Below are positions 1 through 64,000 of a stretch of 64,000 bases of DNA, piece after piece (positions within the stretch are counted from its first letter, which is position 1; each line of letters opens with the position of its first letter). Made by a program: the position numbers and the translations under genes. The notes below the pieces were generated by a model. The model was given only the letters and a program-made list of their open reading frames with translations, made no database searches and was not told the origin of the DNA. The DNA comes from Actinorugispora endophytica (lineage in GTDB: Bacteria > Actinomycetota > Actinomycetes > Streptosporangiales > Streptosporangiaceae): contig NZ_SNYN01000003.1 of NCBI RefSeq assembly GCF_004363075.1, positions 248,001 through 312,000 on the forward strand, read 5' to 3'.

Positions 1-441
1 ATCGGGTTCCGGAGGGATCGGGGGGTCGAGGCGCTGGGAGCGGCCGCCCCTTCCCCGGCCGAGGACCGGGACGGTCCGGTCCTCTCCCACGTCGTCCGCT
101 CCGACGTCGCGGCGGCGCACGCCGAGAGCCTGCTCGCGGGTTTCGAGGGCGGGGAGGAGCCCACCCCGGAGCGCTACTTCCGGGAGACCGAGCTGGACCG
201 GCGGCGGATGCGGGCGGAGACGGACTTCTCCAGGGGGCCGGACATCCCGCTCTCCCTCGTGGAGATCCGGGAGTTCGCGGAGAGGCGGGGAACCGGCGTC
301 CTCACCCGGGAGACCCGAGACGACGCGGCCCTGGACAAGTACCGGCGCGGCGGGGACTTCCCGGTGTGGCCGCCGGAGCGGAACCAGCCGTGCTGGTGCG
401 GGTCCGGCCGCAAGTACAAGAAGTGCTGCGGCAGGCCGTAG
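1..441 (+). CDS. SEC-C motif protein (5' end outside window)
   Basis: The frame is open from the first base and ends at TAG 439-441, so only the last 146 residues are visible. The C-terminus is a SEC-C zinc motif: CWCGSGRKYKKCC followed by GRP. In the SecA tail and in many stand-alone proteins this motif binds zinc through its Cys residues. The visible upstream part (charged, with ERYFRETELDRRRMR) is not recognised. An internal ATG at 208 would give 77 aa, but the coding signature continues upstream of it. SEC-C proteins often act as accessory or adaptor proteins; the role here is unknown. It converges with the minus-strand gene ending at 711, with a repeat hairpin between them. Confidence 0.75.
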   Translation: MGFRRDRGVEALGAAAPSPAEDRDGPVLSHVVRSDVAAAHAESLLAGFEGGEEPTPERYFRETELDRRRMRAETDFSRGPDIPLSLVEIREFAERRGTGVLTRETRDDAALDKYRRGGDFPVWPPERNQPCWCGSGRKYKKCCGRP

Positions 442-634
442 CCGCCACGCGGCCCCGGGGACACGCGGACCGGCTCCCGGGTCCGGGGAGCGGTCCGGCC
501 CCCCGCGCCCGGTCGGCGGCCCACCGCCTCAAGAGGGCCGGAGCCCGCGCGGTCGTCGCGGTCGTCCTCGCCCGCCGGGTCGATCCCGTCCGCGAACCGG
601 CGGAACCGCTGTCCACCCCGGCTTCCTGACCGGT

Positions 635-722
635 CAACGGACCGGTTCCGCCCTCGCTCGTGGCGGTCGCGGACTTTCCGCCCTTTCGGACCCCGGAACA
701 GGCGGAAAGCTCAAGACCACCG
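635..722 (-). repeat. Dispersed intergenic repeat R1 (hairpin with flanks)
   Basis: The hairpin arms are about 671-689 and 694-712 (core CTTTCCGCC / GGCGGAAAG). The left flank GGTTCCGCCCTCGCTCG is the reverse complement of the right flank of copy R9 near 54010. The right edge TCAAGACCACCG is the reverse complement of the box end GGTGGTCTTGA seen in R7. It sits between convergent genes, so it could end transcription from both sides. The stop codon of the minus-strand gene (711-713) lies at the edge of the hairpin. Confidence 0.7.
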
Positions 723-1136
723 GCCAGGCTCCCGGTCCCGGGGGTCCGGTCCGCCGCGCCGGGGCAGGCGGGCGGCCAGCTCGGCCCAGTCGGCGGGGTG
801 GGCCAGGTGGCGCCAGACCGGGAGGGGGACGCGCCGGTTCCCCGCGGCGATGACGACGACGCGGTCCCCCTCGACGGCGAGGCGGTCGGGCCCGCCGATG
901 CCCGTCCGCCGGTAGGGGCCGAGCTGCAGGGGGAGGACCATCTGGGTGTCGGTGAGGACGAAGTAGGGGAGCCGCCACTGGAGCAGGGCGTAGGCGCTTC
1001 CGGCCGCGCCGGCCGCGATCACCGGGACCCCGGTCTCGTAGTCCGCGGTCGCGCACAGCCACGCGCCGAGGGCGAGGAGGGCGGCGCCCGCGATCCAGAC
1101 GGACACCGGTATCCAGCGTGCGTGGCGCACCTTCAT
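711..1136 (-). CDS. Small two-TM membrane protein, PH-like C-terminal region
   Basis: 141 aa from ATG 1136, with a GGAG-type ribosome site just upstream. Two hydrophobic helices span about residues 9-29 and 34-54. They are followed by a roughly 60-residue beta-rich stretch (YFVLTDTQMVLP, VVVIAAGNRRVPLP, WRHLAHPADW) of the kind found in bacterial PH-like domains of small membrane proteins, and then a charged tail. It is probably an integral membrane protein with a cytoplasmic domain; function is unknown. It lies 179 bp downstream of the MBL nuclease gene on the same strand, so it could be the last member of that block, but the gap is large enough for its own promoter. Confidence 0.7.
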   Translation of the reverse strand: MKVRHARWIPVSVWIAGAALLALGAWLCATADYETGVPVIAAGAAGSAYALLQWRLPYFVLTDTQMVLPLQLGPYRRTGIGGPDRLAVEGDRVVVIAAGNRRVPLPVWRHLAHPADWAELAARLPRRGGPDPRDREPGRWS

Positions 1137-1315
1137 GTAGGGGACTCCGATTCGCGAGGGGGGCCGACGAACATACCCGGTTCTCCGGCCGCCGCCACGT
1201 CGGACCTGACGTAGTCCGGGGCCGCGGCGTCCGTTCTTCCCGGTGGTCGTGACCTTCCGGGGGCTCGGAAGCGGTTGGGACCCTGGAGAGGTCACGGTCG
1301 CCGGGACGAGGGGGG

Positions 1316-3556
1316 TCACAGCGCCACGGGGACGCCCTCCTGCCCCAGGGCCCACCGGCGGCGCTCGGCGGTGAGGACGCGGCCGAACTCCTTCTGGTGG
1401 AACGGGACGCCGTGCACCAGGCTGACGCGGGACGCGTCCACCTCGCGGACGATCTCCAGCAGACCCGGCCGGTCGGCGTGCGCGGACAGCCGCATGTCGG
1501 CGACCCGCGCCCGGACCTCGACCTCCTCCGGGCCGTCCGGGCCGTCCAGGGTGAAGCGCCGGCCGTCGCCGTCGCGCAGCCGCTCCAGGCGGCCGCCCGG
1601 GGCCTCCTCGTCGGTGTGGCCCGAGATGAGCACCGCGCTGTCCGGGTCCGGCAGGATCGCGCGCGCCCACTCCACGACGGGGCCGCCCGCCAGGCTCCCC
1701 GCCGGGCTGATCACCACCCCGCCGCGCAGCGACGCGACCTCCTCGGCGCGCCGCCGCGGGTCCACCCGCGCCACGTTGCCGCCGAGGATCGACAACGGGG
1801 CCGGGCCGCCCGCCGTGGCCTGCTCGAACTGCCGGGCCAGCAGGGCCGCCATCCCGTCCAGGAGCACCGGGACCTCGGGCAGCCGGCGGCGCATGATGCC
1901 CGCCAGCTCCTGGGCGCGCCCCAGCGACATGGCGGGGATCAGCACCCGCCCGCCCCGCTCGCAGGTCCGCGCGACCGTGGACACCAGCCGGTCGACCCCG
2001 TTCTCCCGGGGCCCCAGGTCCATGCCGCAGCAGGTGGTCTCCACGACCAGCAGGTCCGCCCCGCGCGCCGACTCGGGCAGCGCGTACCCGCCGACGGTCT
2101 CCTGCGCGAACCCCGAGATGTCCCCGGTGACCACGGCCCTCCTGTCCCCGGCGCGCACCACCACGCCCGCCGCGCCCAGGATGTGCCCGGCGGGGAACAG
2201 CTCGACGGTCACGTCGCCGACGGAGTGCTCGACGCCCACCGGCAGCGCGGTCAGCCGCCGCCGCGCCTCCGCGACCTCGGCCACGCCGTAGAGGGCGCCG
2301 GAACCGGAGGCGCCGTAGTCGGCCAGCCGGGCCGCGTCGCGGCCGTTGACCCGGGCGGAGTCGCGCCACATCGTCGGCAGCAGCTCCGCGGTCTCGGGGG
2401 TGGCGACGACGGGGAAGCGGGCGCGCCCGGCCAGCAGCGCGGGGACGTAGCCGCCGTGGTCGTTGTGCGCGTGCGTGACCACCACCGCGTCCAGGCGGAG
2501 CCCGTCGACGGCGGCGATCCCGGACGGCGCGCCCGAGTCGCCCCACGCGCGCCGGGGCGCCGTCCCCGCGTCGACGAGCAGCCGGGTGGAGCCCGCCTCC
2601 ACCAGCACGCAGGAGCCGCCGATCGAGGTGCCGCCGCCGAGCTGGGTGACCCGCAGCTCCCGCTGCGCGCCGACCTCCAGCGACGGCCGGGGCGGGGACG
2701 GCGCGGGGGCGGCCTCCGGCGCGGCGAGCGCCCGCAGCGCGGCCAGGAGGCCCTCGACGGCGATCCCCGCCCGCTCCGCCGCCGAGCGGAACCGCGTCCG
2801 CGCCGCACCCTCGACGGGGACGCCGTGCCCGCGCGGGCGCGGGTCGCGCCCGGCCCGGTCGGCCTCGGCGCGGCCGGGCTCCGCGGCCTCCCACACCCCG
2901 GCGAGCCTCCCGGCGAGAACGCGCGGGTCGGTGCGGTCGGCCTCGGCGAAGTCGAGCCGCTGGGCCGTGCTGTCGAGCTGGTCGGCCAGCTCCTCGGCCC
3001 GCGCCCGTTCGGCGCGGGCCTCGGCCAGGGCCCGGTCCCGCTCGCGTTCGGCGTTGAGCAGCCGGCCGGAGAGGTTGCTCGCCTTCCTCCGCTGCTCGTC
3101 GCGGCTGCGCTCCAGCCACTTGAGCCTCTTGGCCGGATTGCTCCGGGGGGACGCCCCCGTGTCGGCGGGTCGACCGGTGGCCGCCGAGGCCGGGGCGGCG
3201 ACCGGTTCCGACGCCGGAGCGGGGGCGTCCTCCGGGGCCTTCTCCTCGACCGGCGGGAACAGCGGTTCCACCAGCGCCGCCGCCGCGTCCGCGACGCCCG
3301 GGGCGGGGTGCAGCAGCAGGCGGCACAGCGCCTCGGCCTCGTCGAGGCCGCCGGGCGCGCCGGCGGGCGGCAGCGGGCGGCGGGCGGCGGCGCGCGCCCC
3401 GTCGCGCAGGGCGGGGAAGCGGGCGAGCAGGCCGAGCAGCCACGCGGGGCGGCCGTCCGCGAGCTCGGCCGCGGTGCGCTCGGGTCCTCCGAACGTCGGC
3501 CGGGCCAGGACCACCGAGGCCACCAGCCGCAGCGCCGGGTCCGGGCGCTCCGTCAT
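1316..3556 (-). CDS. MBL-fold beta-CASP ribonuclease with N-terminal coiled coil
   Basis: 746 aa. Residues 1-130 are Ala/Leu-rich helices, about 140-215 a highly charged coiled coil (AKRLKWLERSRDEQRRK...), and about 310-746 a complete metallo-beta-lactamase/beta-CASP domain. The metal and catalytic motifs are all present: HAHNDHGGY (~362), PAGHILG (~454), VTGDISG (~476), then beta-CASP motifs A (VVETTCC, ~504), B (SAHAD, ~689) and C (LVHG, ~712). This full set is that of CPSF73/RNase J-type nucleases, so RNase activity is likely (family knowledge). Start ATG 3556 lies 8 bp after the stop of the giant NTPase gene, implying one operon and joint function. The coiled coil is not part of standard housekeeping RNase J and may mediate partner binding. 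Confidence 0.85.
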   Translation of the reverse strand: MTERPDPALRLVASVVLARPTFGGPERTAAELADGRPAWLLGLLARFPALRDGARAAARRPLPPAGAPGGLDEAEALCRLLLHPAPGVADAAAALVEPLFPPVEEKAPEDAPAPASEPVAAPASAATGRPADTGASPRSNPAKRLKWLERSRDEQRRKASNLSGRLLNAERERDRALAEARAERARAEELADQLDSTAQRLDFAEADRTDPRVLAGRLAGVWEAAEPGRAEADRAGRDPRPRGHGVPVEGAARTRFRSAAERAGIAVEGLLAALRALAAPEAAPAPSPPRPSLEVGAQRELRVTQLGGGTSIGGSCVLVEAGSTRLLVDAGTAPRRAWGDSGAPSGIAAVDGLRLDAVVVTHAHNDHGGYVPALLAGRARFPVVATPETAELLPTMWRDSARVNGRDAARLADYGASGSGALYGVAEVAEARRRLTALPVGVEHSVGDVTVELFPAGHILGAAGVVVRAGDRRAVVTGDISGFAQETVGGYALPESARGADLLVVETTCCGMDLGPRENGVDRLVSTVARTCERGGRVLIPAMSLGRAQELAGIMRRRLPEVPVLLDGMAALLARQFEQATAGGPAPLSILGGNVARVDPRRRAEEVASLRGGVVISPAGSLAGGPVVEWARAILPDPDSAVLISGHTDEEAPGGRLERLRDGDGRRFTLDGPDGPEEVEVRARVADMRLSAHADRPGLLEIVREVDASRVSLVHGVPFHQKEFGRVLTAERRRWALGQEGVPVAL

Positions 3557-3564
3557 CGCGCCGC

Positions 3565-6500
3565 TCACCGGACGCGGCTCTCGTCGGCGGCGGAGTACCG
3601 GGACGCCTGGTAGGTGCGCAGCAGCACCGGCTCGGGGGACAGCAGGCCGCCCTCCCCGGGGACCAGCGCCCCCAGCGCGCGCAGCACGTTCACCAGGCCG
3701 GTGTGGCCGATCCCCCCGTGCCGGTCCGCGTCGAACAACCCCGGGGACTGCTCCTCGGCCAGCTCCAGGAGCAGCGCGAGGTCGTCCTGGGTCTCGGCCG
3801 ATCCGTGCCGCACGATCTCGCCCCAGGCCGCGAGGACGGCCGGGTGGTCGGTGATCCCGGTGCTCTCCAGGAAGCCCCCCGGATCCTCGCGCAGCCTCGC
3901 CGCGCGGCGCTCCAGCGCGTTCTTCGGCACGAGCTGCTCGCCGCCCACGACGTCCTTGATGACGGCGTTCACCAGGCACGGCCAGCCGCCGGTCACCTCG
4001 AAGAGCTGCTCGTGGAAGGCGTCGTTGGCGATGCGGGTGAAGTCGTCGAGCAGCCGCCACTGCCCGACCCCCGACCGGCCGAAGCGGCGCAGCTCCACGA
4101 CGTCGATCCGGGCGAGCGCGTCGGCCGCCGCGTCGGAGGCGGGGTAGCCGAGCGCGCCGCTGATCAGCGGCGCGTGCGCGGGCCGGGCCAGCATGACGAT
4201 GTTGGGCCTGCGCCCGGCGTCCTCGTGCAGCGCCGCCTCGGCCGCGGCGACCTGGGCCAGCGCGGCCTTGACGTCCTCCTTGAGCGGGACCAGGACGACG
4301 TCCTTCTGCCGGGCCCGCTGCACGGCCCCCTCGAACGTCTCCCGGCCCGACTCCACCCGGTGGCAGCGGCCCCGCACGTTCGAGATCGCGTCCTCCAGCA
4401 CCTTGGGGACCAGGTCGAGGTGCAGGGCGTCGGAGCCGACGATGAGCCTGATCCTGCCGCCCGGGCTGCCCAGCCGGGCCACCTGGGCCGCGGTGAGCGG
4501 GGACAGCCGGGGGCCGCCGTTGTAGTAGGCGCGGTAGTAGGCCGGGTCGAAGCTGTCGTCGGGCAGGGTGTAGCGCTCCTCCGCCTCGGCCAGCTCGCGC
4601 TCCACCTTGGAGCGCCCGCCGAGCAGGGTGAGGATGTGCGGGGTGCGCAGCTCGAAGTCCCCGTTGCTCTCGGCGAGCACCCCCAGATCCACGCACTCCT
4701 CCAGGAGCGCGCCGAACTCGTCGAGCGAGCACCGGTCGAACGCCTTGGGCCACCAGTCGCGGCACTCGGCCAGCAGCTCCTTCTCGTCCACGGTGGCGTC
4801 GCGCGCGTCCATCGTCTGCAGCGCCACCGCGTACGCGATCACCTTGTAGCGCAGGTCCAGGTCGAGCGTCCACTCGAACCGGTCCCGGAACGCCTTGTCG
4901 AGGTCGGTGTCGGAGCGGACGGCCTTGACGTCCTCCAGCGTCACCTCGTAGGGCAGCTCGACCGGCTGCGCCCGGCGCAGCCGGTCGAGCAGCAGGTCGC
5001 CGAAGTACTGCACGATCGCCGGGGCGTTGTTGGCCTGGGCGATGACGCTGACCGCCAGGGTCTCGGGCAGGTGGAAGCCGAGCGTGCGCAGCGGCCGGAC
5101 CAGCAGGTCGAAGGCGTCCTGCGACGACAGCGGGCCGATGCCCAGCGGCTCGCCCAGGTTGGCGAAGGGCTGGTTGGGGTAGCTGCGGAACCGGGCGATC
5201 TTGTGCAGGCCGGCGAAGACCGCCTTGACCCGGCCCTCGGTCGCGTTCATCAGCTCGCGCAGCGCCACCACGTTCGCGAAGCGGTGCTCCTTGGCGTCCA
5301 GGTTGAGGAACTCGTCGGCCTCGTCGAAGAAGAGCAGCAGCCGCCGGTCGGGGTTCTCCCGCGACCAGGCCCGGATGGCGTCGCAGACCTCCTCCCTGCC
5401 CGACGGCGCGGGAACGGCCGCCGACACGATCCCGTGCTCGGACAGCTTGCCGCCCAGCGTCATCCAGAAGTACTCGGCCTGGAGCTCGGACCGGCCGATC
5501 TCGTAGATGTCGCGCTGGATGACCGCGGTCCGGTCGCCCTGCGTGAGGAGGCGGCGTCCGGCCTCGGCCAGCAGGACCGACTTGCCGAGCTGGCGGCCGC
5601 CGTAGACGAAGTGCGCGCCCGAGGGCGCCATGACCGCGCCCAGGTCCTCCTCCCGGCCGTAGAACATCTCCTCGGGGATCATCCGCGTGGCCTGGAACGG
5701 CCGCGTCGCGGTGAAGGGCGCGATCAGCCGCACGGTGGTCGACCACGACGGCTCGGCCAGCGCCGCCAGGTAGCCGACCACGGCGTCGTCGACCACCCCG
5801 ATCACCGGGCCGGGGCGGCTGCGGGCCAGCGCCGCCAGGCTCTGGCGCTGGGCGTGGGTGAGCAGGCCGAAGTAGAGCACCAGGACCGTGCGGTCGCGGG
5901 GGGCGTTGCGCAGCCAGTCGAACAGCTCGCGCGGCTCGGGCCGGTTCCACAGCAGGCACAGGGAGAGCTCGTCGCCCGAAGGGCTCATCTTGGAGCCGAA
6001 CGCCGGAAGCAGCGCGTCACCGGTGAGCTTGACCCGGGTCAGGGACATCGACAGCAGCTTCCCCCGGTGCTGCGGCTCGCTGGACAGCGGGCTCTGCGGA
6101 ACGGTGCCGTCCACGCCGAGCAGCAGCAGGATCTTCTCGACCGCGCTCTTGAGGTTGCCCGAGCTCTTCGGGCTCCGCGCGACCGTCCGCCACTGGCGCA
6201 GCGCCTCGCCCGCGGTGGCGCGCTCGCTGTCGGAGCCCCGCGCGGCCAGCAGCCCCGCGAACAGCGCCTGGTGCCCGGACGTGGCCAGCCCCGGAGCGGC
6301 GCCGCCCGCTCCCCGGCCCAGGTGCGCCAGCAGCTCGGAGATCACCGGGTGGACGGGGGTGTCGCCCCTGCGGACCCGGCCCTGCGTCCGCTCCAGCTCC
6401 CGGGGGAAGGCCGGGTAGAACGCCGAGAAGTGGTCGGTCTCCGCGCCGCGCCGCACGATCTCCCGGTTGGCCTTCAACTGGGCGAGCATCTCGTCGGCGC

Positions 6501-9500
6501 TGGTGACCTGGCCGTCGTCGAGGTAGTCGCGAAGGCGGTCGACGTGCCGCGCGACCTGGCCGGACCGCTCGGCCTCCCGGCGCACCTCCTCCTTGCGCTC
6601 GTTGACGCGCCGGTCGCGCAGCCGGCCCGACTCCGCGCGCAGGCCCTCCAGCTCCGCCGCCATGACGTCGAAGTCGCGGCGGTCCGGCTCGGCGAGCAGC
6701 GCCTCCGCGGCGCCCCGCAGGTGCCGCGCCTCCTCCTCCGAGAGCGCGCCGTTGCGCCAGTGCAGCGCCACGTCGTCCTGGAACTCCTCGCTCGCGGCGC
6801 GCAGCCGCGCCCGCGCCCCGTCCACCCGGTCGGCGATCCGGGACACCAGCCGGTCCGCCGACGCCGGATCGGTCTCGCGGACCAGCGCGGCGACGAGCTC
6901 GGCGCCCACCAGGTCGCCGCGCCCGATCCGGGCGTCGCAGGCGGCCGCCCAGTCCGGGTCGTCCCCGTGCAGGACCTCGGCGAGCTCCGGCAGCGTCGGC
7001 AGGTCGGAGACCTCCCCGGAGAGCGGGACCCGGATGCGGGGGATGAGCAGGAGGTCGCGGTTGAGCGTCAGGCCGACCGCGCGCCCCTTCGCCTCGGGGG
7101 TGCGGCCGCGCAGCAGGTCGTGGGTGTCGTCGAGCAGGCGGCGGACGCCGTCGGCGACCGCGCCCAGCAGGGGGTTGTCCCCGCCGGCCAGGGCGTCCAG
7201 CTCGCGGTCGGCCTGCTCGCGCTGCTCGGTCATGACCTGGCCGAGCTCCGTGAGGCCGTGGCCGGTGTTGCCGAGCCCGCCGCGCGAGTCGCCGAGGGCG
7301 CGCGTCCGCTGCACCGCCCTCACCCACTCGTGCGCGGTGTCGCGGACCTCCTCGATGTACTTGCGCAGCGCGGTGCGCGCCCCCGCGATGATGGTCCTGC
7401 GCTTCTTCCCGGACGTGCCGCTGCGGGACTCCCTGTACTGCCGGGTGATCAGGTCGTCGATCGCGTCGGAGCCGAGCAGCCCGGCGACGAGGCGGCGGCA
7501 CTCCTCCAGCCGCGCGGCGTCGTCCTCGGCCGGGATGTCCAGCAGGTCCCACAGCTGGCCCTTCGGCCGCACCATGCCCCGCCAGAGCTCGGTGGCCGCC
7601 TGGTAGCTGATCGTCCGGGACCGGGCGGTCTCCCGGAGCTCGGCGGCCCTGCGCACCGCCTCGCCGTGCTCCTGCCGCGCGCGGTCGGCGTCGCGCAGCT
7701 GCTCGCCGGTGTGGGAGAGGTCCAGGTAGACGCCGGACTGCGCGGCGTTGCGGAACGCCTCCCCGATGACCTGGAGTGCCGGTCGGTCGGAGTTGACGGC
7801 CGAGGTCTGCTCGATGAGCGGGAACGCCTCCAGGGGGGCCACCAGGGCCGCGCGGATCGCTGCGGCCCACGCCAGCAGCCGGTCGGCGGGCTCGTCCGGA
7901 AGGTCCGCGCACAGGGCCTCGGCGCGGACGCGGAACGCCTCGGCCATCGGGCCGGTGGTGTCGTACACCTGCTCGGCGCAGGCGGCGGCGAAGCGGATCT
8001 CGGCGGTGGCGCCCGGCACTCCGGCGGCCCGGTTCAGCCAGCCCGCGAGGGCGAACCGGTGCAGTTCCATGGCCCGGCGTTCCAGCCGGACCAGGGTCGG
8101 GGCGCGCGAGTCCGGCGCGGGCCGGGCGGTGGGGGCCGCCGGCTCGGGCCTCGGATCGGGGGCTTCGGCCTCGGGCGCGGCCCCGCTGCCGGAGGCGGGC
8201 CGCTCGGGGGCGCTTCCGGGCGGGTCGGCGGCCGGTCCCGGTCCGGGGACGTCCCGCGCGACCGGTCCGGGGGCCGACTCGCGGGCCAGTGCGGCGTCGA
8301 GTTCGGCCAGCCCGTCGAGGGGGCCGGGGGCGGGCGGGGGTGGAGGCGTGCCGGGGGCGGGGGAGGGCTCCGCAGGAGGCGGGGCCCCGTCCGGCTCCCC
8401 GGGGCCCTCGTCCGGTTCCGGGGAGGAGGCCCCGACCGGTTTCGCGGGAGCGGCGGCCGGGGCGCCCAGGACCAGCTGCCGCTGCATGGCGGCCATCACG
8501 GAGGGGTGCCATGCCGGAGGGACCGCTTGGCGGACGCGTTCGGCGAGCTCGAACAGGGCGGGGTCGAAGGGACTGGTCCGCTCCGCCGTGTCCACCAGTC
8601 CGGCCAGTGCGCGCAGGTGCTCGGTGACGCCCTCGTCGGCGTCGGGGTCCGCGGCCGCGGACCGGATCTCCGCGAGGACCGGCGCGATCTCGTCGGGCCC
8701 GGTGAGCGACGCGAACCGGGAGCGGACGCCCGCCCGGGCGGCGCGGGCGCGAGCCCGGTCCAGGCCGGCGTCCAGGCCGGTCAGCGAGGTGGGGGCGGGG
8801 CCGCCGGTGATCGAGGCCAGAGCCGAGCCGACCCGGTCCAGGTCGCCGACCAGGGAGCCGAGCCGGTCGAGGTCGGCGGGGTCGGGTCGGCGGCCCTCGG
8901 CGACGGCGTCGTGGACGCCCCGGGCGGAGTCGGCGGCGGTGGCGAAGGAGGAGCGGAGCCGCGTGATCTCCGCCGCCAGCGCGTCGAGGCCGGGGGCGTC
9001 CTGCGGCGGGGCGGCGGGGGAGGCGGTCATGGTGTCGGCGGGTCCTTCGGTCGGGGCCGGGGAGTGGGGAGCGCCTCGCGGAGGCGCTTCGGGGGGCGGC
9101 TCCTCCCCGGTCGGCAGGCCCTCGCGTACCTCGGCCGCCAGTTCGAGGAGGCGGTCCAGCGGCAGCGGCGCCTCCGGGAGGCCGGGGCGGTGCCCGCGCA
9201 TGGCAGCCCACAGGACCGCGGCGTCGGCGGCGACGGGAGGAGGGGTCCCCGGGTCCGCCAGCAGCAGACCCACGGCGAGCGGCGGCGCGGGGCGACAGCT
9301 GAGGACGGCCGCGCCGAGCCCGCACAACCGCGTGGCAGCGGGCCGGAGACCGGTGAGGCCCAGGTGGTGGAGCAGTTCCGGCCGCCGCTCCATCACCTCG
9401 CGGGCCTCGTCCGCCCCGGCCAGCAGGGCGGCGCAGTCCGCGGCGTCGAGCCCCAGGGAGCGGGGCGCCCGCACGATCGTGGACAGGGGGGCGGCGAACG

Positions 9501-9837
9501 CGAGGAGGTAGCGGACGCGCTGGGTCTCCGACGACCTCTTGTACAGGTAGTCGTGGACCCTCATCGCGGTGTCCATGCTGAACAGCGACTTGGCGAGACC
9601 GGCCCGCTGGCCGCCCAGGAGCGCCCGGGTGAGCTCGGGGGGAAGCACGTCCAGGGTCTCGCGCAGCTGTCTCTTGTTGAGCCACAGGACCGGGCGCAGG
9701 AGCTCGTGCCGGAGGCGGACCCCGGCCCCGTCCGCGGCCGCGCCGCCCAGCTCCGTCTGGAAGGCCGTGTCGCATCCGGGGGAGCAGATGTGGTCGAAGT
9801 CCGTCTCGGCGCTGGCCTGTCCGTACCGGTGGCTCAC
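3565..9837 (-). CDS. Giant (2090 aa) P-loop NTPase of unknown family, partner of the MBL nuclease
   Basis: Starts at GTG 9837 (SHRYGQ...); longer in-frame extensions run through the upstream gene and are rejected. Residues 1-270 are helical, with a CSPGC pair (C18, C22). Residues ~460-580 are a Pro/Ala/Glu linker; ~580-1280 are mostly helical and highly charged; ~1290-1390 look alpha/beta. An AAA/ORC-STAND-like NTPase follows: FYGREEDL, Walker A GGRQLGKS (~1410), Walker B RRLLLFFDEADEF (~1497). Winged-helix-like and other C-terminal regions run from ~1640 to 2090. The FYGRE-then-P-loop layout is typical of NTPases that act as switches in signalling or conflict systems. With an RNase gene 8 bp downstream, I infer that NTP-dependent sensing controls the nuclease. 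No known defence family is recognised. Confidence 0.8.
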   Translation of the reverse strand: MSHRYGQASAETDFDHICSPGCDTAFQTELGGAAADGAGVRLRHELLRPVLWLNKRQLRETLDVLPPELTRALLGGQRAGLAKSLFSMDTAMRVHDYLYKRSSETQRVRYLLAFAAPLSTIVRAPRSLGLDAADCAALLAGADEAREVMERRPELLHHLGLTGLRPAATRLCGLGAAVLSCRPAPPLAVGLLLADPGTPPPVAADAAVLWAAMRGHRPGLPEAPLPLDRLLELAAEVREGLPTGEEPPPEAPPRGAPHSPAPTEGPADTMTASPAAPPQDAPGLDALAAEITRLRSSFATAADSARGVHDAVAEGRRPDPADLDRLGSLVGDLDRVGSALASITGGPAPTSLTGLDAGLDRARARAARAGVRSRFASLTGPDEIAPVLAEIRSAAADPDADEGVTEHLRALAGLVDTAERTSPFDPALFELAERVRQAVPPAWHPSVMAAMQRQLVLGAPAAAPAKPVGASSPEPDEGPGEPDGAPPPAEPSPAPGTPPPPPAPGPLDGLAELDAALARESAPGPVARDVPGPGPAADPPGSAPERPASGSGAAPEAEAPDPRPEPAAPTARPAPDSRAPTLVRLERRAMELHRFALAGWLNRAAGVPGATAEIRFAAACAEQVYDTTGPMAEAFRVRAEALCADLPDEPADRLLAWAAAIRAALVAPLEAFPLIEQTSAVNSDRPALQVIGEAFRNAAQSGVYLDLSHTGEQLRDADRARQEHGEAVRRAAELRETARSRTISYQAATELWRGMVRPKGQLWDLLDIPAEDDAARLEECRRLVAGLLGSDAIDDLITRQYRESRSGTSGKKRRTIIAGARTALRKYIEEVRDTAHEWVRAVQRTRALGDSRGGLGNTGHGLTELGQVMTEQREQADRELDALAGGDNPLLGAVADGVRRLLDDTHDLLRGRTPEAKGRAVGLTLNRDLLLIPRIRVPLSGEVSDLPTLPELAEVLHGDDPDWAAACDARIGRGDLVGAELVAALVRETDPASADRLVSRIADRVDGARARLRAASEEFQDDVALHWRNGALSEEEARHLRGAAEALLAEPDRRDFDVMAAELEGLRAESGRLRDRRVNERKEEVRREAERSGQVARHVDRLRDYLDDGQVTSADEMLAQLKANREIVRRGAETDHFSAFYPAFPRELERTQGRVRRGDTPVHPVISELLAHLGRGAGGAAPGLATSGHQALFAGLLAARGSDSERATAGEALRQWRTVARSPKSSGNLKSAVEKILLLLGVDGTVPQSPLSSEPQHRGKLLSMSLTRVKLTGDALLPAFGSKMSPSGDELSLCLLWNRPEPRELFDWLRNAPRDRTVLVLYFGLLTHAQRQSLAALARSRPGPVIGVVDDAVVGYLAALAEPSWSTTVRLIAPFTATRPFQATRMIPEEMFYGREEDLGAVMAPSGAHFVYGGRQLGKSVLLAEAGRRLLTQGDRTAVIQRDIYEIGRSELQAEYFWMTLGGKLSEHGIVSAAVPAPSGREEVCDAIRAWSRENPDRRLLLFFDEADEFLNLDAKEHRFANVVALRELMNATEGRVKAVFAGLHKIARFRSYPNQPFANLGEPLGIGPLSSQDAFDLLVRPLRTLGFHLPETLAVSVIAQANNAPAIVQYFGDLLLDRLRRAQPVELPYEVTLEDVKAVRSDTDLDKAFRDRFEWTLDLDLRYKVIAYAVALQTMDARDATVDEKELLAECRDWWPKAFDRCSLDEFGALLEECVDLGVLAESNGDFELRTPHILTLLGGRSKVERELAEAEERYTLPDDSFDPAYYRAYYNGGPRLSPLTAAQVARLGSPGGRIRLIVGSDALHLDLVPKVLEDAISNVRGRCHRVESGRETFEGAVQRARQKDVVLVPLKEDVKAALAQVAAAEAALHEDAGRRPNIVMLARPAHAPLISGALGYPASDAAADALARIDVVELRRFGRSGVGQWRLLDDFTRIANDAFHEQLFEVTGGWPCLVNAVIKDVVGGEQLVPKNALERRAARLREDPGGFLESTGITDHPAVLAAWGEIVRHGSAETQDDLALLLELAEEQSPGLFDADRHGGIGHTGLVNVLRALGALVPGEGGLLSPEPVLLRTYQASRYSAADESRVR

Positions 9838-10000
9838 TGTCGGCTCTCGCTTTTTCTGTTGGGGGGCTTCCTCACGGAACCATGGGGGTCGCAGGAGTAT
9901 CTTCGCGAATTTTCGGTAAAAAGCGGAGTGTCTTTCCGAGGTTCCCGGGCGGGAGGCCGCAACCGGCCGGAGGACGCGGCATCGGCGGGACCGGGGCCCT

Positions 10001-10786
10001 TCAGCAGTCCCAGGGGACGGCCGCGAGGATCCGGCCGCCGTGGAAGCGGCGGAAGGCCGCGTCGAGGTCCATGTCGGAGTGGGCGATGGTCGTGACGTAG
10101 GTGCGGCGGGTGACGCCGCGCAGGTCGGCGATCGAGGCGGAGTCCGGCAGCCGCGCGGCGGCCCCGGCCAGGACCGGGTCGGCGGAGGCGCGGGCGCTCG
10201 GGGCGTCGACGACGGTCGCGCGCGGCGGGTTCCGCCGGTCGTCCCCGCCGGGGAGGCCGTTCCAGAACCACCTCCCGAAGGCGTCGTCGAAGTCGTCGAA
10301 GCGGCCCGCGCGGACGGCGTCGGCGGCGGCGCGGGCGCCGTCGGCCAGGGCGAGCAGCCAGTGCGCCAGGCTGGGCGCCTCGAAGCGGGCGTCGAGGCCG
10401 TCCCACAGCGAGAAGACCCCGTTCCACTCGCCGGTCCCGGGGTCCACGTCCGCGTAGTACGCCTCGGCCGCGCCGTTGGTGTGCGCGATCCGGAACGTCC
10501 CCGGTTCGCCGCAGCGGCTGTGGTAGCTGCCGCCCGGGTCGCGGTTGTCCCGGTGCTCCAGGGTGAACTCCTTGCGCGGCCGGCCATGCGGGTCCAGGGT
10601 GTCGAAGCCGCCGACCTCGCGGGCGATCGCGCGGACGTGCTCGGGGACGGGGACCTCCCAGGCGTCCATGGCGCGGTCGCCGATACCGGGGCGCAGGGCC
10701 ATCCGGCCCTCCGAGGCCGCCGCGGCCGACCGCAGCGCCTCCACGACCCGCGCGGGTTCCGGTGCCTTCCCGGGGTGGGCGTCCAT
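10001..10786 (-). CDS. Hypothetical protein, possibly SUKH (SMI1/KNR4)-like
   Basis: 261 aa from ATG 10786, with a strong GGAGG ribosome site 4 bp upstream. The pattern VPVPEHVRAIAREVGGFDTLDPHG, a beta-rich middle (GTFRIAHTNGAAEAYYADV, WNGVFSLWDGLDARFEAPSL) and AHWLLALADGA resemble the SMI1/KNR4 (SUKH) fold, used by immunity proteins of toxin systems. The match is by eye and weak. It is on the same strand as the giant NTPase and ends 163 bp before its start, so co-transcription is possible. No signal peptide or TM segment is seen. Confidence 0.55.
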   Translation of the reverse strand: MDAHPGKAPEPARVVEALRSAAAASEGRMALRPGIGDRAMDAWEVPVPEHVRAIAREVGGFDTLDPHGRPRKEFTLEHRDNRDPGGSYHSRCGEPGTFRIAHTNGAAEAYYADVDPGTGEWNGVFSLWDGLDARFEAPSLAHWLLALADGARAAADAVRAGRFDDFDDAFGRWFWNGLPGGDDRRNPPRATVVDAPSARASADPVLAGAAARLPDSASIADLRGVTRRTYVTTIAHSDMDLDAAFRRFHGGRILAAVPWDC

Positions 10787-10893
10787 GTCTCCTCCAAGGG
10801 GTGTCCTCCGTCAGCAGCGCCCAACCTGCCACACGGGGCGGACAGGACCGCCGCCCGGCCCGTCCCCCGGGCGGTGGTCCTGTCCGACGTGGT

Positions 10894-11544
10894 CTACGCG
10901 GCGACGCCGACGGCCTGCCGGACGGTCGCGGGGTCGTCCAGGCTCGTCAGCAGCGCGTCCGCGACGTCGGCACGGCCGATGGTCCGGCTGCCGGCGAGGC
11001 TGCCGCCGACGGCGCGCCGGTAGGTGCCGGTGAGCGGCCTGTCCACCAGCATGGGCGGCCGGACCACGGTCCACTCCGCCCCGCTCCCGGCGATCGCCTC
11101 CTCCATGGCCGCCAGATCCGCGTAGACGTCCCGCAGCGCCCTGCGCAGGATCGGGAGCACCACGAAGCGTGTGAACGGGCCTTCGCCGTCCGCGGGGGGA
11201 CCGACCGGGGTGGCGCTCACCGCGGACAGCCGCCGGACGCCCGCCCGTTCCATGGCGGTGAGGACCGACCGCAGGGCGGGGGCCGCGATCGGAGCGGTTC
11301 TGGCCCGCGCGTTGCTCGCCGCGCCCACCGCGGAGACCACCGCGTCGCGGCCGGTGACGACGGGGAGCAGGGCCTCGGCGTCGGTGATGTCGGGCACCGT
11401 GGCCACGTGGAGCCGCTCGTGGGCCGGAACCGGCAGCCGGGCCGGGTCGCGGACCACCGCGGTGACCTCGTGGCCCGCGGCGAGCGCCTGCCGGACGACC
11501 AGCCGGCCCACGCGGCCGGTGGCGCCGAGAACGGTGATTCTCAT
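10894..11544 (-). CDS. NAD(P)-binding (NmrA/atypical SDR-like) oxidoreductase
   Basis: 216 aa. The N-terminus has a Rossmann nucleotide-binding loop, VLGATGRVGRLV, followed by HEVTAVVRDPARL, typical of NAD(P)H-binding NmrA-like and biliverdin-reductase-B-like proteins. GRDAVVSAVGA and RRLSAVSATP complete the dinucleotide fold, and EWTVVRPPML is the usual C-terminal substrate-side strand. Start ATG 11544 has a GGAG site. It is divergent from a TetR gene with two palindromic operators in the 66-bp gap, so it is the likely target of that repressor. Such pairs commonly respond to reactive small molecules; the substrate is unknown. Confidence 0.85.
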   Translation of the reverse strand: MRITVLGATGRVGRLVVRQALAAGHEVTAVVRDPARLPVPAHERLHVATVPDITDAEALLPVVTGRDAVVSAVGAASNARARTAPIAAPALRSVLTAMERAGVRRLSAVSATPVGPPADGEGPFTRFVVLPILRRALRDVYADLAAMEEAIAGSGAEWTVVRPPMLVDRPLTGTYRRAVGGSLAGSRTIGRADVADALLTSLDDPATVRQAVGVAA

Positions 11545-11570
11545 GGGGACTCCGTCGGTGAAAGAAGGTG

Positions 11571-11588
11571 GGTGAGTGTTTACTCACC
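11571..11588. promoter_or_regulatory. TetR operator 1 (palindrome)
   Basis: GGTGAGTGTTTACTCACC is a perfect 7-4-7 inverted repeat in the gap between the NmrA-like gene and tetR. Size and position fit a TetR-family operator controlling both divergent genes. Confidence 0.75.
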
Positions 11589-11601
11589 CCTTTTCCTGTA
11601 T

Positions 11602-11619
11602 GGTGAGCGGATGCTTACC
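11602..11619. promoter_or_regulatory. TetR operator 2, overlapping the tetR start codon
   Basis: GGTGAGCGGATGCTTACC has the same 7-4-7 layout as operator 1, with one mismatch between the arms. The two sites share GGTGAG(T/C)...TACC/CACC arms and lie 31 bp apart, about three helical turns. The second contains the tetR ATG (11611), which would give tight autorepression. Confidence 0.65.
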
Positions 11620-12231
11620 CCGAAGTCAAGCCCCACCCCGCAGCGCCTGCTGGACGCGGCCGAGAGGCTGATGCGCACCGTCGGGCTGGCGAACACCACG
11701 ACCAGGGCCATCGCCCGCGAGGCGGGCTGTTCGGAGGCCGCGCTCTACAAGCACTTCACGAACAAGGAGGAGCTGTTCGTACGGGTCCTCACCGAGCGCT
11801 CGGCCAACGCCGGTCCGCTCATGGCCGAGCTGGCGGCCGAGCCGGGGGAGTGCGCGGTCCCGGAGCGGCTGGAGAGGATCGCCCGCCACGCCTCCCTCTT
11901 CTACGCCGAGGCCATGCCGCTGGCGGGCTCCCTCTTCGCGGAGCCCTCCCTGCTCAACCGGCACCGGGAGGGCGTCCGGGGGATCGGCGCGGGACCGCAC
12001 AAGGTGCTCGAGGCGCTGGCCGGCTGCCTGGAGCGCGAACGCGGGCGCGGGCGGATCCGGCCCGACGCCGACCCGCGCGCCGCCGCGGCGCTGCTTCTGG
12101 GGGCCTGTTTCCAGCGGGCGTTCTTCCTGCACTTCTCCGGGGAGGACACCGTCCAGCCGGTGGAGGAGTTCGCGCCGGCAGTGGCCCGCGCGACGTGGGC
12201 CGCCGTGGGCCGCCCGGACCGGTCCGCCTGA
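11611..12231 (+). CDS. TetR-family transcriptional regulator
   Basis: 206 aa. The N-terminal helix-turn-helix is clear: RLLDAAERLM, TTTRAIAREAGCSEAALYKHFTNKEELF, the standard TetR DNA-binding signature. The helical C-terminal half (SLFYAEAMPLAGSLFAEPSLL, AAALLLGACFQRAFFLHF) would form the ligand pocket and dimer interface. ATG 11611 sits inside operator 2, and GGTGAGCGG upstream serves as a weak ribosome site. It is divergent from the NmrA-like gene, which it probably represses together with itself. The ligand cannot be predicted. Confidence 0.9.
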   Translation: MLTPKSSPTPQRLLDAAERLMRTVGLANTTTRAIAREAGCSEAALYKHFTNKEELFVRVLTERSANAGPLMAELAAEPGECAVPERLERIARHASLFYAEAMPLAGSLFAEPSLLNRHREGVRGIGAGPHKVLEALAGCLERERGRGRIRPDADPRAAAALLLGACFQRAFFLHFSGEDTVQPVEEFAPAVARATWAAVGRPDRSA

Positions 12232-12349
12232 GGTCGAGAAGGGAGGCCGGGCGCCGTCGCCGGACCCGGCCTCGGCCGGGTCAGCTGTTCGGCTGCCCGG
12301 GGCCGCCCTGCCGAGGGCCGCTCCGGTATGGGGGTTCCGGCGCGGGGGT

Positions 12350-12562
12350 GGTTCGACGTCGGGAATCCGCCGACCGGATCGTCGGGGTGTCCTCGTGTGC
12401 GGCGCGGTGACGGGGGCGGCGACGGCGAGCGGGGGTCGGGGCCGCGCCCGTGATGTCCGTTGCGTGAGGGTGTCGTTGACGGTCGTGGGCTTTCTGCCCG
12501 TTTCGGGGCCGGGAAGGGCGGAAAGCCCATGATCATTCCGGGTGGGGGCGGAACCGGCCCTC
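12350..12562 (+). repeat. Dispersed intergenic repeat R2
   Basis: Full-length copy. The outer flank CGCCGACCGGATCGTCG (from ~12369) is shared with R7, and box GGTCGGGGCCGCGCCC (~12434) with R7, R9 and R10. The hairpin TGGGCTTTCTGCCCG... has arms 12486-12506 and 12507-12529. The right flank ATGATCATTCCGGG leads to GGGGGCGGAACCGG, shared with R6 in inverse orientation. It lies just beyond the 3' end of tetR and abuts the inverted copy R3. Confidence 0.8.
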
Positions 12563-12776
12563 GAATGTCCGGTGATCTTGCTGTTTCCCCCGAGGTCAAG
12601 GTTCTCGGGGGGAAACAGCAAGATCACCAACGGAAACCACGCGAAACGGACGTCGTGGGCGCGGCCCCGACCCGCACCCGCCGTCGCCGCCCGCCGTCAC
12701 CTCGCGATCCGCGCGGCGTGAGGCCGAAAGACCCCCGAAACACCGATGCCCGAATCACCCCCGCGCCGGAGGTTCC
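12563..12776 (-). repeat. Dispersed intergenic repeat R3 (inverted, class II hairpin)
   Basis: A near-perfect 24-bp stem, 12571-12594 with 12604-12628 (TGATCTTGCTGTTTCCCCC and its complement), is followed by the box in reverse (GTCGTGGGCGCGGCCCCGA). An outer flank reading inversely as GGTGATTCG...GGGTCTTTCGGCCTC is shared with R10. R2 and R3 form a tail-to-tail pair between the convergent tetR and MBL-like genes. Confidence 0.8.
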
Positions 12777-12945
12777 CTAGCCGCCCTGGGCGTTGCCGCG
12801 CTTTCGGCTGGCCTGGTACTGGCTGGAGTAGGCGGCCTTGGCGGCGCGGCTCGTGTCGTCGTGGCGGGCGGGGGCGGCCAGGTCGTCGAGCTCGCCGAGC
12901 TGGGAGCCGGTCTCCTCGGCCAGTTGCGGCGGGGCACCGACAGGC
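12777..12945 (-). pseudogene. Start-less coding remnant or small protein
   Basis: Reading minus from ~12942 to TAG 12777-12779 gives GAPPQLAEETGSQLGELDD, then LAAPARHDDTSRAAKAAYSS and QYQASRKRGNAQGG. Nearly every codon ends in G or C and the composition (Glu, Asp, Gln, Lys) is that of a real hydrophilic protein. No ATG or GTG occurs in frame before the frame enters the 3' end of the MBL-like gene. It could be the 3' remnant of a broken gene, a frameshifted tail, or a protein with a non-standard start. Confidence 0.4.
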
Positions 12946-12996
12946 GTGGGGTCCGCCCGGCGGCCCGCCCCCGGGCGGCTCCGGTGCGGCCGGAGA

Positions 12997-13839
12997 TCAG
13001 CGGTCCGGTCGGTCGATCGGCACCTCCCCGCGCAGGAACTGGATGTACCGCTCGGCGGAGGTCTCCAGGATCCGACGGGCGTCCCGGCGCAGCACCGGCT
13101 GCCACCAGCCGCCGTAGACGCGGTCGAACCGGTACGGGCGGACCGCCTCGACCACGCCGCGCACCCCGCGCTCGGGCAGCGGCAGCCGGTTCGGCGCGCT
13201 CCAGGCGAAGGTGACCCGGTCCTCGCCCGGGGTCACGAAGAAGGTGTCGCCGACGAGCAGGGCGCCTGCCCCGTCGGCTCCCCGCTCCCAGTGCAGGACC
13301 GCGCTGCCGGGGAAGTGCCCGCCGCACTGCACGAGGGTCGTCCCGGGGAGTGCTTCGAGGGTGCCGGACCACGTGCGCACGGCCGGGGACGGACGGTTGA
13401 GCCAGCGCGCGTCGGCTTCGGGCAGCAGGATCTCCGCGCCGAAGGCGTCGCTCCAGTCGACGATCGCCCCGTACATGTGGGGGTGGCTGGCGGTGGCGAA
13501 GCGCAGCCCGCCCGCCTCCCGGACCGCCTGGACGGCCCGGTCGTCGAGGAAGGCGGGCGGGTCCCACAGCAGGTTGCCCTCCGGTGTGCGCACCAGCAGC
13601 CCCCGCTGGTTGACGCCGATCTCCTGTCGCACGCCGATCCCGATCAGGTCCGGCTCCACCTCGCGGACGTCGGTCTCGTAGCCGGACGCGGCGAGCTCGG
13701 CCATGGTGGCCCACCGCTGGCCGGTCGCGGGCACCCACTGGCGCTCGTCCTCGCAGACCAGGCAGGCGGTGGGCGGCGCCTCCCCCGGGGGGTAGTGGCC
13801 GCCGCAGGTCAGGCAGATCCATGGTGACCGGTCGTCCAT
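12997..13839 (-). CDS. MBL-fold-like protein with N-terminal zinc ribbon
   Basis: 280 aa from ATG 13839 (AAGGAG upstream). Residues 6-29 hold two Cys pairs (CLTCGG, CLVCED), a rubredoxin-like zinc ribbon. The rest resembles the metallo-beta-lactamase fold: NLLWDPPAFLDDRAV, RFATASHPHMYGAIVDW, TTLVQCGGHFPGSAVLHW, LLVGDTFFV. The usual HxHxDH is replaced by SHPHMYG, so metal binding is incomplete or altered; HFPG and GDT correspond to the later ligands. It is probably a non-canonical hydrolase or binding protein. It converges with tetR across two repeats. Confidence 0.75.
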   Translation of the reverse strand: MDDRSPWICLTCGGHYPPGEAPPTACLVCEDERQWVPATGQRWATMAELAASGYETDVREVEPDLIGIGVRQEIGVNQRGLLVRTPEGNLLWDPPAFLDDRAVQAVREAGGLRFATASHPHMYGAIVDWSDAFGAEILLPEADARWLNRPSPAVRTWSGTLEALPGTTLVQCGGHFPGSAVLHWERGADGAGALLVGDTFFVTPGEDRVTFAWSAPNRLPLPERGVRGVVEAVRPYRFDRVYGGWWQPVLRRDARRILETSAERYIQFLRGEVPIDRPDR

Positions 13840-14156
13840 GTCGGCTCCTTCTCCGTTTCCCTGACTTCCGGTGCCCCCGGCGCGAAGGTCGAACAAGCCC
13901 CCGGGGCGGATGCCCCGGGGCGCCGGCGCGAACACCGATCCATCGGGACCGTTAACGGTCCTTCACCCGCTGACGATATCGTTGCAGCCGTGGCCTCCAC
14001 GCCGGCAGGAGATCCCGGCCTTCCGCCGGACGCGGACGCCCCCGATGGAGGGCCTGCGAACGGTCGTGTGGCGCCCGCCGGCCGGTCGGCGGATGGAATC
14101 CGTTCCCCGGGGTAGCGGCCGACCAGTCCGAACCGACGCACCCCCCGGAGGAAGCA
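13840..14156. other. Intergenic region, no gene seen
   Basis: 317 bp between the divergent MBL-like and small membrane protein genes. It contains a short inverted repeat around 13900-13923 (CCCCGGGGCGGATGCCCCGGGG) and the moderately AT-rich GACGATATCGTTGCAG near 13972. It must hold both promoters, but I cannot point to a convincing one. Confidence 0.4.
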
Positions 14157-14360
14157 GTGCGCAGCGCGATCTCACTCGTCATCGTCGTCTGGCTGGTCAT
14201 CGGGTTCCTGGCCGCGTGGCAGCGCGGCTACCTCACCGACTCGGAGCAGAGCTGCGCGTCGGTCGGGACCACCCTGGTCACCGTCGTCTCGGGGCCGCTG
14301 AACTACGTGGGAACCAACCCCGAGGTCGACTGCCCTCCGGTCCCCCAGCCGTCGGAGTGA
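14157..14360 (+). CDS. Small membrane protein, 67 aa
   Basis: GTG 14157 has a good GGAGGA site 6 bp upstream. The protein has one N-terminal helix (SLVIVVWLVIGFLAAWQRGY) and then a short extracytoplasmic-type segment with two Cys (SCASVG, VDCPP). This small protein type is common in actinobacteria and has no known function. A perfect 23-bp hairpin follows its stop. Confidence 0.75.
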   Translation: MRSAISLVIVVWLVIGFLAAWQRGYLTDSEQSCASVGTTLVTVVSGPLNYVGTNPEVDCPPVPQPSE

Positions 14361-14371
14361 CCGTTGGCGGC

Positions 14372-14420
14372 CTCGGCGTCAGCGCCCCGGAACCCCCGGT
14401 TCCGGGGCGCTGACGCCGAG
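14372..14420. terminator. Perfect 23-bp hairpin R4
   Basis: Arms 14372-14394 and 14398-14420 are perfectly complementary (CTCGGCGTCAGCGCCCCGG and its complement) with loop CCC. It lies 11 bp after the stop of the small membrane protein gene. There is no T-run. Its CGACGCCAGCGCC-like stem resembles R8, so it may belong to the repeat family without flanks. Confidence 0.7.
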
Positions 14421-14572
14421 ATCGACGAAAACCACGCCCGCGCGCGGGCCCCCTCCGGTCCGGCGCGGGGTTTCGGGCCGCCGGTAATGCGGCCGGTTCC
14501 GGGAAAACCGATGCGGGCGGACCGCGGGCCGAGCATCATCGTCGGGGCATCTTCGACCCTCTGGAGGCCCCT

Positions 14573-16528
14573 GTGCGATCGAGGCGGAGCAGGTCAGGGA
14601 AAGCGGCGAACGCCGCGGGCAAGGGCGCGGCCACAGGGCTCGACCTGCCCGAACTGAGCGAACCCCGCTGGTACAGGTACGAGGGTCAGCTGGCCGAGGC
14701 GGGGTGGGCGCGCATGGCGGGGCGGCTGCCCGGCCTCATGTGGCAGGCGCTGACCCTGGCGTGGCGGGCCTCGCCCCGGGACGTCGTGGCGACGGTCGGG
14801 TTCAACGCGGCGTCGGGGGTCTTCACCGCGGTCGCGCTGGTGGCCACCGCCGGAGTGCTCGAAGAGCTCTTCGCCGCCGGGCCGACCCCCGACCGGGTGG
14901 TGGCCGCGGTGCCCGCGCTGGTGCTGGTGGCGGTGGCGAGCGTACTGCGCGGAGTGCTCTCGGCGGGCGCCGGGTGGGCGCAGTCCCGGCTGGAACCGCA
15001 GGTGGAGCGGCTCTCGGAGCTGCGCCTGATGGAACTGGCCACCCGGGTCCGGGTGCTGGCCTTCGACGACAACGACTTCCACGACCGGATGTTCCGCGCC
15101 ACCATGCGCGGCGCCAGCGAGGCCAAGCGCGTCGTCACCAACGCGGTGGACATCCTCACCGGGGTGATCGGGATCGCCGCCGCGGCCGGGGTGCTGGGCG
15201 TGCTGCACCCGGTCCTGATCCCGCTGCTGATGCTCACCGTGCTCCCCGAGGGGTGGGCGGCGTCCTGGGCGGCGCGCATGCGCTACACCTGGATCCTGGC
15301 GATCACCGACAGCCGCCGCCGCAAGGGGATGCTCGACGACCTGATGACCTCCCGCGCCACCTGCGCGGAGGTCCGCTCGTTCACCATGCGCGAGCCGCTG
15401 CTGGCCGAGTTCGCCGCGATCGCCGGGCACGAGCGCGACGTCCAGTTGAACCTGGCACGCCGCCAGGCCCTCGTGCGCATGGCCGGGGACGGCGCGAGCG
15501 GGGCGGCCACCGCGCTGACCTACGTGGTCCTGGGGATGCTGCTGGTCGGCGGGGCGATGCCGCTGGCGGTGGCGGGCGCGGCGGTGATCGCGATCCGCAC
15601 CGGCCAGTCGGCGCTGAACACCACCCTCATGGCGGTCAACAGCGCCTACGAGTCGGGGCTGTACTTCCGGGACTTCCTGGAGTTCTGCGAGCACGCCCGG
15701 GAGTGGCTGCCGCCGACCGGACTGGCCCCGCCGCCGCGCGACTTCGAGCGGATCACCGTGGAGGGTGTGGTGTTCGGGTACCCGGGCAAGAAGGAGCCCG
15801 CGCTCGACGGGGTCGACCTGCACATCCGGCGCGGCGAGACGATCGCGCTGGTGGGGGAGAACGGGTCGGGCAAGACCACCCTGTCCAAGCTCCTGGCCGG
15901 GCTCTACGCCCCCGACCGGGGCCGCGTGCTCTGGGACGGCACCGACCTGGCCGGTGTCGACACGCACCTGCTGCGCGAGCGCGTCGCGGTCATCGCCCAG
16001 GACCACACGCACTGGCCGCTCTCGGCCCGCCGCAACGTCACCATGAGCAGCCCCGACGACGACGAGCGGCTGGAGCGCTCCGCGCTGGTGTCCGGCGCGG
16101 ACGCGGTCGTGGAGGAGCTCCCCCGGGGCTGGGACACCCTGCTGGACCGCCGCTTCGCCGCCGGGGAGGAGCTGTCCGGCGGCCAGTGGCAGCGGGTGGC
16201 CGCGGCCCGGGGCTTCTACCGCGAGGCGCCCCTGCTGATCTGCGACGAACCCACCGCCGCGCTGGACGCCCGCGCCGAGCACCGGCTGTTCGAGTCCATC
16301 CACGAGCACGCCCGGAGCACCGGCAGCGCGGTCGTGCTCATCACCCACCGCCTGGCCAGCGTGCGCATGGCCGACCGCGTCTACGTGCTGGACGGGGGCC
16401 GCGTCACCGAGCAGGGCACCCACGACCAGCTCATGCGGGCCGGGGGCCTCTACGCCGAGCTGTACTCGATCCAGGCCGCGGCCTACCGTCCCGTCCCCGC
16501 CGACGGGGACGGGACGCGCGCCGTGTGA
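14573..16528 (+). CDS. ABC transporter, fused membrane and ATPase domains (exporter)
   Basis: 651 aa from GTG 14573, preceded by CTGGAGG. The N-terminal ~370 residues form the six-helix membrane domain (VAAVPALVLVAVASVLRG, LTGVIGIAAAAGVLGVL, TALTYVVLGMLLVGG). The ATPase domain has Walker A GENGSGKTT (~428), signature LSGGQWQR (~534), Walker B LLICDEPTAAL (~553) and the H-loop ITHR (~589). The half-transporter layout works as a homo- or heterodimer exporting lipids, peptides or drugs. No second half or precursor peptide is adjacent, apart from the small membrane protein upstream. Its 3' end overlaps the convergent merR gene by 46 bp. Confidence 0.9.
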   Translation: MRSRRSRSGKAANAAGKGAATGLDLPELSEPRWYRYEGQLAEAGWARMAGRLPGLMWQALTLAWRASPRDVVATVGFNAASGVFTAVALVATAGVLEELFAAGPTPDRVVAAVPALVLVAVASVLRGVLSAGAGWAQSRLEPQVERLSELRLMELATRVRVLAFDDNDFHDRMFRATMRGASEAKRVVTNAVDILTGVIGIAAAAGVLGVLHPVLIPLLMLTVLPEGWAASWAARMRYTWILAITDSRRRKGMLDDLMTSRATCAEVRSFTMREPLLAEFAAIAGHERDVQLNLARRQALVRMAGDGASGAATALTYVVLGMLLVGGAMPLAVAGAAVIAIRTGQSALNTTLMAVNSAYESGLYFRDFLEFCEHAREWLPPTGLAPPPRDFERITVEGVVFGYPGKKEPALDGVDLHIRRGETIALVGENGSGKTTLSKLLAGLYAPDRGRVLWDGTDLAGVDTHLLRERVAVIAQDHTHWPLSARRNVTMSSPDDDERLERSALVSGADAVVEELPRGWDTLLDRRFAAGEELSGGQWQRVAAARGFYREAPLLICDEPTAALDARAEHRLFESIHEHARSTGSAVVLITHRLASVRMADRVYVLDGGRVTEQGTHDQLMRAGGLYAELYSIQAAAYRPVPADGDGTRAV

Positions 16529-16950
16529 CGGGGGAGGTCACGGCCGGGGGCCGCCGTGGCGGAGCATTCGAGCAGGCCGCGTACGCGGGGGCAGGTCAGG
16601 AAGTCGTCGGAGGAGCACGACGCGGCGTGCTCGACGATGCGGCGGGCGAGCTGGAGGCGGGCGATCCTGGCGTCCAGTTCGCCCAGGTGGACGGTGAGGA
16701 GTTCACGGCGGTCCGGCCCGCCGGGCGCGTCCAGGACGTCGCGCATCTGCTCCAGGGTGAGCCCGGCGTCCTTGCCGCGCAGGATCAGCGCGACCCGGGT
16801 CAGGTGGTCGGCGGTGTAGCGGCGGCGGCCGTTGACCCGCCGGTCCGGCCGCAGCACGCCCACCGACTCCCAGTGCCGCAGCACGTGGGCGGCCAGTCCG
16901 AACCGCTCGGCGAGTTCGCCGATCGACATCTCCGCGGCGCTTGACTTCAT
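16483..16950 (-). CDS. MerR-family regulator
   Basis: 155 aa. MSIGELAERFGLAAHVLRHWESVGVLRPDRRVNGRRRY is the MerR winged-helix signature, followed by the dimerisation helix (LEQMRDVLDAPGGPDRRELLTVHLGELDARIARLQ). A single C-terminal region contains CSSDDFLTCP, two Cys that might sense metal or redox. ATG 16950 lies only 5 bp after the predicted -10, so the transcript is probably leaderless. It is divergent from a SAM methyltransferase and its 3' end overlaps the ABC transporter gene. Confidence 0.9.
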   Translation of the reverse strand: MKSSAAEMSIGELAERFGLAAHVLRHWESVGVLRPDRRVNGRRRYTADHLTRVALILRGKDAGLTLEQMRDVLDAPGGPDRRELLTVHLGELDARIARLQLARRIVEHAASCSSDDFLTCPRVRGLLECSATAAPGRDLPRHTARVPSPSAGTGR

Positions 16951-16954
16951 GTCG

Positions 16955-16985
16955 ACATTAACTTCCAGACTGGAGGGGAAGTCAA
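16955..16985 (-). promoter_or_regulatory. MerR-type promoter with 19-bp spacer and dyad
   Basis: On the minus strand TTGACT (16980-16985) and TAATGT (16955-16960) are 19 bp apart, the overlong spacing typical of MerR-activated promoters. The spacer region carries the dyad ACTTCC...GGAAGT (16961-16982). It should control merR itself and possibly the divergent methyltransferase. Confidence 0.75.
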
Positions 16986-17007
16986 CCGGAGCACCGGAGG
17001 AAGAGGG

Positions 17008-17658
17008 GTGGACGCGATGGGCGGGGACAGGCCGGAGAGGCCGGAGAGGCCGCTGGACGAGCACACCGAGCGCACGCGCGAGCAGTGGGACCGGATGTCG
17101 GCCGGATACGACCGAGGCGCCGGCGCGGAGCGGTGGATCATCGGGGACACCCGGGCCCGGCTGTGCGGCCAGGCCCGGGGCCGCACTCTTGAGGTGGCGG
17201 TGGGGACGGGGCGCAACCTGGCCTTCTACCCCGACGACGTGGAGCTGACCGCCGTGGACCTGAGCCCCGGCATGCTGTCGAAGGCCCGGGCGGAGGCCGC
17301 CCGCCTGGGGCGCCGGGTCGGGTTGGGCGAGGGGGACGCCCAGAACCTGCCGTTCCCCGACGGGTCCTTCGACACGGTCGTGTGCACCCTCGCGTTGTGC
17401 TCGATCCCCGACCAGGCCGCGGGCCTCGCCGAGATGTACCGGGTGCTGCGCCCCGGCGGCGGGCTGCTGATCGTGGACCACATCGAGTACACGCGGGCGC
17501 CGGTCCGCTGGATCGAGCGGAGGCGCGGGAGGCGGCGGGCCGCCGGTCCCCGCCGGCGCCCGATGGACGTCGCCGTCGAGCAGGGCTTCGTGGTCGACCG
17601 CCACGACCGCCTCGCGCTCGGCTTCTTCGACCGGGTGGCCGCCCACCGGCCGGAGTGA
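17008..17658 (+). CDS. SAM-dependent class I methyltransferase
   Basis: 216 aa from GTG 17008 with GGAGG 7 bp upstream. Motif I LEVAVGTGRNL (~61-71), VDLSPGMLSKARAEA, GDAQNLPFPDGSFDTVVCTLALCSI and MYRVLRPGGGLLIVDHIEY are the UbiE/methyltransferase-11 signature. The VxxGTGRN form of motif I is common in small-molecule or antibiotic methyltransferases. It is divergent from merR with a MerR-type operator between them, so expression is probably inducible. The substrate is unknown. Confidence 0.9.
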   Translation: MDAMGGDRPERPERPLDEHTERTREQWDRMSAGYDRGAGAERWIIGDTRARLCGQARGRTLEVAVGTGRNLAFYPDDVELTAVDLSPGMLSKARAEAARLGRRVGLGEGDAQNLPFPDGSFDTVVCTLALCSIPDQAAGLAEMYRVLRPGGGLLIVDHIEYTRAPVRWIERRRGRRRAAGPRRRPMDVAVEQGFVVDRHDRLALGFFDRVAAHRPE

Positions 17659-17686
17659 CGCGCCGGCGGCCCCGGTCCGGACGGTT

Positions 17687-17717
17687 TTGACAAAACCCGT
17701 TGCCGGTTCTGCAATAG
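17687..17717 (+). promoter_or_regulatory. Promoter and dyad of the XRE-cupin gene
   Basis: TTGACA (17687-17692) is followed 17-19 bp later by TGCAAT/CAATAG. The gene's ATG starts at 17722, so the mRNA is leaderless or nearly so, and no ribosome site is present. TTGACAAAACCCG and CGGTTCTGCAA form an imperfect dyad over the promoter, suited to autoregulation. Confidence 0.65.
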
Positions 17718-17721
17718 CGGT

Positions 17722-18306
17722 ATGAGCGACGACCTGGACGCGGTGCTGACCGGAGTGGGTCCCCGGCTGCGCGCCCTCCGGCAGAAGAGCGAGATGACGC
17801 TGACCTCGCTGTCCGAGGCCACCGGCGTCTCGGTCAGCACGCTGTCCCGGCTGGAGTCGGGAAACCGGCGGCCGACCCTGGAGCTGCTGCTTCCGCTGTC
17901 CAGGGCGTACGGCGTCCCCCTGGACGAACTGGTCGGCGCCCCGGCCACGGCCGACCCGCGGATCCACGGCAAGCCGATCGTCGGGAACGGCATGACGATC
18001 CTCCCGCTGTCCGGGCAGCCGGGCGGACTCCAGGCGTTCAAGCACATCCTCCCCGGCGAGGGCGAGCGCAGGGAGCCGGACCCGAAGACGCACGAGGGCT
18101 ACGAGTGGATGTACGTGATCAGCGGCAGGCTCCGGCTGGTGCTGGGCGAGCACGACGTCGTGCTGAAGGCCGGGGAGGCGGCGGAGTTCGACACCCGCGT
18201 GCCCCACTGGTTCGGCCACGCGGACGACCGGCCGGTGGAGATCCTCACCCTGTTCGGCCCCCAGGGCGAGCGCATGCACGTCAGGGCCCGGCCCGCCGGG
18301 CGCTGA
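17722..18306 (+). CDS. XRE-cupin transcriptional regulator
   Basis: 194 aa. Residues ~12-66 form an XRE helix-turn-helix (RLRALRQKSEMTLTSLSEATGVSVSTLSRLESGNRRPTLELL). Residues ~100-180 form a cupin barrel (THEGYEWMYVISGRLRLVLGEHDVVLKAGEAAEFDTRVPHWF) that would bind a small ligand or metal. Such one-component regulators control amino-acid, polyamine or xenobiotic genes. The promoter carries a dyad, suggesting autoregulation, and the start is leaderless. A strong hairpin separates it from the convergent MBL gene. Confidence 0.9.
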   Translation: MSDDLDAVLTGVGPRLRALRQKSEMTLTSLSEATGVSVSTLSRLESGNRRPTLELLLPLSRAYGVPLDELVGAPATADPRIHGKPIVGNGMTILPLSGQPGGLQAFKHILPGEGERREPDPKTHEGYEWMYVISGRLRLVLGEHDVVLKAGEAAEFDTRVPHWFGHADDRPVEILTLFGPQGERMHVRARPAGR

Positions 18307-18310
18307 CCGC

Positions 18311-18341
18311 GGCGGGCGGCCCGGGAGCCGGGCCGCCCGCC
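18311..18341. terminator. Bidirectional hairpin terminator
   Basis: The arms GGCGGGCGGCCCGG (18311-18324) and CCGGGCCGCCCGCC (18328-18341) are perfect, with loop GAG. It sits 4 bp after the XRE-cupin stop and 7 bp from the stop of the convergent MBL gene, so it probably serves both. Confidence 0.8.
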
Positions 18342-18348
18342 GGGAGCG

Positions 18349-19338
18349 TCAGCGGAAGGTGTAGGAGGTCAGGTACTCGGGGATGACGACCTCCGTCTGC
18401 GGGCTCACCGCCCGCACGGCGTCGGCGAGCTCCTGCGGGGTGAACGCCATGGTCGTGTCGGGCTTGGGCGGGTTCTCCAGGGGGACCTCGAAGTTGTCCC
18501 AGTGCACGAGGACGACCTTGCGCGGCTTGTCCAGGGCCTCCATGAGCCGGGGCACGTACTCGTGGGTCCTGGTCGTGGACGGCGCCGCCAGCATCGCCAC
18601 GTCGGGGGCCAGCCCTTCGAGGTTGCGCTCGACGAAGTCGCTGGCGCCCATGAAGAACAGCGACGGCCCGTTCCCGACCGTCACCTGGAAGGCGAGCGTG
18701 TCGCCCTCGGGCAGGTCGGCGATGGTCGCGGGCCGGGTGGCGGGCCGCTCCAGCCGCACCCCGGGGAAGGCCATCGAGTAGTTGGGGTTGCGGCTGTGCA
18801 GCGACCCCACCACCTCCACGGTGTAGTCGCCGAAGTCCAGCACCTCGCCGCCCTTGACCGGGCTGACCTTGGACGTGGGCACGTCCATGGCGAGCGCCAG
18901 GTTGCAGGTGGTGGCGGTGCCCACCACGCGCGCGCCGGTCGTGGTCGCGATGTGCGGGACGTCGCCGAAGTGGTCCCAGTGCGAGTGCGTCACCAGGACC
19001 ACCCCCGGGTCCCCGGCGATCCTGTCGACGGTGGCGGCGTCCACGGTCAACGACGTCTTGGAGTCGAACTCCTCGCCCTCCTGGAACAGGCCGGTGGGGA
19101 AGCGGGTGATGTAGGGGTCGACCAGCAGTTGCGCGGAGCCGATCCGCACCCGCCAGCCGGACGTGCCCAGCCAGTCGCACACCGCCCGGCCGCCGCTTCC
19201 GCTGCCGGCGGTCCCCGCGGGGGCGGGGGCGGGGGCGGCGTGCGCGGCGGAGGCGCCCGCCCCCAGGACGGAGGCGAGCGCGGTGCCCGCGCCCGCCGCA
19301 CGCAGGAAGCCGCGCCGGTTGAAGCCGTTCTCGGACAT
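18349..19338 (-). CDS. Tat-exported MBL-fold hydrolase (UlaG/RomA-like)
   Basis: 329 aa from ATG 19338. The N-terminus NRRGFLRAAGAGTALASVLG with an AHA-type cleavage site is a twin-arginine signal. The mature part has the MBL core: VTHSHWDHFGD (~114-123), VEVVGSLHSRNPNYSMAFPGVRL, SLFFMGASDFV, VVLVHWDNF. The order and spacing resemble the UlaG/N-acyl-PE-hydrolase-like MBL branch, with HxHxDH intact, so a metal-dependent periplasmic or extracellular hydrolase is likely. It converges with the XRE-cupin gene. The substrate is unknown. Confidence 0.85.
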   Translation of the reverse strand: MSENGFNRRGFLRAAGAGTALASVLGAGASAAHAAPAPAPAGTAGSGSGGRAVCDWLGTSGWRVRIGSAQLLVDPYITRFPTGLFQEGEEFDSKTSLTVDAATVDRIAGDPGVVLVTHSHWDHFGDVPHIATTTGARVVGTATTCNLALAMDVPTSKVSPVKGGEVLDFGDYTVEVVGSLHSRNPNYSMAFPGVRLERPATRPATIADLPEGDTLAFQVTVGNGPSLFFMGASDFVERNLEGLAPDVAMLAAPSTTRTHEYVPRLMEALDKPRKVVLVHWDNFEVPLENPPKPDTTMAFTPQELADAVRAVSPQTEVVIPEYLTSYTFR

Positions 19339-19496
19339 GAGGGTCCCCTCGGTTCGATGTCGGTGGAGGTTGTCGCGGTGGAAGACAACCACCGACCGGC
19401 CCGGCGCGTCCAAGACCGGCCGCCGCCGCGACCGATACCCGATCGGCTATCGCACCAGGCGGGGCCGCGCCCGGCCGGGGGCGGCGGGCACGGAAT

Positions 19497-20378
19497 TCAT
19501 TCGCCGCGCAGCGCGTCCACGGCCGCGCGGGCGGCCCGCCCCATCGCCAGGTCCACGTCGATGCGCCGGGTCTCCAGCCTGCGCGTCCGGGCGAAGACCG
19601 AGACCGCGTACCGGCCCCCGTCGGGGTACTCCACCACCCCGCACTCCATGTGCAGGCTGGGCAGGGTCCCGGTCTTGGCGGCGATCCGGACGCCCGCGTC
19701 GAACCCCGAGGCGATGCGGGTCCAGAAGATCTGCTGCCCCATGAGCCCGCGCACCGCCGCGCACGCCCGGGGCGGCCCGGCCTCGTCCCGCCACACCATC
19801 TCCAGCAGCCGGGTCATCTCCCGGGGCGTGCTGGACGTGGTGTGCGCGGGGTCCAGCACCCGCATCGACCGGACCCGCTCCAGCGGCAGGGTCGGGAAGA
19901 CCCGCGCGAACTCGGCGGGGTCCCGGGCGTCCGCGTCCGCGAGCATCGTCTCCAGCACCTGGCGGGGGCCGCCGACGATCCGCGTGCGCTCCAGGCCCAG
20001 CTCGGCGGCCAGCAGCTGCACCGTGTCCAGGCCGATCCTGCGCATGAGCAGGTCGGCGGCGGTGTTGTCGCTGACCGACATCGCGAAGAAGGCGAGGTCG
20101 CGCAGCGACAGCTCGGCGTCGTCCGCGCACCCCGCCGTCCCCCAGCCGCCCAGGCGGTCGGCCCGGCCGACCGTGACGCGCTCGGCCGGGTCGACCTGCC
20201 CGGCCTCGGCCTGCCGGGAGAACTCCAGGACCAGCAGGATCTTGAACATCGAGGCGATGACGACCTGCTCGTCGGCCCGTGCCGCGACCTCCCGGCCGGT
20301 CTCGATGTCCACCGCGTGCAGCCGCGCGTCCACGTCCGCGCCATCGAAAAGGTCGATGATCCGCTCTTCCGTATTCAC
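19497..20378 (-). CDS. Class A beta-lactamase-like serine hydrolase
   Basis: 293 aa from GTG 20378. The three active-site motifs of class A enzymes are present: SMFK (S43-K46), SDN (~101-103) and KTG (~234-236). LLMRRIGLDTVQLLAAELGLERTRI is the typical inter-motif helix pair. No signal peptide is visible (MNTEERIIDLFDGADVDAR), unusual for a secreted beta-lactamase, so it may be cytoplasmic or an esterase/amidase-type relative. It is divergent from a LysR gene with a 67-bp gap, reminiscent of AmpR-ampC-type pairs, which suggests LysR control. Confidence 0.8.
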   Translation of the reverse strand: MNTEERIIDLFDGADVDARLHAVDIETGREVAARADEQVVIASMFKILLVLEFSRQAEAGQVDPAERVTVGRADRLGGWGTAGCADDAELSLRDLAFFAMSVSDNTAADLLMRRIGLDTVQLLAAELGLERTRIVGGPRQVLETMLADADARDPAEFARVFPTLPLERVRSMRVLDPAHTTSSTPREMTRLLEMVWRDEAGPPRACAAVRGLMGQQIFWTRIASGFDAGVRIAAKTGTLPSLHMECGVVEYPDGGRYAVSVFARTRRLETRRIDVDLAMGRAARAAVDALRGE

Positions 20379-20433
20379 GCCCGAACGCTATCGGTCCCGA
20401 GACGGCAGCCCACCGGCCCCGGCGGTGATCGCC

Positions 20434-20439
20434 TATGGT
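20434..20439 (+). promoter_or_regulatory. Possible -10 of the LysR gene (leaderless start)
   Basis: TATGGT ends 6 bp before the GTG start at 20446, which would place the transcript start at the start codon. No good -35 is visible. The adjacent GGCGGTGATCGCC (20421-20433) is a small palindrome that could be a LysR half-site. Confidence 0.35.
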
Positions 20440-20445
20440 GGCGCG

Positions 20446-21411
20446 GTGAACCTCTCTCGGCATCTGCGCCACTTCGTCGTCGTGGCCCAGGAGATGCACT
20501 TCGGACGGGCCGCCGAGGTGCTGGGGATGGCCCAGCCGCCGTTGAGCCAGTCGATCCGGCGGCTGGAGGGCGAGCTGGGCGTCGAGCTGTTCGACCGGTC
20601 GCGCCGCCGGATCCAGTTGACCGCGGCCGGGCTGCACCTCCTGGACGAGGCGCGGGAGCTGCTGGCCAGGGAGGAGCGGCTGCGCGCGGTCATGCGCGGG
20701 GTGCGCGACGGCGACGTCGGGACGCTGCGCATGGGCGTCCCGCCGGAGACCCCGGCCGTGGCGTTGCAGGCGCTGCTGGCCGGGATCGCGGAGCGCGTCC
20801 CCGGGCTGCGCGTCGAGCTCGACGAGCTGACCAGCGCCGAGCAGGTCCGGCGGCTCGCCTCGGCGGGCCTGGACGTCGGACTGGTGTACCACCCGGCCGA
20901 CGCCGACGGCCTGCGGTTCGGCCCCGTGGCGCGGACCCCGCTGGGCGTGGTGCTGGCGCGCGCGTCCCCGCTGGCGCGCCGACGCGTGGTCGCCCTGTCC
21001 GACCTGGACGGCCACGACCTGGTGTCCTTCCCCCGGGCGGCGGCCCCCGCCTGGCACGACCACGTCCTGGGGACCTGCCGGGCGCACGGGTACGCCCCCG
21101 GGCGCGTGCGCGACGCCGGGAACCTGGAGTTCCTGCTGGGGCTGGTCCTGGCCGGACAGGGGGTGGCGTTCGCGCCGGAGGCGGCCGCCCGCAGGGAGCC
21201 GCGCGTGGCCTGGCGGCCGATCGAGGGGGAGCCGCTGCACCACCGGATCTCGGCGGCCTGGCCCGCCGCGTTCCCGCACCCGGCCGCGCCCCGGGTCGCG
21301 GAACCGGCGGCCGCGGCGCTGGGCGCGGACCGGCCGGCGGAGAGCGTCGCCCCGACCGGGAACGGGCCCCTGCCCTGGTCGGTGGTCTACACGCCTCCGA
21401 CGCTCCGCTGA
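20446..21411 (+). CDS. LysR-family regulator
   Basis: 321 aa. The N-terminal helix-turn-helix (LRHFVVVAQEMHFGRAAEVLGMAQPPLSQSIRRLEGELGVELFDRSRRRIQLTAAG) is a textbook LysR DNA-binding domain. The rest is the periplasmic-binding-like effector domain (LRMGVPPETPAVALQALLAGIAERVPGLRVELDEL, GLDVGLVYHP). The GTG start at 20446 is chosen from the conserved MNLRHLRYF-type beginning. It is divergent from the class A beta-lactamase-like gene, its probable target. Confidence 0.9.
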   Translation: MNLSRHLRHFVVVAQEMHFGRAAEVLGMAQPPLSQSIRRLEGELGVELFDRSRRRIQLTAAGLHLLDEARELLAREERLRAVMRGVRDGDVGTLRMGVPPETPAVALQALLAGIAERVPGLRVELDELTSAEQVRRLASAGLDVGLVYHPADADGLRFGPVARTPLGVVLARASPLARRRVVALSDLDGHDLVSFPRAAAPAWHDHVLGTCRAHGYAPGRVRDAGNLEFLLGLVLAGQGVAFAPEAAARREPRVAWRPIEGEPLHHRISAAWPAAFPHPAAPRVAEPAAAALGADRPAESVAPTGNGPLPWSVVYTPPTLR

Positions 21412-21501
21412 GCCGGGCCCGGCGCGGGCGTGGTGCGCGCCCGCTGTCGGCGGATACTGGTTCACTGGTCGCGATCGAGCCGCCGTCGTATGGAGCATGG
21501 C

Positions 21502-22524
21502 ATGTCCGTCTATGAGCACATCACCGAGTTCGCGGGCCTTCCCGTCGTGGACTTCCTCTCCGATGACATCGAGGAGGAGCGGTACCAGAAGGCCCGGCGC
21601 CACGCCGGGGCCGACGGCGCGCGGGTCGAGCCGGACGACGGGGCCTACGCGGCGGCGCTGGCCGACCCGGGGTCGGTGGCGTGGCGGCTGCGGGTGTCCT
21701 CGTACGATCCGCAGGAGCCGTTCGAGGAGTACTTCGCGCGCTTCCTGGCCGAGGTCGACACCGCCCGGGTGGGCGCGCTCGTCATCGGCTGCTGGGGGGA
21801 GTCCTACGAGGTCGACGCCTCGGTCCCGCGCGACCTCCTGGTAGGGAACGCGGGCCGGTTCCCGGCGCTGCGCGCCCTCTTCCTCGGCGAGTACCTCGCG
21901 GAGGAGGCCGAGATCTCCTGGATCCAGCAGACGGACGTCACCCCGCTGCTGGCCGCGTTCCCCGCGCTGCGCGAGCTCACCGTGCGCGGCGGGGAGAGGC
22001 TGGAGTTCCCCGCGACCGGGCACGAGGCGCTGGCGTCGCTGACCGTGCAGACCGGCGGGCTGCCCGGGGAGGCGGTCGCCGGGATCCTGGCGTCGGACCT
22101 GCCCGCGCTGGAGCGCCTGGAGCTGTGGTTCGGGGTGGAGGACTACGGCGGCACCACCACCGTGGAGACGCTGGAGCCGCTGCTGTCGGGGAAGGTCTTC
22201 CCGAGCCTGCGCCACCTGGGCCCGCGCAACTCCCCGTGGGGGGACGACCTGGTGCGCGCCCTGGCCGGGGCGCCCGTGCTGCGCCGGATCCGGGTCCTGG
22301 ACCTGTCCGGGCACGTCCTGAGGGACGAGGGCGGCCGGGTGCTCGCCTCCGCGCCCGCCTTCCGCGGCCTGGAACGCCTGGTGCTGCGCTACCACTTCCT
22401 GAGCGAGCCGGTCATGGCCGAACTGCGCGCCGCCCTGGCGGGGGTCGACCTCGACCTGAGCGGCCCCGAGGAGCCGGACGCCTACAAGGACGAGGTGTAC
22501 TACTACCCCGAGGTCACCGAGTGA
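21502..22524 (+). CDS. STM4015-family leucine-rich-repeat-like protein, copy 1
   Basis: 340 aa from ATG 21502 (GGAG 8 bp upstream); this start aligns with the other two copies at ...EHITEFAGLPV. The protein has an N-terminal ~150-residue part (VAWRLRVSSYDP, FARFLAEVDTARVGALVIGCW) followed by leucine-rich-repeat-like strands (LPALERLELWFGVEDY, RRIRVLDLSGHVLRDEGGRVLASAPAFRGLERLVL). I recognise the STM4015 family, named from Salmonella, of unknown function and part of the STM4011-STM4015 cluster. No signal peptide is seen. It is the first of three tandem paralogues; copy 2 starts 100 bp downstream. Confidence 0.8.
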   Translation: MSVYEHITEFAGLPVVDFLSDDIEEERYQKARRHAGADGARVEPDDGAYAAALADPGSVAWRLRVSSYDPQEPFEEYFARFLAEVDTARVGALVIGCWGESYEVDASVPRDLLVGNAGRFPALRALFLGEYLAEEAEISWIQQTDVTPLLAAFPALRELTVRGGERLEFPATGHEALASLTVQTGGLPGEAVAGILASDLPALERLELWFGVEDYGGTTTVETLEPLLSGKVFPSLRHLGPRNSPWGDDLVRALAGAPVLRRIRVLDLSGHVLRDEGGRVLASAPAFRGLERLVLRYHFLSEPVMAELRAALAGVDLDLSGPEEPDAYKDEVYYYPEVTE

Positions 22525-22624
22525 GTCCGCGCCGCCGGTGACGGAGGCGGCTCGCCGGGGCGCGGTGTCGCCCCGGCCTGGTATCACTGTCGTGTCCCGA
22601 CCGCCCCTCCCCCCGGAGTCACGC

Positions 22625-23653
22625 GTGATCAACGAGCACATCACCGAGTTCGCGGACCTTCCCGTGGTGGACTTCCCCTCCGCGGACCTCGAAGCGGAGC
22701 GGCTGCGGGACCTCCGGTACCGCGCCCGGCGCGAAGGGATGCCGGAGCCCGAGGAGCCCGGACCGGACGAGGCGCTGGACGCCGCGCTGGCCGATCCCGG
22801 ATCGGCGGCGTGGCGGCTGCGGGTGTCCTCGTACGATCCGCGGGAGCCGTTCGAGGAGTACCTCGCGCGCTTCCTCGCCGAGGTCGACACCGCCGAGGTG
22901 GGCGCGCTCGTCATCGGCTGCTGGGGCGACACCGCCGAGAAGACGCTGGGCGGCCGCGTCCGGGACGCGCTGCTGGCGCGCGCCGACCGGTTCCCGGCGC
23001 TGCGCTCGCTGTTCTTCGGCGAGTTCCTCTCGGAGGAGGCCGAGATCTCCTGGATCCGGCAGACGGACGTCACCCCGCTGCTGGAGGGGTTCCCCTCACT
23101 GGAGGAGTTCACGGTGCGGGGCGGGACGGGACTGGGGTTCCACCCGGTCCGGCACGGCGGGCTGCGCGGGCTGGTCGTGCAGACCGGGGGGCTGCCGAAA
23201 GAGGTCACCGCCGGGATCCTGGCCTCGGACCTGCCCGCGCTGGAGTACCTGGAGCTGTGGCTGGGGGTCGGGCACTACGGCGGCGACACCTCCACCGGGA
23301 CGCTGGCGCCGCTGCTGTCGGGGGCGGCGCTCCCGGAGCTGTGCCACCTGGGGCTGCGCGACGCCGAGCGGACCGACGACCTGGTGCGGGCGCTGGCAGA
23401 CGCGCCGGTCCTGGAGGGGCTGCGCTCCCTGGACCTGTCGATGGGCACCCTCACCGACACCGGGGCGCGGGCCGTCGCCGACAGCCCGGCCTTCCGGGGC
23501 CTGAGCCGCCTGGACCTGAGCCACCACTTCCTGTCCCGGGACAGGGCGGCCACGCTGCCGTCGGCCCTGCCCGGGGTCGAGGTCGTCCTCGACGACTGGC
23601 GGGGGGAGAGCACCCCCGACAAGCCGTCCCACTACCCCTCGGTCACCGAGTGA
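22625..23653 (+). CDS. STM4015-family leucine-rich-repeat-like protein, copy 2
   Basis: 342 aa from GTG 22625 (VINEHITEFADLPVVDF). It shares long blocks with copy 1: EEAEISWI, QTDVTPLL, LTVRGG/FTVRGG, ILASDLPALE, DDLVRALA. Compared with copy 1 it has a charged insert (EGMPEPEEPGPDEALD) and an altered tail (DDWRGESTPDKPSHYPSVTE). The LRR segment SLDLSMGTLTDTGARAVADSPAFRGLSRLDLSHHFL is more regular than in copy 1. Upstream CCCCGGAG serves as the ribosome site. It presumably arose by tandem duplication. Confidence 0.8.
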   Translation: MINEHITEFADLPVVDFPSADLEAERLRDLRYRARREGMPEPEEPGPDEALDAALADPGSAAWRLRVSSYDPREPFEEYLARFLAEVDTAEVGALVIGCWGDTAEKTLGGRVRDALLARADRFPALRSLFFGEFLSEEAEISWIRQTDVTPLLEGFPSLEEFTVRGGTGLGFHPVRHGGLRGLVVQTGGLPKEVTAGILASDLPALEYLELWLGVGHYGGDTSTGTLAPLLSGAALPELCHLGLRDAERTDDLVRALADAPVLEGLRSLDLSMGTLTDTGARAVADSPAFRGLSRLDLSHHFLSRDRAATLPSALPGVEVVLDDWRGESTPDKPSHYPSVTE

Positions 23654-23738
23654 CCCCGGACGACGGTCCCCGGCGGCCGTTCCGGGCCGCGCCGGCGCCG
23701 GGACCACCGACAGAAACCCCCCTTCCCCGGAGTGGCGT

Positions 23739-24773
23739 GTGACCATCAACGAGTACATCACCGAGTTCGCGGGCCTTCCCGTGATGGAGTTCCTCTCCCC
23801 GGACCTGGAGGCGGAGCGGCTGCGCGTCCTGCGGTACCGGGCCCAGCGCGAGGGGCGGCCGCTTCCCGAGCGGCTGGAGCCGGACGCGGCCTACGCGGCG
23901 GCACTCGCCGACCCGGGGTCGGTCGCGTGGCGGCTGCGCACGGTGGGCCCGAATGGGAAGAAGCCGTTCGAGGGGTGCTTCGCGCGCTTCCTGGCCGAGG
24001 TCGACACCACCAGGGTCACCGCGCTCGTCGTCGGGAGCTGGAGCGAGTACTACGAGAAGCCGGACGCGGTGCCGCGCGACCTGCTGGTGGAGAGCGCGGG
24101 CCGGTTCCCGGCGCTGCGGTCGCTGTTCTTCGGGGAGTTCGTCCTGGAGGAGTCGGAGATCTCCTGGATCGAGCAGTGCGACGTCGCGCCCCTGGTGGCG
24201 GCGTTCCCCGCTCTGGAGGAGTTCACCGTGCGCGGCGGGATGGGGCTGGAGTTCTCCGCGGTCCGGCACGAGGCGCTCACCTCGCTGACCGCGCAGACCG
24301 GCGGGCTGCCCGAGGAGGCCGTCGCCGGGATCCTGGCGTCGGACCTGCCCGCGCTGGAGAACCTGGAGCTGTGGCTCGGGGTGGAGGACCACGGCCGCAC
24401 CACCACCGTGGACACGCTGGCCCCGCTGCTGTCGGGGACGGCGCTTCCGGCGCTGCGCTCGCTGGGGCTGCGCAACGCCGAGCGGACCGACGACCTCGTC
24501 CGGGCCCTTGCCGACGCGCCGGTTCTGGGAAGGCTGGAGGTCCTGGACCTGTCGATGGGCACGCTCACCGACGACGGGGCCCGGATCATCGCCGACAGCC
24601 CGGGGTTCCGCGGCCTGGGCCGCCTGGACCTGCGCCACCACTACCTGGCCGAGGAGGGGATGGCGGAGAGGGTGCGCGCGGCGCTGCCCGGAGTCGAGGT
24701 CGACCTGGGGGAGCCCCAGGATCCCGGGACGGACGACGTCCGGGACGTCTACTACCCGGCGGTCACCGAATGA
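23739..24773 (+). CDS. STM4015-family leucine-rich-repeat-like protein, copy 3
   Basis: 344 aa from GTG 23739 (VTINEYITEFAGLPVMEF), with CCCCGGAG upstream. It shares the same blocks as copies 1 and 2 (EISWI, ILASDLPALENLELW, ERTDDLVRALADAPVL, LDLSMGTLTDDGARIIADSPGFRGLGRLDL). Its stop overlaps the STM4014 start (ATGA, 24770-24773), so translational coupling links this copy to the ATP-grasp gene. It is therefore probably the ancestral cluster member, with copies 1 and 2 the duplicates (inference). Confidence 0.8.
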   Translation: MTINEYITEFAGLPVMEFLSPDLEAERLRVLRYRAQREGRPLPERLEPDAAYAAALADPGSVAWRLRTVGPNGKKPFEGCFARFLAEVDTTRVTALVVGSWSEYYEKPDAVPRDLLVESAGRFPALRSLFFGEFVLEESEISWIEQCDVAPLVAAFPALEEFTVRGGMGLEFSAVRHEALTSLTAQTGGLPEEAVAGILASDLPALENLELWLGVEDHGRTTTVDTLAPLLSGTALPALRSLGLRNAERTDDLVRALADAPVLGRLEVLDLSMGTLTDDGARIIADSPGFRGLGRLDLRHHYLAEEGMAERVRAALPGVEVDLGEPQDPGTDDVRDVYYPAVTE

Positions 24774-25897
24774 GGACCGGCACGGACACCGCCCCCCTGG
24801 CCGTCGTCGCGGTCCCCGGAAGCCGGAGGCTGCGGCTGTTCACCGAGGCCGTGCGCGCCGCGGGGATGGCCGGCCCGGTGCTGCTGCCCTGGCCGGAGCT
24901 TGCGGCGGGCGGGGTCCGGGTGCCGCCGGGGGCGCTGGTGCGGATCGACTCGCCGGGGGAGGACCACGAGACCGCGCGGCTGCTGCGCGGCCTCGACCGC
25001 GCGCCCGACCCTTACCGGGTGGAGGGCACCGCCGCGTTCCACGCGGGGCTGCGCGCCGCGCTGGACCGGCTCGCCGGGGCCGTGGCCGACGCGCCCGGCG
25101 CGCGGCTGCTCCAGGACCCCGGCGAACTGGCCGTCATGTGCGACAAGCGGCGCTGCCACGCGGTGCTCGCCGGGGCCGGGGTGCCGGTGCCGCCCGCGCT
25201 GGCCGGACCGGTCGCCGGGTACGCCGAACTGCGCGAGCGGATGTCCGAACGGGGCTGGGGCAGGGTCTTCGTCAAGCCCGCCCACGGCTCCTCGGCGTCC
25301 GGGGTGGTGGCGCTGGCGACGCGCCCGGGCCGGGTGCGCGCGGTGACCTCGGTGGACCTGGTGCGCGCCGGGGCGGGGCCGGAGCTGTACAACAGCCTCG
25401 CCATCCGCGAGTACGAGGACGAGGCGGACGTGGCCGCGATCGTCGACGCGCTGTGCGCCGACGGGGTGCACGTCGAGCGCTGGCTGCCCAAGGCCGGGCT
25501 GCACGACCGCGTCATCGACCTGCGGGTGGTGGTCGTCGCGGGGCGGGCCACCCACGTCGTGGTGCGCTCGTCGAAGTCCCCGATGACCAACCTGCACCTG
25601 GGCAACGCGCGGGGCGACCTGGCGGCGCTGCGCGAGCGGATGGGCGAGGCCGCCTGGTCGGGCGCGATGGCCGTCGCCGAGCACGCGGCGGAGTGTTTTC
25701 CCCGGTCGCTGCACGCGGGCGTGGACCTGCTGCTGGCCCCCGGGTGGCACTCCAGCGCGGTGTGCGAGGTGAACGCGTTCGGCGACCTGCTGCCGGGTGT
25801 CCTGCACGAGGGGCGCGACACCTACGGGGAGCAGGTGGAGGCGGTGCGCTCGGGAGGGTTCGCGCCCCGAGGGGCCGCCGCGGGCGTCCGGTCCTGA
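24770..25897 (+). CDS. STM4014-family ATP-grasp protein
   Basis: 375 aa; the start overlaps the previous stop by ATGA. ATP-grasp features are visible: LQDPGELAVMCDKRRCHAVLAGAGVPVPP (N-terminal subdomain), GWGRVFVKPAHGSSASGVVAL (phosphate-binding loop with catalytic Lys), RVIDLRVVVVAGRATHVVVRSSKSPMTNLHLGNARGD and ECFPRSLHAGVDLLL...CEVNAFGDLLPG (metal-binding end). This is the order of D-Ala-D-Ala ligase/RimK-type ligases that form an amide or ester using ATP. STM4014 proteins are uncharacterised. It converges on the DUF5753 regulator, with only 14 bp between the stops. Confidence 0.8.
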   Translation: MRTGTDTAPLAVVAVPGSRRLRLFTEAVRAAGMAGPVLLPWPELAAGGVRVPPGALVRIDSPGEDHETARLLRGLDRAPDPYRVEGTAAFHAGLRAALDRLAGAVADAPGARLLQDPGELAVMCDKRRCHAVLAGAGVPVPPALAGPVAGYAELRERMSERGWGRVFVKPAHGSSASGVVALATRPGRVRAVTSVDLVRAGAGPELYNSLAIREYEDEADVAAIVDALCADGVHVERWLPKAGLHDRVIDLRVVVVAGRATHVVVRSSKSPMTNLHLGNARGDLAALRERMGEAAWSGAMAVAEHAAECFPRSLHAGVDLLLAPGWHSSAVCEVNAFGDLLPGVLHEGRDTYGEQVEAVRSGGFAPRGAAAGVRS

Positions 25898-25911
25898 GGC
25901 CCCCGGGCCGC

Positions 25912-26718
25912 TCACGGGGAGCCGCCCAGGGCCTCCGCGACCAGCCGCCGCGACGTCCTCAGGGGCAGCGCGGCGCCGCGCAGGTCGCCGAACAGCTCGA
26001 CGTGGTCGTCCACCGTCTCGGGGTCGCTCGTGGGCGCTCCGGGGCGCCGCGTCTCCACGTGCAGGACGGTCTCCTTCCCGGGGACGGTGAACAGGGTGAA
26101 CGCGTTGGACAGGCCCGGGTGGTGCTCGCTCTCGTAGGGCACCACCTGGATCGCCGTGCCCGGGTGGTCGCACGCCTCCAGCAGGCGGCCGAGCTGGCGC
26201 CGCATGAGCTCGCGGCCCCCCGTGGGGCGGCGCAGGACGCCCTCCTCCAGGACGACCAGCAGGCGGGGCGGGCGCTCCCGGTCGAGGACCGCCTGGCGTC
26301 GCATGTGTTCCCGGACCAGGACGTCGATCTCGGCGGCGGTGTCCTTGGGGCGGCTGACGAGGAGGACGTGCCTGGCGTACTCCTCCGTCTGGAGCAGGCC
26401 GGGGACCAGCAGCGGGTGGTAGGTCCGGATCTCGGAGGCCGCCTGTTCGACGTCGACGACCCTCCGGCACCAGGCCGGGAGCCCGGAGTCCAGGGTGCGG
26501 TCCCAGAGGTCGGCGAGCGCTCCCCCTGTGCCGAGCGCGCTGTCGATGCGGTCCAGATACTCCCGTTTGATGCCCCGTACACCGCGTTCCATCGCACTGA
26601 GCATGGTGGCCGACAACAGGACTCGGCCGGCCAGATCGCTCTGGGAAAGACCAGCGCGTTTACGGTGGAAACGAATGTGGCCGCCAATCCTCCCCCAACG
26701 GCCCTTGTCTTCCTGCAC
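25912..26718 (-). CDS. XRE regulator with DUF5753
   Basis: About 268 aa. The N-terminal helix-turn-helix (IGGHIRFHRKRAGLSQSDLAGRVLLSATMLSAMERGVRGI) is followed by the long DUF5753 domain: RTYHPLLVPGLLQTEEYARHVL, VREHMRRQAVLDRERPPRLLVVLEEGVLRRPTGG, AIQVVPYESEHHPGLSNAFTLFTVPG. These regulators are abundant in Streptomyces-type actinobacteria and often sit beside DUF397 proteins; none is adjacent here. GTG 26718 (with AAAGG upstream) is preferred, but GTG at 26742 or 26730 is possible. It is inserted between STM4014 and STM4013 on the opposite strand. Confidence 0.85.
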   Translation of the reverse strand: MQEDKGRWGRIGGHIRFHRKRAGLSQSDLAGRVLLSATMLSAMERGVRGIKREYLDRIDSALGTGGALADLWDRTLDSGLPAWCRRVVDVEQAASEIRTYHPLLVPGLLQTEEYARHVLLVSRPKDTAAEIDVLVREHMRRQAVLDRERPPRLLVVLEEGVLRRPTGGRELMRRQLGRLLEACDHPGTAIQVVPYESEHHPGLSNAFTLFTVPGKETVLHVETRRPGAPTSDPETVDDHVELFGDLRGAALPLRTSRRLVAEALGGSP

Positions 26719-26740
26719 TTTATTGCACACCTTTCTGCAC
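26714..26740. promoter_or_regulatory. TGCAC direct repeats at the DUF5753 gene start
   Basis: TGCAC occurs at 26714, 26724 and 26736, spaced 10 and 12 bp, in an AT-richer stretch (TGCACTTTATTGCACAC). Near-helical spacing at the start of an XRE gene suggests an operator or iterated site. This is visual evidence only. Confidence 0.35.
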
Positions 26741-26989
26741 ACCGGTGAAGTGGCTGCTCACGGCTCTCGGCTTAGATAAGCACTTGACCGGAAGACGTGG
26801 CAAATCGCCGTCCACAGAGGCCCTATTCTTCTTTTCGGGAACGCGGTGTAAAGCGTGCGGGAATCGAACTCCGAATGCGCCGAAACGGCTCCGCATTGAT
26901 GCGCCCGCATTGAATTCCGGCCCCGTTCCCGGCCCCCGACCCGCCGCCGTGCGCGGCCCCGCCGACGATCCGGAGGAGAAGAAGAACCC

Positions 26990-27598
26990 GTGTCCGCCGA
27001 CCGCTCCCCCACGTGCGAACCCCCCGCCCCGCCCCGTGCCGTGGCCGACTGGTTCGGGGCCGAGGTGCGCCACTGGCGCCGGCACCGCGCCCTCACGGTC
27101 AAGGCGCTCGCGCGGCGCGTCAACGCCGCGCCGGCGCTCGTCGGGCAGGTCGAGGCCGGCGCCTGCCCCTGCCCCGCGCCCCTGGCGCTGGCCCTGGACG
27201 AGGTCCTGGGCACGGGGGGCGTGCTGTTCCGCGCCTGGCCGCTCCTGCACGCGGGAACGGCGGCCCCCGGCCCCGCCCCGTACGCGCCCGCGCCGCGCCC
27301 GGCCCCGCCCGGCCCCGACGCGGTGCTGCCCGACCACGTGCTCGCCCGGTCCGACGTGCGCGAGGCCCTGGCCGCGCACGACTTCGGCACCGTGTTCCGC
27401 CTCGCCCGCAAGTGGGGCGGGATCAGCTACTCCCGCATCGCCATCGCCTGCGACATGAACCCCGCGCGCGTGGGCCACCTCGCCAAGGGCAACGGCCGCG
27501 TCACCACCCACGACAAGATCACCGAGATCGCCGACGCGCTCCGCGTCCCCGGACGCCTCGTCGGCCTCCAGCCGCGCCCGTGGGAGGCCGCCGGGTGA
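26990..27598 (+). CDS. XRE-type regulator with duplicated helix-turn-helix
   Basis: 202 aa from GTG 26990 with CGGAGGAG upstream. The first HTH is at ~25-75 (WRRHRALTVKALARRVNAAPALVGQVEAGACPCPAPLALALDEVLGTGG). A Pro/Ala linker follows, then a second HTH-like region at ~135-195 (LARKWGGISYSRIAIACDMNPARVGHLAKGNGRVTTHDKITEIADALRVPGRLVGL). It lies 67 bp upstream of STM4013 on the same strand and may control or be co-transcribed with STM4013-4011. The effector is unknown. Confidence 0.8.
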   Translation: MSADRSPTCEPPAPPRAVADWFGAEVRHWRRHRALTVKALARRVNAAPALVGQVEAGACPCPAPLALALDEVLGTGGVLFRAWPLLHAGTAAPGPAPYAPAPRPAPPGPDAVLPDHVLARSDVREALAAHDFGTVFRLARKWGGISYSRIAIACDMNPARVGHLAKGNGRVTTHDKITEIADALRVPGRLVGLQPRPWEAAG

Positions 27599-27665
27599 AC
27601 GCCCCGGCTGACACCCCCGTCGGATAGATTTCCCGAGCACACCGCACGGGACGGAGGAGAGGCCG

Positions 27666-28538
27666 ATGGGGACGCGCCCCGACATGAACGACGTGGTCGG
27701 AACGCACGACATCCTGCTCGTCACGCTCGACACCCTGCGGTACGACGTGGCGGCGCGGCTGCTCGCCGAGGGGCGCACGCCCAACCTCGCGTCGGTGCTG
27801 CCCGCCGGGGGCTGGGAGCGGCGGCACGCCCCCGCCAGCTTCACCTACGCCTCCCACCTGGCGATGCTGGCCGGCTTCCTGCCCACACCCGCCGAACCCG
27901 GGCCGCGTCCCCGGCTGTTCGCCGCGGGCTTCCCCGGCAGCACCAGCACCGACGAGCGGACCTGGGTGTTCGACGAGGCGGACCTCCCCGCGGGGCTCGC
28001 CGCCGCCGGCTACCACACCGCGTGCGTGGGCGGCACCGGCTTCTTCAACCGCGGGTCCGCGCTCGGCTCGGTGCTGCCCGGCATGTTCGCCGAGAGCCAC
28101 TGGGAGCCCGGCTACGGCGTCGCCGACCCCGCCTCGTTCGAGAACCAGGTGGCGTGCGCCGAGCGGGTCATCGGGTCGGCCCCCGCGGACCGGCCGCTGT
28201 TCCTGCTGCTGAACGTGGCCGCCCTGCACCAGCCCAACTGGTTCCACCTGCCCGGGGCCACCAGCGGGGACGGGGACACGCCCGCCAGCCACGCCGCGGC
28301 CCTGGAGTACGTGGACCGCCACATCCCCGCGCTGTTCGACGCGGCGGCCGCGCGCCGCCCCTGCTTCGCCATCGTGTGCGCCGACCACGGCACCGCGTAC
28401 GGCGAGGACGGCCACACCGGGCACCGCGTCGGCCACGAGACCGTCTGGACCGTCCCCTACGCGCACTTCACGCTGGACCGCAGGCGCCCGGGGCCACCGA
28501 CCGGCGGAGACCGCACAGAAAGACCAAGGACACCGTGA
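27666..28538 (+). CDS. STM4013/SEN3800-family hydrolase (alkaline-phosphatase-like fold)
   Basis: 290 aa from ATG 27666 with GGAGGAGAGG upstream. The start DILLVTLDTLRYDVA and the end FAIVCADHGTAYGEDGHTGHRVGHETVWTVPY are the metal-site signatures of sulfatase/phosphopentomutase-type enzymes of the alkaline phosphatase superfamily. The nucleophile region is ASFTYASHLAMLAGFLP. STM4013 is uncharacterised. It is translationally coupled to STM4012 (GTGA overlap, 28535-28538). No signal peptide is seen, so it acts in the cytoplasm, probably on a phosphate or sulfate ester of the cluster's substrate (inference). Confidence 0.85.
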   Translation: MGTRPDMNDVVGTHDILLVTLDTLRYDVAARLLAEGRTPNLASVLPAGGWERRHAPASFTYASHLAMLAGFLPTPAEPGPRPRLFAAGFPGSTSTDERTWVFDEADLPAGLAAAGYHTACVGGTGFFNRGSALGSVLPGMFAESHWEPGYGVADPASFENQVACAERVIGSAPADRPLFLLLNVAALHQPNWFHLPGATSGDGDTPASHAAALEYVDRHIPALFDAAAARRPCFAIVCADHGTAYGEDGHTGHRVGHETVWTVPYAHFTLDRRRPGPPTGGDRTERPRTP

Positions 28539-29869
28539 CAACGCCCGACACCGGACCCGCCGCGCCCGCCGCGGACTCGCCGTACCGCTCCTACGTCTAC
28601 GGCTACCCGCACAAGACCGCCTACCGGCCCTTCACCGAACCCCCGACCCTCGCCGACGTGTGGCGGGACGAGCCGGTGGACGCCCTGTCGCTGTACTTCC
28701 ACATCCCGTTCTGCGAGATGCGCTGCGGCTTCTGCAACCTGTTCACCCGCTCCACCCCGCCCGCCGGGCAGGTCGCCGCCTACCTCGACGCGCTGGCCCG
28801 CGAGGCCGAGGCCGCAGCCGGGGCCGTCGGCGGCGGAGCGGGGTTCGCCCGCGCCGCGTTCGGCGGGGGCACCCCCACCTACCTGAGCGCGCCGGAGCTG
28901 GAACGCCTCTACGACCTCGCCGAGGACACGCTCGGCGCCGACCTGGCGGGCATCCCGGTGTCGGTGGAGACCTCCCCGGCCACCGCCACCCCCGACCGCC
29001 TGGCGGTGCTGGCCGAGCGGGGGGCCACCCGGATCAGCATCGGGGTGCAGAGCTTCGTCGACGCCGAGGCGCGCGCCGCCGGGCGCCCGCAGCGCCGCTC
29101 CGAGGTGGACCGGGCCCTGGCCGCGATCCGCGCGCACGCCCCCCGCGCCCGGCTCAACCTCGACCTGATCTACGGGATCGACGGCCAGACGCCGGACACC
29201 TGGCGGTACTCCCTGGACACCGCGCTGGAGCACTCCCCCGAGGAGGTCTACCTCTACCCGCTGTACGTGCGCCCCCTCACCGGCCTGGGGCGGCGCGCCC
29301 GCGACTGGGACGACCACCGGCTCGGCCTCTACCACCAGGGCCGCGACCACCTCCTGGAGCGCGGGTACCGGCAGGTCTCCATGCGCATGTTCGAACGCGC
29401 GGACGCGCCGACCGAGGACGGCCCCGCCTACTGCTGCCAGACCGACGGAATGGTGGGGCTCGGCTGCGGCGCCCGCTCCTACACCCGCGACCTGCACTAC
29501 TCCTTCGACTACGCCGTCGGGGTCTCACCGGTCCGCGCGATCCTGGACGACTACACCTCGCGCGGCCCCGGCGGGTTCGGCCGGGCCGAGGTGGGCTTCC
29601 GCCTCGACGGGGACGAGCGCCGCCGCCGCCACCTCCTCCAGTCGCTGCTCCAGGCCGACGGCGTGGACCCGGACCTGTACCGCGCGCGCTTCGGCGCCGA
29701 CCCGCGCGCCGACTTCGCGGCCGAGTTCGCGCTGCTCGCCGGGCGCGGCTGGGTGGAGGAGGGGGCGCCCCGGCTCACCCCGACCGGCCTCGCGCACTCG
29801 GACGCGATCGGCCCGCTGTTCTTCTCCGCCCCGGTGGCGGACCTGATGGCCGGATACGAGGCGCGATGA
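28535..29869 (+). CDS. STM4012-family radical SAM enzyme (HemN-like)
   Basis: 444 aa from GTG 28535, overlapping the STM4013 stop. The radical SAM cluster motif is CEMRCGFC (C60, C64, C67) within YFHIPFCEMRCGFCNLFT, and GGGTPTYLS and ISIGVQSF are the HemN/HemW-type following motifs. The C-terminal domain (YCCQTDGMVGLGCGARSY, FRLDGDERRRRHLLQSLLQADGVD) resembles the HemN C-terminal part. TIGR-type models separate this family from true coproporphyrinogen dehydrogenases. It would generate a 5'-deoxyadenosyl radical; the substrate is unknown. It overlaps STM4011 by ATGA. Confidence 0.9.
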   Translation: MTTPDTGPAAPAADSPYRSYVYGYPHKTAYRPFTEPPTLADVWRDEPVDALSLYFHIPFCEMRCGFCNLFTRSTPPAGQVAAYLDALAREAEAAAGAVGGGAGFARAAFGGGTPTYLSAPELERLYDLAEDTLGADLAGIPVSVETSPATATPDRLAVLAERGATRISIGVQSFVDAEARAAGRPQRRSEVDRALAAIRAHAPRARLNLDLIYGIDGQTPDTWRYSLDTALEHSPEEVYLYPLYVRPLTGLGRRARDWDDHRLGLYHQGRDHLLERGYRQVSMRMFERADAPTEDGPAYCCQTDGMVGLGCGARSYTRDLHYSFDYAVGVSPVRAILDDYTSRGPGGFGRAEVGFRLDGDERRRRHLLQSLLQADGVDPDLYRARFGADPRADFAAEFALLAGRGWVEEGAPRLTPTGLAHSDAIGPLFFSAPVADLMAGYEAR

Positions 29870-30741
29870 GCCTGCCCGAGACCCTGTCCGTCCTGTACCG
29901 GGGGCCGCTCGCCAGCTGCGACTACGACTGCCCCTACTGCCCCTTCGCCAAGCGGCGCGACACCCCGGGGCAGCTGCGCGCCGACCGCGCCGCCCTGGAC
30001 CGGTTCACCGACTGGGTGGCCGAGCAGGCCGGGGCGAATCCCGGAACCCGCCTGTCGGTGCTGTTCACCCCGTGGGGCGAGGGGCTCGTCCGCTCCTGGT
30101 ACCGCGCCGCCGTCACCCGGCTCAGCCACCTGGCGAACGTCGAGCGGGTCGCCATCCAGACCAACCTGAGCGGGCGCGTGGAGTGGCTCGCCGGGTGCGA
30201 CCGCTCCACCGCGGCGCTGTGGGCGACCTTCCACCCGGGCCAGACGCCGTACGACCGCTTCCTCGCCAAGTGCCGCCGACTGGGGGAGCTGGGGGTCCGG
30301 TTCAGCGTGGGCGTGGTGGGGCTGCCCGAGCACCTGGCCGACGCGCGCAGGCTCCGCGCGGACCTCGCGGACGGGGTCTACCTGTGGGTCAACGCCGCCG
30401 AGGGGCGCTCCTACACGGACGCCGAGGCCGCGCTCTGGCAGGAGCTCGACCCGCACTTCCACTACAGCCGCGATCCGCACCGCAGCCTCGGCCTGGCCTG
30501 CCGCACCGGCGACACCGTCGTCTCGGTGGACGGTGAGGGGACGGTGCGCCGCTGCCACTTCCTGCCCACCGAGCTGGGCAACCTCTACGACGGCTCCTTC
30601 GCCGCCCGGTTGCGCCCGCGCCCCTGCCCGGCGGCGAGCTGCGACTGCCACATCGGCTACGTCCACCTCGAACCCCTCGACCTGTACGAGGTGTTCCGGG
30701 GCGGTGTGCTGGAGCGGATCCCCGCGGGCTGGGGCCGCTGA
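29866..30741 (+). CDS. STM4011-family radical SAM enzyme
   Basis: 291 aa from ATG 29866, overlapping the STM4012 stop. The radical SAM motif is CDYDCPYC (C18, C22, C25). VLFTPWGEGLVRSWY takes the place of the usual GGEP region, and the C-terminal ACRTGD...RRCHFLPTELGNLYD...CPAASCDCH carries extra Cys of an auxiliary Fe-S (SPASM/twitch-like) site, as in peptide-modifying enzymes. STM4011 proteins have no known function. Two coupled radical SAM genes with an ATP-grasp and an LRR protein imply modification of a peptide or a small amide. It ends at a strong bidirectional hairpin. Confidence 0.9.
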   Translation: MSLPETLSVLYRGPLASCDYDCPYCPFAKRRDTPGQLRADRAALDRFTDWVAEQAGANPGTRLSVLFTPWGEGLVRSWYRAAVTRLSHLANVERVAIQTNLSGRVEWLAGCDRSTAALWATFHPGQTPYDRFLAKCRRLGELGVRFSVGVVGLPEHLADARRLRADLADGVYLWVNAAEGRSYTDAEAALWQELDPHFHYSRDPHRSLGLACRTGDTVVSVDGEGTVRRCHFLPTELGNLYDGSFAARLRPRPCPAASCDCHIGYVHLEPLDLYEVFRGGVLERIPAGWGR

Positions 30742-30762
30742 GGAACCGGTGCGGGGACGGGC

Positions 30763-30794
30763 GAGGAGCCCGGCCCGCACGGGCCGGGCTCCTC
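30763..30794. terminator. Bidirectional hairpin terminator
   Basis: GAGGAGCCCGGCCC (30763-30776) pairs perfectly with GGGCCGGGCTCCTC (30781-30794), loop GCAC. It lies between the convergent STM4011 and pectate lyase genes and closes both. Confidence 0.85.
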
Positions 30795-30824
30795 TTCACC
30801 CGTTCACTCCTGTGGCGGGCCGGG

Positions 30825-32261
30825 TCAGATGTTGCCGGGGCCCGCGCCGTTGGAGACGATGCCGGGGACGCTGCCCGCGCTGTCGAGCGAGTAGCTGTAG
30901 GGGATGGGGTCGACGGTGCCGCCGCCGCTCTCGGGGGTGCCCGAGCCGGTGAAGGCGTTGCCGCGCTGGACGATGGCGCCGTCGTCGGAGGAGGCGTAGC
31001 CCACGAGGGTGGGGTCCTCGACGTTCTCGAAGTAGTTGCCCTCGACCAGGACGCCGCCGCCCATGGTGGAGGCGACTCCGTACTCGTTGTCGCGGTAGTA
31101 GTTGTTGTAGACGTGCACGGGGTTGCCGAAGCGCACGCGGGGGTGGCGGGTGTCGCTGCCGTCGAAGAAGTTGTGGTGGTAGGTCACCCGCAGGTGGCCC
31201 TCGTCTTCGTCGTGGCTGTCGGAGTGGCCCAGCAGCATGGACTTGCCGTGGTCGAAGAAGTGGTTCCACGAGACGGTGACGAAGTCGGACTCGCGCTTGA
31301 CGTCCACGGCGCCGTCGTAGCCGTCGGTGAAGCTGTTGTGGTCGACCCAGACGTTGGTGCTGCTCTCCTGGATGTTGATCGCGTCGTCGTCCCATCCGCT
31401 GAAGGCGATGTTGCGGATGACGACGTTGTGGGAGCCGTTCAGGTTGAGGCCGCCGCCGGTGATCGCCGCGTTGGAGCCCACGCCGATGATGGTCTTGTTC
31501 GAACCCACCCGGTTCATCCCCGACAGGTTGATGGTCCCGCTGACCCGGACGACCGCGGCGTTGTCTCCCTGAATGGCCGAGGTGAGCGCGGAGGCGCTGG
31601 TGACCGTGGTGGTGGAGCCGCCCTGGCCGCCGGTGGTGCCGCCGTTCTGGGTGGCCCAGCCGGTCAGGCCGTCCGAGGAGCCGCCCCCGTCGTCGGTGAC
31701 CTTGGTCAGGCGCCAGCGCTGGTTGGCGCCGTCGGCGTCGGTGTACTGGGAGAGGCGGGCGCCGTCGGCGGTGGACCACTCCCACACCTCCAGGGCCTTG
31801 CCGCTGTTGCGGTTGAGGAGCCGGACGTCGCCGTCGGCGGAGTCCACGACCCGGAACTGCTGGTTGGGGTTGCCCAGCGGGTCGTACTGGCGGATCTCGG
31901 CGCCGTCGGCGGTGGAGTGCTCCCACACGTCCACGGCCTTGCCGCTGTGCCGGTTGACCAGCGAGTAGTAGCCGTCGCCGGAGGGCACGAACCGGAACTG
32001 CTGGTTGTGGCCGCCGAGGTCGGCGAACTGGCGGATCTCCCCGCCGTTCTCGGTGGACCACTCCCACACGTCCATCGCCTTGCCGCTGTGCCGGTTCACC
32101 AGCACGTAGTAGGCGTTGGTGTCGATCGTCGCCGCGGCGGCGGGCTGCGCCACCGCGGCGACGGTGGCCAGGGCCATGGCCAGCGCCGCGGTGATCGCCG
32201 CCAGCAGGCGCCATCGTTCGGGGACCCGTCTGACCGGGGATGCTGCCGCTCGGAGTCGCAT
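30825..32261 (-). CDS. Secreted pectate lyase (PL1) with ricin-type lectin CBM13
   Basis: 478 aa from ATG 32261 with GGAGG upstream. Residues 1-43 are a signal peptide ending AAAA. Residues ~48-185 hold three ricin B/CBM13 repeats (NRHSGKAMDVWEWS, NRHSGKAVDVWEHS, NRNSGKALEVWEWS, each closing with NQQF/NQRW). Residues ~205-470 are the PL1 parallel beta-helix: NVWVDHNSFTDGYDGAVDV (Ca2+ site), VSWNHFFDHGKSMLLG and HHNFFDGSDTRHPRVRFG (with the RxPRxR arginines). It cleaves pectin/polygalacturonate outside the cell. The promoter carries a LacI-type palindrome, suggesting sugar control. Confidence 0.95.
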   Translation of the reverse strand: MRLRAAASPVRRVPERWRLLAAITAALAMALATVAAVAQPAAAATIDTNAYYVLVNRHSGKAMDVWEWSTENGGEIRQFADLGGHNQQFRFVPSGDGYYSLVNRHSGKAVDVWEHSTADGAEIRQYDPLGNPNQQFRVVDSADGDVRLLNRNSGKALEVWEWSTADGARLSQYTDADGANQRWRLTKVTDDGGGSSDGLTGWATQNGGTTGGQGGSTTTVTSASALTSAIQGDNAAVVRVSGTINLSGMNRVGSNKTIIGVGSNAAITGGGLNLNGSHNVVIRNIAFSGWDDDAINIQESSTNVWVDHNSFTDGYDGAVDVKRESDFVTVSWNHFFDHGKSMLLGHSDSHDEDEGHLRVTYHHNFFDGSDTRHPRVRFGNPVHVYNNYYRDNEYGVASTMGGGVLVEGNYFENVEDPTLVGYASSDDGAIVQRGNAFTGSGTPESGGGTVDPIPYSYSLDSAGSVPGIVSNGAGPGNI

Positions 32262-32457
32262 GGGGAAATACCTCCTTCGCGAATCCCGACGCCCCCGACG
32301 GAGGACCGCTGTCCGGCCGAGGGGGATCGGGACGGTGGGGGACGGTTCCCCGTGGGGGCCGGGGAACCGGGTAGCCGGGGCTGGCGGGGCGGTATCCATC
32401 GAGGTGCCGTCGCACCGCGCACGGCGGATGCCGTTTTCCCGAGCCCGTCGCAGGATA

Positions 32458-32509
32458 GGAAAGCGCTTTCCGTAAGAACAATGTTACGGAGTGCTTTCGA
32501 TGGTGTCAA
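32458..32509 (-). promoter_or_regulatory. Pectate lyase promoter with LacI-type operator
   Basis: On the minus strand TTGACA (32504-32509) and TAACAT (32481-32486) are 17 bp apart, a near-consensus housekeeping promoter. The perfect palindrome GGAAAGCGCTTTCC (32458-32471) lies just past the transcript start. A degenerate copy, CGAAAGCACTCCG, lies between -35 and -10. The central GCGC and A/T-flanked arms fit LacI-family repressors. The 5' leader would be about 200 nt. Confidence 0.8.
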
Positions 32510-32582
32510 TAGTCCGCTGTGGAACGCGTCACACTCCGGGGCCCGTCGCCCCGGAACCGCGCCCCGGCCGCGGAACCGGGGG

Positions 32583-33506
32583 TTACCGGTCCTCGGCGGC
32601 CAGCGCGCGGACCACGGCCAGCAGCCGGCCGCGCAGCACCTGGCCGCGTTCGCTGAAGGCCCGCTGGGCGGCGGTGTACTCGGCCTTGCCCTCGGGGGTC
32701 TCGATGCGGACCGGAGGGTAGCCGTGGTCCGCGAGGTCGTAGGGGGAGGCGCGCATGTCGAGTTCGCGCACGTCCCGCGACAGCTCCAGGCAGTCCAGCA
32801 GCAACTCGCCCGGCGTGGCCGGGGAGAGCTTGTAGGCCCACTTGTAGCAGTCCATGGTGGCGTGCAGGCAGCCCGGCTGGTCGAGCGCGACCTGGCTCTC
32901 GCGGGTCGGTTGGAGCTGGTTGAGCGGGCGCGCCTCCGGGGTGAAGAAGCGGAACGCGTCGAAGTGCGAGCAGCGGATGCGGTGCGACTCGACCACCCGG
33001 TCGGTGCCCTCGGCGCCGAGACGCAGGGGGAGCGAGGAGTGCCGGAGCTCCCCGGCGGGGAGCCGGTAGGCCATCGCCCACTCGTGCAGGCCGAAGCAGC
33101 CGAAGTTCGCGGGGCGGTCCCGGACCGCGGAGAGCAGGTCCCCGACGAAGCCCAGCGCCCGGTCCCGGGCGGCGCGGAAAGCGGGGACGTCGAGCTCCAC
33201 GCCGGGAACCGGCGTGCCCGAGGAGTCGGCGGCGGTGGTCTCGCGGTACCAGCGCCCGAACCCCGCGCGGGCGGACCCGCCCAGCAGCACCACGCCCGGC
33301 CCGGGGTGCCAGCGGCGCAGCTGGGCCGGGCGGTGGCTGTAGTAGGTGAAGAGGAAGCCCTCCACCGGCCGGGCGGACGCGCGTCCGGCGCTGCGCACGA
33401 ACTCCTCGGCCCGCGCCGCGTGCCGCTCGGCACGCTCGCGCCACTCCTCCTCGGCGAGCACGACGCGGGTCGGGGGGAGAACCTGGGGTGTGATGCCGCT
33501 GTCCAT
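32583..33506 (-). CDS. Hypothetical protein of the actinobacterial '3-methyladenine DNA glycosylase' annotation group
   Basis: 307 aa from ATG 33506 (TGGAG upstream). The pattern VEGFLFTYYSHRPAQLRRWHPGPGVVLLG, FGCFGLHEWAMAYR, RCSHFDAFRFFTPEARPLNQLQPTRESQ and ATMDCYKWAYKLSPATPGELLLDCLELSRDVRELDMRASPYDL is a conserved actinobacterial family often labelled 3-methyladenine DNA glycosylase. I see none of the helix-hairpin-helix or AAG catalytic motifs, so that label is doubtful. HFDAFRFF and CYKW look like an active or binding site. It is cytoplasmic and divergent from the aldo/keto reductase. Confidence 0.65.
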   Translation of the reverse strand: MDSGITPQVLPPTRVVLAEEEWRERAERHAARAEEFVRSAGRASARPVEGFLFTYYSHRPAQLRRWHPGPGVVLLGGSARAGFGRWYRETTAADSSGTPVPGVELDVPAFRAARDRALGFVGDLLSAVRDRPANFGCFGLHEWAMAYRLPAGELRHSSLPLRLGAEGTDRVVESHRIRCSHFDAFRFFTPEARPLNQLQPTRESQVALDQPGCLHATMDCYKWAYKLSPATPGELLLDCLELSRDVRELDMRASPYDLADHGYPPVRIETPEGKAEYTAAQRAFSERGQVLRGRLLAVVRALAAEDR

Positions 33507-33660
33507 AACAGCTCCAGGGTAGGCGGCCCGAGGACCCCGTCCCCCGGGCCCGGCGCCCCGAGCGGGAGGTTCCCGGGACGCCTGGTTTGGCGTGCGACGG
33601 GTACGGGGAGGTGTGGCGGGGGCGGGACGCGCCCATCGCGGACGGGAACGGGGAGGCGGC

Positions 33661-34653
<993 letters not shown>

Positions 34654-34661
34654 TCCCGGTC

Positions 34662-34690
34662 CCGGCGGGGCGCGCCGCGCGCCCCGCCGG
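34662..34690 (+). terminator. Hairpin terminator of the aldo/keto reductase gene
   Basis: CCGGCGGGGCGCG (34662-34674) and CGCGCCCCGCCGG (34678-34690) pair perfectly with loop CCG, 8 bp after the stop. Confidence 0.75.
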
Positions 34691-34795
34691 CCTGTGGCGA
34701 GGGTCACCCTTCGGATGCTGGACAGGGTGGGAGGAGGGTCTGGTAGGTTCTTACTCAGTTGTTAGTCTTTGATTTCGCAGTTGATGGTTCCTGAT

Positions 34796-34834
34796 CGCCC
34801 GCGGAGTTGTTGGCCGGCGGGCGTTTTCTCTTTT
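34796..34834 (+). promoter_or_regulatory. Terminator-like hairpin in the cspA leader
   Basis: CGCCCGC (34796-34802) pairs with GCGGGCG (34817-34823), followed by TTTTCTCTTTT, a rare T-run in this genome. It lies 70 bp before the cspA ribosome site in an AT-richer 140-bp leader. It could be the last terminator of the upstream unit, or an attenuator/thermosensor in the cspA 5' UTR. Cold-shock genes typically have long regulatory leaders. Confidence 0.6.
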
Positions 34835-34904
34835 CGAAGACGGCTCGCGACAACTTCGGGCACCGTTAGTAAGTGTCCGAGTAGAGCCGATATAAGGAGA
34901 GAAC

Positions 34905-35108
34905 ATGGCTCAGGGAACCGTGAAGTGGTTCAACGGTGAAAAGGGCTTCGGCTTCATCGCCCCGGATGACGGCGGCCCCGACGCGTTCGTGCACTACAGC
35001 GCGATCTCCGGTTCGGGCTTCCGTAACCTGGAGGAGAACCAGCGCGTGGAGTTCGACGTCGTCGCCGGGCAGAAGGGCCCGCAGGCGGAGAACGTCTTCC
35101 CGCTCTAG
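34905..35108 (+). CDS. Cold-shock protein CspA-type
   Basis: 67 aa from ATG 34905 with AAGGAGAG upstream. [15 protein letters not shown] contains RNP1 (KGFGFI), and DAFVHYSAI is RNP2 (usually VFVHY; Ala replaces Val here). The single OB-fold domain binds single-stranded nucleic acid, acting as an RNA chaperone or transcription antiterminator. It has normal full length for actinobacterial CspA/ScoF proteins. It has its own leader and a terminator directly after the stop. Confidence 0.95.
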
Positions 35109-35143
35109 CAGAGCTTCGACCGCGGATCACACCGCGTGTCCAG

Positions 35144-35173
35144 GGCCCCGCGGATCACTCCGCGGGGCCTTTC
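35144..35173 (+). terminator. cspA terminator
   Basis: GGCCCCGCGGA (35144-35154) and TCCGCGGGGCC (35159-35169) pair perfectly with loop TCAC, followed by TTTCG. It is a classic intrinsic terminator 36 bp after the cspA stop. Confidence 0.85.
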
Positions 35174-35202
35174 GCGTTCCCGCTTCACGGTGTTCTTCTC
35201 GC

Positions 35203-35352
35203 TGATCTTGACCTTTTCGGGGTCTCAGAGACGGTTGAGGCCCCGGAAAGGTCTAGATCACCGGACAGGAACCACGCGGAACGGTCATCGTGGGCGCGGC
35301 CCCGACCCGTACCCGCCGCCCGCCGTGACCCCGCGATCCGCGTGGCGCGGCG
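35203..35352 (-). repeat. Dispersed intergenic repeat R5 (class II hairpin)
   Basis: The arms TGATCTTGACCTTTTCGGGG... (35203-35227) and ...CCCCGGAAAGGTCTAGATCA (35236-35260) pair with three mismatches. The box follows inversely: CACGCGGAACGGTCATCG, GGGCGCGGCCCCGACCC, then GCCCGCCGTGACC as in R3. It lies between the convergent cspA and carboxypeptidase genes. Confidence 0.8.
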
Positions 35353-35530
35353 CCTGACCTCCCCGACCGCTCCGGTGGCGCGGGGCCGCCTTCCGGACCC
35401 CTCCGGCGCACTGACCCGGGGCGCGCTTCGCGGAAGCGCTCCCCGTCCAACTGCGGCCGACCGGAGGCGGACGCGCCACCCGTCCACGGCGACTGCGGAC
35501 GGGTGGCGCTGCCCGGTCCTGGGCGCGGGG

Positions 35531-37129
35531 TCAGCAGGCCTCGACCCAGGAGCACTCGAGGTGGTCGGCGGCCGGGTCGGACAGCAGGCGCTGCCGAGGG
35601 ACGGCGCCGGCGGTGGCGTCGCTGGTGGGGGCGGTCCGGGAGAAGTCGGCGAGGCGCACCGCGATGGCGTCCTGGACCGGGCGCGGCGCGGCCCCCGTGT
35701 AGCCGTTGTTGACGACGGAGAACAGGAGCGACTCGCCGTCGGCGCCGGTGACGTAGCCGGACAGGGCGCTGGCGGCCGTCAGCGTGCCGGTCTTGGCGCG
35801 CACGTTGCCCTCGGCCGAGGTGCCGCGCATCCGGTTCTCCAGGGTGCCGCCCTCCAGCCTGCCGTCGACCCCGGCGACCGGCAGGGCCGCGGACCACGCC
35901 GCGAACCACGGTTCGTCGGGGGCCTCCTCCAGCAGGTCCGCCAGCAGCCCCGCGGACAGCCGGTTGCCGCGGGAGAGCCCCGACCCGTCGGTCAGCTCCA
36001 GGTCGGACGTGTCCAGGCCGATCCGGGTGAGCGCGAGTTCGACCTCGGACAGGCCGTCCTCCCAGCCTCCGTCGCCGCCGGTCTCGCGGTCGATCGCCTT
36101 GACCAGGATCTCGGCGTGCCCGTTGTTGCTCAGCTTCAGGAGGGGGACCAGCAGCTCGCCCAGTTCGGCGGAGTCGTGCCGGGCCACCGCGACCGCGTCG
36201 CCGGGGGCCTCGCCGCGGACCGCGTCGCCGCGGACCTCCACCCCGTGGTCGGCGAGCGCCCGCGCGAACAGGTCGGCGGCGTACCCGGTGGGCTCGTGCA
36301 CGGTGCGCATGGTGGTGAAGCCCTGGTCGCCGGGCGGCATGGCGCCCGTCACCGTGATCGTGTTGCCGCCGAGGGCGCGGTCGACGCCGACGCTCCAGGG
36401 GTCGCCGGTGGTCGCCCGGTTGTCGACGCTCACATAGTCCGTGGCGGGTTCCAGGGCCGTCGTCACCGGGTCTCCGGCGCTCTCGCCCGGGGTGATCCGC
36501 ACGGCGACCACGCCGGTGTCCAGGTCCGCGTTGGCGGCCGGGGTCAGCGCCGAGATCTGCGGCGCGTAGTAGTACTGCAGGTCGCCCTCTTCCCAGTCGG
36601 ACGGCAGCCGCTGGTCGTCGAACCAGCTGTCGTCGGCGACCAGGTCCCCGGTGACCGTGGTGACCCCGGCCGCGGCGACGTCCGCGGCGAGCCGGTCGAA
36701 GACCTCGACGGTCAGCGACGGGTCGCCGGTGCCGACCAGGTGCAGGTCGCCGCGGAGAGTGCCGTGGCGGGGGCGGGAGGCGGCCACCACCCGGGTGCTG
36801 AAACGGTGGTCGGTCCCCAGCACGTCCAGCGCGGCCGCCGTGGTCAACAGCTTGTTGTTGGAAGCGGGCAGGAGCGAGGCGTCCGGCTCGTTCCGGTAGA
36901 GCACCTCGCCGTTGTCGAGACTGCGTACGACCACCCCCGAGGTGCCCCCCGCGAGTGAGGGGTCGGCCAGCAGCGCGTCCAGGTCGGCGCGCAGGTCGGC
37001 GAGGCCGTCGGTGTCGGCGGAGGCGGGGGCGGCCCCCAGCAGCCCGGCAACGAGCGCGGCGGCCAGGAGCGACGGTGTCGTGACGGTCAGTGACGATTTC
37101 GGGCGTCGGTCTCCCTGTCGGGTCGGCAT
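35531..37129 (-). CDS. dacB: D-alanyl-D-alanine carboxypeptidase/endopeptidase, PBP4 (DacB) type
   Basis: 532 aa from ATG 37129. A basic N-terminus plus LLAAALVAGLLGAAPASA is a signal peptide. The class C PBP motifs are SNNK (catalytic Ser, in LPASNNKLLT), SNN (LKLSNNGHAE) and KTG (VRAKTGTL). The long insert between SxxK and SxN (LVGTGDPSLTV, ...SWFDDQRLPSDWEEGDLQYYYAPQISAL) is typical of the PBP4 family. It trims peptidoglycan stem peptides or cross-links outside the membrane. Length is normal. A Cys-containing tail (ECSWVEAC) is unusual. It is separated from cspA by repeat R5. Confidence 0.93.
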   Translation of the reverse strand: MPTRQGDRRPKSSLTVTTPSLLAAALVAGLLGAAPASADTDGLADLRADLDALLADPSLAGGTSGVVVRSLDNGEVLYRNEPDASLLPASNNKLLTTAAALDVLGTDHRFSTRVVAASRPRHGTLRGDLHLVGTGDPSLTVEVFDRLAADVAAAGVTTVTGDLVADDSWFDDQRLPSDWEEGDLQYYYAPQISALTPAANADLDTGVVAVRITPGESAGDPVTTALEPATDYVSVDNRATTGDPWSVGVDRALGGNTITVTGAMPPGDQGFTTMRTVHEPTGYAADLFARALADHGVEVRGDAVRGEAPGDAVAVARHDSAELGELLVPLLKLSNNGHAEILVKAIDRETGGDGGWEDGLSEVELALTRIGLDTSDLELTDGSGLSRGNRLSAGLLADLLEEAPDEPWFAAWSAALPVAGVDGRLEGGTLENRMRGTSAEGNVRAKTGTLTAASALSGYVTGADGESLLFSVVNNGYTGAAPRPVQDAIAVRLADFSRTAPTSDATAGAVPRQRLLSDPAADHLECSWVEAC

Positions 37130-37334
37130 GTCGGCCTCGGACTCCTTCGGGTCGGGGGGTCGGCGACGGCAACCTACCCGGTTCCGGGCCGAAAGTCCGC
37201 ACGGAGTGCCTTCCCGGTGGCGCCGAGGCGGTGTGCCGTAGGTCACCCCGCCGTGGAGGCGCTGGTGGAAGCCGTGGGCGCGGGAGGAGCGCTGCGCGGG
37301 ACGACCGCCGGGACCTCTTCGGCCGAGTCCCGGG

Positions 37335-37369
37335 GGCGGGGACGCGGGCGGCGGGCCCGCGTCCCCGCC
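37335..37369 (-). terminator. Hairpin terminator of the serine protease gene
   Basis: GGCGGGGACGCGGGC (37335-37349) pairs perfectly with GCCCGCGTCCCCGCC (37355-37369), loop GGCGG. It lies 15 bp beyond the protease stop in its direction of transcription. Confidence 0.8.
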
Positions 37370-37384
37370 GGGCGGACAAGGGCG

Positions 37385-38470
37385 TCAGAGGGCTTGCGCG
37401 GTGTCGTAGACGCGGTTGGCCTCGGCGCCCAGGCGGGGGCCGTACTGGACGTCGGGGTCGTTGGCGTACTTGAAGCTGACGACCGAGGTGATCGTCCCGG
37501 TTCCGGCGCCGGCGTCGAAGTCGGCGAACCAGGGGCCGCCGCTGGAGCCCTGCGTCATCTCGCAGCGCATGCCCGCCCCCGCGGTGCCGTTGCGGTCAGG
37601 GGTGGTCGGGCCCGAGCAGTAGTGCAGGTGGCGGCCCCTGTACGGGGAGACGGACGGGTAGCCGAAGGAGTACACCCGGTCGGCCACGCGGTCGCTGAAC
37701 ACGATCCGCTGCGTGCCGGTCCGGTCCGCGACGTGCCCGCCGGACCGGTCGGTGTCGAGCACGGCGAACCCGAAGTCGTAGCTGTCGTCGGCCCCCCTGG
37801 ACCACCGGGGCGAGACGACCAGTTTGCGGGCGGGGTAGCGGCCGTACGGCTCGACACCGTTGTCGTACCCCGGCACGAACATCCAGTTGTCGGCCCAGGA
37901 GCCCCGGCCGTCTTTGAGGCAGTGGCCCGCGGTGAGCACGGTGTCCCTGTTCTCGGCGTCGACGACCGAGGCCGAGCAGGTGTAGTCCCCGCCGTCCATG
38001 CGCAGGAAAACCCGGCCGGTGGTCGCCACGACCCGGCCGCCGCCCGTCCAGCGCCGGCCCGTGCTGGTCGGGACGGGCGCGCCCTGGGTCTCGGGGGAGG
38101 CCCCGGACAGCGGCGGGAGCGGCGGGAGCGCGTCGACCACCCCGCCGAGCAGGCTTCCCCTGGGGACGGCCGAGGCCATGCGCTCGGGGGTCCAGTAGTC
38201 CAGCGTGCCGGACTGTCCGGCGGGCTCCTCCGCCGCCGGCCGGTGCGCCGCTCCGTCCGCTCCGTCCGCTCCGTCCACTCCGTCCGGTCCGTCGGGGGCT
38301 TCGGGCCGCGGGAGCGAGGCCTGGGACAGGGGCGCCGCGGCCGTGAGCCCGGACTCGGGGGCGGGCGCGGTCAGGGCGGTGTCGGCGGGGACGCCGACCG
38401 TGGCGATGGTGAGCCCGGCGAGGGAGCCCAGGATCGCTTGGGCGATGGACGCAGTCATGCCACGGATCAT
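37385..38470 (-). CDS. Secreted trypsin-like (S1) serine protease
   Basis: 361 aa from ATG 38470 (38458 is an alternative ATG; neither has a strong ribosome site). The N-terminal hydrophobic segment (ILGSLAGLTIATVGVPA) acts as a signal. A Pro/Asp/Gly-rich propeptide follows, with a DGxDGADGADGA run encoded by a 9-bp microsatellite. The catalytic triad is present: TAGHC (~180-184), DDSYDFGFAVLD (Asp) and QGSSGGPW (~307-313). Cys pairs (YTCSASV...GHC, HYCS...MRCE) fit disulfides of glutamyl-endopeptidase-like S1 enzymes. It is extracellular. Upstream is an AT-rich promoter region with TAATTAAAT. Confidence 0.9.
   Translation of the reverse strand: MIRGMTASIAQAILGSLAGLTIATVGVPADTALTAPAPESGLTAAAPLSQASLPRPEAPDGPDGVDGADGADGAAHRPAAEEPAGQSGTLDYWTPERMASAVPRGSLLGGVVDALPPLPPLSGASPETQGAPVPTSTGRRWTGGGRVVATTGRVFLRMDGGDYTCSASVVDAENRDTVLTAGHCLKDGRGSWADNWMFVPGYDNGVEPYGRYPARKLVVSPRWSRGADDSYDFGFAVLDTDRSGGHVADRTGTQRIVFSDRVADRVYSFGYPSVSPYRGRHLHYCSGPTTPDRNGTAGAGMRCEMTQGSSGGPWFADFDAGAGTGTITSVVSFKYANDPDVQYGPRLGAEANRVYDTAQAL
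38251..38295. repeat. 9-bp tandem repeat inside the protease gene
   Basis: Five near-perfect CTCCGTCCG units (last two with single changes) encode repeated Asp-Gly-Ala/Val in the propeptide linker. Length changes by slippage would stay in frame. Confidence 0.75.
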
Positions 38471-38494
38471 GCCACACGATACGTGTTCATTTAA

Positions 38495-38689
38495 TTACGG
38501 TGAGTTTGTATCTTGCTTCGAGGGGGGAAGGCGCCCGTTCCCGGGGAGGACCCCGAGGAGCCGAACGGCCTGCCAGAGCGCCACATGGCAGGCGATCCCC
38601 GCGCCCGCGCCCCGCACCGGGTCCAGCAGCACGCAGCGGACGAAGTCGTAGCCGCTCACCGCGGCCCTCGGCGTGGCGGCCGGCAGCAC
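38495..38689 (-). CDS. Possible small protein, 64 aa (doubtful)
   Basis: From GTG 38689 this frame reads [21 protein letters not shown], then [19 protein letters not shown] and [16 protein letters not shown]. The middle looks like a plausible coding segment, perhaps a remnant, and it fills an otherwise empty gap between the protease promoter and repeat R6. There is no clear ribosome site and the start lies at the repeat edge. It may be spurious. Confidence 0.25.
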
Positions 38690-38800
38690 CGCGCCGACCG
38701 GTCCCGCCCCCGCTCGGAATGATCACGGGCTTTCCGCCCTTCCAGGCCCCGAAACGGGCAGAAAGCCCAAGACCGCCGACGAAACCCTCGCACGACGGAC
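38690..38800 (-). repeat. Dispersed intergenic repeat R6
   Basis: The hairpin GGGCTTTCCGCCCTTCC...GGGCAGAAAGCCC spans ~38727-38768. In reverse complement it matches R2 almost base for base across the hairpin and GTGATCATTCCG. The flanks CCTCGCACGACGGACATCA and CCGGTCCCGCCCCCGCT correspond inversely to the R2 box end and right flank. It is the only copy ahead of a gene start (dxr) rather than past a gene end. Confidence 0.75.
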
Positions 38801-38891
38801 ATCAGTGGAGCGCGTCACACCGCCGCCCACCGGTCCGCCGTTCCCGGCGGGTGCGCCCCCGAAGGACCGGGTGCTGCGCCACAATGGGGGC

Positions 38892-40166
38892 GTGACCATC
38901 GCATACCAGTCCAACGAGGTGTCTGCTCCGGTGTCCTCCCAGCTCTCCGGCCCCCCGCGCCGGGTCGTGATCCTCGGTTCCACCGGATCGATCGGAACCC
39001 AGGCCATCGAGGTGGTCGAGGGCGCGCCCGGCCGCTTCGACGTGGTGGGGCTGGCGGCCGGAGGCGGCCGACTGGACCTGCTGGTCGAGCAGGCGTGCGC
39101 GCTCGGCGCGCGGACCGTGGCGGTCGCGGACCGCGCCAGGGCGGTCGAACTGCGCGAGCGCCTCGCCGCGCGCGGCAGCGCGGCCGAGGTGCTGGCCGGT
39201 CCCGAAGGCGTCGCCGAACTCGCCGCCGCGGAGTGTGACGTCGTCCTCAACGGCATCACCGGGGCGCTGGGCCTGGAGTCCACGCTCGCCGCGCTGCGCG
39301 CCGGACGACGTCTGGCGCTGGCCAACAAGGAGTCGCTGATCGTGGGCGGCCCGCTGGTCCGCGCCCTCGCCGCGCCCGGCCAGATCGTGCCGGTGGACTC
39401 CGAGCACTTCGCGCTCGCCCAGTGCTTCCCCCGGGTGCCCGAGGACGAACTCGCCAGCCTGGCCCAGGGCGGGGTCGCGGCCCGCCGCCAGGAGGTGCGC
39501 CGCCTCGTCATCACCGCCAGCGGCGGCCCGTTCCGGGGCCGCTCCGCCGCCGGGCTCGCCGACGTCACCCCGGAGCAGGCGCTCGCGCACCCCACCTGGA
39601 GCATGGGCCCGGTCATCACCGTCAACTCCGCGACCCTGGTCAACAAGGGGCTCGAGGTCATCGAGGCGCACCTGCTCTTCGACATCCCCTTCGACCGGAT
39701 CGAGGTCGTGGTGCACCCGCAGTCGGTCGTGCACTCGATGGTGGAGTTCGTGGACGGCTCCACCCTCGCCCAGGCGAGCCCTCCCAGCATGCGCATCCCG
39801 ATCGCCAACGGCATCGCGTGGCCCGACCGGGTCGCCGGAGCCGCTCCGGCGATCGACTGGACCCGGGCCCAGAGCTGGACGTTCGAGCCGCTGGACCACA
39901 AGGCGTTCCCCGCCGTGGAGCTGGCCTGCGAGGTCGGCGCGGCGGGCGGCACGGCCCCGGCCGTGTACAACGCCGCCAACGAGGAGGCCGTCGACGCCTT
40001 CCTGAACGGGCGCCTGGCCTTTCCTTCGATCATCGACACGGTGGCGCGGGTAGTCTCTGAGCATCAGGACGCGGACCGGGGGACCGACCTGGCGCTCGCC
40101 GACGTCTACGCGGCCGACGAATGGGCCCGGGTCCGGGCCGGGGAGCTCATCTCCCGACAGGGTTGA
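38892..40166 (+). CDS. dxr: 1-deoxy-D-xylulose 5-phosphate reductoisomerase (Dxr)
   Basis: 424 aa from GTG 38892. The NADPH-binding loop is GSTGSIGTQ (29-37). [27 protein letters not shown] (metal-binding acids), [59 protein letters not shown] and [13 protein letters not shown] are the diagnostic Dxr blocks. It converts DXP to MEP, the first committed step of the MEP isoprenoid pathway, in the cytoplasm. Upstream M codons are rejected because they fall in repeat R6. The rseP-like gene starts 11 bp after its stop, and ispG follows, as in Streptomyces. Confidence 0.97.
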
Positions 40167-40177
40167 GGAGAACGCAC

Positions 40178-41533
40178 ATGGTCGCGTTGATGACCACACT
40201 CGGGATCGTCATCATGGTCCTGGGCCTTCTGCTGTCGATCGCCTGGCACGAGCTCGGCCACCTGGCGACGGCGAAGATGTTCGGCATCCGCTGCACCCAG
40301 TACATGGTGGGCTTCGGCAAGACGCTGTGGTCCACCAAACGGGGCGACACCGAGTACGGCGTCAAGGCGGTGCCCCTGGGCGGGTACGTGCGCATGGTGG
40401 GGATGATCCCGCCGGCCAGGCCGAGACCGGACACCGGCCGCCCGATGTCGCGGTGGCGGACGATGATCGAGGACGCCCGCGAGGCGTCCTTCGTGGAGCT
40501 GGAGCCCGGGGACGAGGACCGGCAGTTCTACCAGCGCGCGCCCTGGAAGCGGCTGATCGTGATGTTCGCGGGACCGTTCATGAACCTGGTCCTGGCCCTC
40601 GTCCTGTTCGTCGTCCTGCTGATGGGCATCGGCATCTACCAGCCCACCACGACCGTCGGCTCGGTGCACGCGTGCGTGGTGCCCGCCGCCAGCGCCGGCG
40701 ACAGCTGCCCCGCCGACGCCGAGCCCTCCCCGGCCGCGCGGGCGGGCCTCGAGGTGGGGGACGAGATCACCGCGATCAACGGCGTCTCCACCCCCGACTG
40801 GCAGTCCGTGCAGGCCGCGATCCGCGCCAACGTCGGCCCCGGCACCATCGACGTCGTCCGGGACGGGCGGGAGCTGACGCTCACCACCGAGTTCATCGAG
40901 AACCAGGTGGTCAAGCAGGACGACGACGGCAACCCCGTGGTCCGGACCGACGCCGACGGCGACCCGCTCCTGGACGACGAGGGCCGCCAGATCCCCGAGA
41001 CGGTCACCGCGGGCTTCGTCGGGTTCGTGCCCCAGGACCAGCGCCAGACGCTCGGCGCGGGCGAGACCGCGGTCTTCTTCGGCGACACCATGCTCTCCGT
41101 CGGCGAGGCCATCGTCACGCTCCCGGCCAAGATCCCCGACGTCTTCGGCGCGGCCTTCCTGGGCGCCGAGCGGGCGCCCGACTCGCCCGTCGGGGTCGTG
41201 GGGGCCTCCAGGATCAGCGGCGAGATCCTCGCCCTGCCCGCGCCCGCGCTGGACCGCGCCGCGATGGTGATCAACCTGCTGGCCGGGATCAACCTCTTCC
41301 TGTTCGCCTTCAACATGCTGCCGATCCTCCCCCTGGACGGCGGGCACATCGCGGGCGCGCTCTGGGAGGCCGTCCGCAGGAACACGGCCAAGGTCTTCAA
41401 GCGCCCCGACCCCGGCCCCTTCGACGTGGCGCAGCTCATGCCGGTGGCCTACGTCATGGTCGCCTGCTTCCTGGGCTTCAGCCTGATGCTGCTGGTCGCG
41501 GACATCTTCAACCCGGTCCGCCTGGTGCAGTGA
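40178..41533 (+). CDS. rseP: Site-2 protease (M50, RseP-like)
   Basis: 451 aa from ATG 40178 (TTGAGGAGA upstream, right after dxr). The zinc motif HELGH is at 24-28 in the first TM helix. NxxPxxPLDGGH appears as FNMLPILPLDGGH near ~385, the third zinc ligand. A single PDZ-like domain lies between (ARAGLEVGDEITAINGVSTPDWQSV). The C-terminal TM helix is LMPVAYVMVACFLGFSLMLLV. It performs intramembrane cleavage of anti-sigma factors or signal peptides. An acidic linker (KQDDDGNPVVRTDADGDPLLDDEG) within the PDZ region is a local insertion. Confidence 0.95.
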   Translation: MVALMTTLGIVIMVLGLLLSIAWHELGHLATAKMFGIRCTQYMVGFGKTLWSTKRGDTEYGVKAVPLGGYVRMVGMIPPARPRPDTGRPMSRWRTMIEDAREASFVELEPGDEDRQFYQRAPWKRLIVMFAGPFMNLVLALVLFVVLLMGIGIYQPTTTVGSVHACVVPAASAGDSCPADAEPSPAARAGLEVGDEITAINGVSTPDWQSVQAAIRANVGPGTIDVVRDGRELTLTTEFIENQVVKQDDDGNPVVRTDADGDPLLDDEGRQIPETVTAGFVGFVPQDQRQTLGAGETAVFFGDTMLSVGEAIVTLPAKIPDVFGAAFLGAERAPDSPVGVVGASRISGEILALPAPALDRAAMVINLLAGINLFLFAFNMLPILPLDGGHIAGALWEAVRRNTAKVFKRPDPGPFDVAQLMPVAYVMVACFLGFSLMLLVADIFNPVRLVQ

Positions 41534-41788
41534 CCCCGGACCGCGTCCACCGCGAAGCGGTGACGCCGGGGTGAACACGGTCCGCACGGCCCGGGCCCGC
41601 CGGACGGCGGACCCGGTTCCGCGTAGGGAACCGGTGGCCGGGGCGGGTAGCCTGTGAAGGCCAGGGAACGGCGCGGACTCCTCGTCCCCGTTCCGTGTCG
41701 CGGCGCTGCTGCCCGGCGTCGCTTCCGATACCCATGAATGTCGAGCAACGCCGTCGGCGACCCCGACGGCCGGCGAGGTGAAAATCGC

Positions 41789-42946
41789 GTGTCCGTCGAT
41801 CTCGGAATGCCCGTCGCACCCCCGCGGCCGTTGGCGCCACGGCGCAAGTCGCGGCAGATCATGGTCGGCAGCGTGCCCGTCGGCGGGGACGCCCCGGTGT
41901 CGGTCCAGTCCATGACCACCACGTTGACCTCCGACATCAACGCCACGCTCCAGCAGATCGCGGAGCTGACCGCGTCGGGCTGCCAGATCGTGCGGGTGGC
42001 GGTGCCCAGCGCCGACGACGCCGCGGCGCTGCCGATCATCGCCAGGAAGTCGCAGATCCCGGTGATCGCCGACATCCACTTCCAGCCCAAGTACGTGTTC
42101 GCCGCGATCGACGCGGGCTGCGCGGCGGTGCGGGTGAACCCGGGCAATATCAAGAAGTTCGACGACAAGGTCGGCGAGATCGCCAAGGCCGCCACCGAGG
42201 CGGGGGTGCCGATCCGGATCGGCGTCAACGCGGGCTCGCTCGACAAGCGGCTGCTGGCCAAGTACGGCAAGGCCACCCCCGAGGCGCTGGTGGAGTCGGC
42301 GCTGTGGGAGTGCTCGCTGTTCGAGGAGCACGGCTTCCGGGACATCAAGATCTCGGTCAAGCACAACGACCCGGTGGTGATGATCAACGCCTACCGGCTG
42401 CTGGCCGAGCAGTGCGACTACCCGCTGCACCTGGGCGTCACCGAGGCGGGCCCGGCCTTCCAGGGGACCATCAAGTCCGCGGTCGCCTTCGGCGCGCTGC
42501 TCGCCGAGGGGATCGGCGACACCATCCGCGTCTCGCTGTCGGCCCCGCCCGCCGAGGAGATCAAGGTCGGCAACCAGATCCTGGAGTCCCTGGGCCTGCG
42601 CGAGCGCGGCCTGGAGATCGTCTCCTGCCCCAGCTGCGGCCGCGCCCAGGTCGACGTCTACACCCTCGCCGAGGAGGTCACCGCGGGCCTGGAGGGCATG
42701 GACGTGCCGCTGCGGGTGGCGGTCATGGGCTGCGTCGTGAACGGTCCCGGCGAGGCCCGCGAGGCCGACCTCGGCGTCGCCTCGGGCAACGGCAAGGGCC
42801 AGATCTTCGTCAAGGGCGAGGTCATCAAGACCGTGCCGGAGTCCAAGATCGTGGAGACCCTCATCGAGGAGGCCATGCGCATCGCCGAGGACATGCGCGA
42901 GGCGGGCGTGGAGTCCGGCGAGCCCACGGTGGGCGTCGCGGGCTGA
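41789..42946 (+). CDS. ispG: 4-hydroxy-3-methylbut-2-enyl diphosphate synthase (IspG/GcpE)
   Basis: 385 aa from GTG 41789 (GAGGTG 8 bp upstream); the longer ATG 41738 form lacks family support. The blocks [64 protein letters not shown] and [19 protein letters not shown] identify IspG. The Fe-S Cys are in SCPSCGRAQ and [10 protein letters not shown]. It reduces MEcPP to HMBPP in the MEP pathway. Together with dxr and rseP it forms the conserved actinobacterial cluster, with a 255-bp gap before it that may carry its own promoter. Confidence 0.97.
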
Positions 42947-42997
42947 CCGCCGGGAAGGACACACCGCCGGGGGCGGGCGCGCCACGCGCCCGCCCCC

Positions 42998-43262
42998 GGT
43001 CGCGTCAACGGCGGGTGCGGGCCGAGGCCGCGCCCACGATGTCCGTTTCACGAGAGACTCGTCGGTGGTCTTGACGTTGTCGTTCTGAAAACCGCGGTTT
43101 TTGGAACGACAACGTCAAGATCACCGGACAGGGCCCCTGTGGAGACCGTGAACCGGATCCTCCCGCACGGACCGGGTCCTCGGCTCGTCGCCGCCTCGTT
43201 GCCGCGCCGGGCACGGGAACACCTCGACGATCCGGTCGGCGAATTCCCGACGCCGGAACACC
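42998..43262 (+). repeat. Dispersed intergenic repeat R7 (longest copy)
   Basis: Box GCGGGTGCGGGCCGAGG...CGCGCCCACGATGTCCG (43012-43063) leads into a 52-bp palindrome (43069-43094 with 43095-43120; two mismatches, no loop; arms TCTTGACGTTGTCGTTC...). An inverted second half follows, including CACCTCGACGATCCGGTCGG, which reads inversely like the outer flank of R2. The element is thus symmetric, about 265 bp, and lies after ispG. Confidence 0.8.
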
Positions 43263-43386
43263 CCGCGCCGAAAACCCCCGGATCCCATGCGGAGGGCTCT
43301 TCCGGAGAAGGCGCTCCCGAAGCGGTGCGCGGAGAGATCGTGTCGTTTCGCACCGTGATCGCTCCTCTCGGTGAGAATGCGTCTGG

Positions 43387-44964
43387 ATGATCTTCGGGGG
43401 AGAGGCGGGCCGGATGCGGCGCGGTGCGGTCGGGGTGTTCGGAGTGGTCGCGGCAGGGGTCCTGGCGGTGTCGGGGGCCGCGGTGCCGGTGGCGGCGGAC
43501 GCGGGGCCCGCGTGGGGGGACTGCCCCGACCTGCGGCCGGTCGAGGGCGCGGCGGCCGAGTGCGCCGCGCTGGAGGTCCCGATGGCGCGCGGCGTGCGCG
43601 GGCACCGCGCCGGGACGGTGACCATCGCGCTGTCCAGGGTCCCCGCCCGGCGGGAGCGTCAGGGCACCCTGCTGGTGAACCCGGGAGGACCGGGCAGCCC
43701 CGGGCGGGAGCTGGCGGCCGTCGTCGCCGCCGGACTCCCCGACGACCTGCGCGACTCCTACGACGTGGTGGGCTTCGACCCGCGCGGCACCGGGGCCTCG
43801 GTCCCCGCCATCGCGTGCGACCCCGGTTACTTCGACCCGGTCCGGCCCGACTCGGTGCCCGCGGACGCCGCGGCCGAGGAGGCGCTGCTGGGGCGGGCCG
43901 CCGACTACGCCAGGGCCTGCGGGGAGCGCAACGGCCCGCTGCTGGACCACGTCACCACCGTGGACAGCGCGCGCGACGTGGAGGACATCCGGCGCGCCCT
44001 GGACGTGGACCGGATCGACTACCTCGGCTACTCCTACGGCACCTACCTGGGGGCCGTGTACGCCACCCTCCACCCGGACCGGGTGCGCAGGCTGGTGCTC
44101 GACAGCGTGGTCAACCCGGACACCCCCTGGTACCGCGCCAACCTCGCGCAGAGCCGGACGCTGGACGCGGCCGCGCGGAACTTCTTCGGCTGGACCGCCC
44201 GCCACGACGGCGAGTACGGCCTGGGCGCGACCCGGGACGAGGTCGCCGCGAACTACTACGCCGCCCGCGCGGCCCTGGCGGACGAACCGGTGGCGGGCGT
44301 CGTCGGCCCCACCGAGTTCGAGAGCGTCTTCCTGTCCGCCGCCTACACCAGCGCCTACTGGCCGGTGCTCGCCCGCGCCCTGTCCGCCCACGTCGTGGCG
44401 GGCGACTCCGGGATGCTGGAGACCGCGTACGAGAGGCTCGGCGAGAACGCCGACAGCGATCCCGGCTTCGGCGCCTACCTGGCCACGGAGTGCACGGACG
44501 CGCCGTGGCCCCGGGACTACGGGACCTGGCGGGAGGACGGGGCCAAGACGCACACCGAGGCGCCCTTCGCAGCCTGGAACAACATCTGGTACAACGCTCC
44601 GTGCATGTTCTGGCCGGGCGGCGACCGCCCCTGGTTCCAGGTGGACGGCTCGGAGGTGGAGGACGCGCTGATCATCCACGCGACCGAGGACGGCCCCACC
44701 CCGATCGCGGGCGCCCACGCGATGCGCGAGCGCTTCCCCACGGCCCGGCTCGTCGTCGAGGACGGCGGGGTCAGCCACGGCGTCTCGCTCAACGGCAACG
44801 CGTGCGTGGACCGCGCGCTCGCCGACTACCTGCGCGACGGGACGCTCCCCGAGGCGGGCGGCGGCGAGGGCGCGGACCTGACCTGCGCGCCGCTGCCCGA
44901 ACCCGGGCCGCACCGGCCGGCGGGGCACGCCGCGCCCGGCCCCGGCCAGCGCCTCGGATCGTGA
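43387..44964 (+). CDS. Secreted alpha/beta hydrolase (tripeptidyl-aminopeptidase type)
   Basis: 525 aa from ATG 43387 (43414 is an alternative). The signal peptide RRGAVGVFGVVAAGVLAVSGAAVPVAADA is clear. The hydrolase core has LLVNPGGPGSPGREL (oxyanion region), YDVVGFDPRGTGAS, nucleophile elbow GYSYGTYLG (~215), LVLDSVVNPDTPWY, and a C-terminal TAP-like domain with ALIIHATEDGPTPIAGAHAM (Asp) and GVSHGVSLNGNACV (His). This family comprises the secreted proteases SlpD/Tap of Streptomyces and related esterases. It lies between ispG and the GNAT gene, interrupting the usual order. Confidence 0.92.
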   Translation: MIFGGEAGRMRRGAVGVFGVVAAGVLAVSGAAVPVAADAGPAWGDCPDLRPVEGAAAECAALEVPMARGVRGHRAGTVTIALSRVPARRERQGTLLVNPGGPGSPGRELAAVVAAGLPDDLRDSYDVVGFDPRGTGASVPAIACDPGYFDPVRPDSVPADAAAEEALLGRAADYARACGERNGPLLDHVTTVDSARDVEDIRRALDVDRIDYLGYSYGTYLGAVYATLHPDRVRRLVLDSVVNPDTPWYRANLAQSRTLDAAARNFFGWTARHDGEYGLGATRDEVAANYYAARAALADEPVAGVVGPTEFESVFLSAAYTSAYWPVLARALSAHVVAGDSGMLETAYERLGENADSDPGFGAYLATECTDAPWPRDYGTWREDGAKTHTEAPFAAWNNIWYNAPCMFWPGGDRPWFQVDGSEVEDALIIHATEDGPTPIAGAHAMRERFPTARLVVEDGGVSHGVSLNGNACVDRALADYLRDGTLPEAGGGEGADLTCAPLPEPGPHRPAGHAAPGPGQRLGS

Positions 44965-45059
44965 CCGCGGATGGCGGCGGACTACCCTGTGCGGATGGTT
45001 ACGATTGCCCGTAGGGCGGCGGTTTCTCCCGTCCGCAGCGGACGTTTCCAGGTGAGGTG

Positions 45060-45908
45060 ATGCGGGTGCTCCGGACCTCGCCGGTGCGCGTTCTCGGTGA
45101 ACGGGACCGCGCCCAGGTGGACGCCATCCTCGACCAGGACCCGGTGGGAAACGTCTTCGTCGCCTCCCGGCTGCGCGCCGCCGGGCTGGAAGCCGGGCGG
45201 CTCGGCGCGGAGCTGTGGGGCTACGTCGAGCGGGGCTCCGTCACCGCGCTGTGCTACGCGGGCGCGAACCTGGTGCCGGTCAACGCCGATCCCGACGCCG
45301 TCAGGCACTTCGCGGGGCACGCCCGCTGGCGGGGGCGCCGCTGCTCCTCCATCGTGGGGCCGGTCCCGGCCGTCACCGACCTGTGGCGCAGACTCGGCCC
45401 GTACTGGGGGCCGGCCAGGGTGATCCGGGCCAGCCAGCCCGTCATGGCGATGTCCGGGGCGCCCGAGGCGGCCCCGGACCCGCTGGTGCGCCGGGTGCGC
45501 GTGAGCGAATTGGGCATCCTGATCCCGGCGTGCGTGGCCATGTTCACCGAGGAGGTCGGGGTGCCGCCGGACTCGGGCGACGGCGGCGCGCTGTACCGGG
45601 CCCGGGTGGAGGAGCTGGTCCGGACCGGCCGCGCGTTCGCCCGGATCGAGGACGGCCGGGTGGTGTTCAAGGCCGAGATCGGGGCGGTCACCCCGCAGGC
45701 CTGCCAGGTGCAGGGCGTCTGGGTGCACCCCGAGCTGCGCGGCCGCGGCCACTCGGTGTCCGGGATGGCCGCCGTGGTGCGGGCCGCGCTCGCCGACATC
45801 GCGCCCACGGTCACCCTCTACGTCAACGACTTCAACACCCCGGCCCGCGCCGCCTACCGGAAGGTGGGCTTCCGCGAGACCGGCGAGGTGATGTCGGTCC
45901 TGTTCTGA
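45060..45908 (+). CDS. GNAT-family N-acetyltransferase (ispG-linked)
   Basis: 282 aa from ATG 45060 (GTG 45057 immediately before is possible). An N-terminal DUF4081-like domain (LDQDPVGNVFVASRLRAAGLEAGRLGAELWGYVERGSVTALCYAGANLVP) is followed by the GNAT fold: RVEELVRTGRAFARIEDGRVVFKAEIGAV, QVQGVWVHPELRGRGHSVSGMAAVV (acetyl-CoA loop RGRGHS) and VTLYVNDFNTPARAAYRKVGFRETG. This protein normally follows ispG in actinobacteria; the acceptor is unknown. A perfect hairpin follows its stop. Confidence 0.9.
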   Translation: MRVLRTSPVRVLGERDRAQVDAILDQDPVGNVFVASRLRAAGLEAGRLGAELWGYVERGSVTALCYAGANLVPVNADPDAVRHFAGHARWRGRRCSSIVGPVPAVTDLWRRLGPYWGPARVIRASQPVMAMSGAPEAAPDPLVRRVRVSELGILIPACVAMFTEEVGVPPDSGDGGALYRARVEELVRTGRAFARIEDGRVVFKAEIGAVTPQACQVQGVWVHPELRGRGHSVSGMAAVVRAALADIAPTVTLYVNDFNTPARAAYRKVGFRETGEVMSVLF

Positions 45909-46023
45909 GGCGGTGGACCGCGTCGCGGTCGGCGTCGTGTTCCGGGATGGCGCGGTATCCGTCCCTGCTCCCGCGCCACCCCGGTTCCGCCGGTCCCGCA
46001 CCTGCCCGTGGGGAGCCGGCGGA

Positions 46024-46054
46024 GGGCACCGGCCGCTCGGGGCGGCCGGTGCCC
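46024..46054. terminator. Bidirectional hairpin terminator
   Basis: GGGCACCGGCCGC (46024-46036) pairs perfectly with GCGGCCGGTGCCC (46042-46054), loop TCGGG, between the convergent GNAT and cyclase-like genes. Confidence 0.85.
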
Positions 46055-46056
46055 CG

Positions 46057-46803
46057 CTACAGGTCGGCGGCGGGGCCGCCGACTCCGTTCACGGTCACGG
46101 TCCCGTAGTTGTAGTGCACGTGGGCCTGCGGTCCGGTGTTGGCGACCCGGGGCGGCCACCAGCGCATCTGGTCGGGGGAGAAGTCCTGGTAGGGAGCGGC
46201 GGCCTGGACCCGCGGGTGCGCGGTCGGCACGTGCACCCAGGCGCGGGTGCGGAAGCGCTTGTCCTCGTCGCTGACCTCGACGGGGGTGAACTCCCTGCTG
46301 TACAGGTCGTAGTCGCCCTGGTCGACGACGTCGGTGTAGATGGAGTCCGAGACGGTCAGGACGAAGTCGACCTCGGGGTTGTCGCGCAGGGCCCGCTTGG
46401 CGGCGGCGGAGTCGCGGAGCCGGCAGACCGAGACCACCGCCGCGCCCGCGTAGCCGTTGGCGCCGAGGGAGACGTTGCCCTGGTCGAACGCGACCCGCAG
46501 ACGGAGTCGGGACTCCTCCCTGAGGTCGGCGTTGTGGTGGTAGAGCGCCATGGCGAGCTCGTGCGTGAAGTAGGCGATCACCCGGGCCTCCTCGATGCCC
46601 GGCTGCAGGAGCGCGAGTTCACCGTCCCCCTGGGGCTGGACGTCCCAGCAGGAACGGTCCAGGTTGGCGTTCTCGCAGACCAGGTCCATGATCCTGACCA
46701 GCCAGTGCTGGATCTCGCTCTGGGCTCGGCGGTCTCGGTCGCCGTACGCTTCGGCGTCCACGGCCAGGCACATGCGGCGGATGGCCGGGGTGGGGTAGTC
46801 CAT
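46057..46803 (-). CDS. Class III nucleotidyl-cyclase-like protein (degenerate)
   Basis: 248 aa from ATG 46803. The cyclase fold is visible: CLAVDAEAYGD (first metal Asp of the usual VDxxGYS), SRLRLRVAFDQGNVSLGANGYAGAAVVSVCRLRDS (the usual RxxxHxGxV...GxxVxxAxRL) and VDFVLTVSDSIYTDVV. The second catalytic loop is altered, so activity is doubtful. The C-terminal ~60 residues (RWWPPRVANTGPQAHVHYNYGTVTVNGVGG) form a Trp/His/Tyr-rich tail. It lies downstream of a Crp-type cNMP-binding regulator on the same strand (108-bp gap), so it may make or bind the signal for it. Such pairs are common in Streptomyces-type genomes. Confidence 0.75.
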   Translation of the reverse strand: MDYPTPAIRRMCLAVDAEAYGDRDRRAQSEIQHWLVRIMDLVCENANLDRSCWDVQPQGDGELALLQPGIEEARVIAYFTHELAMALYHHNADLREESRLRLRVAFDQGNVSLGANGYAGAAVVSVCRLRDSAAAKRALRDNPEVDFVLTVSDSIYTDVVDQGDYDLYSREFTPVEVSDEDKRFRTRAWVHVPTAHPRVQAAAPYQDFSPDQMRWWPPRVANTGPQAHVHYNYGTVTVNGVGGPAADL

Positions 46804-46911
46804 TCGGACACCTTTCTCGCGGTGAGGAGGGGGACGTCTTCGTGGGAAGGGGCGCCGGGCGAGGGGCCGGGTTCCACGGTGACGCGGATCGGTGGTCGAG
46901 ATCCCGTACTG

Positions 46912-47619
46912 CTACGGGCTTTCGGGGAGTTCGGCGAACCGGCGCAGCCGTTCCGGGTCGCGCACCACGTAACTGCGGTAACCGACGCTGATCACCTCGT
47001 GCTTCCGCAGCTCGGCCAGGGCCTTGTGGACGGCGGGCTCGGAGGCGGCGACGATCGCGGCGAGTTCGGGCTGGGTCAGCGGGATGCCGATGGAGACGCC
47101 GTCCTCGGCGGGGCGCCCGTGGTCGGCGAGGATACGCAGCAGGGCGCGGGCCAGCCGGACCGGGACCTCCTGGCTGCTGAAGTCCACGATCTTGTCGGTG
47201 GCCGAGCGGAGCTTGGCCGCGATCGATCCGTTGACCGTCCGGCCCGCCGCCGGGTGGCGTTCCAGGAAGGCCTCGAACTCGGCGAAGGCCATGACGCGGG
47301 TCGCGATGGCGCCGATCGCCACCACCCGGGCCATCCGCGGGCTCGAGTCCATCCCGGCGAGCTCGCCGACCAGATCGCCCCGGGAGCGCACCGACAGCAG
47401 GATGGTGCGTCCGCTGTCGGACTCGCTGAGGACCTTGACGTGCCCGGCCACCAGGACGAATACGTGCGTGCTGTGCTCCCCCTGGCGCAGCAGGACCTGC
47501 CCGGCGGCGAACTCGCGCCGCACGCCGAGGGAGAGCAGGTCACCACGCTGCGGTTCGGTGAGCCGTCCGACGACGCTGTTGTCGGGCCAGGCGCGGTGAG
47601 AGGAGCCGTCGAGCCGCAT
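46912..47619 (-). CDS. Crp/Fnr-family regulator
   Basis: 235 aa from ATG 47619. The cNMP-binding domain (~15-130) contains REFAAGQVLLRQGEHSTHVFVLVAGHVKVL and RSRGDLVGELAGMDSSPRMARVVAIGAIATRVMAF, with the phosphate-binding GDLVGELA...PRMARV. The winged HTH is LTQPELAAIVAASEPAVHKALAELRKHEVISVGYRSYVV. It probably responds to a cyclic nucleotide. It is co-directional with the cyclase-like gene and divergent from the VWA gene across 379 bp, which it may control. Confidence 0.92.
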   Translation of the reverse strand: MRLDGSSHRAWPDNSVVGRLTEPQRGDLLSLGVRREFAAGQVLLRQGEHSTHVFVLVAGHVKVLSESDSGRTILLSVRSRGDLVGELAGMDSSPRMARVVAIGAIATRVMAFAEFEAFLERHPAAGRTVNGSIAAKLRSATDKIVDFSSQEVPVRLARALLRILADHGRPAEDGVSIGIPLTQPELAAIVAASEPAVHKALAELRKHEVISVGYRSYVVRDPERLRRFAELPESP

Positions 47620-47998
47620 CGTCCAGGTTTCCGTATCTCCGGATGCATCACACAGGGGGCGGCCCCGTGCCGCCGTGACGGGGCCGGGCTCGGCCCCGCC
47701 CCGAAAAGCAGTTCCCGGAGTCGGTGCCGAGCGGGCTGAAAGTTCCCTTCCCGCCAATGAGGATAATGGCGGCTTACCTTCCGGGGGAGATCGCCTCTCC
47801 CTCGCGGCCGCCCGGCCCCGCCGCGCCCCGGGCCGCGGCGGGGCCGGGACCCGGTGGGAGGGGGAGGGAAGCGGAGGGCGGGACGGGAACACCTCGATGT
47901 CCGGCAATGGGGTGAATGCGCGCGATGGGATGAAAGAAGAATAAAGGTCGGCGATATCGTGGAGATGATCAGCGGGGCGCGTATATTCTGAACCACCA
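47620..47998. other. Divergent control region between crp and the VWA gene
   Basis: 379 bp, GC-rich near crp and distinctly AT-richer from 47930 on. CCGCCA (47751) and TGGCGG (47767) form a dyad around ATGAGGATAA, a possible regulator site. No classical TGTGA-N6-TCACA Crp site is seen. A TATATT -10 for the VWA gene lies at 47982-47987. Confidence 0.4.
47982..47987 (+). promoter_or_regulatory. -10 element of the VWA gene
   Basis: TATATT ends 11 bp before the ATG at 47999, so the transcript leader is only a few bases and no ribosome site fits. No convincing -35 is seen. Confidence 0.5.
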
Positions 47999-50182
47999 AT
48001 GAAAGGGGTGGGACGGCGCTTCCATCCGGAGGTCTTTCCCCGGGATCCGGATGTCCGCCTCGCTATGGCTGGAACAGGCGAAGGAAAAGAAAGCGAGAGA
48101 ACGGAGAGAGACGAGGTGGCGGCCGCGCTCATCGGCGGTCTCGTCGCTTTGCTGATCTTCTTCTCGGGGTGGCTCGCCCAGGAGATCCTGGGCCGGTTCC
48201 TGCCGGACGACTTTCCTCTGCTTCCGCTCGTTCTGGTCTTTCTTACGGTCATCGCGGTTTTACTGCTCCTCGCGCTCCTTCGGACGGCGGACAGAATTCC
48301 GGGCCTGAGGCAGATCAGGCAGGTGCTGGTGAGGTTCCCCCTGTCGAGGTACGCGGCCTGGGGTTTCGCCGTCTTCTGCGTCCTGATGCTGGTGGCGGCG
48401 CCCTCCGCCGCGGCCCTCAACGGGCCGTGCCCGCCCCCCGCGCAGCTGGTCGTGGCGACCACCACGGACGGGGAGGAGGCGGTGCGGGCGGCGGCCGACG
48501 CCTTCGAGGCCGGGCGCAGGGCCGATGTCGACGGGGGGCTTCCGAGGGACTGCCGACCGGTCGACGTGACGGTCTTCTCGGTCGGCAGCGCCGAGGTGCT
48601 GCGCCAGGCGCTGGACAACGACTGGGTGGCGCCCGGTTCCGCGGCGCCCGAGGGGGACGACGGTCCGCCGGACGACGGCGTCTACCTGAAGGACCGCACA
48701 CTGGGGCCCCGGCCCCACTACGTGATCCCCGAGTCCAGCGTCGACTACCTGGGATTCCTGGACCCGGGAGGGGCGGGGAGCGGGGGGACCGCCGGCGGGG
48801 CCCCCGACGAGGAGGCGGACCTCGACGAGGAGGCGGTCCTCGAGGGGGGAGGGCGGCTCCGGCACCTGGGCTCCACCCGGACGACCCCGCTCATCTGGGC
48901 GGTGCCCCGGGGGTTCCCGGACGACGCCGGGGTCGGCCTGCTCCGCGACGACCTGGGGGTCGACTGGGCCCGTCCGGGGCTGGAGGAGACCTCGGCGGGC
49001 AGGCTGCACGGCGCGTACCAGCAGAGGCTCCTCTCCGACACCGGCGGCGCGGCCGGGGCCGCGGCGGCCGAGGCCCGCTTCCTCACCTCCGTGAGCGCCG
49101 ACAGCAGCGCCTCGCTGCTGTGCGGGCTCCGGGAGGAGGCGGAGACCGTGGCGCTGGTCAGCGAGGCCGCTCTGCACCGCGCCCAGAACGCGGAGGGCTC
49201 CGGCTCCTTCTCCCCCGAGTGCCCCGGCCCGGTGGCCGCGGAGCTGGAGCCCCGCTACAAGAGCGGGCTCCCCGTCCTCGACCACCCGCTGATCCGGGTC
49301 TCCTGGGAGGAGGACGAGGGGGTGGCGGGGGAGCAGGAGAAGTTCGAGTCCTTCATGCTCGACCTGGCCGACGACCCCTCGGCCTACGACGCGGACGGGG
49401 TCTACGCCGGATACCGCTCCACGCGGGGGGAGGGCACCGCCGCGGACGTGACGGCCATGCCGGTCGTGGACGAGGACGGCGTCTCGGTCGCCGCGCAGAT
49501 CCCCGAATGGGTGGACGACTCCGAGCCGCAGGAGTGGTGGGAGTGGGCGGTGAAGGCCGACGAGGCGCGCCGGGAGGCGGGCGGACCCGCGACCGTGCTG
49601 GTCATGGTCGACCGGTCGACCTCCATGGCGTCGGTGCCCGAGCAGTTCGCGGCCGTCCGCACGGTGACGGAGACCATCGTGCGGGACCTGGGCGAGGAGG
49701 ACCGCTTCGGACTGTGGAGTTATCCCCAGGGGGAGACGGGGGCCGACGCCGGGAGCGCCGCCGAGCGGGTGGGGCTCGACCGCGCGGACGCGGCCGGGGA
49801 CGCGGCCGCCGAGATGATCGAGGGTCTCTCCCCGGCCTACCAGCCGACCCCGCTGCGTGAGGCCGTCCGCTCGGGGGTCCGGGCGCTGGAGGGGGAGGAG
49901 CCCGGCGCGATACTGGTCGTCGTCACCGACGGGGTGCGCGTCCAGGACGACGCGGGGCTGGGCCGGGCGGAACTGGAGGACGTGCTGGACGACACGGACG
50001 CGCGGGTGCGGATCATCGCGGTCGGCGGAGGGGCCCAGCAGCGGCCCGGTCAGGAGGCGTGCGACGTGGGACTGCTGCCCGAACTCGCCGGGCATCCGAA
50101 CGTCGAGTGCCGCGACGCCGACCAGGGCAGGGCGGACGAGGCCGCACGCGGAGTGGTCCAGGAGGCGCGCGGTGGGAACTGA
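47999..50182 (+). CDS. Membrane-anchored substrate-binding-like and VWA domain protein
   Basis: 727 aa from ATG 47999 (an ATG at 48065 is an alternative). Three TM helices span ~40-62, ~70-92 and ~115-138. The extracytoplasmic part begins like a type-2 solute-binding protein (QLVVATTTDGEEAVRAAADAFEAG; DVTVFSVGSAEVLRQALDNDW). It ends in a VWA domain with the MIDAS motif DRSTSM (~537), ATVLVMVDRSTS, ILVVVTDGVRV and RIIAVGGG. VWA domains bind Mg2+ and protein ligands. The lipoprotein gene overlaps its 3' end by 11 bp, so the two are coupled. No permease or ATPase is near, so transport is unlikely; sensing or scaffold roles are inferred. Confidence 0.85.
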   Translation: MKGVGRRFHPEVFPRDPDVRLAMAGTGEGKESERTERDEVAAALIGGLVALLIFFSGWLAQEILGRFLPDDFPLLPLVLVFLTVIAVLLLLALLRTADRIPGLRQIRQVLVRFPLSRYAAWGFAVFCVLMLVAAPSAAALNGPCPPPAQLVVATTTDGEEAVRAAADAFEAGRRADVDGGLPRDCRPVDVTVFSVGSAEVLRQALDNDWVAPGSAAPEGDDGPPDDGVYLKDRTLGPRPHYVIPESSVDYLGFLDPGGAGSGGTAGGAPDEEADLDEEAVLEGGGRLRHLGSTRTTPLIWAVPRGFPDDAGVGLLRDDLGVDWARPGLEETSAGRLHGAYQQRLLSDTGGAAGAAAAEARFLTSVSADSSASLLCGLREEAETVALVSEAALHRAQNAEGSGSFSPECPGPVAAELEPRYKSGLPVLDHPLIRVSWEEDEGVAGEQEKFESFMLDLADDPSAYDADGVYAGYRSTRGEGTAADVTAMPVVDEDGVSVAAQIPEWVDDSEPQEWWEWAVKADEARREAGGPATVLVMVDRSTSMASVPEQFAAVRTVTETIVRDLGEEDRFGLWSYPQGETGADAGSAAERVGLDRADAAGDAAAEMIEGLSPAYQPTPLREAVRSGVRALEGEEPGAILVVVTDGVRVQDDAGLGRAELEDVLDDTDARVRIIAVGGGAQQRPGQEACDVGLLPELAGHPNVECRDADQGRADEAARGVVQEARGGN

Positions 50183-51590
50183 GGGCGCGGCGCTCCGCGG
50201 GTGCGTCGCGGCGGTGGCGGCGGCCGCCACGGTGCTCGGGGCCGCCGCCTGCCAGGGCCCCGGCGCCGACGACGGCTCCGACCGGATCATCTACTTCGCC
50301 ACCGGCAGGGACGTCAGCGACAACAACCTGTACCGGCGGCTCATCCAGGAGTGGAACGAGGACCGGACCGACGGGTACCGCGCCTACCTGGTGGAGCTCC
50401 CGGGAAGCGCCGACGAGCAGTACGCCGAGATGATGCGGTCCGCGCAGACCGGCCGGTCCGAGTACGACGTCCTCAACCTCGACAACCAGTTCACGGCGGC
50501 GTTCGCCGAGGCGGGGAGGATCGAGGAGCTCGGCCCCCTGTGGGCCGGGGGCGAGGGCGACCCCGCCGGGGCCCAGAGCCAGATGGAGGGTGTCTTCCGG
50601 AGCGAGCTGCTCGAGACGGTGCGGTACGGCCCGGACCGGAGGATCTACGCGGCGCCCTTCACCGCCGACGTCGGGATGCTGTACTACCGCGCCGACCTGC
50701 TGGACGAGGAGGAGCTCGACGCGCGGGAGGACCTGCCGGGCCTGCTGGAGACGCTGTCCGAGGCGGCCGGGGAGGCCGGGGTGGACCACCCCTACATCGG
50801 CCAGTTCGACGCCTACGAGGGCCTCACCGTCAACACCATGGAGGTCGTCGGCGGTGTGGGCGGCGCGCTCGTCGTGCCCGGCGAGGGGAACGCGCCGCCG
50901 CGTGTCGCCGTCATCGACCAGAACAACCCCGAGTACGGGGCGCTGGAGTTCATCGCGGACGGGTTCGCGGACGGGACCTTCCACCCCGCCTCGCTGGAGG
51001 GCGGCGAGGAGGACTCCTACGTCCGCTTCCTCGGCGGGGAGGCGGTCGCCATGCGCAACTGGCCGACCTGGTACCGGCGGCTGCTGATCACGTCGGCGGA
51101 GGCCGGGGACGGGGAGGAGGCCGAGTACGCGGTGCGGGCGCTGCCCGGGGCGCTCCTGGGCGGGCAGAGCCTGGCGCTGGCCGACGGCACCCCGCACCGG
51201 GACAGGGCACTGGAGCTCATCCGCTTCCTCACCGGAGAGGACCGGCAGAAGACGCTCTTCTACTGCGGCGGGTACATGCCGACGCACAGCGGCGTGTACA
51301 CGGACGCACTGCCCCCCGGGGAGGCCGAGGCGCTGTGCACGCAGCACGGCGTGAGCGGCCAGGAGGAGTGGTACGCCGAGGCGGGGGAGTTCCTGACCCC
51401 CGTGGGCGACGCGATCGCCGACGCCCGGGTCCGGCCGGTCACCCCGTACTACTCCCAGTTCAGCGAAGCCGTCTACACCGGCCTGCACCCCCTGTTCACC
51501 GCCGCGGCGGCGGGCGGGGAGGCGCCGCTGGACCCGGCCGCGCTGGCCGGGACCCGGACCGAGGCCGACGCCGCGCTGAGGGGGGAGTGA
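50172..51590 (+). CDS. Solute-binding lipoprotein without an ABC transporter
   Basis: 472 aa from GTG 50172, overlapping the VWA stop, with GGAGG 7 bp upstream. The signal ends in the lipobox LGAAAC (Cys27). The rest is a type-1 extracellular solute-binding fold: IIYFATGRDVSDNNLYRRLIQEWNEDRTDGYRAYLVELPGSADEQYAEMMRSAQTGRSEYDVLNLDNQFTAAFAEAGRIEEL, VRYGPDRRIYAAPFTADVGMLYYRADLL and ALELIRFLTGEDRQKTLFYCGGYMPTHSGVYTDALPPGEAE, as in sugar-binding lipoproteins. No permease genes follow. Coupling to the VWA protein suggests a ligand-sensing pair on the outer face of the membrane. Confidence 0.88.
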   Translation: MGTEGAALRGCVAAVAAAATVLGAAACQGPGADDGSDRIIYFATGRDVSDNNLYRRLIQEWNEDRTDGYRAYLVELPGSADEQYAEMMRSAQTGRSEYDVLNLDNQFTAAFAEAGRIEELGPLWAGGEGDPAGAQSQMEGVFRSELLETVRYGPDRRIYAAPFTADVGMLYYRADLLDEEELDAREDLPGLLETLSEAAGEAGVDHPYIGQFDAYEGLTVNTMEVVGGVGGALVVPGEGNAPPRVAVIDQNNPEYGALEFIADGFADGTFHPASLEGGEEDSYVRFLGGEAVAMRNWPTWYRRLLITSAEAGDGEEAEYAVRALPGALLGGQSLALADGTPHRDRALELIRFLTGEDRQKTLFYCGGYMPTHSGVYTDALPPGEAEALCTQHGVSGQEEWYAEAGEFLTPVGDAIADARVRPVTPYYSQFSEAVYTGLHPLFTAAAAGGEAPLDPAALAGTRTEADAALRGE

Positions 51591-51891
51591 GCGTGCGCGG
51601 GGGCGGGCCCGGCGGGTGTTCGGTCACGATCGGGTCGCGACACGAGGACAGTGGGAACGCGATCGCGTCGAAGCGGTCGGTCTGTTGCCGGAACGTTGCA
51701 GCTCAGGTGGGTTTTCCTGGCCTCGCCGTGCGATCCTTTGTCCTATCGCGGCGGGACACATGGCGGCGTTTTGCGGGGTTGCCGCATGTTCGGAACCCTC
51801 GATGTGTTGTGCTGTCGTGGTGAGTTCTGCCATGGCGACGGACCCGCGAGGCGCAGACCTGGCGGTCGCACCGGACGGTGATGGGAGTGAC
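51591..51891. other. Intergenic region, no gene recognised
   Basis: About 300 bp between the lipoprotein stop and the HATPase start, less GC-rich than the genes (for example CGTGCGATCCTTTGTCC). It presumably holds the HATPase promoter. No clear motif is seen. Confidence 0.3.
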
Positions 51892-52395
51892 ATGGGGACG
51901 ACCGATTCGCAGGGGCTCCGCACGTTCGGCGCCGCCGGCCCCTATGGCCTGCCCGCCGTGGACGCGAGCGAACTCGTCGGCTCGGCCACCGACCACACCG
52001 TGTGGAGCTGCATCGGGAACCTCACCGCGGTGCGCTCGATCCGGGCCCGGGTCAGGGAGTTCCTGACCCGCCAGAGCTACCCCGGGGCCGTCCAGGAGGA
52101 CGCCGAACTCGCCGTCAGCGAACTCGCCACCAACGCCCTCCTGCACTCCCGGTCCGGCCAGGTCGGCGGGGTGATGACCCTTTTCATCCGGATCGACGCG
52201 GACCGCGTGCGCATAGCGGTGGCCGACCAGGGCGAGAAGGACCCGGACGAGGAGGGCGTGGTCGGCCGCGAGGACGGGGGCGAGTACGGCCGCGGCAAGC
52301 TCATCGTCGAGGACTGCGCCGACCGCAGCGGCGAGTACTGGACCGAGGCCACGCACGTCACCTGGTTCGAGATCGACGTCCCCCGGAGCGCCTGA
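51892..52395 (+). CDS. Anti-sigma-factor-type ATP-binding protein (HATPase, RsbW-like)
   Basis: 167 aa from ATG 51892 (GGGAG upstream); an ATG at 51832 would add 20 residues. The fold is the short histidine-kinase-like ATPase: VRSIRARVREFLTR, EDAELAVSELATNALLHSRS (N box), MTLFIRIDADRVRIAVADQGEKDP (G1 box) and EYGRGKLIVEDCADRSGEYW (G2-like). Such single-domain proteins are abundant in Streptomyces-type bacteria and act as anti-sigma or switch kinases. The partner is unknown. It converges with the adenylate-forming-like gene across hairpin R8. Confidence 0.88.
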   Translation: MGTTDSQGLRTFGAAGPYGLPAVDASELVGSATDHTVWSCIGNLTAVRSIRARVREFLTRQSYPGAVQEDAELAVSELATNALLHSRSGQVGGVMTLFIRIDADRVRIAVADQGEKDPDEEGVVGREDGGEYGRGKLIVEDCADRSGEYWTEATHVTWFEIDVPRSA

Positions 52396-52403
52396 CCGGG
52401 AAC

Positions 52404-52507
52404 CCTTCGATGGCCCCGACGCCAGCGCCCCCGAAACGGAGATCGCAGGGCGTCGGCGTCAGGACCATCGAAGGCGGCGGTGCGAATCCGACGGTCGGAC
52501 CTCGGTG
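52404..52507 (+). repeat. Dispersed intergenic repeat R8
   Basis: The outer stem CCTTCGATGG (52404-52413) pairs with CCATCGAAGG (52465-52474), and the inner GACGCC with GGCGTC (52455-52460). The right flank GGCGGTGCGAATCCGACGGT closely matches R10 (GCTGTGCGAACCCGACGGT near 61670). It lies between convergent genes. Confidence 0.7.
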
Positions 52508-52520
52508 GGAGGAGCCCCCC

Positions 52521-53384
52521 TCACCTCCGGGGAGGCCCGATCCGGGTGGGGACGGGGGCGCCGCGCACGGTCGCCCCGTGGGACCGCAGAGCCGCGCGGG
52601 TCTCGGCCTCGTCGTCCGTCGACAGGGCGACCACCGAGGCGCCGTTCCACAGCGCCGCCGCCGCCAGCACGCTCCGGTCGAACTCGGTCATGCCGTTCTC
52701 CAGCGCGACCGTGTCGTGCCGGGACAGTCCCAGCCCGGTGTCGAGGTGGCGGAAGTGCCAGGCGAGTTCGCGGTAGGGGTGCGTGACCGTGCGCGGCGCC
52801 TCGCCGGGGACGGCCGCGTAGCCGATCAGGCCGCTGTTGAACAGCACGTGCGCGGGGTCGTAACCGCCGCGGTCCCCGGGCGGGCGCAGCAGTTCGGAGA
52901 AGGACGTGGTCTCCGGGACGGCGCCGAAGGAGATGACCTGGCGCACCCGGGAGCGCTCGGACAGGTCCAGGGCCAGGTGGGCGAGTTCGGGGGTGACCAT
53001 GATCAGCCTGGCGTCGGTCTCGACCAGGACCCCGATCAGCGTGTCGATGTCGGAGGTCAGCTCCAGCGGAAGCGCGACGCCGCCGACCGCCATCGCCGTG
53101 TAGACGGAGATGAGCCGGGCGGTGGAGACCGGGGCGAGCACCGCCACCACGTCGTCGGGGCGCAGGCCCCGTCGGCTCAGCCCCGCCGCGGCGCGCTCGA
53201 CGGTGGAGGCGAACTCGGTCCCGCTGAGGCTCGGCCTCCGGTGGTCGGAGACCGAGCCGCAGCCGCCGGCGCGCTCGAGACGGTCCAGCAGGCCGCCGGT
53301 CAGGGAACCGATCGGCGCCAGACCACCACCCGGGAAACGGGTCAGGTCCATGCGAGTCGCGTCCGGTAGCCGGTCAACTCCCAT
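52521..53384 (-). CDS. Truncated, degenerate adenylate-forming (AMP-binding) protein
   Basis: 287 aa from ATG 53384 (GGGGA upstream); ATG 53351 is an alternative. The sequence follows the start of acyl-CoA synthetase-type enzymes: VSDHRRPSLSGTEFASTVERAAAGLSRRGLRPDDVVAVLAPVSTARLISVYTAMAVGGVALPLELTSDIDTLIGVLVETDARLIMVTPEL. The ATP-binding YTSGTTGxPK motif is replaced by LFNSGLIGYAAVPGEAPRTVTHPYREL. It ends where the large C-terminal core and the C-terminal lid should begin, about half the usual length. Catalysis is unlikely; a binding or pseudo-enzyme role, or a decaying gene, is possible. Confidence 0.75.
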   Translation of the reverse strand: MGVDRLPDATRMDLTRFPGGGLAPIGSLTGGLLDRLERAGGCGSVSDHRRPSLSGTEFASTVERAAAGLSRRGLRPDDVVAVLAPVSTARLISVYTAMAVGGVALPLELTSDIDTLIGVLVETDARLIMVTPELAHLALDLSERSRVRQVISFGAVPETTSFSELLRPPGDRGGYDPAHVLFNSGLIGYAAVPGEAPRTVTHPYRELAWHFRHLDTGLGLSRHDTVALENGMTEFDRSVLAAAALWNGASVVALSTDDEAETRAALRSHGATVRGAPVPTRIGPPRR

Positions 53385-53875
53385 GCGGTTCCCCGATCTC
53401 CCGGATGTCCGTGTGGCCGCTGCCCGGGCTCGTCACGCCCCCTCCACGTGGCGAGCCCGGGAACGCCTGGCGGTCGGCGCCGCGGGTGCTTCCCCTCAAA
53501 AGGCACCCGCGGCTGCACATGTCCCAGCCGTGTCGTGGCCGGTCGGGGGCCGGTCGCCGCACCGCCTCCGAGAGAACGGGGGCGGCGCGCCACAGGACCG
53601 TCCGGACCACGACGCTTCTGGGATTCCGCGCCCAGGGCGCATGTGGTCGTTCCTCGCCGGGCTCCGCTGGGCGGACCGCCGGGAAACAACCTCACAGCTC
53701 TGAGATTACCGCCATCGCGGCCATTTGCACATGCATTCTCGTGTGCAGCTGCATATGTAAATTTGGCCCGTGGCCGTATGTAGAAAGTATCTTCGCAGTT
53801 CAGAGCGGTGGTGTGCATCCCTGTCAGAGACGGTTTCCCTGAGACGCGCCCCTCGCTGCGCGAGGCCACGGCGGG
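53385..53875. other. Intergenic region with an AT-rich palindromic island
   Basis: No gene is recognised. The first ~300 bp are GC-rich. From about 53690 to 53830 the DNA is notably AT-richer: TTTGCACATGCA (53724-53735) and TGCATATGTAAA (53750-53761) form a dyad with a 14-bp centre containing TGTGCAGC. It may be the promoter/operator of the adenylate-forming-like gene. Confidence 0.4.
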
Positions 53876-54035
53876 CAGCGACGGCGGGTGCGGGTCGAAG
53901 CCGCGTCCACAACGTCCGTTTCCTGGCCGTGTCGGGGGCGGAGTCGGCGACGATCCTGGGCTCTCCGCCCGGTCCGGGGCCGGAAAGGGGCGAAAAGCCC
54001 GTGATCATCGCGAGCGAGGGCAGAACCCGTCCCCG
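53876..54035 (+). repeat. Dispersed intergenic repeat R9
   Basis: Box GCGGGTGCGGGTCGAAGCC (~53884) and CCACAACGTCCGTTTCC are followed by the hairpin GGGCTCTCCGCCC...GGGCGAAAAGCCC (~53958-54000). The right flank GTGATCATCGCGAGCGAGGG matches R1 inversely. It lies just past the 3' end of the STAND-LuxR gene. Confidence 0.78.
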
Positions 54036-54053
54036 AACCGCCGCGCAGCAGAA

Positions 54054-56459
54054 CTAATGGTCGCGGATCCAGGCGGCGATCTGGGTACGGGAGTTGAAGC
54101 CCAGCTTGGTGTGGATGTTGGCGACGTGCCGCGCCACCGTGGCCGGGCTGATGAAGAGGCTCTCGGCGATCGACCGGTTGCTCATGCCCTCCCCGATCAG
54201 CAGGGCGATCTCGTGCTCGCGCCTGGTCAGTGCCGAGGGGGCGGTGTCGGGGGCCTGCGGGCGGCGCCGGGGAGCGCGGCCCGTCTCGGCCAGGCGCAGG
54301 GCGGACTTCACCGCCTCGTCGACGTCCAGGGACCGGCCCTCCTCCCACCGGGCCGCGAACGCGCCGTCCCGCAGCGGCCACGGGGCCGAGGCGGGCGGAT
54401 GGCCCGAGCGCTCCCGCACCCCCGCCGCGGCCCCCGCCAGCACGGTCGCCTCGGCGTCGAGGCCCTGCGTCCGGGCGACGGTGGCGATGGCGAGAAGCCC
54501 CCGGGCCACACCCAGGCGCTGCCCGGTTCCGTGGCACAGGGCCAGACTCTCGCTGAGGTAGTCGTAGGCCTGCGCCACGGCCCCCTGGAGGGCGGAGATC
54601 CGGCCGACCCCGGCCAGGCAGCGCGCCAGCTCGGGCGCGCCGCCGATGGAGCGCTGGATGTCGAGCGCCTCGCGGAAGCACTGGTCCGCGCCGAACAGGT
54701 CCCCCCGGGCCTCGGCCACCATGCCCTGGCCGATCAGCGTGCGGCCGACCCCCCAGCGGTGGTCGATGCGGCGCAGGATCGTCAGCGCCTCCTCGTAGTG
54801 GGCTCCCGCCTCGTCCAGGCGCCCTTCGAGAGCGGCCAGCGCCCCCTGGGTGCCGAGGGCGAGCCCCTCGTTCCACGGGTCGCCCACCGCGCGGGTCAGC
54901 GCGACGGCCTCGGCCAGCCGCTCGCGCGCGCGGTCCAGCTCCCTGTCGCGCATGTCGGTCATGGCCAGGATGTTCAGGGCCAGCGCGACGGAGTCGTCGT
55001 CACCGGCGGCCCGGCAGTACCGCAGCCCCTCCTCGCCGACGTGCGCGGCGCGGGCGTGGTCCCGCTGGTCCCAGGCCAGTTCGGCCCTGCGTACCATCGC
55101 CTGCCCGCGCAGCCCCTCGTCGGCGCACCCCATGGCGAGGAAGCGGTCGGTCCAGTACGCCCCCTCGGCGCGCTGGCCGCTGACCATCCAGAACGGGCGC
55201 AGCGCGACGCACAGCCGCAGGCCCTCGGCGGCGTCCTCGCGGGTGGCCGACCAGCTGAGCGCGGAGCGCAGGTTGTCGTAGTCGACCAGGACCCGGTACC
55301 ACACGTCGACCCGCTGCGGCCAGGCCATCCCGTGGCCGAACACGGTGTTGCGGGACAGCTCCTCGGCCAGCGCCAGCATCTGCTCGCGGTGCCGCAGCCG
55401 CAGCGCCTCCTCCTCCCCGGAGTCGTCCAGCCTGGCCGCCGCGTACTGCCGGATGGTGTCCAGCAGCCGGTAGCGCATCCGGCCCTGCTCCTCGCCGGCG
55501 ACGGTGACCAGCGAGCGGTCCACCAGGGAGACGACCAGGTCGAGCAGCGACTCCGCGGGCAGCGACGCGTCCGCGCAGACCCGCTCGGCCAGGTCCAGGT
55601 TCCAGTTGGAGAACACCGACAGCCGCCGCAGCAGCACCCGCTCGCGCTCGTCCAGCATGCCGTGGCTCCAGTCGATGACCGCGCGCAGCGTCTGCTGGCG
55701 GGCCGGGGCGCCGCGTTCACCGCTGGTCAGCACCGTGAACCGGTCGCCGAGGCGGGCGGCGATCTGGGTGACCGACAGCAGCCGGACCCGGGCCGCGGCC
55801 AGTTCGATGCCCAGCGGGATGCCGTCGAGGCGGCGGCAGATCTCGGCGATGACCTCCAGGCGCTCGGGCGTGGCGGTGAAGTCGTGGGCGCTGGCGCGGG
55901 CGCGGTCGACGAAGAGCCGGACCGCCTCGGCGCCGCACGGGTCGTCCTGGTCCGGCCGGGGCACCGCCAGCGGGGGGACCCGCCACACCGCCTCGCCCGG
56001 GGCGCGGGCGGGTTCGCGGCTGGTGACGAGGAAGGACACGTCGGGGCAGAGGGCGACGAGGCGCTCGACGACGGCCGCGACGTCGGCGACCACGTGCTCG
56101 CAGTTGTCCAGCACGAGCAGCAGGCCGCGCGAGCGCAGCACGTCGGCGAGGGTGTGCTCCAGGTCCCGCCCGTCCTCCTCGCCGACCCCGACGGCGGTGG
56201 CCATCCGGGTGATGATCTCCTTCCGGCTGGTGGTGTCGGAGAGTTCGCACAGCCACACCCCGTCGCGGAAGTGGGACGTGGCGTGTCCCGCGACCCGCAG
56301 GGCCAGCCGGGTCTTGCCGATCCCGCCCACCCCGCACAGCGTGACGACCCGGTGGGCTTCGATCAGCCGGAGGATGTCGCTGACGTCTCGTTCGCGGCCG
56401 ACGAAGCTGTTGGGTTCCAACGGCAGGTTCTGCAGGGCCGGTGCGGTGTTCGTGGCCAT
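54054..56459 (-). CDS. STAND ATPase-LuxR transcriptional regulator, copy 1
   Basis: 801 aa from ATG 56459. An NB-ARC-type P-loop GVGGIGKT (43-50) follows FVGRERDV. Walker B-like GLLLVLDNCEHVV and SFLVTSREPAR, the GIPLGIELAAARVRLLS motif and LDTIRQYAAARL are typical of AfsR/LAL-type ATPases. A TPR-like helical region (~400-690) contains paired-helix repeats. The C-terminal LuxR HTH (~740-800) is SALTRREHEIALLIGEGMSNRSIAESLFISPATVARHVANIHTKLGF. It is a nucleotide-switch regulator activated by an unknown ligand. A close homologue lies directly upstream. Confidence 0.92.
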   Translation of the reverse strand: MATNTAPALQNLPLEPNSFVGRERDVSDILRLIEAHRVVTLCGVGGIGKTRLALRVAGHATSHFRDGVWLCELSDTTSRKEIITRMATAVGVGEEDGRDLEHTLADVLRSRGLLLVLDNCEHVVADVAAVVERLVALCPDVSFLVTSREPARAPGEAVWRVPPLAVPRPDQDDPCGAEAVRLFVDRARASAHDFTATPERLEVIAEICRRLDGIPLGIELAAARVRLLSVTQIAARLGDRFTVLTSGERGAPARQQTLRAVIDWSHGMLDERERVLLRRLSVFSNWNLDLAERVCADASLPAESLLDLVVSLVDRSLVTVAGEEQGRMRYRLLDTIRQYAAARLDDSGEEEALRLRHREQMLALAEELSRNTVFGHGMAWPQRVDVWYRVLVDYDNLRSALSWSATREDAAEGLRLCVALRPFWMVSGQRAEGAYWTDRFLAMGCADEGLRGQAMVRRAELAWDQRDHARAAHVGEEGLRYCRAAGDDDSVALALNILAMTDMRDRELDRARERLAEAVALTRAVGDPWNEGLALGTQGALAALEGRLDEAGAHYEEALTILRRIDHRWGVGRTLIGQGMVAEARGDLFGADQCFREALDIQRSIGGAPELARCLAGVGRISALQGAVAQAYDYLSESLALCHGTGQRLGVARGLLAIATVARTQGLDAEATVLAGAAAGVRERSGHPPASAPWPLRDGAFAARWEEGRSLDVDEAVKSALRLAETGRAPRRRPQAPDTAPSALTRREHEIALLIGEGMSNRSIAESLFISPATVARHVANIHTKLGFNSRTQIAAWIRDH

Positions 56460-56837
56460 GGCCTCCGCGCGATCAGGCGGTCGGGGGAGCGCGGCATCCT
56501 GCCCGGGGGAGCGCGCGTTACGGAAGGCGGACTGAGCAGAGGGAAAAACAGGGAGAACCGAGTTCTCTCTTATCTGTCTTAGTGGCTGTGCCGTCCTTGC
56601 GCAACTGGAACGGATGTTTCCGCTGGTAAAAGTGGAGGTGGTGGGGATGGGGCAATTCGAGGTGAAAAGTGAATTCATTTCGCATTGGCGTCCGGTGGAG
56701 CCCCGTTCGGCTTCGGACGTGTGCCGGGAGGATTCCCCGATTACCAGCTGTTCACCGGAACAGGGCCCCTTCCGACCGTTGTCGATCCTGCGGTCGGCCC
56801 CCGCCGAAACGGACGTTATACGGTGCGGAGTGCAGAA
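56460..56837. other. Intergenic region between the STAND-LuxR genes
   Basis: 378 bp, AT-rich around 56540-56690, and the likely promoter region of copy 1. The copy 1 frame stays open to ATG 56678, but the base composition there is non-coding. No gene is recognised. Confidence 0.4.
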
Positions 56838-59291
56838 TCAACCGGAGAATCCGTTCCCGCCGCTGCTGATTCGGGCGGCGAGCTCGCCCCGCGCGGAGAT
56901 CCCGAGTTTGGCGAAGATGTTGGCCACGTGCCGGGCCACCGTCGCCTGGCTGATGACCAGCCGGACGGCGATCTCCCGGTTGGACAGCCCCACCGCGGCC
57001 AGCTCGGCGACCTGGTGCTCGCGCCGGGTCAGCGACCGCACGCCGTCGTTGACCGGCGCGGGCAGCGCGGCCGCCAGCGCCTCCTCCAGGGGCATGGACC
57101 GGGCCCTGCGCCACGCGGCCGAGGCGGCCGCCCCCAGCCGCGCCTCGGCGAACTCGTGCAGCATCCCGCCGGTCCGGGACGGAACGCCCAGCTCCTGCCG
57201 CAGGGCCTCGGCCTGGGCGCCGAGCAGCACCATCCGGTCGGTCAGGCCCTCGGCGGCGGCGAAACGGGCCAGGTTCTCCATGGACCGGGCCATGGCCAGG
57301 CGCTGCCCCGAGGCCACGCTCCGGCGCACCCCCTCGCTCAGGTACTCCCACGCCTCCGCCGATTCGCCGCGGGCCTCCGCGAGCCGGCCGAGCCCGGCCA
57401 GGCAGTAGGCGGTGTCGAAGTGCGCGCGCAACCGGGTGAACAGCGAGAGAGCGGTGTTCAGGTGCTCCTGCGCGGACTCGAACGCGTTCCGGTGCGTCGC
57501 CAGGAGGCCCAGCCCCGTGTGGCACCGGGCCGCGTGCCAGGCGTCGCCCATCTCCTCGGCGATCTTCAGCGCCGCCGCGAACTCCCGTTCGGCGCCCTCG
57601 CGGTCCCCGGCCGCGTCGGCCAGCGAGGCCAGCGTCCCCAGCGCGTACAGCTCCAGCATGCGGTTGCCGGTGCGCCGCGTGATCTCCAGGCACTCGGCGG
57701 CCTGCCCGCGCCCCTCGTCGATCCGGGACAGCCGCAGCGAGACCACCGCCAGCGATCCCAGCGCCTCGGCGCGCACCGCCTCGTCCCCGATCCTGGTCGA
57801 CAGGCGCAACCCCTCCTCGATCGCGTCCTTGGCCGCCTCGGCCCCCTTCAGGCCGAGCGTGAGCTCGCCGTGCAGCACGAGGGAGCGCGCCCGCAGCGCG
57901 GAGGGGAGGCCGTCGGGCGCGGCCGCGAGCAGGGAAGCGACGAACGCCGCGCCCTCGGCGTGCCGGTCGCGCACCGCCCAGTACGACCGCAGCCCCACGC
58001 AGATGCGCAGCCCCTCGACCGTCATGCCGTGCTCGACGGCCCAGGCCAGGAAGGAGCGGATGTTCCCCCGGTTGACCTCCACCCGGTTCAGGACCTGCAA
58101 GCGCGTCTCCCACGGGAGCGGTTCGGCCATGAACGCGGCGAGGGACTCCACCAGGTCCATCCCGTACTCCAGGGTCCGGCGGCAGTAGGCCTCCGCCTCG
58201 CCGCTGGCCTCGAGCCGTTCGGCGGCGTAGACGCGGATGGTGTCGAGCATCCGGTAGTGGGCGACGCCCTCGACCTCGGCCTCCAGCACGATCAGCGACT
58301 TGTCCAGCAGCGAGCCGTGCAGCTCCAGCAGCTCGTCGCCGTCGCCGAACTCCCCCGAGAACAGCTCCTCGGCGACGTCCAGCGACCAGTTCACGAAGAG
58401 GGAGAGCCGCCGCAGCAGCGTCTTCTCGGGCTCGGAGAGCAGGGCATGGCTCCACTCCACCACCGCGCGCATGGTGCGCTGGCGCTCGGGGAGCCCTTTG
58501 TCGGCGCTGTTGAGCAGGGTGAACCGGTCGTCCAGGCGCTCCAGGACCTGCTCGATCGAGAGCACCCGCACGCGCGCGGCGGCGAGTTCGACGGCCAGCG
58601 GGACGCCGTCCAGGATCTGGCAGATCCGCACGATCGGGGCGATGTTCTCGGCCGTCACGGAGAAACCGGGCCGGGCCCGCCGGGCCCGGTCGGCGAACAG
58701 GCGGACCGCCTCGTAGCGCATCGCCTCGCGCACCGTCGTGCGCAGCGCGGCGGGATCGGACAGCCAGGCGGCGTCCAGGACGGGGGGCTGCGACTCGGTG
58801 GTGGGCAGCGACAGCGGGGGGACCCGCCAGATGTTCTCACCCGGGATGCGCAGCGGTTCGCGGCTGGTGACGAGCAGGCGCAGCCGGGGGCAGGTGCTCA
58901 GAAGGAGCCTGCACAACCGGGCCATCGGGGCCACGACGCGCTCGCAGGTGTCCAGCACGAGCAGCACCTCGCGCGAGCGCAGGACCAGGGGCACCGCCTC
59001 GTCCAGCGAGTTCGCCTGGTTCTCCGCGACGCCCAGGCGGTTCGCCACCAGGTGCAGCGCGTGCGCGCCGGTGGTGGCCGTGCTCAGGTCGACGAAGACC
59101 GCCCCGTCGGCGAACCGGTCGCGCTCGAGCTCGGCGAGCCGGACGGCCATGCTGGTCTTGCCGATACCGCCGGCGCCGGTGAGGGTGACCATCCGCGCGG
59201 TGTCGATCAGGTGGCCGAGGTCGGTGATGTCGCGGTCGCGGCCGATGAAGGGCGAGTGCGGGGCGGGCAGGTCCTGTCGCAGGGGTGACAT
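56838..59291 (-). CDS. STAND ATPase-LuxR transcriptional regulator, copy 2
   Basis: 817 aa from ATG 59291. Same architecture as copy 1: FIGRDRDI, P-loop GAGGIGKT (39-46), VLLVLDTCERVV, LLVTSREPLRIPGENIWRVPPLSLP, GVPLAVELAAARVRVLS, HYRMLDTIRVYAAERL, TPR-like helices, then the LuxR HTH SLTRREHQVAELAAVGLSNREIAVRLVISQATVARHVANIFAKLGI (~752-812). A longer loop (PPVLDAAWLSDPAALRTTVREAMR) is specific to this copy. It and copy 1 are tandem paralogues; no obvious structural target genes are adjacent except hisS. Confidence 0.92.
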   Translation of the reverse strand: MSPLRQDLPAPHSPFIGRDRDITDLGHLIDTARMVTLTGAGGIGKTSMAVRLAELERDRFADGAVFVDLSTATTGAHALHLVANRLGVAENQANSLDEAVPLVLRSREVLLVLDTCERVVAPMARLCRLLLSTCPRLRLLVTSREPLRIPGENIWRVPPLSLPTTESQPPVLDAAWLSDPAALRTTVREAMRYEAVRLFADRARRARPGFSVTAENIAPIVRICQILDGVPLAVELAAARVRVLSIEQVLERLDDRFTLLNSADKGLPERQRTMRAVVEWSHALLSEPEKTLLRRLSLFVNWSLDVAEELFSGEFGDGDELLELHGSLLDKSLIVLEAEVEGVAHYRMLDTIRVYAAERLEASGEAEAYCRRTLEYGMDLVESLAAFMAEPLPWETRLQVLNRVEVNRGNIRSFLAWAVEHGMTVEGLRICVGLRSYWAVRDRHAEGAAFVASLLAAAPDGLPSALRARSLVLHGELTLGLKGAEAAKDAIEEGLRLSTRIGDEAVRAEALGSLAVVSLRLSRIDEGRGQAAECLEITRRTGNRMLELYALGTLASLADAAGDREGAEREFAAALKIAEEMGDAWHAARCHTGLGLLATHRNAFESAQEHLNTALSLFTRLRAHFDTAYCLAGLGRLAEARGESAEAWEYLSEGVRRSVASGQRLAMARSMENLARFAAAEGLTDRMVLLGAQAEALRQELGVPSRTGGMLHEFAEARLGAAASAAWRRARSMPLEEALAAALPAPVNDGVRSLTRREHQVAELAAVGLSNREIAVRLVISQATVARHVANIFAKLGISARGELAARISSGGNGFSG

Positions 59292-59628
59292 GGCCTCGTC
59301 TACTTCGGGCTACCGCGTGGTTGGCCGGCTCGGGACGCGCGTCCGGTCGTGGGTCGGCGCGCCGGTGAGCCCGTGTCCGATCCTGGCATCTCCGGTATCC
59401 GGCCGCCTCCCCCTGGCCGGTGCCGGACAGCGGGGTCCGCCGGGCACCGGACCTCCGGAGTCCGGCCCGGAGACGCCGACCGGATCGGCCGGGTGGTCCT
59501 CACCCGGCCACCGGTGACGCCCGGAGGCGGTCCGGTGTCCGGGGAGGGGCAGGGGAAGCGGGAGGCGCGCCGCCCACCGCCGCGGCCCTCGCGGGAGGCC
59601 GCCGGACCGCCTTCGCACCCCGGCCCCG
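59292..59628. other. Region after hisS with hairpins
   Basis: 337 bp without a gene. GGCCGGGTG (59487-59495) and CACCCGGCC (59501-59509) form a 9-bp stem with loop GTCCT, a possible hisS terminator about 120 bp after its stop. Another small palindrome is CCGGACCTCCGGAGTCCGG, just before it. Confidence 0.45.
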
Positions 59629-60945
59629 CTAGCGCCGCCAGGTGACGGGGTCGGCCTCGGCCTGCTCGCCCGTGGTGAGGTCCTTCACCTCGTGCGCTCC
59701 CTCGTCCTTGAACGGCGGGAACCACACGAACGGGATGCCCTTCTTCGAGGCGTACTGGATCTGCTTCCCGATCTTGGCGGCCTGGTGGTAGACCTCGGTG
59801 TTGAAGCCGCGCTCACGCAGCACCGCCGCGGTGGCCAGCGCGTCGCCGCGCCGCTCGTCGCTCGGTACGGCCACGAGCACGTCGGTCGGGCAGAACCGGC
59901 CGTCGGTGATCCGGCCCTCGGCCACCAGCTTGGCGAAGATCCGGGTCAGGCCGATGGAGATGCCCACCCCAGGCAGGCGGCGGCGGATGAACTGCCCGGC
60001 CAGGTCTTCGTAGCGGCCGCCCGCGCAGATGCTGCCGTAGGCGGGGTCGTCGTCGAACGTCGCCTCGTACACGGTGCCGGTGTAGTAGTCCAGCCCCCGG
60101 GCGATGGACAGGTCCGCCACGACGCTGCCCGAGGGCAGGTCCGCCAGTTCGTCCAGTACGTAGCCCAGCTCGTCCAGGCCGGTCGACAGCAGCTCGCCGG
60201 AGACGCCCAGCTTGGCGACCTCGCCGACGACGGAGGCGTCCGTGCCGCGGATCCGCGCCAGGTCCAGGCAGGCCGAGGCCTGCTCGGCGCTCAGCCCGAC
60301 CTGGTCCACCAGGATCCGGCGGACGCCGTCCGCGCCGATCTTGTGCAGCTTGTCCACCGCGCGGATCACCGCGAGCGGGTCGCCGATGCCCAGGCCCTCG
60401 TAGAAGCCCTGGAGGACCTTGCGGTTGTTGATGTTGAGCGTCCAGGCGGGGATGTCGAGCCCGGTCAGCACCTCGTGCACGATGCGCGGCAGCTCGGCGT
60501 CGAAGTGCATCGGCACCTGGTCGATGTTGATGACGTCGATGTCGCACTGGGTGAACTCGCGGAAGCGGCCCTCCTGCGGGCGCTCGCCGCGCCAGACGCG
60601 CTGCGTCTGGTAGCGCTTGAACGGGAAGACCAGGTCGTTGAAGTGCTGCGCGACGTACCGGGCGAAGGGAACCGTGAGGTCGAAGTGCAGGCCCAGGCGC
60701 GCGTCGCCGTCGTCCTTGGGGTCGGCCTGGAGCCGCTGCAGGGTGTAGACCTCCTGGGAGGTCTCGCCCTTGGACATCAGCACCTCGAGGGCCTCCACCG
60801 AGGGCGTCTCCACGGAGGAGAAGCCGTAGCGCTCGAAACCCCGCCGGATGTGGTCCAGCCAGCGCTGCTCCACGGACCGGATCCGGGGCGACCACTCGGG
60901 GAAGCCGCTGATGGGCGCGGGACGGACGATGCGCTGTTCGGACAT
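59629..60945 (-). CDS. hisS: Histidyl-tRNA synthetase
   Basis: 438 aa from ATG 60945. The class II motifs and HisRS signatures are clear: LHFDLTVPFARYVAQHF (His-A-like), KRYQTQRVWRGERPQEGRFREFTQCDIDVI (motif 2), SIARGLDYYTGTVYEATF (HisA/HisB) and GVGISIGLTRIFAKL (motif 3), then the anticodon-binding domain FCPTDVLVAVPSDERRGDALATAAVLRERGFNTEVYHQAAKIGKQIQYASKKGIPFVWFP. It attaches His to tRNA-His in the cytoplasm. No T-box was found upstream. A 6C-type RNA is transcribed divergently. Whether a second hisS exists elsewhere cannot be seen. Confidence 0.96.
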   Translation of the reverse strand: MSEQRIVRPAPISGFPEWSPRIRSVEQRWLDHIRRGFERYGFSSVETPSVEALEVLMSKGETSQEVYTLQRLQADPKDDGDARLGLHFDLTVPFARYVAQHFNDLVFPFKRYQTQRVWRGERPQEGRFREFTQCDIDVINIDQVPMHFDAELPRIVHEVLTGLDIPAWTLNINNRKVLQGFYEGLGIGDPLAVIRAVDKLHKIGADGVRRILVDQVGLSAEQASACLDLARIRGTDASVVGEVAKLGVSGELLSTGLDELGYVLDELADLPSGSVVADLSIARGLDYYTGTVYEATFDDDPAYGSICAGGRYEDLAGQFIRRRLPGVGISIGLTRIFAKLVAEGRITDGRFCPTDVLVAVPSDERRGDALATAAVLRERGFNTEVYHQAAKIGKQIQYASKKGIPFVWFPPFKDEGAHEVKDLTTGEQAEADPVTWRR

Positions 60946-61280
60946 GGGTTCGGTTGGCTCCTTGCCAAAGACCGGTGGGTGTGCCGTCCAATCGTAGGCC
61001 CTGACCGGCGGCGCGGCCGAACGCGCCCGGTCACCGCGGGCGTGGTCCGTCCTGCCGGCGCAGGCCGGACCGCGCACCGGTGTTCCGGTGCGGGCGGGCG
61101 GAAAACGGTCGGTCGCGACGAAAGGCGCCGGTTGCGGGAATTCCGGCCGGAGCTGTCTTCGGCGCCTGAATTGAACGAAAGTCGAATTGGCGAAAAGTTC
61201 GCACCGAGCTGTGAATCGGGCCCTTTTATTTCCGGTTTATCACGAAGGGCTTCGCGGCTGCGGAGATCCCCGGAGTTTCC

Positions 61281-61309
61281 TTGACCTCGAGATACGGGAA
61301 GCCTAAGCT
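61281..61309 (+). promoter_or_regulatory. Promoter of the 6C RNA
   Basis: TTGACC (61281-61286) and TAAGCT (61304-61309) are 17 bp apart, a good sigma-70-type promoter starting transcription near 61317, about 120 bp before a strong terminator. Confidence 0.7.
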
Positions 61310-61316
61310 TAGTTCC

Positions 61317-61438
61317 GGAGACGGTGGGAGGCAGCGGCTGTCCCTCCCCTTGTGCGGCCCCCCTCCGAAGCCGTCCGATGCCGCTGCCCTCATCTTCTCC
61401 ATTCCCGGTCCCCGGAATTCACCTTCCGGGGACTTTTT
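61317..61438 (+). ncRNA. 6C RNA (actinobacterial C-rich small RNA)
   Basis: The transcript between the promoter at 61281 and a terminator contains CTCCCCTTGTGCGGCCCCCC TCCG, flanked by paired GGCAGCGGC (61328 on) and GCCGCTGCC (near 61380). Two C-rich loops on hairpins followed by an intrinsic terminator are the hallmark of Rfam 6C RNA, conserved in actinobacteria (B11 in mycobacteria), where it acts as a trans-acting sRNA through its C-loops. The terminator is GTCCCCGGAA (61408-61417) with TTCCGGGGAC (61424-61433) and TTTTT. The identification is from memory of the motif, not a covariance search. Confidence 0.78.
61408..61438 (+). terminator. Intrinsic terminator of the 6C RNA
   Basis: A perfect 10-bp stem (61408-61417 with 61424-61433) is followed by TTTTTAAA, the clearest Rho-independent terminator in the window. 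Confidence 0.88.
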
Positions 61439-61465
61439 AAACTATCCGCCGGCCGAGGTCTTTGG

Positions 61466-61697
61466 AGTTTCCGGCGCGGGGTGATTCGCGTGCTGGTGCC
61501 TCGGGTGGGTCTTTCGGCCTCGCGCCACGCTGGTCGCGAGGTGACGGCGGGTGCGGGTCGGGGCCGCGCCCGTGACGTCCGTTTCGCGAGAGGCTCGTCG
61601 ACGGTCTTGAGCGTTCTGCCCGTTTCGGGGCCTGGAAGGGCGGAAAGCCCAGGATCATCGAGGGTGGCGGCTGTGCGAACCCGACGGTCGAACCCCG
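61466..61697 (+). repeat. Dispersed intergenic repeat R10
   Basis: Outer part GGCGCGGGGTGATTCG (61474 on) and GGGTCTTTCGGCCTCGC match R3 in inverse orientation. Box GACGGCGGGTGCGGGTCGGG (61542) leads to CGTGACGTCCGTTTCGCG. The hairpin GTTCTGCCCGTTTC...GGGCGGAAAG spans ~61610-61650. The right flank GGATCATCGAGGGTGGCGG matches R8. It separates the 6C RNA from the convergent DUF1116 gene. Confidence 0.82.
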
Positions 61698-61698
61698 G

Positions 61699-63120
61699 TC
61701 AGGCCCCGGGGAGCTCCGGAGCGGCCTGGGCCAGGGCGGCCAGGGCCTGGGTGAAGCACGCCTCCGGGGGGTTGACCAGGCCCGCGCCGACCTGGCCGGT
61801 GCCCGCGACCCGGCCCGCCATACCGGTGTTGATCTGGGGCAGGATGCCGGTGCGCACCACCCGGGTCACGTCGATGCCGGTGGGCGCGCCGCGGAAGTCC
61901 AGAACGGGCAGTTGGAAGGCGGGGTTCTCGGCGAGGGTGATCTCGTACATGCTCCGCGAGGTGGCCAGCGCGAACTCCACGTCGCCGCCGACGAAGCGGA
62001 CGATGGCCGGGGCGGTGGCCATCGCGAACCCGCCGATCCCGCAGGTCTCGGTGATCGCGGAGTCGCCGATGTCGGGGTTGGCGTCCTCGGGGCCGTAGGA
62101 GCCCAGGAACAGGCCCTGGGGGAGTTCGGCGGGCGCGGTGAACCAGGTGTCGCCGGTCCCCGAGACCTGGATGCCGAAGTCGGTGCCGTTGCGGGCCATC
62201 GCCACCACCAGGCTGGAGCCGGGCACGTCGCGCCCGGCGTCCATCATCAGCTTGGCGGCGGGCATCACCAGGTTGAGGAAGAAGTGGTCGTTGCCGCTGA
62301 CGAAGCGGACCGCCTCGGCGACGTCGTCCGACGGGGCGCCGCTGGTGATGATCGCGGGCAGCAGGTCGCGCAGCAGCATCAGCGTGCCCGAGCGGTTGCG
62401 GTTGTGCCCCTCGTCGCCCATCTGGAGCATCTGCGCGACGACCGCGCCGATGTCGAGGGGGCCGACCGCGCGGACGGCGTCGCGCAGCATCGGGCCGAGG
62501 ACGGCGGACATCCAGCGCAGCCGCTCGATCACCTCGGGACCGTAGGCGCCGTAGCGCAGGACCTTGCCCAGGCCCTCGTTCAGCGAGCACCAGGCGCGCC
62601 GCCCGGTCGCCTCGTCGACCAGCTCGAACACCCACATGGACGGGCTGATGACCCCGGCCATCGGGCCGACGGCGGAGTGGTGGTGGCAGGGGTCCAGGCG
62701 GGCCGCGCCCGAGGCCAGCGCCCGCTCGGCCTCCTCCGGGGTGGCGGCCATGCCCTCGAAGACCATCGCGCCGATCAGCGCGCCGCGCAGCGGCCCCGAG
62801 GCGCGCTCCCAGTCCACGGGCGGTCCGGCGTGGTAGAAGGTCCCGGGCTCCAGGCCGAGCGCCTCGCCCGCCGGACGCACGTCCACCAGCTGCGGGCGCA
62901 CGGCCAGCACGCGCTCCACCGCGGTGGCGTTGGCGGCGGTGCGCCGGGGGTCGGCGAGCACCCGGACCAGCGCGTCGTCGAGCGCGCCGTCGCCCAGCGG
63001 CGGTGCGAAGTCCACCGGTGCGACGGGGACGGCCTGCGCGGCGAGCGCGTCGGCGAACAGGCCCGCCCCGACCGAGACGACGGACGGGTCGGCGGTGAGC
63101 AGGGTGGGTTCTCCGGACAT
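61699..63120 (-). CDS. DUF1116 protein (YlbE/AllG-like)
   Basis: 473 aa from ATG 63120. The blocks YHAGPPVDWERASGPLRGALIGAMVFEG, ARLDPCHHHSAVGPMAGVISPSMWVFEL, GDEGHNRNRSGTLMLLRDLLPAI, FVSGNDHFFLNLVMPAAKLMMDA, VVAMARNGTDFGIQVSG and NTGMAGRVAGTGQVGAGLVNPP identify DUF1116 (E. coli YlbE). In E. coli the fdrA-ylbE-ylbF set is linked to allantoin catabolism as an oxamate carbamoyltransferase. FdrA lies directly upstream here, so the same chemistry is likely. It is cytoplasmic. Confidence 0.88.
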   Translation of the reverse strand: MSGEPTLLTADPSVVSVGAGLFADALAAQAVPVAPVDFAPPLGDGALDDALVRVLADPRRTAANATAVERVLAVRPQLVDVRPAGEALGLEPGTFYHAGPPVDWERASGPLRGALIGAMVFEGMAATPEEAERALASGAARLDPCHHHSAVGPMAGVISPSMWVFELVDEATGRRAWCSLNEGLGKVLRYGAYGPEVIERLRWMSAVLGPMLRDAVRAVGPLDIGAVVAQMLQMGDEGHNRNRSGTLMLLRDLLPAIITSGAPSDDVAEAVRFVSGNDHFFLNLVMPAAKLMMDAGRDVPGSSLVVAMARNGTDFGIQVSGTGDTWFTAPAELPQGLFLGSYGPEDANPDIGDSAITETCGIGGFAMATAPAIVRFVGGDVEFALATSRSMYEITLAENPAFQLPVLDFRGAPTGIDVTRVVRTGILPQINTGMAGRVAGTGQVGAGLVNPPEACFTQALAALAQAAPELPGA

Positions 63121-63304
63121 GATGGGCCTTTCGTCGTGGTGCGGACCCGGGCCCCGCCGGGCCACGTCGCCGCGGTTGTCCACAGGTAAGAACGTTGTGT
63201 CTGCGCTGCCGGTGCGGTCGGAGCCGATACTGGGGGCTCGGGGACCGCGCGGCGGCCTTCTCGATCGGGTGGGCGGCCCCCCTTTGGGAGGGCGGGGTGT
63301 GTCC

Positions 63305-64000
63305 TCAGGGGCGCTTCAGCAGGTCGAGCGCCCTCCGGGTCGCCTCCGCGTTGGACAGGTACACCTCGGCCCCCGCCGAGGCCAGGGCGGCGGCCTGCGC
63401 CTCCAGGCCCTGTGGGTCGCCGGAGCTGCCGCACAGGGTCACCACCACGGGCACGGCCGACCCCGATCCGGTCAGCGCGGCGGCGACCCCGGCGGCCGGG
63501 TCGGGGTGCGCGCCGTGGCCGAGCACCACGTCGAGCAGGACCACCCCGGCGGCCGGGTCGGCGAGTTCGGCGCGCAGCCGCTCCTCGCGGGCGGACGGGT
63601 CGATCATGGGGTGAGGGCGGCCCGAGGTGAGCGTGTCGTCGCCGAAGTCGATCACCAGGTGGCCGTCGTGCCGCAGGTCCGCGGGCAGCGTCCACGCCGC
63701 GTCGCCCGGGCGCAGCGGGATGTTGGAGGCGATCGGCCCGAGCGCGGCCGACGCGATCAGCATCGCCTCGTCGGCCAGCGTGCCGCCGCAGAACAGCCCG
63801 CGCAGCGCCCCCGCGCGGGGGGACGGCGCCGCGGCGGGGGACCAGGAGGGCCACCGGGGGGCGGGCCCGCCCAGGGCGGTGACCACCTCGGCGGCCGCCG
63901 CGCTGAGGTCGGTCTCCCCGCCGAGCATGACCAGGTGGACCGGGGTGGCCAGCGCCGCGGCCTCGGCCCGCACGGCCTCGGCCACCTCGGGCGCGGGCGG
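63305..64000 (-). CDS. fdrA: FdrA-like protein, C-terminal part (runs off the window)
   Basis: At least 231 residues; the frame is open at base 64000, so the N-terminal half is missing. It has succinyl-CoA-synthetase-like features: GALRGLFCGGTLADEAMLI, HLVIDFGDDTLTSGRPHPMIDPSAREERLRAEL, GVVLLDVVLGHGAHPDPA and VVVTLCGSSGDPQGLEAQ, ending in YLSNAEATRRALDLL. This matches the FdrA C-terminus. The DUF1116 gene follows after 184 bp on the same strand, as in fdrA-ylbE operons. The likely role is carbamoyl transfer from a ureide-derived substrate (family knowledge). Confidence 0.85.
   Translation of the reverse strand, partial: PPAPEVAEAVRAEAAALATPVHLVMLGGETDLSAAAAEVVTALGGPAPRWPSWSPAAAPSPRAGALRGLFCGGTLADEAMLIASAALGPIASNIPLRPGDAAWTLPADLRHDGHLVIDFGDDTLTSGRPHPMIDPSAREERLRAELADPAAGVVLLDVVLGHGAHPDPAAGVAAALTGSGSAVPVVVTLCGSSGDPQGLEAQAAALASAGAEVYLSNAEATRRALDLLKRP

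Follow-up and report, generated by a model that had tools for sequence, protein, structure and literature searches.

The insertion sequence IS630 was reportedly found by Tenzen and Ohtsubo in 1991 to prefer CTAG as its target. For ISY100, another member of the IS630 family, insertion into TA with duplication of the TA has been shown, in the excerpt of the study drawn on here (PMC2170065). The RUP element of Streptococcus pneumoniae, associated with IS630-Spn1, is described in parts of two accounts as non-coding, with inverted ends like those of the resident IS630 element, a TA target, about a hundred or more copies, and a mostly intergenic placement (PMC2229807, PMC3049150). The Correia or NEMIS elements of Neisseria are, in an excerpt of one of these sources, interspersed MITEs with TA at their ends, long stems, and size variants (PMC2229807). 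REP and BIME sequences, associated with the REP-associated tyrosine transposase (RAYT), appear in portions of the literature as dispersed extragenic palindromes that form genome-specific families and carry compensatory changes (PMC2817692, PMC3733652). In Streptomyces clavuligerus, 3' ends that lack a U-tract (HS-U-lack ends) have stable, GC-rich stem-loops, and the relevant section of the report suggests that these may be I-shaped terminators or else 3' ends that depend on Rho (PMC8269248).

The repeats considered here come from a stretch of 64,000 nucleotides of the genome of Actinorugispora endophytica (the window). They, or the hairpins they carry, have several of these features in common with the systems named, and differ from them in others. 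The IS630 preference for CTAG is matched in that the target is TA within NTAG, but here the landing is in the stop codons of a 72% GC genome, and GTAG is as common as CTAG. RUP, as the excerpts present it, is a simple 107-bp AT-rich element, whereas the present MITE is a GC-rich mosaic of 67-453 bp that carries separate hairpins and stands at one offset in TAG stop codons. Correia elements have other ends and live in another host phylum, and stop-codon targeting is not described for them in the part of the source consulted (PMC2229807). Set against what those portions say of REPs, the present hairpins lack a GTAG or CGTC head, are longer, and occur in five high-copy genomes that have no Y1 transposase. 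The HS-U-lack ends are not described as repeats in the section at hand (PMC8269248), whereas here related stems recur more than 100 times in one genome.

The explanation preferred here has two layers, and we place its probability at about 0.74. The repeats would be non-coding MITEs of the IS630/Tc1-mariner type, and these would carry, among shuffled arm modules, hairpins belonging to a wider class of 3'-end hairpins with a putative part in termination. Members of that class are found more often apart from complete MITEs than within them, downstream of genes, in some genera of the family.

The element in the window and its family in the genome

The source genome comprises 5.25 Mb in 44 contigs, with a GC content of 72% over the first 400 kb read. 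Two samples of it were used. The larger, of 2.304 Mb, consists of the window and stretches of contigs 1, 2, 3, 4, 5, 7, and 8, picked regardless of copy content; the smaller, of 1.524 Mb, served for counts of module clusters, TA share, and stop context. Gene calls come from a purpose-written script that learned from this genome and was applied to other genera too, so that starts and small genes are uncertain, stops less so. Within the 64 kb of the window no tRNA was found, and an Rfam scan of it at the gathering score gave 0 matches.

A first-pass annotation had listed eight copies of a structured repeat in the window, and had added 52404 and 14372 as partial or possible copies. Homologous modules are present at all eight places, while 52404 and 14372 were undetected by any module model at an E value of 1e-3. 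The nhmmer coordinates of the modules are 639-719, 12352-12747, 35201-35318, 38697-38777, 43002-43053 with 43199-43256, 53871-54036, and 61486-61674, the second cluster taking in both of the copies listed at 12350 and 12563. These two had been read as a tail-to-tail pair. They are instead the two arms of one element, at 12329-12777, which has inverted terminal repeats and a TA on each side. Its ends differ from the terminal repeat consensus, GGGANNCTCCGGCGCGGGGGTG, by 3 and 0 mismatches, and the whole element is predicted to fold as one long structure (-335.7 kcal/mol, z -16). All other window copies are partial, without a full pair of ends. The features are as follows, with strand in brackets (a dot where none is assigned).

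639-719 (-): fragment, HP1 module, from module models
12327-12328 (.): left flanking TA, putative copy of the target duplication
12329-12777 (.): complete MITE, 449 bp, sole window copy with both ends, between convergent genes
12329-12350 (+): left terminal inverted repeat, with T at its start where the consensus has G
12352-12470 (+): arm B and box, GTCGGGGCCGCGCCC...TGTCCGTT, from nhmmer modules, inner limits approximate
12487-12528 (.): hairpin HP1, GGGCTTTCTGCCC...GGAAAGCCC, predicted fold -41.9 kcal/mol for 12480-12535
12574-12625 (.): hairpin HP2, GATCTTG/CAAGATC, 52 nt, inside the MITE, regex match, predicted fold -48.2 kcal/mol for 12565-12635
12640-12747 (-): box and arm A on the opposite strand, from nhmmer modules, inner limits approximate
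12756-12777 (-): right terminal inverted repeat
12778-12779 (.): right flanking TA, putative copy of the target duplication
35204-35259 (.): HP3 hairpin of the GATCTTG type, 3' arm CTAGATC, adjoining a box fragment (cluster 35201-35318)
38697-38777 (-): fragment, HP1 module, upstream of dxr, from module models
43002-43053 (+): fragment, box, downstream of ispG (gcpE), from module models
43067-43122 (.): 56-nt hairpin, GGTCTTGACGTTGTCG...CAAGATC, with a different inner stem, by regex
43199-43256 (-): fragment, arm B with degenerate end, from module models
53871-54036 (+): fragment, box and HP1, from module models
61463-61674 (+): fragment, degenerate left end, arm A, box, and HP1, without right end and without TA flank

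The copies had also been said to lie almost all beyond 3' ends, often between convergent genes. The former holds for six of the seven window loci, each past the 3' end of at least one called gene, but not for 38697, which stands upstream of dxr between divergent genes. The latter is true of only two loci in the window (12329 and 35201). Among the paired elements of the larger sample whose two neighbours are both known, 18 of 37 have convergent neighbours; for intergenic gaps of at least 40 nt the figure is 282 of 1,399.

Genome-wide, the TA-anchored pattern TAGGGANNNTCCGGCGNGGGGGTG finds 228 ends at up to 2 mismatches; the same pattern read backwards finds 0. At up to 3 mismatches the 2.304-Mb sample holds 140 ends (5 in the reversed control), two of which lie inside called genes. 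The other 138 are non-genic, and 92 of them have TA directly before the end, while 46 do not; TA makes up 0.9% of dinucleotides in the 1.524-Mb sample. Thirty-eight pairs of ends in the larger sample enclose elements that range from 67 to 453 bp and cluster near 257, 350-390, and 440 bp. TA stands on both sides of 17 of the 38, on one side of 15, and on neither side of 6, and we read a missing TA, at single ends and in paired elements alike, as decay. Among the 17 TA/TA elements, the target context is GTAG in 7, CTAG in 6, and something else in 4.

The elements have no coding capacity, and are built of arm and hairpin modules. Their interiors are mosaic: the order and orientation of the parts, namely interchangeable arms A, B, and C, a box, and the hairpins HP1, HP2, or HP3, change from copy to copy. 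No module cluster lies mainly within a called gene (0 of 133 overlap one by more than half, 1.524 Mb). Some copies abut one another. A BLAST search of the same genome with a 427-bp query from the window gave at least 149 matches, with 40 of 490 candidates scored; the best other copy among those scored is 97% identical over 417 nt.

The proposal of a genome-wide family, to be sought in relatives too, fits the first half of this picture, the family being abundant beyond the window in its own genome. The relatives give a different result: full-length matches are absent from all 40 searched, leaving this genome as the only one of 41 to have them, with no genus-mate among either these 40 or the 297 family genomes searched for hairpins below. 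Weak BLAST matches of 28-87 nt in 10 of the 40 relatives were not counted as MITE copies. The exact terminal pattern was also sought in the genomes of 84,980 species, from which records of this genome itself were possibly excluded, and occurred in three stretches that were judged chance. These come from two Nonomuraea and [Actinomadura] parvosata, and represent one conserved site just upstream of a gene, without a paired end.

Stop-codon junctions and the IS630-family relative

In the larger sample, 65 genes face an element and have their last base no more than 60 nt from its edge. Fifteen stop before the boundary, 3 stop further in, and 47 stop at exactly +1, where the flanking TA and the first G of the element together make a TAG stop codon. 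The 47 are distinct genes, with a median length of 294 codons, and they account for about 11% of the TAG stops in the 2.304-Mb sample (47/433).

One might suppose, of course, that insertion into coding sequence created these stops, that the genes are truncated, and that the placement at 3' ends is an artefact, since TA followed by G yields a stop wherever the TA is in frame. Random insertion would, however, leave two thirds of the frames out of frame and running into the element, and 3 of 65 do so. Further, the codon that preceded insertion can be read, as TA plus the base after the far TA, in the nine TA/TA elements that have a stop junction. It was a stop in all nine, TAG in 8 and TAA in 1. 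Thus, the insertion targets were existing stops, and the probability that the elements made them is close to negligible. Elements with a single TA keep it on the stop side in 11 of 11 cases, which is near-definitional and is not counted as evidence.

Elements stand at stops in 18 of 32 cases, whereas of the non-coding TA sites in TAG context about 12% are at stops (1.524 Mb). A preference for TAG alone is therefore too weak to give the excess, which calls in addition for selection or for a more exact rule of target choice. The purging of harmful insertions likely adds to it.

A possible source of transposase is present. Three matches to DDE_3 were found in the genome, one above the cut-off, at the end of contig 6. 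It belongs to an IS630-family element whose second frame scores 100.4 bits with NF033545, against a cut-off of 100. The copy (positions 917-2069 of the extracted locus L029 of this genome, G000) has two overlapping frames with a run of A at their junction, and the contig stops inside its right end. Programmed frameshifting occurs in the IS630 family. Further copies may be hidden in assembly gaps. The left end of this longer copy, whose right end the contig break cuts off, and the right end of an IS630 fragment on contig 16 each agree with the MITE consensus at 15 of 20 positions; they are similar, not identical. Of 7,162 TA-anchored 22-mers in 400 kb, 18 reach 15 matches, and 16 of these 18 score at least 17, as MITE ends do. 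One MITE on contig 16 has a MITE-type end and an IS-type end; it lies directly against the IS630 fragment, with one TA common to both. Loci encoding this transposase or a related one were read at 20 places, and at 10 of them inverted ends stand next to TA, agreeing at 16 or more of 24 positions and mostly about 1.17 kb apart.

The element had been described as not a transposon in any obvious way. That description is contradicted by the terminal inverted repeats, the flanking TA, the IS630-family relative with similar ends, and the precise placement at TAG stops, and because of these the element is classed as an IS630-type MITE. It is of the IS630-MITE kind, and a new form of it. In the proposed mechanism, the transposase of an IS630-family element, supplied in trans, would excise the MITE at ends common to both and insert it at TA, with a preference for a TA inside NTAG. 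As the element usually starts with G, insertion into TAG would leave TA plus G, again TAG; the gene would keep its stop, with little harm. Stop-preserving insertion, together with the loss of harmful insertions, would then bring the elements to 3' ends. We infer such mobilisation in trans, and the near-neutrality of the insertions. A transposon that restores, with its own first base, the stop codon into which it inserts can spread through a gene-dense genome by simple means and at little cost.

The contrary view, suggested by the first-pass annotation, makes the whole element a non-mobile functional 3'-end or boundary element that selection keeps at gene ends. A genome-wide family with a 3'-end bias does exist, and its absence from called genes, its convergent placement, and its very stable fold suit such a function. 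Boundary function does not, however, call for an element whose first nucleotide is the last of a stop codon, and the single +1 offset at TAG stops is just that. Nor does it lead one to expect near-identical copies of 400 bp (the 97% identity over 417 nt) bounded by inverted repeats and TA, copies that abut one another, or full-length copies in this genome alone among the 41 searched. The placement of full elements is thus explained mainly by target site, and target choice accounts for the apparent "3'-end element." We consider a boundary element very unlikely. The idea of a 3'-end element fits better the hairpin inside some of the copies, which is commoner outside complete MITEs, behind genes, both here and in related genera.

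GATCTTG hairpins inside and outside the elements

The hairpin class consists of palindromes, mostly of 54-56 bp, with GATCTTG/CAAGATC arms. The 1.524-Mb sample has 61 module clusters made of HP3 only, 33 of them between convergent genes. Their alignment (61 sequences) gives a 30-bp stem in which 95.1% of cells are paired and 16 of 30 pairs are changed on both sides. Cells with double changes number 132; shuffling gives 47.6, with 0 of 500 shuffles reaching the observed count, and slid controls do not exceed 31, although the aligned copies were found by a palindromic model and centred by complementarity, which favours pairing, and kinship of the copies inflates shuffle tests. Summed from the alignment, the inner 27 pairs show 115 Watson-Crick exchanges and 31 one-sided (wobble) changes.

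A looser definition, with GATC/GGTC arms, at least 17 of 20 complementary bases, and regex bounds of 50-60 nt, takes in the HP1 and HP2 types also. By it the 2.304-Mb sample has 158 hairpins, 107 of 56 nt and 32 of 54 nt, with 0 within a called gene. Twenty-five are in paired MITEs, and the 133 outside them divide into 43 near a MITE module or end, in broken MITEs, and 90 that are free. The claim of a near-fixed length rests on exact-pattern counts rather than on this regex-bounded set: GATCTTG-N25-55-CAAGATC has 161 matches in the genome, 160 of them at 51-58 nt. The lone hairpins have a strong stem and lie a median of 24 nt from a stop codon, and 40 of the 90 are in convergent gaps, against 282 of 1,399 gaps that are convergent (odds ratio 3.2, P 5e-7).

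On neither side of the hairpins is there a T-run. They are, therefore, not canonical intrinsic terminators. Their flanks are purine-rich 3' and pyrimidine-rich 5' on both strands, and continue the stem, being 79, 85, 88, 70, and 59% paired at distances 1-5. Of 149 convergent gaps, 40 hold a GATC hairpin; of 150 divergent gaps, 5 do. Other strong stems (score at least 12) are found in 50 of the 149 convergent gaps (2 in shuffles) and 7 of the 150 divergent ones, which puts the hairpins, like them common in convergent and rare in divergent gaps, in a niche occupied by other 3'-end stems too. Fifty-four of the 149 convergent gaps lack all three, family hairpin, MITE module, and strong stem.

In other genomes, the HP3 covariance model matches 11 of 60 including this one, several weakly. 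Of seven loci read in other genomes, four keep GATCTTGAC at the foot of the stem but differ in the inner stem, two carry GATCGTG or GATCTCGG there, and one does not resemble the rest. The pattern GATCTTG-N25-55-CAAGATC reaches at least 8 matches in 35 of 297 family genomes, from 16 genera, with up to 99 matches outside the source genome and 0-1 in reversed controls; these 35 are counted by pattern alone, with hairpin form checked where loci or letters were read, and the low counts include chance matches in coding sequence. In nine other genomes 454 of 470 pattern matches measure 53-56 nt. Inner stems differ between most of the genomes read, and some are common within a genus (G290 and G276). 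A tighter pattern gave 0-5 matches per genome in 395 other genomes of the phylum; of 20 phylum-wide loci checked, 19 had arms of 7-8 bp, which is the pattern itself, and one had arms of 13 bp. Forty distinct hairpins from other genera include 0 within called genes, and 23 of the 32 with both neighbours known are convergent. Where the orthologous 3' end could be compared in the source genome, it has a hairpin in 3 of 11 cases, from 2 loci, compared with 188 of 1,884 genes there. At P 0.09 this is not significant, and hairpin positions thus appear to turn over. The class is not described in those parts of the literature on REPs, stem-loop families, and actinobacterial repeats that were consulted.

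Two further loci deserve mention for their letters. Genome G021 holds two copies of a hairpin (L127, L140) with base GATCTCGG in place of GATCTTG and inner stem AGATATTGGGGTC, so that the base motif varies too. In G171, from another family, a palindrome at L133, GATCTTGAACTTTCCGGGG...CCCCGGAAAGTTCAAGATC, resembles the inner stem of the A. endophytica hairpins.

Judging by where they stand, the hairpins most likely terminate or protect transcripts that arrive from either side. Present in the RNA of each of two convergent genes, they would work in both directions as 3'-end structures, either I-shaped terminators or ends that block exonucleases; terminator activity is putative. The excess of Watson-Crick exchanges (115 against 31) fits a stem that is needed on both strands, although template-switch correction leaves the same trace. 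It could thus be held that the covariation is due to template switches that correct palindromes as the DNA is replicated, rather than to any selected function. The same excess is expected, however, of selection acting on both strands between convergent genes, and placement at 3' ends with rarity in divergent gaps (5/150) would still need another cause. We regard template switching as an unlikely account, if one to be taken seriously. Much the same standing belongs to the proposal that the hairpins are themselves minimal MITEs of further insertion sequences with ends near GATCTTG, the genome-specific inner stems reflecting different parents. Near-constant length, palindromic form, and genome-specific inner stems all speak for this, as does the fact that such hairpins can ride in MITEs here (25/158 in paired ones). 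But a wide scan of their surroundings found no flanking direct repeat or target duplication (best z 4.2), and the flanks extend the stem by complementarity rather than giving target duplications. The search for a parent element covered the IS630 and Y1 families.

Much less probable is a REP-like origin with spread by a RAYT, for all that short dispersed extragenic palindromes in genome-specific families, with compensatory changes, are what portions of the REP literature describe (PMC2817692, PMC3733652). Y1_Tnp (PF01797), sought in 14 genomes, is absent from the source genome and from G290, G088, G010, and G162, though present in G308, G087, G046, and G104, and the hairpins are mostly 54-56 bp, not 20-40, and without a GTAG or CGTC head. 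Hardly credible is the suggestion that GATCTTG is a DNA-uptake or other dispersed signal whose inverted pairs form terminators. Terminators made from pairs of uptake signals are mentioned in the excerpt of one report (PMC2267715), yet in the coding sequence of this genome the heptamer occurs 217 times where 194.5 would be expected, a slight excess, and the copies within a genome share the whole stem, beyond the heptamer.

The preferred reading of the hairpins, as 3'-end structures that act from both sides, leaves room for a tentative account of their spread, to which we give rather less than an even chance. Within part of a single actinobacterial family, a GATCTTG palindrome of near-fixed length, its inner stem re-made in each lineage, would spread as a bidirectional 3'-end terminator; in the present genome an IS630 MITE would have captured it, and, as it enters TAG stops and restores them, would now distribute cassettes of "stop plus terminator." With a constant outer motif, a lineage-specific inner stem, and 0 hairpins within called genes in the samples, the origin and spread of terminator-like hairpins in GC-rich bacteria become testable.

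Other repeats in the window

The window holds three further sets of repeats. At 21508-24374, three gene-length tandem repeats lie about 1.12 kb apart, with 80-81% identity over 300 nt, as a local gene triplication. Three direct repeats of 120 nt, spaced at 141 nt and 73% identical, occupy 31718-32119 within a called gene. At 55959-59250, two adjacent called genes of 874 and 817 codons have DNA stretches in common at a spacing of 2,844 nt; the first encodes a LuxR/AAA/TPR regulator by Pfam, and the second looks like its duplicate.
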